Of a stretch of DNA of 25,600 bases, positions 1-25,600 are shown one piece after another (position 1 is the stretch's first letter; each line of letters opens with the position of its first letter). The DNA lies in IMG/VR virus record IMGVR_UViG_3300037264_001364, positions 1 through 25,600 of that record; one strand, given 5' to 3'. Below the pieces are notes generated by a model that saw nothing but the letters and a program-made list of their open reading frames with translations, made no database searches and was not told the origin of the DNA. The translations under genes and the position numbers were made by a program. This stretch comes from a virus.

Positions 1-8
1 CCTTGAAT

Positions 9-111
9 CTATTCAAGTCGAAAGATAATGCTTTCATATATTTTAGTTATCTGATTCTTATACATTTTGCAAATTCCGTCGAGATCGCAGATAACACACG
101 AAAATTTTCAT
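9..111 (-). pseudogene. Frameshifted small Cys-rich protein
   Basis: An ATG at 109-111 overlaps the stop of the upstream 30-aa gene (ATGA), but its frame closes after 17 codons (MKIFVCYLRSR...). One base later, an open frame reads KFSCVICDLDGICKMYKNQ and runs to a TAG at 9-11. Removing one base from the A4/T4 runs just after the ATG restores a 33-residue protein with C-x2-C-x5-C, a plausible zinc knuckle like others in this cluster. I therefore read it as a gene broken by a one-base insertion or an assembly indel. Function unknown. Confidence 0.45.
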
Positions 112-200
112 AATGATTTTACGTCAATGATATTATTTTCGATGAGATAGATAAGCATTTTTGCTCTACAATCAACTTCATTATCGCCAGTTGCCCACAT
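108..200 (-). CDS. Small hypothetical protein (30 aa)
   Basis: A 30-codon frame starting MWATGDNEVDCRAKMLIYL, preceded by one of the best ribosome binding sites in the window (GGAGGAG about 7 bases before the ATG). It follows the 62-aa gene by about 17 bases, and its stop overlaps the next ATG. The strong SD and the coupling on its downstream side are the reasons to accept such a short gene. No family recognised. Confidence 0.55.
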   Translation of the reverse strand: MWATGDNEVDCRAKMLIYLIENNIIDVKSL

Positions 201-217
201 TCCAAAAACTCCTCCAC

Positions 218-406
218 CTATTTACCGTTGTGAAGTAATGCGTGTATCTCTTCCAAAGTTTCCCGCACCACGTCTTCACGGGTTTTTTGGATGAAGGATT
301 TAAGGCTTTCTATTCCCTCTCTATCCAAATCCATATAGTCGCCCTGTCTCCCTTCCATGTGTAGTTTCTCTACATATAATGTTTCGAATTCTTCCTGCCA
401 TGTCAT
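218..406 (-). CDS. Small acidic hypothetical protein (62 aa)
   Basis: Charged, predicted helical 62-aa protein (MTWQEEFETLYVEKLHMEGR...) with a run rich in E/R and no Cys pair, membrane segment or motif I recognise. Its ATG overlaps the TGA of the upstream 59-aa gene (ATGA at 403-406), so translation is probably coupled. It belongs to the leftward chain of small accessory genes. Confidence 0.65.
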   Translation of the reverse strand: MTWQEEFETLYVEKLHMEGRQGDYMDLDREGIESLKSFIQKTREDVVRETLEEIHALLHNGK

Positions 407-582
407 ATGGTTATTCGTATAGATTGCTTAGTGCTAGTTGCTCCGTAGGCCTCTCCTTTATGCCCGCAAGTACATCGAGGATATATATTTTCCGATATTA
501 TGAAATCAGACTCAAATACTGTTACTCTGACCGTATTGCTCATATTATGGAATCCGAAAAAACATTTTATTTTTTCTAGCAT
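403..582 (-). CDS. Small Cys/His protein (59 aa), DUF1660-like
   Basis: A 59-codon frame beginning MLEKIKCFFGFHNMSN and carrying RCTCGHKG near residues 40-46. The pattern K-C-F-F-G-F-H near the N terminus plus C-x-C-x-H further on resembles tiny zinc-binding phage/bacterial proteins of the DUF1660 type; this is inferred by eye. It fills what would otherwise be an intergenic gap, starts three bases after the restored frame of the preceding broken gene would end, and its stop overlaps the next start by ATGA. Function unknown; a nucleic-acid or protein-binding zinc knuckle is plausible. Confidence 0.6.
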   Translation of the reverse strand: MLEKIKCFFGFHNMSNTVRVTVFESDFIISENIYPRCTCGHKGEAYGATSTKQSIRITI

Positions 583-584
583 AC

Positions 585-747
585 TTATTCCTTACTTGAA
601 TTAAAATACCTCTCAACCTCCCGTCTCAAGTCCTCGTATTCCCCTGCGTCCGCTCTGGCTATGAAGACCGAATATCTTCATCTTTCCGTTGACTATGTGC
701 AAGAGTAAACTACTGTCTACCTCTATATCTTGTTTCTTTGCTCTCAT
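585..747 (-). pseudogene. Frameshifted small protein with VNGKMKIFG segment
   Basis: The ATG at 745-747 overlaps the TGA of the 78-aa gene (ATGA). This frame gives 44 aa (MRAKKQDIEVDSSLLLHIV... then NGKMKIFGLHSQSGRR) and stops at 613. The frame one base on reads ARADAGEYEDLRREVERYF and ends at a TAA at 585-587, three bases before the next ATG, which looks like the true C terminus. The likely ancestral product is about 53 aa, broken by one base. The VNGKMKIFG stretch lies on a 24-bp exact repeat shared with the 3' part of the macro-domain gene, and the frame change falls just beyond the repeat edge. Confidence 0.45.
667..690. repeat. 24-bp exact direct repeat, copy 1
   Basis: Identical to 1248-1271. 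On the - strand both copies encode NGKMKIFG in the same frame of their respective genes (the broken small gene and the macro-domain gene). The shared codons suggest duplication or recombination between the two gene ends rather than chance. Confidence 0.8.
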
Positions 748-980
748 AAAAGTCCATACATAAAGAAATCATCAAGTTTTGATTCTATCATATCCCAACT
801 TGCTAACCATGGTTTATCGTCAACGACTATGGTGAGCTCTTCCCCATCATGGCTATACCTACCTTCCACTCCTTTGACTTCAAAAGTTCCATTAGTGTAC
901 ACATGACCACCATTATTTTCCAGATTTTCCACTCCTTCTAAGAATTTTTCATCTGTAACCCCATTATATACACATTTCAT
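744..980 (-). CDS. Hypothetical protein (78 aa)
   Basis: MKCVYNGVTDEKFLEGVENL..., a 78-aa acidic soluble protein. The alternation of turns and hydrophobic stretches (GTFEVKGVEG..., ELTIVVDDKPW) suggests a small beta-rich fold. Only one Cys, no membrane segment. Starts about 20 bases after the zinc-ribbon gene and its TGA overlaps the next ATG. Family not recognised. Confidence 0.65.
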   Translation of the reverse strand: MKCVYNGVTDEKFLEGVENLENNGGHVYTNGTFEVKGVEGRYSHDGEELTIVVDDKPWLASWDMIESKLDDFFMYGLL

Positions 981-1001
981 AAAAGTTTGGTTTGTTCTTT
1001 T

Positions 1002-1181
1002 TTAGTTAGCTTCTTCCCACTTAATATAACCATCATTTCCGCATACAGGGCAAACTCCGTCTACAACACCGACTAAGATTTCTTCATCATCACTTTTATT
1101 CTCACAGTTAGGGCATAATTCTACGATATAAAAACCAGGAGGCCTGTTTTTAAGATTTTGTAATAACTTTTCATCTCTCAT
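1002..1181 (-). CDS. Small zinc-ribbon protein (59 aa)
   Basis: A 59-codon frame with two CxxC knuckles, C23-P-N-C26 and C44-P-V-C47, spaced by 17 residues and flanked by acidic and aromatic residues (GFYIVELCPNC, GVCPVCGNDG). This is a classic zinc-ribbon arrangement, implying structural zinc and nucleic-acid or protein binding. The start lies six bases after the macro-domain stop. No named family recognised. The two knuckles and tight spacing on both sides make a real gene likely. Confidence 0.7.
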   Translation of the reverse strand: MRDEKLLQNLKNRPPGFYIVELCPNCENKSDDEEILVGVVDGVCPVCGNDGYIKWEEAN

Positions 1182-1187
1182 AAGTCT

Positions 1188-2378
1188 TTATTTCTCGAAG
1201 ATTAAGAATTCCTTCTCATCATATTCCCCAAGATACATGCCTTTTTTACCGAATATCTTCATCTTTCCGTTTACGAAAATCGGCATGATCCCGAGAGATA
1301 GGAAGTCTCCGAACCAATGAGAAATGCCTAATTCGAAATGGACATTGATAAACCAATAGGATGTAGCCCAGATTCGATCCCAGACTTGATCACCGACTTG
1401 ATCCCAGACTTGATCACAGACTTGCTTCCTGACTTGATCACAGATTTGCTTCCTGACTTGATCACAGATTTGAGACCCGACTTGCTTCCTGATTTGATCC
1501 CTGACTTGAGCCCTGACTTGATCCAGTGGACTTTTAAGTTTTTCCTTAATGGTTTTAAGCGACGGAAGTTCAGTCGCCTGATACGGATTGTATTGTTCTG
1601 GATCGAATTCCTTTCCTATTTTCGAAACAATATTTTTCCCGTTTTCACCGTATCCAAGCCACTGCGGAAGCTCTGAAACCGTAAGCAATCTCGATACCCG
1701 AACCTTATCGCTTCCTTCACCACAGAGAGCGTCTTTGTGATAAATACAGAAGAGTATTTTATCAGGAGTGTTGTAATTGCCCGCTCCGATGAAGCTCTTG
1801 CCAAGGTGCAATCCCACACCACAATCAGCGCCATCTTTCTCAGCACCTTTCTGCTCAATCCATTTTCCGACTTCGTAAAATACTTCTCCGGTTCGGAAGT
1901 CTGAACCGTCCTTCTGCGTGAACTTAATACCATAACCATAATCAGATACTTCACATACCGCTTGCAGAAACATCCACACGAAATCATCTTCGTCGAGTCC
2001 GCCGATACCGGTTCCGAGTCCGGAGATAAGCAGTACATCGTCTCCATGCCCGTTATCCATCGCGAACTTGAGCGCCTTCGCAACCAGCTCACGAGTCGCC
2101 TTGAAATCTTCTCCAACCGTGACCGTGAAGATAATATCTCCGATACGTTGATTACCCTTCGACTTATCGATTTTCGAGCATTCTTCAGGATATTTTTCAG
2201 CGATAAAAGCATCCAATCCGCCGCCCATGGAAAACATAGGGTTGCTAGCGGAAACGATGACACCTTTTTCCGCAAAAATGTCTCCGCTCTTCACAACAAT
2301 CTTGAACGGAAGATGTTTGACTGCCTTTCTCACTTTCGAAACTAAACTCTTGTTTTTATCGATGAATACGATTTTCAT
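1188..2378 (-). CDS. Macro-domain protein with tetrapeptide repeat tail (396 aa)
   Basis: Residues 1-150 look like a macro (ADP-ribose-binding) domain: GDIF at 32-35, SASNP at 43-47, a glycine-rich MGGGLD at 51-56 and the phosphate-binding-type GLGTGIGGLD at 120-129. Macro domains bind or remove ADP-ribose and derivatives. The middle (about 185-245, ending KVRVSRLLTVSEL) resembles an accessory phage domain I cannot name. Residues 287-338 are 13 tandem tetrapeptides of the form Q-[VI]-x-[DK]; a W/F-rich tail ends in VNGKMKIFG and GEYDEKEF. In a phage it might counter ADP-ribosylation or NAD-linked host defences, but that is inference. It sits in the chain of small leftward genes. Confidence 0.75.
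   Translation of the reverse strand: MKIVFIDKNKSLVSKVRKAVKHLPFKIVVKSGDIFAEKGVIVSASNPMFSMGGGLDAFIAEKYPEECSKIDKSKGNQRIGDIIFTVTVGEDFKATRELVAKALKFAMDNGHGDDVLLISGLGTGIGGLDEDDFVWMFLQAVCEVSDYGYGIKFTQKDGSDFRTGEVFYEVGKWIEQKGAEKDGADCGVGLHLGKSFIGAGNYNTPDKILFCIYHKDALCGEGSDKVRVSRLLTVSELPQWLGYGENGKNIVSKIGKEFDPEQYNPYQATELPSLKTIKEKLKSPLDQVRAQVRDQIRKQVGSQICDQVRKQICDQVRKQVCDQVWDQVGDQVWDRIWATSYWFINVHFELGISHWFGDFLSLGIMPIFVNGKMKIFGKKGMYLGEYDEKEFLIFEK
1248..1271. repeat. 24-bp exact direct repeat, copy 2
   Basis: Identical to 667-690; lies in the 3' part of the macro-domain gene and encodes NGKMKIFG there. Confidence 0.8.
1365..1520 (-). repeat. Degenerate 12-bp tandem repeat (13 units) inside the macro gene
   Basis: Thirteen 12-bp units encoding QVRA QVRD QIRK QVGS QICD QVRK ... 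RIWA. The period of four residues is kept exactly while the third and fourth positions vary. A four-residue period fits an extended or solenoid-like helix better than a heptad coiled coil. Similar QVxD runs occur in other bacterial and phage proteins of unknown function. Confidence 0.85.
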
Positions 2379-2387
2379 ACTTTTACT

Positions 2388-2441
2388 TTATACTGTATAA
2401 ATTAATTGTTTTTCGTCGATGTCGTAGAGAGATATGTTCAT
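2388..2441 (-). CDS. Possible 17-aa peptide (MNISLYDIDEKQLIYTV)
   Basis: A tiny frame starting one base after the 100-aa gene stop and ending before the macro-gene start. Tight packing and a protein-like composition are the only support; it could equally be untranslated leader of the macro gene. Confidence 0.25.
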   Translation of the reverse strand: MNISLYDIDEKQLIYTV

Positions 2442-2442
2442 A

Positions 2443-2745
2443 TTACTTTGAGAAAATATTGATTATTGTCTTTTCTGCATTCTTTATAGATTCAATGACA
2501 CCATTTATACTGCGCATAGCAACGCCTGAGTTCCTTGGTGCGTCTTTTACGAACTCTTGGCAGATAGATGCCAAGTCGGGATAATAACCCACTGTAATCC
2601 ATTCCAATGAAGTCAAACCAGTAACTTTGTTTTTTACTTCTCGCTTAGATTTCCAAACGTAATTGCTCGGAATTATATCTATTCTATTGTTTTCATCTAT
2701 TTTGATTGTTTTTTCGATTTCTTCTTGTGATTTATAAACTTTCAT
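2443..2745 (-). CDS. Small phage protein (100 aa), possibly DUF5405-like
   Basis: MKVYKSQEEIEKTIKIDENN... with a strand-rich first half (RIDIIPSNYVWKSK), a W-x-x-x-G-Y-Y-P-D-L turn and a helical second half (SICQEFVKDAPRN..., IESIKNAEKTI). The layout [beta hairpin]-GYYxxLxxxxxx(R)-[helix with final xxIxxxE] is common in small phage proteins annotated as DUF5405 or hypothetical; I only see the resemblance. Starts six bases after the 28-aa gene. Function unknown. Confidence 0.65.
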   Translation of the reverse strand: MKVYKSQEEIEKTIKIDENNRIDIIPSNYVWKSKREVKNKVTGLTSLEWITVGYYPDLASICQEFVKDAPRNSGVAMRSINGVIESIKNAEKTIINIFSK

Positions 2746-2750
2746 AATTG

Positions 2751-2837
2751 CTACTTAATTTTATGACAATAATGACACCGAGTTATACCTGGCGGCCACC
2801 ACTTTTCCCAAAAATGACCTCTTAAAAAACATCTCAT
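2751..2837 (-). CDS. Tiny Cys/His protein (28 aa)
   Basis: Starts MRCFLRGHFWEKWW and ends RCHYCHKIK, giving C3...H8...C21-x2-C24-H25, the same minimal knuckle layout as the 59-aa protein at 403-582. It fits exactly between its neighbours (one base after the upstream stop, five before the downstream start). Probably binds zinc; role unknown. Confidence 0.55.
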   Translation of the reverse strand: MRCFLRGHFWEKWWPPGITRCHYCHKIK

Positions 2838-2838
2838 A

Positions 2839-3039
2839 TTAGTATTCCATTGAATGATTTCCCCCACCGCTCCAACTCATCCCGTCTTCCTGAAACATTG
2901 TCATATCAAAGTGTTCTTGTACTGGTATCTTCGTGCTTGGCGTCTTCCACTCCATTGCTATGAGAGCCATTGAGTGAGCGAATTGCTCGAACATAAGCCC
3001 TGCGTCTGTTGCTTCGTTTGCGCTGTCAATCGTTTTCAT
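2839..3039 (-). CDS. Hypothetical protein (66 aa)
   Basis: MKTIDSANEATDAGLMFEQF..., Met-rich (eight Met) with a glycine-serine tail (SWSGGGNHSMEY). No motif recognised. Its start overlaps the end of the 86-aa gene by 14 bases, typical of this tightly packed chain. Confidence 0.6.
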   Translation of the reverse strand: MKTIDSANEATDAGLMFEQFAHSMALIAMEWKTPSTKIPVQEHFDMTMFQEDGMSWSGGGNHSMEY

Positions 3040-3286
3040 AGGCTTTCTTATTTTTTTGGATTAGGTCGAGATTCCAGGAGTCTTCTTCTGCTTGCTCGAC
3101 GAGCTTCTTCATCTTCGCCCATTCGATAATAGATTGAAGCTTAGCTTTATCAATAATATTTACTGTTTTTACTTTGGTTTTTTCCATACATTTTAGGTGA
3201 TATACGAAATCGTTTTTTTCCACAATCTCTTTTGATCCACTCAATATATCTTTTTTGCAAATTACACACAATATTTTCATAGTCAT
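3026..3286 (-). CDS. Small zinc-finger-like protein (86 aa)
   Basis: Starts MTMKILCVICKKDI and carries C7-x2-C10 followed about 20 residues later by H30-x2-C33 (YHLKCME). This CxxC...HxxC spacing is the first half of LIM/treble-clef-like fingers. The rest is a charged helix (IIEWAKMKKLVEQAEEDSW). The ATG overlaps the stop of the 51-aa gene by ATGA. Likely a DNA/RNA- or protein-binding accessory factor; no family named. Confidence 0.65.
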   Translation of the reverse strand: MTMKILCVICKKDILSGSKEIVEKNDFVYHLKCMEKTKVKTVNIIDKAKLQSIIEWAKMKKLVEQAEEDSWNLDLIQKNKKAYEND

Positions 3287-3438
3287 TTGGGATTTTTAAA
3301 AATATATACCATGAAATTTGCCAGTAAAACATGCTCGAATTGGATAATGTCTTGATCAATACCTTGTTCTTTCCTGTTGATAAGATATTCATTCATGTAC
3401 TTCTCTAGTTGTATTAGTGATAGCTGTTTCCTTTTCAT
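3283..3438 (-). CDS. Small helical protein (51 aa)
   Basis: MKRKQLSLIQLEKYMNEYL... ending HVLLANFMVYIFKNPK. A basic N terminus, then an amphipathic helix and a hydrophobic C-terminal stretch of about 12 residues. Both its start (ATGA at 3435-3438) and stop (ATGA at 3283-3286) overlap neighbours, strong evidence of a genuine coupled gene. Function unknown. Confidence 0.65.
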   Translation of the reverse strand: MKRKQLSLIQLEKYMNEYLINRKEQGIDQDIIQFEHVLLANFMVYIFKNPK

Positions 3439-3647
3439 ATTTTTTTGTTATTTAAATAAAACTGTATTATTTCTTCAAGAAACACTGCCATCCCTCCTTT
3501 CTTCTTCGTTTCTTTCTTGGCGAGTAGTTTATCGAGCTTCGCTTCTATTCTATCTATTTTATTGATTAAGTAACTCTCTGCAAGGTCACAACAAACACAT
3601 TGGGTTCCACATCTTAACCATTTACTTTGTGTTTTTATTTCTTGCAT
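3435..3647 (-). CDS. Small Cys-rich coiled-coil protein (70 aa)
   Basis: N-terminal Cys cluster (RCGTQCVCCDLAES, four Cys) followed by a likely coiled coil (KIDRIEAKLDKLLAKKETKKK) and a short hydrophobic end. Overlaps the methyltransferase 3' end by 13 bases and the next gene by ATGA. The Cys cluster may bind metal; the coiled coil suggests an oligomer. No known family. Confidence 0.6.
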   Translation of the reverse strand: MQEIKTQSKWLRCGTQCVCCDLAESYLINKIDRIEAKLDKLLAKKETKKKGGMAVFLEEIIQFYLNNKKI

Positions 3648-5400
3648 AATCTTTTTATTATTTCCTCAACCACGTTTACTACGACTCCGTTCCCGCATAG
3701 TTTGTAGCGCTGACTCATTGATACGCCTTCCGTCCAACCATCAGACAGTCCCATTAGTCTTTCACATTCAGTGGGAGTTAGGCGACGGATTTTCATCCCA
3801 TCATAGATTCCGTGTTTATCTTGTCCTGTGAGAGTGAAATTTGGTTCACCGTCTTCTTTGAAACGTCTGCCGTTTTGTCTTTTTATGAGGCGGTCGGGTG
3901 TCAGTACAGCCTGTATGAATGGCTGTCTATTTCCCCCCTGCATAGTGTTTAGAGTTGGTGATAAACCATCATCTGAATATACTCGGTCATTGGAGTGTTT
4001 GGGCTGATTTAATTGTCGTACACCAAGTCGTCCTTCATACCCCCCCCTATTATCAATGCCGGACTGATTCCGTTCCTCTGCCTCGGTGGCGCACTGAATC
4101 CCCTGTTGTTCTCTTTTTGTCGTTTGTTGTAATCCATCAGTTTTTTCACATATTCGTCCGATAGGAAATACTTGTCGTCCACCGAATCCTCCAAAATAGA
4201 GCTTAATGCTGTTTCGCATACTGTTTCCATTTTAGTTTGATAAATGTTTTCCCAATCTTTACCATCTCCAATGCTGAAAAAAAGTCTCCCTTGATATGGT
4301 TGCATCGCAAACAACAAAGGCATAGATTCCCCATTTCGTAATCTTTCAATGAGTCCATTCTGTCGATGGTCATTCTTGTCGTCCTGTTGTTGTACTTGTC
4401 CGGGAGTTCCTTCAACTGGCTCTCGTTGAGACCACAATAAAAGCATTTCTTCGGTTGGTTCTTGTACCATTCCACAAACTCGTCCTGTGTCATCAACACT
4501 TTCCAAGAACGCTCCGAGTGTCTCAATTTTTTGTATATTCCCTTCGGACTCTGATCGTATATTTTCTGATAACTTCTCAACTTCACACGGTTGTCCTTTG
4601 CGTATTGCCTCCCCAATTCCCTCAAGCAAGCTTTGCATTTCGGTTGAGGATAGCTCTTTCCCCTGTCTTTCCTGAATACGAAGAAGAAGTTCTCTTGTGT
4701 CCGAGGCAAGTTCTTCTGGCAACCAGTACATTTTTTCATTATAGGATATGTCATTCTTATATTGTATAGGAAACACTAATTTTTGACAAGTGCCAAGATG
4801 TCCGATAATGAACACTCTTTCCCTATTCTGCGGGACTCCGAAATTCTTTGCGTTAAGCACTTGCCATTCGACAGCATACCCCAATTCTGCAAGCGCGGTG
4901 ATGATGGTTTTGAAAGTTCTTCCACTGTCGTGAGAAAGGAGTCCTTTGACATTTTCAAGTAACACAAGCCTGGGGTGCTTTTCTTTGACAATTCGCAGGA
5001 CATCATAGATGAGAGTTCCTCTGGTGTCTTCAAATCCAGCTCGCTTTCCAGCGATTGAAAACGCTTGGCAAGGGAAGCCTCCGACGAGGAGGTCGAAGTC
5101 TGGTATGGTGCTTGCGTCGATGCCTGTGATGCTTCCATAGTTTTTGTGTGTTGGAAAGTGTTTTTGATAAATTTGGATGGCATACTTGTCGATCTCACTA
5201 AACCCCACGACTTCAATATTTTCTGCACCGATGGCTTGGATAGCACCGAGTTCAAAGCCACCATATCCGCTGAACAATGAGAGCATTTTAATTTTTCCAT
5301 TGTGTTTCTGAAGCTGATATTGCTGGATGTATTCCTTGGTCGCTGGGGATTCGTTTCGGTTGCTTCCACGCTCTTGAATTTTGAGCAATATCATTATCAT
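3635..5400 (-). CDS. C5-cytosine DNA methyltransferase, frameshifted, with nested HNH gene
   Basis: Dcm-type methyltransferase transferring methyl from SAM to C5 of cytosine. From the ATG at 5400 (ATGA overlap with the 37-aa gene stop) motif I FSGYGGFELG is at 43-52, motif IV GGFPCQAFS with catalytic C111 at 107-115, motif VI ENVKG at 149-153 and motif VIII QNRERVFIIG at 191-200. Target-recognition-like sequence (DDKYFLSDEYVKKL) follows about 200 residues later, much farther than usual, because an HNH ORF occupies 4203-4754 in another frame while this frame stays open. The frame then ends (VYDN*) just past a G8 tract at 4040-4047; a -1 shift there continues into motifs IX/X (LTPTECERLMGLSDGW, CGNGVVVNVVEEI) to 3635. 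The full product is about 588 residues. It may protect phage DNA from restriction. Activity depends on whether the frameshift is real. Confidence 0.8.
4040..4047 (-). repeat. G8 homopolymer at the methyltransferase frameshift
   Basis: Eight C on the + strand, eight G in the coding strand. With nine (or six) G the methyltransferase frame would be continuous. This could be a phase-variable tract, a slippery site or a sequencing indel. Confidence 0.8.
4203..4754 (-). CDS. HNH endonuclease nested in the methyltransferase gene (183 aa)
   Basis: Two zinc knuckles at the N terminus (C9-x2-C12 and C40-x2-C43, KCTGCQKNL ... PKCKACLREL), then C104-x2-C107 (CFYCGLNESQL), the HNH-type core TIDRMD at 129-134, and CLCCLRCNHIKGD at 145-157. 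This is the layout of phage HNH nucleases that recognise DNA with N-terminal fingers and cut with a His-metal finger. It lies wholly inside the methyltransferase gene, same strand, different frame, between motif VIII and the target-recognition region. Most likely a mobile endonuclease gene that inserted there. No clear SD precedes its ATG. Confidence 0.8.
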   Translation of the reverse strand: MTYPIMKKCTGCQKNLPRTQENFFFVFRKDRGKSYPQPKCKACLRELGRQYAKDNRVKLRSYQKIYDQSPKGIYKKLRHSERSWKVLMTQDEFVEWYKNQPKKCFYCGLNESQLKELPDKYNNRTTRMTIDRMDSLKDYEMGNLCLCCLRCNHIKGDFFSALEMVKIGKTFIKLKWKQYAKQH

Positions 5401-5510
5401 ACAATCACCAAACCAATTAACACCAAGACCACTGCAATCTTCACATACCACACGAAAGTATACCACTCATCTGTACGGAATACCCACTTGTGCTTATCCC
5501 ACCAACTCAT
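5397..5510 (-). CDS. Small single-span membrane protein (37 aa)
   Basis: MSWWDKHKWVFRTDEWYTF then a hydrophobic segment (IAVVLVLIGLVIV) ending at the stop: a C-terminal transmembrane helix preceded by a Trp/Lys-rich amphipathic region. The TGA overlaps the methyltransferase ATG (ATGA), and this decides the methyltransferase start. Could be a small membrane effector; too short to assign. Confidence 0.55.
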   Translation of the reverse strand: MSWWDKHKWVFRTDEWYTFVWYVKIAVVLVLIGLVIV

Positions 5511-5565
5511 ATTTTTCCCGCCGTATCTCATGTAGAGGTGAATTAGCTGTGAATAAATTAGACAT
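5494..5565 (-). CDS. Possible 23-aa peptide
   Basis: MSNLFTANSPLHEIRREKY..., starting inside the end of the 56-aa gene and overlapping the membrane-protein start by 17 bases. Only its coupled position supports it. Confidence 0.2.
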   Translation of the reverse strand: MSNLFTANSPLHEIRREKYELVG

Positions 5566-5728
5566 TTTTCTTTGCCTGAATAATTACACCTAATTTTATA
5601 AGATTTTCGATGTCTTCGTCTTTGAGAGTTTTTCGACCAGTGAGAAGAAAAAAAGCCTCCGCCATTTCTAAATCTCTGATAAATTTCCGCTTATGCCCGT
5701 ATTGCGTTACTTCTTCGTATTCAATCAT
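5558..5728 (-). CDS. Small hypothetical protein (56 aa)
   Basis: MIEYEEVTQYGHKRKFIRDL..., largely helical and charged, ending LIKLGVIIQAKKNV. The frame extends upstream to a TTG at 5764, but the ATG at 5728 is the better start because the upstream part runs into the tRNA-like 3' end. First clear gene after the promoter at 6043-6071. No family recognised. Confidence 0.55.
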   Translation of the reverse strand: MIEYEEVTQYGHKRKFIRDLEMAEAFFLLTGRKTLKDEDIENLIKLGVIIQAKKNV

Positions 5729-6036
5729 AGTTTCATTATTTAATATATACCCTCTAACTATCAATCAAGGCAAGAATAGAGGAGTCGAACCTCGGCTATG
5801 TCCCAACACTATTTAAAGTGATTTCGAACCGCTCGTCATTACGGTATTCTTTTATGCTATTTGCGGAGGTGTACCGCCTGAACATATCACTATACTCACA
5901 TTGCTGTGCCACCCGTGTCCTTGATTGATAGATTGGAAGGTACATCGTAACTGCTTCGCCGACATGTCGTGCGCCGTAGTCGTTTATTTTACTTGGCTGG
6001 TTTGAAGGCTCGTTTTTATCGTCCTCGTTCAACCTT
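5729..6036 (-). other. Leader region of the leftward operon, no convincing gene
   Basis: About 300 bases between the promoter at 6043-6071 and the first clear ORF. A frame of 91 codons spans much of it, but its only long start is a TTG that is itself the -35 box, so that start cannot be used by this promoter. An internal ATG gives 49 aa (MYLPIYQSRTRVAQQCEYSD...), which ends inside the tRNA-like element. I regard the stretch as structured leader/RNA rather than coding. Confidence 0.4.
5771..5851 (-). tRNA. Class II tRNA-like element or tRNA pseudogene
   Basis: 81 nt with a perfect 7-bp closing stem (AAGAATA/TATTCTT), a T-arm with loop TTCGACT on a GAGG/CCTC stem, a Ser/Leu-type phrase GAGCGGTTCGAAAT and a CACT/AGTG hairpin around TTAAAT. 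D-arm spacing is abnormal and the anticodon loop cannot be made 7 nt with that stem. Either a degenerate tRNA or a tRNA mimic in the operon leader. No encoded CCA. Confidence 0.35.
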
Positions 6037-6042
6037 GTAATA

Positions 6043-6071
6043 AGTATACTCCTATTTTTGTCATTTGTCAA
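6043..6071 (-). promoter_or_regulatory. Sigma70-type promoter (TTGACA-17-TATACT)
   Basis: On the - strand TTGACA (6066-6071) and TATACT (6043-6048) separated by 17 bp, directly downstream of the RNase HI terminator. It should start the long leftward operon containing the methyltransferase and macro-domain genes. Confidence 0.8.
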
Positions 6072-6100
6072 GTATTACTTAGTAGTTGATAATGAAAAAG

Positions 6101-6119
6101 AAAAAAGCCTTTTCAGGCT
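6101..6119 (-). terminator. Intrinsic terminator after RNase HI
   Basis: On the - strand AGCCT-GAAA-AGGCT followed by T6, C and five more T. The GNRA-type tetraloop hairpin overlaps the RNase HI stop codon, so termination follows translation closely. Confidence 0.85.
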
Positions 6120-6565
6120 AATCTCTCTTTACTGTATTCGTTTTCAATTTCTAAATCCATTTTAGTTGCCTCTTTTGAATAGTAATCAGCTTTTTCGTTT
6201 TGTTCTCTCGGTATCCATTTGAAATAGACTTTATCAAATTTCTTTTTAAGCTCTAAAACTCTATCTTGAAAAGCATCCATGCGGTAATTAGCATGCTTTC
6301 TGCTTTTTGGTTTTGATCCATTTGCTCGGTTTGTAACGATTTGTGAGTCCATTTTAAAACAAGCTTCTTCTATCTCTTCATTTATAGCCCACTCCATTGC
6401 CCATATAAGAGCTTTGAACTCAGCTTCGTTGTTCGATATACCTTGAACCTTTTTTGAGTCGCCATACTCCAATTCTGAAACCCACATACCCAATCCTACT
6501 TCTTTTACCGTCCCTAACTTTCCATTGTGTCCGACAGTTGCTCCATCTGTGTAAATTTCAATCAT
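6113..6565 (-). CDS. Ribonuclease HI (150 aa)
   Basis: RNase H fold enzyme that cleaves RNA in RNA/DNA hybrids, probably removing primers or R-loops during phage replication. Visible landmarks are YTDGA with D7, SNNEAEFKAL with E49, MDSQIV with D73 and EKADYYSKEA with D127, giving the D-E-D-D metal-binding set. Length and order fit single-domain bacterial/phage RNase HI; N-terminal additions are absent. It starts one base after the stop of the 52-aa gene (TAGTATG) and ends in a strong terminator. Confidence 0.88.
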   Translation of the reverse strand: MIEIYTDGATVGHNGKLGTVKEVGLGMWVSELEYGDSKKVQGISNNEAEFKALIWAMEWAINEEIEEACFKMDSQIVTNRANGSKPKSRKHANYRMDAFQDRVLELKKKFDKVYFKWIPREQNEKADYYSKEATKMDLEIENEYSKERLA

Positions 6566-6566
6566 A

Positions 6567-6725
6567 CTATTTATGATTATCCTTGTAAAAAATAATTATA
6601 TCTTCTAATGTTTTTGCCAGTGTTCTTTTTCCTTTGATGTCCCTTAAGTAGTTTACGCACTCTTTACTTATTCTTACCAAACTCTTATAAATTGTATTTT
6701 CCCACTTACCTTCTTTTTCATTCAT
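6567..6725 (-). CDS. Small helical protein (52 aa), possibly RHH-like
   Basis: MNEKEGKWENTIYKSLVRIS..., then LRDIKGKRTLAKTLEDIIIF. A short strand (YKSLVRIS) followed by two helices (KECVNYLRDIK, RTLAKTLEDIIIFYK) resembles ribbon-helix-helix DNA-binding proteins, but this is only a visual match. Its stop lies one base before the RNase HI start. A regulatory role is possible. It begins just beyond the 9-bp iterated repeat at 6735-6761. Confidence 0.6.
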   Translation of the reverse strand: MNEKEGKWENTIYKSLVRISKECVNYLRDIKGKRTLAKTLEDIIIFYKDNHK

Positions 6726-6734
6726 TTGTTTTTG

Positions 6735-6761
6735 TTTACTTAGTTTACTTAGTTTACTTAG
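6735..6761. repeat. Three perfect 9-bp tandem repeats (TTTACTTAG)
   Basis: TTTACTTAG three times in direct succession, then TTAAC, just upstream of the 52-aa protein start. Could be an iterated operator for that possible regulator, or a small replication/slippage repeat. Confidence 0.8.
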
Positions 6762-6790
6762 TTAACTGTACCCCCCTCTCGTTTTATTTG

Positions 6791-6886
6791 CTTACCCATT
6801 ATCATGCCTGCGGTTAGAGCATATCCTTCTAACCAGGAGGTAAAATGGTATAAGTGTAACAAAATATCTTAATGAATGGGGGTAAG
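6791..6886 (+). other. tRNA-like inverted-repeat element with SD-led two-codon minigene
   Basis: CTTACCC/GGGTAAG closes a 96-nt element. Inside are ATGC/GCAT around a GG-containing 11-nt loop (D-arm-like) and either TCCT/AGGA around TCTAACC or the alternative perfect hairpin GGTTAGA/TCTAACC. No T-arm is visible. Directly after it comes AGGAGGTAAA-ATG-GTA-TAA, a consensus SD followed by a two-codon frame. Read on the other strand, the same site carries ACCTCCT, matching the anti-SD of 16S rRNA. Function unknown. Confidence 0.35.
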
Positions 6887-6913
6887 TTGTCCATTAAGAG
6901 CAAAAAAACCAAG

Positions 6914-6942
6914 AAAAAAATAAACGATTTCGATTTTATTTT
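6914..6942 (-). terminator. Possible AT-rich terminator
   Basis: AAAATAAA/TTTATTTT (8 bp) around a 10-nt loop, with a run of seven T following on the - strand. The GC-poor stem makes it weak. It could end the transcript carrying the tRNA-like element at 6980-7049. Confidence 0.35.
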
Positions 6943-6979
6943 CTTTTTGCTGTTTTCGCTTTTTCTTTTTGTCTAAATG

Positions 6980-7049
6980 TCAGAGTACCTGGAGTCGAAC
7001 CAGAGCCAAATCCTTTAAGGGACTCATGCTACCGTAACAACTTACTCTG
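6980..7049 (-). tRNA. tRNA-like gene with 6-nt anticodon loop (CTTAAA)
   Basis: 70 nt. Acceptor stem CAGAGTA/TACTCTG (7 bp), D-arm around TACGGTA (three of four pairs), anticodon stem AGTCC/GGATT (5 bp with one G-T), variable TGGC, T-arm TCTGG/CCAGG with loop TTCGACT, discriminator A, no encoded CCA. Everything is tRNA-like except the anticodon loop, which is 6 rather than 7 nt. Counting from T33 the triplet would be TAA, yet the short variable loop is not that of a leucine tRNA. It may be non-functional, a mimic or a frameshift-type tRNA. Confidence 0.5.
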
Positions 7050-7084
7050 AAGGAACTTGACTTATATTTTCCCTATGATACAAT

Positions 7085-7209
7085 AAAAAACACACTCACA
7101 ACTACCTGCCTTTGCCTTAGAAAGTGACATGAGAGAGTTTGTCATTGACCTAGGCAAGCATGTGTGAACATGTTTTATTCTCTCATCTACCGCTTTCTAA
7201 ACAGTATTT
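7085..7209 (-). ncRNA. Candidate structured small RNA
   Basis: Starts about 7 nt after the -10 box of the promoter at 7216-7244 and ends in a run of six T (7085-7090). Two nested stems close it: TAGAAAG/CTTTCTA (7118-7124 with 7193-7199) and ATGAGAGA/TCTCTCAT (7129-7136 with 7179-7186). A TTGCCT in the enclosed loop can pair with AGGCAA just 3' of the outer stem, a possible pseudoknot. No ORF with a plausible start lies here. The T-run lacks a clean GC-rich stem directly before it. Confidence 0.5.
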
Positions 7210-7215
7210 GTATAT

Positions 7216-7244
7216 AGTATAACACATGAAATACGAAACTACAA
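7216..7244 (-). promoter_or_regulatory. Sigma70-type promoter (TTGTAG-17-TATACT, extended -10)
   Basis: - strand -35 TTGTAG at 7239-7244, 17-bp spacer, TGT before TATACT at 7216-7221. The -35 box overlaps the stop end of the 62-aa gene. It should drive the structured RNA at 7085-7209. Confidence 0.7.
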
Positions 7245-7427
7245 GCTTTTCCCATTCTTTTTTTTAGAGTGGTACTTTATTCGCCTTTTTCTATTGTGAG
7301 AACTCTTCTCAAATTCGTCTGGAGACATAAAGCTCTCGGCTTTTATAAGCCTAAATTCTTTGATTACCCTGTCAACATTGACAGAATCATCAAGTATTTT
7401 CGCCACCAACAAGTCTAAACCTTCCAT
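7239..7427 (-). CDS. Hypothetical protein (62 aa)
   Basis: MEGLDLLVAKILDDSVNVDR..., a helical N-terminal half followed by a very basic tail (KRRIKYHSKKKNGKSL) that could bind nucleic acid. It is the only ORF downstream of the promoter at 7581-7609, behind a leader of about 145 nt. No family recognised. Confidence 0.55.
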   Translation of the reverse strand: MEGLDLLVAKILDDSVNVDRVIKEFRLIKAESFMSPDEFEKSSHNRKRRIKYHSKKKNGKSL

Positions 7428-7580
7428 ATTTGTTTTTTACTCACCAGTTATCCGTTTTTTGTCATTACACGAATTTCAAGCGTTTTTTATTTTCCGGTAT
7501 TTCTAACATGTCCGAGATACCCAGTTTTCATTTGCTTCGTCCAGGTAAACTTTAACAGCTTCAACCTAGCTCTATATTAG
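7428..7580 (-). other. Leader of the 62-aa gene, no convincing gene
   Basis: Transcribed from the promoter at 7581-7609. Short frames exist (for example MKTGYLGHVRNTGK, and AVKVYLDEANENWVSRTC without an ATG), but none has both a start and a ribosome site. Possibly the remnant of a small gene. Confidence 0.3.
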
Positions 7581-7609
7581 AGTATAGCACACAAAATTAC
7601 AAAAGTCAA
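7581..7609 (-). promoter_or_regulatory. Sigma70-type promoter (TTGACT-17-TATACT, extended -10)
   Basis: - strand TTGACT at 7604-7609, 17-bp spacer, TGC directly before TATACT at 7581-7586. It lies just after the terminator of the MucR-like gene. Confidence 0.75.
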
Positions 7610-7617
7610 CACCTAAC

Positions 7618-7651
7618 AAAAAACCGACCAGGGTTTTTATTCCCGATCGGT
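7618..7651 (-). terminator. Intrinsic terminator after the MucR-like gene
   Basis: - strand ACCGATCGGG ... CCCTGGTCGGT (about 10 pairs with one bulge) followed by six T. The + strand also ends the hairpin near a T-run, so it may work in both directions. Confidence 0.85.
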
Positions 7652-7735
7652 AATTTTTCTTAAACGCCCCGCTTACATTATAACAGTAATTCGTATTTTG
7701 TGAGTTTTTGTCCTCCCGAGTTTTTGCTTTTTGAC

Positions 7736-8200
7736 TCAAATTCCCTTATTTTCATGCTCCGATGTTTTTTCGAATTGTTGTCGTCTTGCCACCCAGTAGC
7801 AGTCTCTCCCGCAGTATTTGCCTGTGTTCGCTGTCGGGGTGAACTGCCTCTCGCATGTTAGACACTCGCGAGACTCGACTATTTTCTTTCTTCCTGAAAG
7901 GACTTTAAACCGTTCTCTTAGCCTTTCTACGGTCTCTTTACTTCGCTCGTACTGTAGGGGTACGCCTTTTTTGAATCGCGTCACCTGGCCAAGTTTTTGA
8001 AGCCTTGCGGGCATGTCGTTTTTGATCGCTAGTGTGCGGAGTAGCTCGCGGTGATCGTCCGTGATAATGCCCTTCTTCGTATCGTATCCCAGCATTCGCT
8101 TGTACTCTTTAGCGCTAATCTCGTGTTTTTGCCAAACATGAGCGCATACTTTAATGAATTGACGCCCACATATTGAGCATTTAAGCTTATTTTCATTCAT
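7736..8200 (-). CDS. MucR/Ros-like zinc-finger regulator (154 aa)
   Basis: From the ATG at 8200: MNENKLKCSICGRQFIKVCA..., with C-x2-C, then HVWQKH (H-x4-H) and SAKEYKRMLGYDTKKGIITD, the pattern of the MucR/Ros zinc-finger regulators and phage homologues. A second C-x2-C pair near the C terminus (CLTCERQF ... YCGRDCYW) looks like another zinc ribbon. A longer frame begins at 8233 inside the preceding terminator hairpin, so I reject that start. The gene stands alone between two terminators, consistent with an independently controlled transcription regulator or DNA-binding protein. A weak promoter (TTGTGC, 18 bp, TATATC) may overlap the upstream terminator. Confidence 0.75.
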   Translation of the reverse strand: MNENKLKCSICGRQFIKVCAHVWQKHEISAKEYKRMLGYDTKKGIITDDHRELLRTLAIKNDMPARLQKLGQVTRFKKGVPLQYERSKETVERLRERFKVLSGRKKIVESRECLTCERQFTPTANTGKYCGRDCYWVARRQQFEKTSEHENKGI

Positions 8201-8221
8201 ATTGATATAGTTTAATAATAC

Positions 8222-8250
8222 AAAAAAGCACAAACATCTAATGTTTGCGC
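8222..8250 (-). terminator. Intrinsic terminator ending the six-gene operon
   Basis: - strand GCGCAAACAT-TAG-ATGTTTGTGC (10 bp with one G-T pair) followed by T6. Confidence 0.9.
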
Positions 8251-8310
8251 CGTTTTGCGTTTTGGCTTATATTGCCACGCTTTACAGTTTCGCTTTCTTC
8301 TATTTTTTCA

Positions 8311-8406
8311 TTATTTAGTATAGCCCCCGCATGAGTCCATAGACACATCGCAATCATCGCACCATAAATACATCTCGTCATCGTCTGTACTAGGCACGGC
8401 GTGCAT
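8311..8406 (-). CDS. Small Cys-rich protein (31 aa or longer)
   Basis: From the ATG at 8406: MHAVPSTDDDEMYLWCDDCD... ending SCGGYTK. The frame stays open upstream and reads SPQIKCNGT directly before the Met, giving a Cys that would pair well with CDDC to form a zinc ribbon. The true N terminus may therefore lie upstream at a non-ATG start or overlap the previous gene. No other start is clear. Last gene before the terminator. Confidence 0.5.
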   Translation of the reverse strand: MHAVPSTDDDEMYLWCDDCDVSMDSCGGYTK

Positions 8407-8465
8407 TGTACCGTTACACTTAATTTGTGGGCTTAGTCGGACGCCCGAACGGACGCCCTCAAAGG

Positions 8466-8690
8466 CTACAAATTGATTATTTCGGTATAGACAGTGCCTG
8501 CATGGTCTCGCCCTTTGCTTGTCCGGTCTACCGTCAAAATAAATTGCCCTTCTTGGTGTGAAAATCTTACGATACCGATTTCATAAATAACTCCATTGTG
8601 TAACGCCGTAAGTTTTGTATGGATGTAGTCATTACCTCCTTTTCCTTGCTCTTTTCCTCGTTCTGATGAAGTTTTTGCGTAGAGTTTCAT
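8466..8690 (-). CDS. Hypothetical protein (74 aa)
   Basis: MKLYAKTSSERGKEQGKGGN..., with strand-like segments (VIYEIGIVRFSHQ, GQFILTVDRTS, AGTVYTEIINL). Probably a small beta-barrel-like protein; no motif recognised. Follows the 41-aa gene by four bases in the operon from the promoter at 9763-9791. Confidence 0.6.
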   Translation of the reverse strand: MKLYAKTSSERGKEQGKGGNDYIHTKLTALHNGVIYEIGIVRFSHQEGQFILTVDRTSKGRDHAGTVYTEIINL

Positions 8691-8694
8691 ATTG

Positions 8695-8820
8695 TTATTT
8701 TACAAAGAAATAAAAGTTTTTTTTGCCATTGTATCCCATAATTTGCATTTTTCGGTTAATACTCACCCAAAAAGTGCCAATTCTAAAAACTACGTGGTTA
8801 CTATATCGGGTTAGTTTCAT
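8695..8820 (-). CDS. Small hypothetical protein (41 aa)
   Basis: MKLTRYSNHVVFRIGTFWVS..., ending NGKKNFYFFVK; basic and aromatic, strand-rich. It starts exactly four bases after the 29-aa gene stop and ends four bases before the next ATG; this regular packing supports translation. Function unknown. Confidence 0.5.
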   Translation of the reverse strand: MKLTRYSNHVVFRIGTFWVSINRKMQIMGYNGKKNFYFFVK

Positions 8821-8824
8821 GTTG

Positions 8825-8914
8825 TTAGTTTAATTGTTTAGCCAATTCGATTGCTTCCTTTGAGGTTGTCACCGTTGAGTCAATAAAAATTATTTTAGTG
8901 TCTTGCTCTTTCAT
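8825..8914 (-). CDS. Small hypothetical protein (29 aa)
   Basis: MKEQDTKIIFIDSTVTTSKE... then AIELAKQLN. One strand followed by one helix (IIFIDS, EAIELAKQL), like a fragment of a Rossmann-type edge. Supported only by its packing in the operon and a weak GAAAG ribosome site. Confidence 0.4.
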   Translation of the reverse strand: MKEQDTKIIFIDSTVTTSKEAIELAKQLN

Positions 8915-8930
8915 ACTTTCTATACTTATA

Positions 8931-8977
8931 GTCTATCTTATATTGTAGACTTTACCATGCCCCCAATATAGGGGCAT
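8931..8977. repeat. Two adjacent intergenic hairpins
   Basis: GTCTA/TAGAC (8931-8950) and ATGCCCC/GGGGCAT (8957-8977, 7 bp perfect, 7-nt loop). Neither has a T-run, so they are better seen as processing or partial-termination structures between the 119-aa and 29-aa genes. Confidence 0.5.
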
Positions 8978-8984
8978 TAAAAGG

Positions 8985-9341
8985 CTAGAAGTTTTGGATT
9001 ATCACCCCACCATCGAAATCCATAACGATTGTTTTATTCTGTAACCATTCCAAAGCCGCCGCTTCATTCTTTGCTTGTATCTCAAAGAGGTCGTCACCTT
9101 CCTCGCCCTCGACGGGCATATTGTCGGGTTGGTACGCCTCCATAGCGTCCCACGCGCTTTCGTATTGCGCATAGTCACAACAGAGAGCAATCACATCAAG
9201 CTCCACTTTCTCGTCTGTAGATTCCTCGTAGTCTTCGAGATGCTCAAACAATGCTCTTCTTCCTGAAACCGTGAAATTGTCGCCACGGTTCATTTTTTCA
9301 AACGCGTTTACAAATTCGCTCGAGTTTATTACTTTAAACAT
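8985..9341 (-). CDS. Conserved phage hypothetical protein (119 aa)
   Basis: From the ATG at 9341: MFKVINSSEFVNAFEKMNRG..., then ALFEHLEDYEESTDEKVELD and VIALCCDYAQYES. I recognise this as a family of uncharacterised phage/bacterial proteins with the phrases S-x-F-V-x-A-F, FEYLEQYEE-x-T-x-E and D-V-I-A-L-C-C-D-Y. Function unknown. The frame opens earlier, at an ATG at 9434 with a good GAGGTG site, which would add a 31-residue basic extension. Family length favours 9341, SD strength favours 9434. Second gene of the operon. Confidence 0.7.
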   Translation of the reverse strand: MFKVINSSEFVNAFEKMNRGDNFTVSGRRALFEHLEDYEESTDEKVELDVIALCCDYAQYESAWDAMEAYQPDNMPVEGEEGDDLFEIQAKNEAAALEWLQNKTIVMDFDGGVIIQNF

Positions 9342-9454
9342 AATTTTTCGCTCTTTTTTCACGCCGTAAGGCTTGAATTTCGAGCTTTTTATTTCCGCGC
9401 TTAATCGGCGGACGGATAGGCACCTACCCAACATATGCCCACCTCGTCCAATGA

Positions 9455-9646
9455 CTACAAGCCCATCATCTCAATCTCTCTATATTCCCAAGTGCGCTGA
9501 AACTTAGCCGATACTTCTTGCAAAAGCTTTTGACGATTCAAAAATTCTCTCACCTCTTGCATCATTGTTACTCTTTCGATTGTTTGCGCTTTTTTTTCTT
9601 GTGTTGCGAGCCACTCGCCCGCTGTGCCTCTGTATGAGTAGGACAT
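9455..9646 (-). CDS. Small hypothetical protein (63 aa)
   Basis: MSYSYRGTAGEWLATQEKKA..., continuing as a long charged helix (QTIERVTMMQEVREFLNRQK...). First gene of the operon, about 110 nt after the transcription start. A perfect 6-bp hairpin (9655-9672) sits just upstream of its ATG, which has no SD. An overlapping frame at 9504-9698 is judged a shadow. Confidence 0.55.
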   Translation of the reverse strand: MSYSYRGTAGEWLATQEKKAQTIERVTMMQEVREFLNRQKLLQEVSAKFQRTWEYREIEMMGL

Positions 9647-9654
9647 ATTTTTGC

Positions 9655-9672
9655 GCTAGATAAGGCTCTAGC
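9655..9672 (-). promoter_or_regulatory. Hairpin in the operon 5' leader
   Basis: GCTAGA-GCCTTA-TCTAGC, perfect 6-bp stem ending about 9 bases before the ATG of the 63-aa gene. Could affect translation initiation or RNA stability. Confidence 0.4.
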
Positions 9673-9762
9673 TGGCTCTTAGTTGATAATCTTCGCAAAC
9701 GGAGGATTTGTTTTGGTGGCTAGCCAGTGGCTCAGCCGATCGCATCACTCATCCATGTGCCC

Positions 9763-9791
9763 AGTATAGCAGAAGGAAGGAATCTTGTCAA
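9763..9791 (-). promoter_or_regulatory. Strong sigma70-type promoter (TTGACA-17-TATACT, extended -10)
   Basis: - strand consensus TTGACA at 9786-9791, 17-bp spacer, TGC then TATACT at 9763-9768. It should drive the six genes down to the terminator at 8222-8250. Confidence 0.88.
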
Positions 9792-9814
9792 GCTTTTTTG
9801 ATGAATTATATTAC

Positions 9815-9834
9815 TTTGGCTTAATAGAGCCAAA
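9815..9834. repeat. Inverted repeat between operons
   Basis: TTTGGCT-TAATAG-AGCCAAA, 7-bp perfect stem, lying between the lysis gene and the promoter at 9763-9791. No T-run follows it on either strand, so it may be an operator or a weak terminator. Confidence 0.45.
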
Positions 9835-9879
9835 AAGAATTATAAGATTTCTACTTTTTACAGAATAAAATCAAAAAAC

Positions 9880-9908
9880 TTGGGAATTCGCTTCGGGTAT
9901 GGTATAAT
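9880..9908 (+). promoter_or_regulatory. Rightward promoter (TTGGGA-17-TATAAT, extended -10)
   Basis: + strand TTGGGA at 9880-9885, 17-bp spacer, TGG directly before a perfect TATAAT at 9903-9908. The transcript would run antisense through the transglycosylase gene towards the small-terminase gene. Confidence 0.65.
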
Positions 9909-9925
9909 ATAAGTACATAGGCAGG

Positions 9926-10501
9926 TTACTTGATGTGTCGAAGATATGCGCCGTTATTGTATGCGCTCCATGCGCTCCAATCACCGCGGGAATCATATAT
10001 CTTGCGGGCTAGTGCGATATTCGCGGCGGGATTGGTGCATTGTTCGACTGTTGGACGGTGTACGCTGTTGATCTGATATATACCGCAATCTTTTGAGCCG
10101 TTACGGTTTCCATGATTGACGGCATGATGATTTAAGCCACTTTCCGCTTTTGCTATCGCAAGGGCAATCGCTGGTGATTCCGGGAAAGTATCATAGATCA
10201 TTGATTCGATAGATTTTTCTTTCAGTTCTTTTTTCGGCTCATTATCGCATTCTACAACATCAAGGCCACACATCGGGCTATATTCTGAAGCTTGAGCGGA
10301 TTCTATTGGTGATGTAAAGGTTACAACGCGGCGGGAATTCATAACGGGGAATAAGAAGGAATATACACATATATTGATAAGAACAAGTAATACAACCTTT
10401 TCAGCCTTCGACTTTTTCCTTGTTTGACGCTTAAGGGCGATATAATGGTTGTATCTAGTATCTAAGTTGCGGTTTACAATTCTTTTTATTTTGTAGTTCA
10501 T
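9926..10501 (-). CDS. Membrane-anchored lytic transglycosylase (191 aa)
   Basis: Cleaves peptidoglycan glycan strands. Residues 1-35 are very basic, 36-53 form a hydrophobic anchor (VVLLVLINICVYSFLFPV), then a linker, and from about 105 a soluble-lytic-transglycosylase/goose-lysozyme-like domain: catalytic E120 in AKAESGLNHHAVNH, GSKDCGIYQINSVHRP at 135-150, NPAANIALARKIYDSRGDWSAW near the end. The positive N terminus suggests the domain lies outside the membrane. It is the only gene of its transcript, behind a promoter and a terminator-like leader hairpin, suggesting tight control as expected for a lysis factor. It might instead serve entry, but its separation from the structural genes favours lysis. 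Confidence 0.82.
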   Translation of the reverse strand: MNYKIKRIVNRNLDTRYNHYIALKRQTRKKSKAEKVVLLVLINICVYSFLFPVMNSRRVVTFTSPIESAQASEYSPMCGLDVVECDNEPKKELKEKSIESMIYDTFPESPAIALAIAKAESGLNHHAVNHGNRNGSKDCGIYQINSVHRPTVEQCTNPAANIALARKIYDSRGDWSAWSAYNNGAYLRHIK

Positions 10502-10512
10502 AGTTTTGTATT

Positions 10513-10532
10513 AAAAATCGGGAAAAGCCCGA
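10513..10532 (-). terminator. Terminator-like attenuator in the transglycosylase leader
   Basis: - strand TCGGG-CTTTT-CCCGA followed by T5, lying between the promoter (start near 10545) and the ATG at 10501. Unchecked, it would release an RNA of about 30 nt. An antiterminator or processive factor may be needed to express the gene. Confidence 0.65.
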
Positions 10533-10551
10533 AAGCTTCACCCGTAGCTAT

Positions 10552-10580
10552 AGTATAGCATAGATTTTTCAAAAAAGCAA
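10552..10580 (-). promoter_or_regulatory. Sigma70-type promoter (TTGCTT-17-TATACT, extended -10)
   Basis: - strand TTGCTT at 10575-10580, 17-bp spacer, TGC before TATACT at 10552-10557; drives the transglycosylase leader. Confidence 0.75.
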
Positions 10581-10753
10581 GGAAAGGAAAACGGCTTCAA
10601 TCGCGCAGGAAAAAGGAAAGGTATACACATACCATTACAGGAATTTAAAAAGCTTACAGGCCAATTTTGAGGCTATGAAGTAAAGAGTGAAAGTTAAGTA
10701 AACAGCCCTGAGTAAGCCATTAAAGGTTTTGCGGGGGACAAAACAAAAAGAGA
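10581..10753. other. Divergent intergenic region
   Basis: Lies between the leftward lysis gene and rightward structural genes. Holds a small hairpin (GGTAT-ACAC-ATACC, 10620-10633). No consensus rightward promoter is visible, so the + genes may depend on the promoter at 9880-9908 or on a phage-specific late factor. Confidence 0.4.
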
Positions 10754-11119
10754 ATGCCACGGAATGGAAACCCTAGAGAAGTAGCTAAAAAGGTTATAGA
10801 GCAAATAACTAGAGGAGAGCTACCTAATAAAAAAAAAGCCATGATAGAGGTTGGTTATAGTTTGTCAACCGCTGGGGCGAAACAAAAGCAAGTTAGTGAC
10901 AATATAGCGTATATAAAGGAGATGCAATCATTTGATGATATGCTTGATGATTTGATTTTAGACGCCGTGCAGAATTTGAAAGAAAAAAAAGACACTGCAA
11001 GCTATAGAGACTCAATGGATGGCGTATACAAGCTGAAAAAGCTTCAAAGACTCATCAATGGCGAGAGTACGGAGAATATCGCCAACAACATATCGGGACT
11101 TCTGGACAGTTTGGAATAG
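10754..11119 (+). CDS. Small terminase subunit-like protein (121 aa)
   Basis: MPRNGNPREVAKKVIEQITR... then NKKKAMIEVGYSLSTAGAKQ, resembling the helix-turn-helix start of phage small terminases (KKxAxxExGYSxxTA), followed by acidic helices (FDDMLDDLILDAVQNLKEKK) suited to oligomerisation. Small terminases bind the packaging site and load the large subunit. First gene of the rightward set; short length fits the family, and the next 770 bp look non-coding, as a cos/pac region might. The assignment rests on position and the HTH resemblance only; the ATG follows AAAAAGAGA. Confidence 0.6.
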   Translation: MPRNGNPREVAKKVIEQITRGELPNKKKAMIEVGYSLSTAGAKQKQVSDNIAYIKEMQSFDDMLDDLILDAVQNLKEKKDTASYRDSMDGVYKLKKLQRLINGESTENIANNISGLLDSLE

Positions 11120-11618
11120 AATAAAGGTATATAGGTACCACTTTATTACTAAAGGCACCTTGTAGCTCATTGTAGAGCGTTAAAATAGATATGTAAGTTT
11201 GGTAAACTGCCAAATAATGGATAAAATAGCGAAAGTCTGGATCGGCTAAAATCATAATGCCCCAGCTCAGCAATATATTTTATTTGTTATATGTTAGTTT
11301 ACGGCTTTAATAAGCCAAAAGTTTTGGAAATAAAAGCGAAAGAATCGGCAAGGGAGCTAGTCAGTGGAGTAAGTCCATAGCCTATGGGTGCAACTGTAAC
11401 GCCGAAAGTAGCGGAATAAAGCCAAAACAAGACAAGTATCAACACTAGAACACATGCCTCAAGTCCTGGTAACCAGTCCAGCTATACGGGAAGAGTAGAG
11501 GAGATATACGATATTGAGAGGCTAATGGTTTTACTGACCGTTTGTTTTGTGGTGTTTTTGTTTACCAATCATACACACATCTGTACTTAATGGCTTATAT
11601 AAAGCATTACGCGTACAC

Positions 11619-11644
11619 TGTCGTATAACACACATTATACGACA
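11619..11644. repeat. Perfect 10-bp inverted repeat
   Basis: TGTCGTATAA-CACACA-TTATACGACA. Perfect symmetry with a 6-bp spacer suits a dimeric repressor operator or a protein-bound packaging site. No T-run follows. Confidence 0.7.
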
Positions 11645-11793
11645 CTAGCAGAGTATTATTATATATGTCATAATGTTTATTTTTCTTTCTTTTTGATTGT
11701 TTGGAGAAAAAGAAAAGTATTGATTGAAAAGTTTGAAGGGTGGGGGGGGGTCGGTTGTTGGTTCGCTCGATGATAAGTTAAGTGACCCCACAC

Positions 11794-11833
11794 GTAATTT
11801 TTCTAGTAAATTCCATAAGGGAAGTAAAATTAC
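11794..11833. repeat. 8-bp inverted repeat with inner hairpin
   Basis: GTAATTTT ... AAAATTAC enclosing TTCC-ATAAG-GGAA, about 55 bp upstream of the 92-aa gene. Possibly an operator or leader structure. Confidence 0.45.
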
Positions 11834-11887
11834 TAAACCCCACAAACAATATATTTCATTTTTTCCGTAAGATTACATAAGACCACT

Positions 11888-12166
11888 ATGCTACAATTTA
11901 TAAAAAATTATTTTTCACAGAAATTTTGTAAGAAAAACCACATGATTGAAATAACACTGAGAATCACAAGAGGAAACGAAATCGATATCTTCGGGGCAGC
12001 GATAAAAACGAAAGGAGAAGTTCTCCAGGCCGCGTCTAACCTTCTTCGGAAGTATGATAACCGTCTGGAAGGTTCAAAACTCGTATTCGTTAAAGGAAAG
12101 AATAAAGTCGTTATCAACGCTATGGCTTCTGACGATATGATCCGAGAGGCGACGAAGAAACTGTAA
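11888..12166 (+). CDS. Hypothetical protein (92 aa)
   Basis: MLQFIKNYFSQKFCKKNHMI..., or from the inner ATG at 11942 MIEITLRITRGNEIDIFGAA (74 aa). Alternating strands and a helix (IEITLRIT, KGEVLQAASNLLRKYDNRL, SKLVFVKGKNKVVINAM), ending with MIREATKKL. Codon use matches the structural genes. Its TAA is followed, in the same frame, by the CHAP-like ORF. Neither start has an SD. Function unknown. Confidence 0.6.
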   Translation: MLQFIKNYFSQKFCKKNHMIEITLRITRGNEIDIFGAAIKTKGEVLQAASNLLRKYDNRLEGSKLVFVKGKNKVVINAMASDDMIREATKKL

Positions 12167-12178
12167 TACTTACGAGTA

Positions 12179-12460
12179 TTGCTGGTAAACAGTAACATTT
12201 ACTTAAAAGAGAAACATCCACAAGGTACGAATTGCGTATTCTTCGTTAAAGATGCAATAGCAAAAGAGAAAAAAAGACTTCCGTCAGGGCTTACTACACT
12301 TAAAAGCAAGATTGATCTCATCAATTCACATACTCCTCATGTTGGGGACGTGGTAATAACTGACGAAAGCATTTATGGACATTTGGCGATTGTCCTTGAG
12401 GTAAGAGACGATGCCGTCGTAATAGAAGAAGGAAACTACATTCACGGGTATCGGACGTAA
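12179..12460 (+). CDS. CHAP/NlpC-like cell-wall hydrolase (93 aa)
   Basis: Small cysteine-peptidase/amidase-like protein: C19 in GTNCVFFVKDAI, then HVGDVVITDESIYGHLAIVL with H68, then VIEEGNYIHGYRT. The Cys...GDV...GH-x-A-I-V...E-x-N order is that of CHAP and NlpC/P60 enzymes acting on peptidoglycan peptides. The length is minimal and the extreme N terminus short. There is no in-frame ATG or GTG; the best start is TTG at 12179. The frame is the same as the preceding gene, with only a TAA and four codons between, so TAA readthrough or a lost fusion is possible. Followed at once by tRNA-Thr. Confidence 0.6.
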   Translation: MLVNSNIYLKEKHPQGTNCVFFVKDAIAKEKKRLPSGLTTLKSKIDLINSHTPHVGDVVITDESIYGHLAIVLEVRDDAVVIEEGNYIHGYRT

Positions 12461-12468
12461 TTACTCAA

Positions 12469-12539
12469 GCCTTTTTAACTTAGTGGTAAAGTGTCAGTTT
12501 TGTAAACTGGTCACCAGTGTTCGATTCACTGAAAAGGCT
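12469..12539 (+). tRNA. tRNA-Thr (anticodon TGT)
   Basis: Acceptor GCCTTTT/AAAAGGC, D-arm ACTT-AGTGGTA-AAGT, anticodon arm TCAGT-TTTGTAA-ACTGG (anticodon TGT at positions 34-36), variable TCAC, T-arm CAGTG-TTCGATT-CACTG, discriminator T. CCA is not encoded, so it must be added. It reads ACA threonine codons. Confidence 0.9.
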
Positions 12540-12719
12540 CACTTGTTAACAATTCATGCCGAATTAGTTAACTTTGACTGCGGAGCTTCCAGGTGTGAAA
12601 CAGTCGAGATAATGGTATTTAGGGAAACCTATATACCCCTGGCGTAGAGGTTCAGTAACAATGCGTGACTCTTCTATCGTATGTCGGCAAACAGCGCTAG
12701 TCGCTCTATGATTATAAAA
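12540..12719 (+). ncRNA. Structured spacer RNA between two tRNAs
   Basis: 180 nt with no ORF. GTTAACAATTC/GAATTAGTTAAC (12545-12572, 11 pairs, one bulge); GACTG...CAGTC (from about 12576); GGTATTTAGG-GAAA-CCTATATACC (ten-position stem, one mismatch, GNRA tetraloop); and AGCG-CTAGT-CGCT near the end. It may be trimmed with the tRNAs to give a separate small RNA. Confidence 0.4.
12545..12572 (+). repeat. 11-bp hairpin after tRNA-Thr
   Basis: GTTAACAATTC-ATGCC-GAATTAGTTAAC with one bulged A. Not followed by a T-run; may mark the 3' processing boundary of tRNA-Thr. Confidence 0.6.
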
Positions 12720-12803
12720 GTAAGAGTAATCGAAGTGGTCAAACGATGTGGACTGTAAATCCATTGCCCGAGGGCTTCGTAGGTTCGAATCCTACCTCTT
12801 GCA
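12720..12803 (+). tRNA. tRNA-Tyr (anticodon GTA)
   Basis: Acceptor GTAAGAG/CTCTTGC (one T-G pair), anticodon arm TGGA-CTGTAAA-TCCA with GTA at 34-36, long class II variable arm (CCC/GGG), T-arm GTAGG-TTCGAAT-CCTAC, discriminator A, no CCA. Eight bases separate it from the terminase ATG, so an apparent longer terminase frame beginning in the tRNA is rejected. Confidence 0.92.
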
Positions 12804-12810
12804 CAAAAAT

Positions 12811-14418
12811 ATGATAGAGATAGACAAACAAAAAGTAGATAAGCTCGTTCAAAACAAAGATAAAAGGCTTTTAGATAAGGAGTGGCGGATGTCGCACCTT
12901 TATAAAATCAAGAACAAAGCAGGAGAAAGAGTTACTTTCAAAAAGAATCGAGTCCAGGAGCATTTTGAAAAGAACAAGCATACCTTCAACATAATGGTTA
13001 AGAGTCGCCAGCATGGTGTCACAACATACGAAGCGATAGACATGCTTGACGATACGCTCTTTAATAGGAACTTCGAAGCTCTGTTCATTGCTCATACCAA
13101 AGAAGATGCGATTAAGATTTTCGACAATAAAGTAAAATTTGCTTGGGATAACTTTCCTTTGCAGAAACTGTACTCTATTGATGCAAACCGATCGAATGAA
13201 TTGAAGGTAAACTTCGGAGATAAGACATTTTCCTACATTACGGTCGCTAACTCCGGTCGTTCCGGTACATACAGACGCGTTCATATCTCTGAGTTCGCTA
13301 AATTATGCAAGATGTACCCAGAAAGGGCTTCTGAAATCATTTCCGGTACTATTCCTGCTCTTCCTATGGGGGCAAGGTGCGATATCGAAGGTACGGCAGA
13401 AGGTGAGAACGGTTTATTTGCGGATATGTTCTGGGAAGCCTGGAACCGAGGAGAGCCTGAGTATCCGAATCAATTCAAGGCACACTTTTACGGATGGCTT
13501 TGGGACGATGAACAGATTGCGAGAGTGGAAGATACTCAAATTGAATCATTTCTGAAATCGGAAGACTTCAAAACATTCGATGATTACCGGAAAGAACTCA
13601 AAGAAAAGAGGAAAACAGATATAAACGACAAGGAACTTACCTACTATTACATGAAGTGGATAAGTCTTAATAGAAACTGGCAGATTTTGAGACAGGAGTT
13701 CCCAACAACACCGGAAGAAGCGTTCGTCGGTTCGGGAAATAAACTCTTTGACCAAGATAAAATCGCAAGGCTACAACCGAAAGAAGGCAAGAAAGAAGGA
13801 GATTGGCTCATTTACGAAGATTATAACCGATTGGGGATGTATGTAATGGGCGCAGATGTCGCGGAAGGCGTCGGACAAGACTCTTCTACGGCCGCTATCC
13901 TCGATATTCATAAAATTCCTTACCAGGTAGTTGTTACATTTAAAAACAACAACATAGAACCAGACCAATTCGCCTACGAGTTGGATAAATTCGGAAGGCG
14001 ATACGGGACATGCCTTATCGCTCCGGAAATAAACTCTATCGGACACACGACGGTCAGCAAATTGAAGGAAATCTATCCGAATGTATACAAAGAAGTTGAT
14101 GGAAGGAAGGCGTTTGAAACAAAAAGTAAATTCGTAAAATCCATAAAGACTCTCAAGTACGGATGGAGAACAACGGGAGCTTCTAAGCCTATCATGCTCT
14201 ACGATTTGAACGAAGCAATCAACAACGAGGAGATAGAGGTCAATGATAAGACGATCATAACAGAACTCCGAACCTACGATCGTGAGAACATTTCTCAGAT
14301 ACGATTCGATGAAAAACAAACAAAGCACTGGGATATGGTAATGGCACTGGCAATCGCATACCAATTACGCACTAAAATAGTGAGAGGGAAGACGCGCTCT
14401 TACGCAATACCAAGATAA
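12811..14418 (+). CDS. Terminase large subunit (535 aa)
   Basis: ATP-driven DNA packaging motor and headful/cos nuclease. Start at 12811, after tRNA-Tyr. ATPase part: deviant Walker A SRQHGVTT at 65-72, Walker B-like RVHISEFA with E161, then GTAEGENGLF and FYGWLWDDEQ. Nuclease part (RNase H-like): GADVAEGVGQD with D349, IAPEINSIG with E406, HWDMVMALAIAYQ with D508. Length and domain order are typical of TerL. Works with the small subunit at the portal vertex. The next gene, an HNH endonuclease, begins directly after the stop. Confidence 0.92.
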   Translation: MIEIDKQKVDKLVQNKDKRLLDKEWRMSHLYKIKNKAGERVTFKKNRVQEHFEKNKHTFNIMVKSRQHGVTTYEAIDMLDDTLFNRNFEALFIAHTKEDAIKIFDNKVKFAWDNFPLQKLYSIDANRSNELKVNFGDKTFSYITVANSGRSGTYRRVHISEFAKLCKMYPERASEIISGTIPALPMGARCDIEGTAEGENGLFADMFWEAWNRGEPEYPNQFKAHFYGWLWDDEQIARVEDTQIESFLKSEDFKTFDDYRKELKEKRKTDINDKELTYYYMKWISLNRNWQILRQEFPTTPEEAFVGSGNKLFDQDKIARLQPKEGKKEGDWLIYEDYNRLGMYVMGADVAEGVGQDSSTAAILDIHKIPYQVVVTFKNNNIEPDQFAYELDKFGRRYGTCLIAPEINSIGHTTVSKLKEIYPNVYKEVDGRKAFETKSKFVKSIKTLKYGWRTTGASKPIMLYDLNEAINNEEIEVNDKTIITELRTYDRENISQIRFDEKQTKHWDMVMALAIAYQLRTKIVRGKTRSYAIPR

Positions 14419-14428
14419 ATGCAAGATT
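14418..14428. repeat. 11-bp direct repeat flanking the HNH gene, copy 1
   Basis: AATGCAAGATT, matching AATGCAGGATT at 15140-15150 with one change. Each copy contains the start codon of the gene that follows. Confidence 0.65.
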
Positions 14429-15153
14429 GTAAAAACTGCAATAATATATTCAAAGGAAAAATAAATCAAGTTTTTTGTTGTAGGAGTTGCTATATAGAAT
14501 ATATCGGGAGAACCTCTGTAGCCAGTGCCATAAGATTTTGTAAGTTCTGCGCTAATGAATTCTCTAATAGACACAAAGAAAATTTATTCTGTTCAATTAG
14601 CTGCGCACAACTCTACAGAGCAGGAATTGGGTATAGGATTATTAAAAAAGGAGAAAAGCAGAAAAAAGAGCATATAGATAAAAGAGCTAATGCGCTAAAG
14701 GGTAGAAAATTGTCTCAAGAACACATAGAAAAAATAAGGGCAGTCCATATTGGAAGAGTTCAATCAGAAGAAGAAAAAGTTAAAAGAGCAAATTCAATAA
14801 AGAATAACACTCTAAATGGAAAGAGAAGAAGTCTTGAATCTAGAATGAAAGTTTCTGGAGAAAAATGTCACTTATGGAGAGGTGGCGTTACAAAGGAAAA
14901 TCACAAAATAAGGAGTTCATTTGAATACAAATTATGGAGAGAATCGGTTTTTAAGAGAGATAATTACACTTGTATCTGGTGCGGCGCGAGAAGCGGGAGA
15001 GGAGTTAAAGTTACTCTCAATGCAGACCATATAAAACCATTCGCATATTTCCCAGAATTAAGATTCGCAATAGATAATGGCAGGACTCTTTGTCTTCCTT
15101 GTCATAAAACCACTGATACATACATGAAAAAACAAACAAAATGCAGGATTTAA
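14419..15153 (+). CDS. NUMOD3-HNH homing-type endonuclease (244 aa)
   Basis: Free-standing mobile endonuclease. N-terminal Cys pairs (C4-x2-C7, C20/C21-x2-C24; C41-x2-C44, C58-x3-C62) form two zinc fingers; then NUMOD3-type repeats ([38 protein letters not shown]) that bind DNA; then an HNH core [17 protein letters not shown] (N201, D203, H204), [16 protein letters not shown] (N220, C225-x2-C228-H229). It lies between terminase and portal, its stop overlaps the portal ATG, and it is more A-rich than its neighbours. Flanking 11-bp repeats suggest insertion at the portal start. Confidence 0.88.
15140..15150. repeat. 11-bp direct repeat flanking the HNH gene, copy 2
   Basis: AATGCAGGATT at the portal start; see copy 1 at 14418-14428. 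Confidence 0.65.
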
Positions 15154-17099
15154 GTCAATTCATACTAAGATATGCTGACGGTCGTGTCAGGTTGAGTCCT
15201 GATGTCGAATATAACCTTCAAGACGTTATATTTTCGAACATCAAGAACTTCAATCGTCAGTTCGAGGAACCATACTACGCGGACAAAACGAAAAAACTGT
15301 TTTATCCGCTGTCATATATTATGGCACGGACGCTTTTCGAGAACACCGACATTGATACGAAGGACATGAACCTTCGAGCGGAAAACCCTCAATCAGTCGA
15401 TATTGCTGCTCTTATAAAGCCGGCACTGAAACAGTACCTTAAAGACTACGACTACGGAGAGGATTTGAACCTTATTCGACAGGAGCTCATCAATATGGGT
15501 CATGTCATCGTCAAAGAGGTTAACAATGAGTCGAAGATAGTCGATTTGAGGAATATCATCCGTCCACCGCACATGATGGGCATTCAGGATGGATCTTTCG
15601 TAGAAAAGGTTCTCATGACATGGGAAGACATGCTTGAGAGCAAAACTGCATGGGAAGAGCACTGGGATTTGGTTGAAGAAATCCATGAAGTGATGATAGG
15701 GACGACGACACCTATTATAGACGGAGAGACTATCAAAGGGCAATCGACCTCTAAAGGACGCAAACTTCCTGTTTCCGGTGGAAGCGAAACAACTTATTTC
15801 GTAGTATATGAATACTGGACACGGGATAACTTCAAAGTCGGGGGGAAAGAACTCTTCACGAAGGGGGTTATCAAATATCTTGATACAATGATTCTTCGCC
15901 CTGATGATAATCAAGATGCTTTCAACTGGACTCCTCAGATTGAATTGGAGCGATTCGCTTCACCGGAGTCTGCACGGATTAAAAACCAGAAACGACTTAA
16001 AGAATTCAAGAAACTCGGACTTACAGTCAATGGGGATGAGGAAAGAATCTATCCTTACGAGGAACAAAGACTGGTGACAGTTCCAGGACGGTGGTTGGGC
16101 GTCGGAGTCTACGAACTTACAACCCCGATGCAGGAACAATTCAATGAGATTCTCAACGACAAGCGTCGAATGGATCAGTTGGTTCACAAGGGTATTTTGG
16201 TTCATCGACAGCCTTCAAACGGAGATTCAAGCGGATTGACGCAGGAGTTTATCAATTCTCTTTCTACAGGGGCAATTATCAGCGTCGAACAGGACGAGGA
16301 TTTGACTCGATTGAATCTTGGCAGTATGACGATTGATTTCATCGCTTCGGCTGATAAGATATTCGAACTCGCTCGCCAGGCCGCAGGAGTTACTGCTTCC
16401 GGTACAGGAGAAGAGCTTCCAGCATCCACTACCGCTACCGTTGCTGTTGCGAACCAGCAGAAAGCCAAGACTACCTTCGATATCATTATCGAGCAGCAAG
16501 CGTTGTTCTTTGAGAGATTATTTGAACGGTTCAAGCTCAAGAGTATTCTTTCTAACATGACTACTGAAGAATGGATACAGCTTTCCGGAGACCCGATGGA
16601 ATTGAATGCTATCGAGGAACAGTATATCCGTAACTATGCTCACAATCAGGTTAACGAGGCTATAAAACGAGGAGAGTTTGTTCAAGAAGGAGAAATCGAC
16701 CAACTCATTGAAGTCATCAAGTCTCAAAGAGAAGGAAAGCCACGATTCGTTCAGATAATTGACGAGATGATTAAGAATCTTCGTTTCACAGTAGAGTTCT
16801 TTGTCAGTAATGAGTCTTTCGATAAATTGAATCGTATCCGAGAACTCCAACAAGCTATTCAGAACGCGATCCAAGACCCGAACAATACACTCTCTATTAC
16901 AAGATTGCAGCAAGAGGTACTCGATTTGCTTAATCTTTCAGGAAGCCGATTTAAGATGACTCAACAAGAAATCCAACAGAAGCAGGAAAATGAGCAGAGA
17001 ATGGCGATGCTACAATCAAAGGGAGTGGGGTCAATGCAGTCTAACCCAACAGTCTTGAATGAAGGACAAAGGTTTGGAAATAATAACGCAACCGCATGA
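15141..17099 (+). CDS. Portal protein (652 aa)
   Basis: Dodecameric ring at the packaging vertex through which DNA enters and leaves the head. Recognised from position after TerL, length (large, like podovirus-type portals) and sequence style: N-terminal helices ([18 protein letters not shown]), a central segment ([40 protein letters not shown]), [36 protein letters not shown], and a long helical C-terminal region ([33 protein letters not shown]). No enzyme motif expected or seen. Its 3' end overlaps the next ATG (ATGA at 17096-17099). Confidence 0.85.
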
Positions 17100-17374
17100 A
17101 CATAGTAGACCCGAAAGACCTTCCTAAAGAAGGAGACACGACAAAGAAAGAAGAGAAGGCTATTAAGTTACGATCTTTCCAGGTGTCAGAACATTTTGGA
17201 CTGGTAATGGAGGTAATCGAAGAGGCTCTCACACATTCTATCGTGCAAGAACTTTTATCAAAAAAAAATGGAGATGTTAATGAATCTGAAGTTGGTCGTC
17301 TCACACTTGTTGAATGGGCGGCTCGTACAGAAATACAAAAGATTAAAAATAAACTCACAAAAAATTATGAATGA
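17096..17374 (+). CDS. Hypothetical head-region protein (92 aa)
   Basis: [20 protein letters not shown]..., charged and helical, predicted soluble. ATGA-coupled to the portal and overlapped at its own end by the next start. A small accessory of portal/scaffold assembly is likely from position; no family recognised. Confidence 0.7.
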   Translation: MNIVDPKDLPKEGDTTKKEEKAIKLRSFQVSEHFGLVMEVIEEALTHSIVQELLSKKNGDVNESEVGRLTLVEWAARTEIQKIKNKLTKNYE

Positions 17375-17597
17375 AATGAGAAAAGAGGAAAATACTAATC
17401 CATTGCCAGAGATTAAAAAAGAGGAAGTTGAAGTAAATAAGAATCGTTTTGTTCTGAAACTAAAAACAAAACTCCCAGAGAATCCTTCTTATAACGATTT
17501 GGTTGTGTGGTGCATTGCGAGGAAAAACATCTCGATTTCTCAGAAGGAGTTCGCGGAACTTCCAGTAACAGTACAAGCGTTTTTCGAAATAAAATAA
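17367..17597 (+). CDS. Hypothetical small protein (76 aa)
   Basis: From the ATG at 17367 (overlapping the previous stop): MNEMRKEENTNPLPEIKKEE..., then NRFVLKLKTKLPENPSYNDL and AELPVTVQAFFEIK. The frame opens further upstream inside the previous gene, but the overlap start is preferred. No family recognised. Lies between portal and scaffold genes. Confidence 0.65.
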   Translation: MNEMRKEENTNPLPEIKKEEVEVNKNRFVLKLKTKLPENPSYNDLVVWCIARKNISISQKEFAELPVTVQAFFEIK

Positions 17598-17612
17598 TAA
17601 TAATAAAAAAGT

Positions 17613-18266
17613 ATGGAAGAAGATGAGTTAAATCCTAAGAACGGAGGCCAAAAGCCAAACCAGGATGAGGAAGACGAATTTGACTTCGAGTTTGAAGAGG
17701 ATGAGGATGCGGGTGAAGAAGATGTTCCGGTAACCGATGAGGAAGCTGAGAGAATCGCTTTGGATATCCACAACAAAAAGACCGGGAAGAATTTCAAATC
17801 CTGGGATGATGTCGCTAAGTCGGTCAAAGAGGCTGATAAGGCGTTCGCTCAAAATCCGCAGAAGAAGAAACCAGAAGAAACACCTGCCCCACAGGCACAG
17901 CCGGTTAAGAAACCAGAGGTAAAACCTCAAACGCTCGATGCAAATGTGGTAAAGCAAGTAATGTTCCTAAGTTTTCCGGAACTGCGCACGGCACCAGAGA
18001 CTCTTTCTGAGTTGAAGGAAGCGGCAGAGTTGAAAGGGGTAAGCGAGTTGAGTCTTTATGAGTCAAATCAGTATCTCCAAAACAAAGCCAAGGCCGAATC
18101 GAATATACAGACTGAAACGGATAAGAACAAAGGAAGAATAGCAAAGCCATCCGGTTCTGATGGTGGTGTACCAAAGATGAAGGTAACGAAGGAAGATGTC
18201 AAAATGGCAGAAAAATTCTTCGGAGGCGATATCAAACGGTACATGAAGAATAAGGTAAGTAAATAA
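17613..18266 (+). CDS. Scaffolding-like protein (217 aa)
   Basis: Extremely acidic N terminus (EEDEFDFEFEEDEDAGEEDV), a Pro/Lys linker (KKPEETPAPQAQPVKKPEV), a helical middle (ANVVKQVMFLSFPELRTA, TLSELKEAAELKGVSEL) and a basic C terminus (KFFGGDIKRYMKNKVSK). Acidic start, flexible middle and basic capsid-binding tail plus location just before the capsid genes are typical of internal scaffolding proteins, which guide procapsid assembly and then leave. Inference from composition and context. Confidence 0.7.
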   Translation: MEEDELNPKNGGQKPNQDEEDEFDFEFEEDEDAGEEDVPVTDEEAERIALDIHNKKTGKNFKSWDDVAKSVKEADKAFAQNPQKKKPEETPAPQAQPVKKPEVKPQTLDANVVKQVMFLSFPELRTAPETLSELKEAAELKGVSELSLYESNQYLQNKAKAESNIQTETDKNKGRIAKPSGSDGGVPKMKVTKEDVKMAEKFFGGDIKRYMKNKVSK

Positions 18267-18274
18267 TAAAAAAT

Positions 18275-18775
18275 ATGTTTAAATACGTAAAAAGTTTAAA
18301 CGCTAACCAGGGTCGCGTTCTCGTGCCTTTCACGATTACAGATGCTTCTGTGATTAGCGTCGGTGAAGCTGTAAAGCTTACATCCGGAAAATTGGTAACT
18401 TGGGGTGCTGGCGCTGCTGGATTGGGCGTTGTTGAGTCTATCAAGAATGCTAACGGTTCCGCAGTAACGGACAATGGTGCTAGTGCTGATTTCCATGGTA
18501 CATATACTGCTCCTACGAGCAATACAGTACAAGCATGGGTTGATGTTTCGAAAGAATCTGTTTATTCCGCTCCTGCTGATGCAGCTCTTGGAACTACGAC
18601 TGGATCTAATCTCGCTGGATACAACATTGACTGTGATTCTACATCGCAGACATTGGCTGAAAGCTCGACTGTTTCTACAACAGCATCGTTCTTCATCCTT
18701 GGTCTTGATACATCTGCAGACGCTCCTGATAATTCGCTTTTCGTGACTGTTCAAGAGTCCCAGAAGGAAATCTAA
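18275..18775 (+). CDS. Head decoration-like protein (166 aa)
   Basis: MFKYVKSLNANQGRVLVPFT..., rich in Gly, Ala, Ser and Thr and strand-like (ISVGEAVKLTSGKLVTWGAG, LGVVESIKNANG), ending TSLFVTVQESQ-type strands (DNSLFVTVQESQKEI). Small beta-rich proteins in this place, between scaffold and major capsid genes, usually decorate or stabilise the capsid. Start codon follows AATAATAAAAAAT with no SD. Confidence 0.65.
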   Translation: MFKYVKSLNANQGRVLVPFTITDASVISVGEAVKLTSGKLVTWGAGAAGLGVVESIKNANGSAVTDNGASADFHGTYTAPTSNTVQAWVDVSKESVYSAPADAALGTTTGSNLAGYNIDCDSTSQTLAESSTVSTTASFFILGLDTSADAPDNSLFVTVQESQKEI

Positions 18776-18786
18776 TCTAAAGAAAT

Positions 18787-19764
18787 ATGGATACAAGTAA
18801 ATTTTATGAGTTTGACTTGGGCGTAAGCGCTCGAATCAACGAAATCATCGAGGATACCAAGGATATGGCGCCTAACTGGATGTCATACGGTATTTTCGAT
18901 AAGGTTACTCCTGACAGTATGATTTATCGTACGAAGGGTGTGACAGGATTGGGACGAACAAAGAAGTTCGCTGAAGGATCGACAATCATCTATGATGAGA
19001 CCTATCCTCAGTACCAGACAGAATACCCTATGCAACAGTTCGGTTTGGGTGTTACTATCTCGCAACTTCTGATGAAGACTCGCCCATCCGAATTGGAGAC
19101 GAAGTTGGATGAAGTTCGCCAGTTGCGAATCGCAGCTAACGAGTCTATCGAGAAGAACGCATGGCAGATTTTCGTTGACGCTTTCGTAACGACTGACTCT
19201 GACAGTGACTCCCCGACATTTCGTTTGGATGATGCAGTATCTCTTATCAGCGCATCTCACCCATCTCGTGTTGCTGGTGTTGCAGTTCGTTCTAATAAAG
19301 TTGTTTCCGCAGGTGTCACTAACCCTACACTCGGAGAAACTGCTTTGTTTGAAGCTCAGCGAAAAATCGCAGAACAGCTGAATGGACGCGGATTGCCTAT
19401 GAACTATAACGGAGGTTACCTCTTGTTGGTTCCTAAGGCTCTTGAAAAGACTGCTGTTGAAATCACGAAGTCCACAAAGCGTTCCGGTACAGCCAACAAC
19501 GACTTGAACTACTTCGAAGGTACTATGGATGTTGTTTCTACAACATATATCGGAGCAGCCAATGGTGGTTCTGATACAGCATGGTTCCTTATCGCGAAGG
19601 ACGCTCCTGTGAAGTCATTGAAGTACGCTTCCCTTATTGATCCAAAGATCGAGAAGGATACTGACTTCGATACGAAGACTATCAAAGTGTCCGTTGATGG
19701 AGCATACGCTTTCGGCTATTCCTGCTGGGAGTATGTCGTCGGTTCTACAGGTTTGCTGAGCTAA
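18787..19764 (+). CDS. Major capsid protein (325 aa)
   Basis: HK97-fold-type capsid subunit by context and pattern: N-terminal helix (ARINEIIEDTKDMAPNWMSY), an extended E-loop-like region (TYPQYQTEYPMQQFGLGVTI), a long helix (DEVRQLRIAANESIEKNAWQ), a P-domain-like helix (TLGETALFEAQRKIAEQLNG), then NGGYLLLVPKALEKTAVEIT and the C-terminal strands (DTKTIKVSVDGAYAFGYSCW). Directly downstream of scaffold and decoration genes. Codon use is even and strong, as expected for a highly expressed gene. Followed by a stable RNA structure at 19781-19842. Confidence 0.85.
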   Translation: MDTSKFYEFDLGVSARINEIIEDTKDMAPNWMSYGIFDKVTPDSMIYRTKGVTGLGRTKKFAEGSTIIYDETYPQYQTEYPMQQFGLGVTISQLLMKTRPSELETKLDEVRQLRIAANESIEKNAWQIFVDAFVTTDSDSDSPTFRLDDAVSLISASHPSRVAGVAVRSNKVVSAGVTNPTLGETALFEAQRKIAEQLNGRGLPMNYNGGYLLLVPKALEKTAVEITKSTKRSGTANNDLNYFEGTMDVVSTTYIGAANGGSDTAWFLIAKDAPVKSLKYASLIDPKIEKDTDFDTKTIKVSVDGAYAFGYSCWEYVVGSTGLLS

Positions 19765-19780
19765 TCAGCTGACCTATCGT

Positions 19781-19842
19781 GGGGCGGTTTAGACCTCGAT
19801 TAGTCATCGAGAGGAAACCTAAGGGGATTATATATCCGCCCC
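19781..19842 (+). promoter_or_regulatory. Strong intercistronic RNA structure after the capsid gene
   Basis: Outer stem GGGGCGG/CCGCCCC (19781-19787 with 19836-19842), with GGTTT/AAACC and CTCGAT/ATCGAG nested inside. Only TTT follows, so it is not a standard terminator. Likely an mRNA stabiliser, processing site or partial terminator setting capsid expression above downstream genes. Confidence 0.65.
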
Positions 19843-19869
19843 TTTAAGACTAACTAGAAAAAATAAATT

Positions 19870-20847
19870 ATGGGTTTTACAGATTTTGACAAGGTTCGTG
19901 CGAATCTTGTTCAGGCAGACCAGTTCATCGGAGCTTCGATGGTAACTCAGGGAAACATTTGGTATGTTCGCCCGGGAACAGGAAGCGATACTTTGGACGG
20001 TACAAGTCCTTCAACAGCTTTTGCCACTTTGGCTAAGGCTCTTGCTAAGGCGACAGCCAATCAGAACGACGTAGTGTATCTGATGGCTGAATCCAATACA
20101 GCTGCTGACACGACTGATTACCAGGCTACAGCGTTGGATTGGAACAAAGACGGAGTGCACATCATTGGTATCGGTTCCGCTCCTATGATCGGACAGCGTT
20201 CTCGAATTGCTCAGCTTTCTACAGTAAAAACAATCGAAGACCTCTTCACTGTTTCTGCTGATAATTGTCTTATCGCTAACATCGAGGTTTTCCACGGTGT
20301 CGCAAGCGGTACTCAGACAGCTGGACGGGCTATGGTTGTCTCAGGACAGCGTAACCGTATTGTGAACTGTCAGATTTCAGGTATCGGTGATTCATCTTTC
20401 GATGACGCAGGTGCTCGTTCTCTCGCGGTTACAGGTGCTGAAAATACATTCCAGCATTGCTATATCGGACTCGATACAGTAATTCGTGCGACTGCTCAGG
20501 CTGAGGTTACCGTTGGTGATGTTGCGAGGACTATCTTCGAGGATTGTTTCTTCAACACTTACACTTCGGCTGATGGATTCTTGATGGTAAAGTATTCCGC
20601 TCCTGATAGATTCATTCTCTTCAAGAATTGTACATTCAGTGCGATTAACAACATTACTTCCGCAACGGCTCCTGCTGCTGCACTTTCTGCCGGAACTTCG
20701 GTTAATGGTCAGATTATGATTCAAGGAAGTTCATTCTTTGGATTTGATAATGTTATCGCTTCGACTGATGCTAAGGTTTTGATGTCGAGTTTTGCTGCTG
20801 GCGTTGGTGTTGACCAAGGTCTCGGTGGTTCGACTACTATATCTTAG
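19870..20847 (+). CDS. Beta-helix surface/fibre protein (325 aa)
   Basis: N terminus binds the particle; from about residue 30, NIWYVRPGTGSDTLDGTSPS and TAFATLAKALAKATANQNDV are the DUF1565-like opening of right-handed beta-helix proteins, followed by repeated strand turns (HIIGIGSAPMIG, NCLIANIEVFHG, NRIVNCQISGIG, NTFQHCYIGLDT, RTIFEDCFFNTY, FILFKNCTFSAI). Regular I-x-x-C-x-F/I spacing fits stacked coils. No pectate-lyase catalytic set is obvious, so binding or structural rather than enzymatic. Location next to the capsid gene suggests a capsid fibre or decoration. Confidence 0.75.
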   Translation: MGFTDFDKVRANLVQADQFIGASMVTQGNIWYVRPGTGSDTLDGTSPSTAFATLAKALAKATANQNDVVYLMAESNTAADTTDYQATALDWNKDGVHIIGIGSAPMIGQRSRIAQLSTVKTIEDLFTVSADNCLIANIEVFHGVASGTQTAGRAMVVSGQRNRIVNCQISGIGDSSFDDAGARSLAVTGAENTFQHCYIGLDTVIRATAQAEVTVGDVARTIFEDCFFNTYTSADGFLMVKYSAPDRFILFKNCTFSAINNITSATAPAAALSAGTSVNGQIMIQGSSFFGFDNVIASTDAKVLMSSFAAGVGVDQGLGGSTTIS

Positions 20848-20943
20848 TCTATCTTTCTCTCTCCATCTGCAGGTGGGGAGGATAAGATAAATTAACATAA
20901 TAAAAACAACATGATAGCACCACGCGAAGATGGAGGTGAAATA

Positions 20944-21240
20944 ATGCAACTCTCTCCTGCACAAGCAGCTCTTGGTAGAACATACGATACAACTATAAGT
21001 ACAGCAACATCTGTCACTCGAGCCACAGGAGCTAAGCTTATGGAGATACAGGCAATTTCCAATGGAATATTTGTGCGATACCTTACAGCGGCAGACACAA
21101 CAGCAGTTACGAATGCAAATTTTGATGAACATATTTTAGCTGATACAATTAGGCATTTTTTCTTTCCTGATAATTGCACAGCTGTATCTTTTCTTGAAGA
21201 TACGTCAGCAGCAACACTTATAGTTATTCAAAAAGCATAA
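20944..21240 (+). CDS. Small structural protein (98 aa)
   Basis: The start at 20944 is chosen because GGAGGTG lies five bases upstream, one of few clear SD sites in the right arm; an earlier ATG at 20911 has none. MQLSPAQAALGRTYDTTIST..., then MEIQAISNGIFVRYLTAADT and TAVSFLEDTSAATLIVIQKA. A beta-rich small protein, as in virion accessory proteins. The spacer before it (20848-20910) has a 9-bp G-U-containing hairpin around TGCA. Family not named. Confidence 0.65.
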   Translation: MQLSPAQAALGRTYDTTISTATSVTRATGAKLMEIQAISNGIFVRYLTAADTTAVTNANFDEHILADTIRHFFFPDNCTAVSFLEDTSAATLIVIQKA

Positions 21241-21244
21241 ACTT

Positions 21245-23164
21245 ATGAAAAATATATCTAGTCTTGGGTCGTTAGACTATCTTGGATATGGAGGCATGCA
21301 ACCATCGGCTGTTCAGCCTTCATTCTACATGCCACTAAAAAACACTCTTGTCCCTGTAAGAGGTACTGGTAGTGCTACTTTTACCCGTGCGACAACTGCA
21401 ACACTTACTGATTTTGAAAGCTTATTGAAGACTGCTAAAGCTGGTGAAGCAAGGTTTGAAGGTGCGAGAAGGGTTGAGAATTTAATACTTAACTCGGCTC
21501 TTAATGGAGGTACATCTCCTACAAGCTGGATTGTTTCATCAGGGACAAACAGAACATCCGCATTATCAAATCTTAATGACAACCATAGTGCAATTACATT
21601 TTCATCTGCCGGAACAAGAGAAATATTGAATCAGTTTATATCTTGTGAAGTAGGTAGAAGTTATCGACTTGTAGCTTATTGTGAAGCAGTAAGTGGGAAT
21701 TCAAGTGATACAAGTATGGTGATAACAAGCAGTGGGGGAACAGGGAGCACATCAGCAGGAGCGTCAGTATTAACTTCGAATATGGTGGCTGGCAAGTATA
21801 TAGTTTCAAATATAGCTGACTGTACTGCTAGTGGTACACTTTCTTTTCGCATAGGGTTAGGTACAGGGAGCACACCAACAGGAACAGGGAGTATTACTCT
21901 CTCACACATACAAGTAGAAGATGTAACAGGTAAAGCCAATCAAAATCCTAGCGAATATGTGAGTAGTGGAGTTCTCTCCGCTCCTTATCACGGTGCAGGT
22001 GTAGACGGAGTTAAATACTTCACCACTCTAAATGGCAATACTGTATCAGGCAATGTCGTAACTGAAGCCACAGGTTCAGCAATCCCAGAAGCTACCTTGA
22101 AAGGAGTGATGATTGAGGTTGCAAGTACGAACTTAAGCGTATATAGCCAAGATATTAGCGTTGTAAATTGGACGAAATTCAAAGCGTCTGCATCAGTTTC
22201 AGGTATAGCCCCAGATGGTACTAGTACAATGGGATTACTAACCGAAGATGGAACTTTGGGAATACACTATACTTATCAAGCCAAAACAGTAACAGCTTCA
22301 ACCGTATATACTTATTCAAGATATTATAAATATAATGGTCGTTTTGTTAGACATAGTTATGTGACAGGAGGAAGTGTTAATGGATGTTATTGTGATGTAG
22401 ATTTACAAAATGGAACAATAGTGAACTCTGGTGCATTAGGTTCTGGAACATTTTCAAAGGCTACTATTGAAGCTCTCCCAAATGGTATATATAGAGTATC
22501 ACTTACGGGAAGTATAGGGACTGCTACCACTGGGTATATAGTTTCTACAGTAAGAGATGTAAGTACGAATGTATTGACAGAAGCAGGTCAATTCTATACG
22601 GGGAACAGTACATCAGGAGCTTATGTTTGGGGTGCTCAATTCGAACAACTCCCTATGGCAACAACCTACATCCCTACAACAACCGCTTCCGTCACTCGCA
22701 ATGCTGATGTCCTTACTTTCCCGAATGCTGGCAATGTATCAGATACTCAAGGCACGGTGCTGATGACTGTTATCCCTGCTTTCGATATTCCGAATAGTGT
22801 AGTTGTTGGGTATGGGTATAGTTTCCTTGTAGATTTTGGAAATAATAATGGGCAGATTTTCTTGCACAATGGGGGATTACGCCGTGAGGACGGGACATCA
22901 GCAGTTGTAACACCTGCTTGGACACCACTCAAAAATATTACTTACAAAATAGGTTCTCGTTATGGTTCTGTTGGTCAAAGAAATTGGTTAAATGGAACTG
23001 CTGGAACAAATGGAGCTTTTGATGGTTCTATCAATTCAGGTACAAATATGAAAATTGGTGGGTATGGTGTAAGTAGTGATTACAACTGGGGTGGGAATAT
23101 TAAGAATGTAAAAATATATAAAAAGGTTTTGAGTGATGCAAAAATTACTTTATTAACTACATAA
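21245..23164 (+). CDS. Fibre/spike protein with LamG-like C terminus (639 aa)
   Basis: Receptor-binding-type appendage. Visible parts: SFYMPLKNTLVPVRGTGSAT and FTRATTATLTDFESLLKTAK near the N terminus; two carbohydrate-binding-like jelly-roll modules (LILNSALNGGTSPTSWIVSS; DISVVNWTKFKASASVSGIA ... YRVSLTGS ... YVWGAQFEQLPMATTYIPTT); then SVTRNADVLTFPNAG; and a concanavalin/LamG-like end (GTVLMTVIPAF, IKNVKIYKKVLSDAKI). This module order is common in phage spikes that bind cell-surface glycans. No hydrolase motif recognised. Codon use is more AT-rich than in the capsid genes. Confidence 0.78.
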   Translation: MKNISSLGSLDYLGYGGMQPSAVQPSFYMPLKNTLVPVRGTGSATFTRATTATLTDFESLLKTAKAGEARFEGARRVENLILNSALNGGTSPTSWIVSSGTNRTSALSNLNDNHSAITFSSAGTREILNQFISCEVGRSYRLVAYCEAVSGNSSDTSMVITSSGGTGSTSAGASVLTSNMVAGKYIVSNIADCTASGTLSFRIGLGTGSTPTGTGSITLSHIQVEDVTGKANQNPSEYVSSGVLSAPYHGAGVDGVKYFTTLNGNTVSGNVVTEATGSAIPEATLKGVMIEVASTNLSVYSQDISVVNWTKFKASASVSGIAPDGTSTMGLLTEDGTLGIHYTYQAKTVTASTVYTYSRYYKYNGRFVRHSYVTGGSVNGCYCDVDLQNGTIVNSGALGSGTFSKATIEALPNGIYRVSLTGSIGTATTGYIVSTVRDVSTNVLTEAGQFYTGNSTSGAYVWGAQFEQLPMATTYIPTTTASVTRNADVLTFPNAGNVSDTQGTVLMTVIPAFDIPNSVVVGYGYSFLVDFGNNNGQIFLHNGGLRREDGTSAVVTPAWTPLKNITYKIGSRYGSVGQRNWLNGTAGTNGAFDGSINSGTNMKIGGYGVSSDYNWGGNIKNVKIYKKVLSDAKITLLTT

Positions 23165-23168
23165 AATT

Positions 23169-23552
23169 ATGGATATCCAAGTATGGTTCACCAGTGATAT
23201 ACTCCCTGAGTTTTCACAATTCGATAAAATTCTTTATTCACCTCTAGTATCTAATCAGATGCTAGATATAGGGAATACAGTCAATGGAAGGCATCTCGTT
23301 AGGTGTATGACTACAACGGATAAGATAGATACTATTCTGTATTATCTTAATCTTCTAGGAAAGACTCCAATTATATTGGGAACTCTGGATATTGACGGAA
23401 ATGACTTACTCGATGATCAAGGGAATGTAAAATATCCTCGTGATTACACGACTTATAATTCATTCTTTGCACCTGATGCTAATGGAAATATTCCTGCTGG
23501 CAATATAAGTGCAGGATGGACGGATTTTGATTTTATTCCTGAAATTATTTAA
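23169..23552 (+). CDS. Hypothetical protein (127 aa)
   Basis: MDIQVWFTSDILPEFSQFDK..., with a central LYYLNLLGKTPIILGTLDID and PRDYTTYNSFFAPDANGNIP. Mixed alpha/beta, acidic, no known motif. Starts four bases after the fibre gene, so it may be a fibre assembly or accessory factor. Confidence 0.65.
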   Translation: MDIQVWFTSDILPEFSQFDKILYSPLVSNQMLDIGNTVNGRHLVRCMTTTDKIDTILYYLNLLGKTPIILGTLDIDGNDLLDDQGNVKYPRDYTTYNSFFAPDANGNIPAGNISAGWTDFDFIPEII

Positions 23553-23553
23553 T

Positions 23554-24054
23554 ATGAAACTATATAATCCAATTTTAGGAGGAAGCCTTATCAAGTTGGA
23601 AGATAATAGTAGTTTCAATCAAGATACTTTTATGGAGTTCGATAATGGATATGATATGGTTCTTAAATATCCATTCCTTATCAAAATAGAAGAAGAAAAG
23701 TATTCACCCGATTCTTGCGAAGATACTAGGAATATTCCAATGAAAGAATGGTATTCAGGAAGAGCTACAGCAAGACTTGCAGATGAACTACAATCTATTA
23801 CAAATGGAGTACAAAAATCATTAGAAGAAGTAAAATCAACTATTGAAGTTACTCAGGATAATGTTTCATCAGATTTAGCAAGACTTTCTGTAAAATTATC
23901 AGCAACAAATAGTGTATTAGAGGAAATATCTCAAATTACTTCGCAAACACAAGAAATAAATACAAAAATACTTGAAGAGTTAATTCTTCAAAGAGAATCA
24001 AAATTCTCATTTAAAAAACTATTAAGGTTAAAAAACTTTAACGACAAAAAATAA
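23554..24054 (+). CDS. Coiled-coil structural protein (166 aa)
   Basis: The ATG at 23554 follows the previous stop by one base; an earlier frame start inside the previous gene is rejected. MKLYNPILGGSLIKLEDNSS... then a likely long coiled coil (LADELQSITNGVQKSLEEVK ... VLEEISQITSQTQEINTKIL) and a basic end (FKKLLRLKNFNDKK). Heptad-like hydrophobic spacing suggests a trimeric or dimeric stalk. Function unknown. Confidence 0.65.
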   Translation: MKLYNPILGGSLIKLEDNSSFNQDTFMEFDNGYDMVLKYPFLIKIEEEKYSPDSCEDTRNIPMKEWYSGRATARLADELQSITNGVQKSLEEVKSTIEVTQDNVSSDLARLSVKLSATNSVLEEISQITSQTQEINTKILEELILQRESKFSFKKLLRLKNFNDKK

Positions 24055-24476
24055 TGTATTGGAATAATCAATATAACACATACGAGATAGGAAGTTCCTC
24101 AACTGGAGCAACTCTAACTGCAGCTTATACAGGGAATACAAGTACTATTGATATAAAAGGATACAAACTTGTTACTGTGTATATTGACTATATTCCAGCA
24201 GTTGACACAAGTGACGCTTACATTCAATTAGAAGCCGGCCCAGACTCTGCAACACTTTTTCCTAAAACAGCCCTTCTTGATTTAGACACTACAGGAGAAT
24301 CATCTACTCGAAGTCACATATTCAAGTTTGAAGCAGTAACTGCAGGCGTATCAGTAAAGCGAAGACTACTCGTAGATACAGCAGACTTGAAACTTAGAAT
24401 ATCTGCAAAGGAAGTAACTTCTGGAGCTTATGGGACTATTAAGATAATCGTATGTCGGCATGAACAATTCGACTAA
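24054..24476 (+). CDS. Beta-rich structural protein (140 aa)
   Basis: MYWNNQYNTYEIGSSSTGAT..., then strands YKLVTVYIDYIP, AYIQLEAGPDSATLF, SHIFKFEAVTAGVSVKRRLL and YGTIKIIVCRHEQFD. Looks like a small beta-sandwich virion protein. TAATG overlap with the previous stop. No named family. Confidence 0.62.
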   Translation: MYWNNQYNTYEIGSSSTGATLTAAYTGNTSTIDIKGYKLVTVYIDYIPAVDTSDAYIQLEAGPDSATLFPKTALLDLDTTGESSTRSHIFKFEAVTAGVSVKRRLLVDTADLKLRISAKEVTSGAYGTIKIIVCRHEQFD

Positions 24477-24488
24477 AGAAAGAATACT

Positions 24489-25193
24489 ATGCAATTAAGC
24501 ACAATACGAGACGAGGTACGTTGGTTAACAAAAACTGATACTTCCACGTTTTCAAATACAAATATCAATCGGGAGATCAACATAGCATACCAGTCTATTA
24601 TTCTTCAAATTCTCAAAACTCAAGGGTATAAGAATACTACTGGTAAACATGTTTCTACTTCACTTCTCTCTACGTCAGGACTGGTATCGGGTGATCTAGG
24701 TTTCAATGGAGAATACCCATTTCCTACAGATATGCTTCGACCTATTCGTTTTGAATTGAAGTACGCTGCTACAGATACTCCAGTTCCTTGTAGGATATAT
24801 GATATGTCACAGAATGGTACAAGTGAGTCTGATGATGATGCAGTAAGCACTTTAGCTGGTGAAACTGAGCCAATAGTAAAATTCTTCCACGATTCATATT
24901 TCATACGACCATTAAAGACTACTACGGGAGATATTACAGGAGGTATACATATATGGTACGAAGCGAGACAAACTGCACTCTCAGCCGATGCAGATGAACC
25001 ACAATTCGAAGAGAGCCTACACGATCTTTTAGCACTCATGACAGCAGAAAGATTCTATATGAGGCATCCATCAAAAACAAACTCAACGGTACTTAGAGAT
25101 AAGGAAGTTAAGTTAAGGGAGTTACGATCATTCTATAGAATACGAATACCAGTTTTGAGACAACTTACTCCTCAAAGAATAAACTTTGCTTAA
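24489..25193 (+). CDS. Neck/head-tail adaptor-like protein (234 aa)
   Basis: MQLSTIRDEVRWLTKTDTST... with INREINIAYQSIILQILKTQ, FPTDMLRPIRFELKY, GGIHIWYEARQTALSADADE, PQFEESLHDLLALMTAERFY and KEVKLRELRSFYRIR. The layout (N-terminal helices, a central beta domain, YEARQTALSADADEPxFxxxxHxLLxLxxAE, C-terminal helix) is the one seen in many phage connector/neck proteins that dock between portal and tail. Inference from pattern and place; not a confirmed family. Confidence 0.6.
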   Translation: MQLSTIRDEVRWLTKTDTSTFSNTNINREINIAYQSIILQILKTQGYKNTTGKHVSTSLLSTSGLVSGDLGFNGEYPFPTDMLRPIRFELKYAATDTPVPCRIYDMSQNGTSESDDDAVSTLAGETEPIVKFFHDSYFIRPLKTTTGDITGGIHIWYEARQTALSADADEPQFEESLHDLLALMTAERFYMRHPSKTNSTVLRDKEVKLRELRSFYRIRIPVLRQLTPQRINFA

Positions 25194-25478
25194 ATGGCAA
25201 TTTCTTATACTACAATATCTAAACCTAGTAGTCCGTCATATACAACGGTAGGAAAGCCTAGTAGTCCTTCATACTCTGAAATTGGAAAGCCAGTTAGTCC
25301 AATACATTCTGATATAGGTAAGCCAAACTACTTTGAAGATTTCTTATTTCAAGATGGAGAGAACTATTTATTTCAAGACGGTGTTCAGTTTGTTATACAG
25401 ATGAATATACAGAATATTTATTCTTCTATCTCTAAACCATCAGTACCTAGCTATACCACTTATCAAAAACCTTTATGA
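25194..25478 (+). CDS. Repeat-containing small structural protein (94 aa)
   Basis: Begins MAISYTTISKPSSPSYTTVG: an 11-residue unit (SYTTISKPSSP, SYTTVGKPSSP, SYSEIGKPVSP, IHSDIGKP) repeated four times, then LFQDGENYLFQDGVQF, then one more SISKPSVPSYTTYQKP. Repeated Y-x-x-[IV]-x-K-P units suggest an extended adhesive or flexible linker. Starts right after the neck-like gene stop and ends with an ATGA overlap. Confidence 0.65.
   Translation: MAISYTTISKPSSPSYTTVGKPSSPSYSEIGKPVSPIHSDIGKPNYFEDFLFQDGENYLFQDGVQFVIQMNIQNIYSSISKPSVPSYTTYQKPL
25203..25327 (+). repeat. 33-bp degenerate tandem repeat
   Basis: Four units encoding [SI]-[YH]-[TS]-x-[IV]-[SG]-K-P-x-S-P-like peptides; the DNA copies share long identical words such as CCTAGTAGTCC. 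Confidence 0.7.
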
Positions 25479-25600
25479 GTCAAAAATTAACAGACCGCTC
25501 AGCATTAGCGGAAAAACCAGCAGTCGGAGACCTTTTCCATGTCGTAGACATCAGTGATACAACTGATAGTGCGTCAGGAACGAGCAAAAAGGTGACGATG
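25475..25600 (+). CDS. Fibre-type protein N terminus (partial)
   Basis: 42 codons to the window edge: MSQKLTDRSALAEKPAVGDL..., then FHVVDISDTTDSASGTSKKV. The phrase D-L-x-x-V-V-D-x-S-D-T-T-x-S-x-S-G-T-x-K-x-V-T is the usual N-terminal virion-attachment start of phage tail-fibre and spike proteins. ATGA overlap with the previous gene. Truncated by the window end. Confidence 0.65.
   Translation, partial: MSQKLTDRSALAEKPAVGDLFHVVDISDTTDSASGTSKKVTM

Follow-up and report, generated by a model that had tools for sequence, protein, structure and literature searches.

The window analyzed here is the whole 25,600-nucleotide stretch of viral DNA (positions 1 to 25,600 of IMG/VR record IMGVR_UViG_3300037264_001364). 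On its minus strand, a predicted transcript reads leftward from about position 7209 to 7085, between a sigma70-type promoter and a run of six Ts, with a tRNA-like element as its downstream neighbor (Table 1). The first-pass annotation had proposed an extended -10 promoter leading into some 125 nt devoid of any ORF, two nested long-range stems and a terminal T6, and all of these are indeed found, on the minus strand: the -10 hexamer TATACT is preceded by TG, the longest ORF overlapping the region encodes only 31 aa, and the region holds no conserved ORF. The -35 hexamer is weak, matching the consensus at three of six positions. Minus-strand promoters combining a 17-nt spacer with TATACT occur at five places in the window (-10 elements at 10557, 9768, 7586, 7221 and 6048), four of which, including that at 7221, carry the extended -10 TG; since the design recurs at four other minus-strand sites, the promoter fits the phage's own pattern.

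Table 1. Features of the small-RNA locus and its predicted transcript, in window coordinates
Feature	Coordinates	Strand	Details
Promoter	7216..7244	minus	TTGTAG (7244-7239), 17-nt spacer, TG (7224-7223), TATACT (7221-7216)
Structured small RNA (predicted)	7085..7212	minus	~125 nt; conserved block from TACAAATAC (7212) to T6
P0, 5' hairpin	7188..7206	minus	TACTG (7206-7202) / CGGTA (7192-7188); in the MFE structure of both RNAs
P1	7117..7200	minus	TTAGAAAG (7200-7193) / CTTTCTAA (7124-7117)
P2	7129..7186	minus	ATGAGAGA (7186-7179) / TCTCTCAT (7136-7129)
Hairpin B, long 3' terminator-like	7087..7176	minus	5' arm ~7176-7152, 3' arm ~7115-7087; MFE structure of the full RNA
T6 tail of presumed intrinsic terminator	7085..7090	minus	identified from sequence; T8 of L106 lies equally far from P1
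tRNA-like element	6980..7049	minus	RF00005, 34.6 bits; begins 35 nt past T6

Searches against known families and for relatives were largely negative. Rfam 15 returned nothing at the gathering cut-off for the whole window except two tRNAs, a permissive Rfam search of 6700-7600 passed the tRNA-like element alone, and BLASTN of the RNA region against phage and plasmid records gave no credible match. Among the first 90 related loci, nhmmer, BLASTN and a single-sequence covariance model found no homologue; a 15-nt match in L012 was set aside, as it appears to fall in coding sequence. Pattern scans of viral contigs with fixed or relaxed P1/P2 stems yielded no match, no homologue of the RNA was found in L096 or L021, and a search for the host by way of the terminase in GTDB genomes gave distant matches only.

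A divergent homologue was recovered from L106 (5634-5501, minus strand), a locus drawn in together with further loci through the gene for a 74-aa protein (window 8469-8690) that related phages have in common. The covariance-model E-value of 0.0039 is a rough one, coming from one among several searches. The two RNAs align end to end: the alignment opens with TACAAATAC, where transcription is predicted to start, and runs through to the T-run. It scores 163, whereas shuffles average 76 (sd 12.5; z ~7) and none of 1000 comes up to it. The flanks on either side of the RNA give no above-chance alignment between the two loci, as fits an independent RNA gene at the sequence level. Conservation limited to the stretch from the putative start of transcription through the T-run likewise supports the reading of a noncoding RNA. 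Furthermore, L106 carries a sigma70-like promoter (TTGACA-17-TGC-TATGAT) at the same place as that of the window and a T8 after the RNA, with the T-run beginning 26 nt past P1 in both. Judged by sequence, each RNA thus has a promoter of its own, as expected of an independent sRNA. By tblastn at E<=1e-4, no window ORF other than that of the 74-aa protein has a match in L106, and the RNA is therefore common to otherwise different phages. No Rfam family matched the L106 region either, and together with the covarying homologue this supports the first-pass prediction of a dedicated phage noncoding RNA of unrecognized class.

A search of 2.88 Mb, on both strands, for TACYG/CGGTA followed by GGCAA returned the window and L106 only. 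R2 and a P0 motif, sought over 50 whole records, gave L106 again and otherwise a match in L117 only; the latter was rejected as a homologue, as it lacks a matching P1 strand in sequence and its fold differs.

Sequence conservation between the only two known members, on which all of the comparative evidence draws, is strongest in P0, P1, the following GGCAA and the tail, with P2 and the middle diverging. P0 in L106 is TACCG/CGGTA, a one-sided change from T-G to C-G relative to the window, and P1 is TTGGAAG/CTTCCAA, with one compensatory change (A-U to G-C) and one co-deleted pair. A helix of different sequence stands in place of P2. Hairpin B is kept: 22 aligned columns are paired in both RNAs, 7 of which show double-sided changes, a count biased toward agreement in that the paired columns come from each sequence's own MFE structure. 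When the middle was shuffled around an unaltered P0 and P1, the observed 3'-arm pairing was matched in 13 of 800 cases for the window and 1 of 800 for L106. Compensatory changes, the lack of which among homologues the first-pass annotation had named as counting against a structured RNA, are therefore present in L106 along with the replacement of a whole helix. Hairpin B followed by T6 in the window, and by T8 in L106, forms a predicted intrinsic terminator; a simple terminator scan of the window does not list hairpin B, which is long and has a loop beyond the scan's range.

The 5' strand of P1 sits in the loop of P0, and the two helices together would, in the modeled structure, form an H-type pseudoknot. 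The best-supported candidate pseudoknot pairs TTAGAAAG, in the loop of this 5' hairpin, with CTTTCTAA. A different one, between TTGCCT and AGGCAA, had been suggested initially: the two are exact complements, but MFE folding places TTGCCT in hairpin B, and the pairing is better read as a probable part of the 3' hairpin.

Statistics on the window fold by itself are modest, at 0.1-0.5% per segment. The 124-nt transcript has an MFE of -36.2 kcal/mol (z = -2.9), reached by 0.5% of dinucleotide shuffles; the 16 nested Watson-Crick pairs of P1 and P2 (8+8) arise in 0.1% of such shuffles (P=0.001); and by GC-regression the segment falls within the lowest 0.4% of the window in GC-adjusted energy. Such figures, and a covariance E-value of 0.004 from one among several searches, speak for a rival reading: structure arisen by chance in AT-rich intergenic DNA, or a DNA-level element such as protein-bound inverted repeats with no functional RNA. 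We nevertheless consider either improbable in view of the end-to-end alignment at z ~7, the promoter and T-run in register, the co-varying helices and the confinement of the matches in the 2.88-Mb motif search to the same two loci; the L106 RNA, moreover, is independently significant when folded alone (z -3.2), with 0 of 200 shuffles as stable. Very improbable, in our estimate, is a transcript of the opposite strand, or an antisense pair of both. Its basis would be a strong plus-strand promoter-like site at 7057-7084 (TTGACT-16-TG-A-TACAAT), which lies on the 3' side of the RNA gene and faces into it, and a plus strand that also folds well (-30.1, z -2.9). Yet L106 shows no evident promoter of this kind in the corresponding position, hairpin B relies on G-U pairs, which only the minus-strand RNA can form, and no clear plus-strand terminator is found near the end of the element.

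The tRNA-like element exceeds the RF00005 cut-off of 29 in the short-stretch search and is absent from the whole-window search report. With its threshold relaxed, ARAGORN folds 6980-7049 into a cloverleaf with a 6-nt anticodon loop, CTTAAA, its identity undecided between Stop and Leu. Although the score passes, we call the element tRNA-like only, because the loop has 6 nt rather than 7 and offers no readable anticodon. Its presence after the RNA, as pointed out at the outset, holds for the window but not for L106, where no such element adjoins the RNA, and it is therefore not demonstrated to be part of the RNA's unit. A single RNA of ~480 nt, in which the small RNA would be joined to the tRNA-like element and to a 'GGATATGC..TCTAACC' motif, was considered and dropped because, past the small RNA, the window aligns no better than chance with either L106 or L021; the L106/L021 downstream alignment is marginal (29 of 1000 shuffles). 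A shared downstream ribbon-helix-helix gene was likewise rejected: BLASTP gave no alignment for L106 and only a negligible one for L021, and Pfam did not return the family.

Further features were observed in the neighborhood and in related loci. Downstream of the tRNA-like element, a 29-nt AT-rich inverted repeat (79%) with T-runs at 6896-6963 is a possible bidirectional terminator. An iteron-like tandem 9-nt repeat, GTTTACTTA, is present in 3.8 copies at 6734-6767, just upstream of a 52-aa minus-strand ORF starting near 6725, and a 24-nt tandem repeat at 1367-1524, inside a 396-aa minus-strand ORF (1188-2378), encodes a repetitive stretch of DQV(R/C)KQ type. L021 has a tRNA-like gene at 4889-4958 (minus strand), typed SeC (tca) by ARAGORN, which could read UGA; it lies on the strand opposite the terminase and ~5 kb upstream of it, which resembles the position of the window's element, with the small RNA absent. 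In L104, a tRNA-like element at 1664-1440 (minus strand) bears a ~39-nt insert containing a related AAGATACTAACAGCAA and is flanked by two ~45-nt hairpin repeats, AAGACGC..GCGTCTT and AAGACTC..GAGTCTT, the stems of which differ by a compensatory change.

The order of folding bears on a further reading, that of a terminator-type riboswitch or attenuator in which a P0/P1/P2 sensor would compete with hairpin B and gate read-through to the tRNA-like element, 35 nt downstream in the window, and the genes beyond. In the modeled prefixes, nested P1/P2 is the MFE structure before the 3' arm is made (94-103 nt in the window, ~103-115 nt in L106), and once that arm is complete hairpin B wins by ~12-14 kcal/mol in both RNAs, with a heuristic path putting the refolding barrier near 17-23 kcal/mol in the window. 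The stability of the prefix alone is common among shuffles, so the switch model rests on recurrence in the two sequences. The RNA may either switch, or P0, P1, P2 and the outer part of hairpin B may coexist in one pseudoknotted fold that would leave no switch at all, a choice that ViennaRNA cannot make. Against attenuation, too, stands the downstream context: the sequences past the RNA are not alignable between the window and L106, no conserved downstream gene is found, and L106 has no gene for ~310 nt beyond its RNA and no tRNA match reported nearby. We therefore regard an attenuator as rather unlikely, and as distinctly unlikely one form of it, a new gene-control RNA class of phages whose 5' pseudoknot core would sense a ligand or protein and decide on termination at hairpin B, ahead of the tRNA-like element.

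With slightly more confidence than doubt, we lean toward a phage gene that stands by itself and specifies a structured sRNA of ~125 nt, with its own promoter and intrinsic terminator, acting in trans through its shape. Promoter, T-run, absence of an ORF, homologue and co-varying helices all lend this reading support at the level of sequence; transcription, termination, protein binding and trans action of the RNA are what we infer. A free-standing gene is likelier than a leader because homology spans the RNA from start to T-run and the downstream context differs. We propose that transcription would proceed leftward from the sigma70-type promoter at 7221, that the P0/P1/P2 core would be the first to fold, and that the 3' arm would then make the long hairpin B, stopping transcription at the intrinsic terminator at 7085 and capping the 3' end. 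The folded RNA would subsequently act in trans by virtue of its shape, most likely by binding a protein of the host or the phage, and less likely as a regulator that simply base-pairs with a target; since conservation concentrates in P0/P1, GGCAA and the tail, shape-dependent action, and most simply protein binding, is suggested. A duplex scan against phage gene starts, which ignores accessibility, ranked the small downstream ORF near the bottom and so gave no hint of a target there. If real, the gene founds a new small-RNA family common to otherwise different uncultivated phages, and the joining of a pseudoknot core to a terminator, both conserved, suggests a structure-dependent role in protein capture or gene control. 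The window and L106 sequences can seed covariance models with which to search metagenomes.

Among known systems, the antitoxin RNAs of type III toxin-antitoxin modules (ToxI and its relatives) are pseudoknotted phage or bacterial RNAs followed by a terminator, and in this the window RNA, as predicted, is like them. The tandem repeats of such modules have no counterpart array in 7085-7210, and no type III toxin endoribonuclease was detected by Pfam or PADLOC among the neighbors scanned. Lacking both repeats and a recognized adjacent toxin, the window RNA differs from the type III systems reviewed in PMC5086642 and PMC8860590. Like terminating riboswitches and attenuators, it may, as the models predict, set an upstream helix core in competition with a terminator hairpin and its T-run, but the conserved downstream gene is absent here and the switching is modeled only. 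Phage-encoded regulatory sRNAs as a general class (reviewed in PMC12197685) are alike in being small noncoding RNAs in a phage genome, the present one with its own putative promoter and intrinsic-type terminator, and the difference lies in the window RNA, which no Rfam family matches in sequence or structure. RNA anti-CRISPRs (Racrs), which imitate CRISPR repeats (PMC10651486), offer a further likeness, that of a small phage RNA thought to work through its structure.
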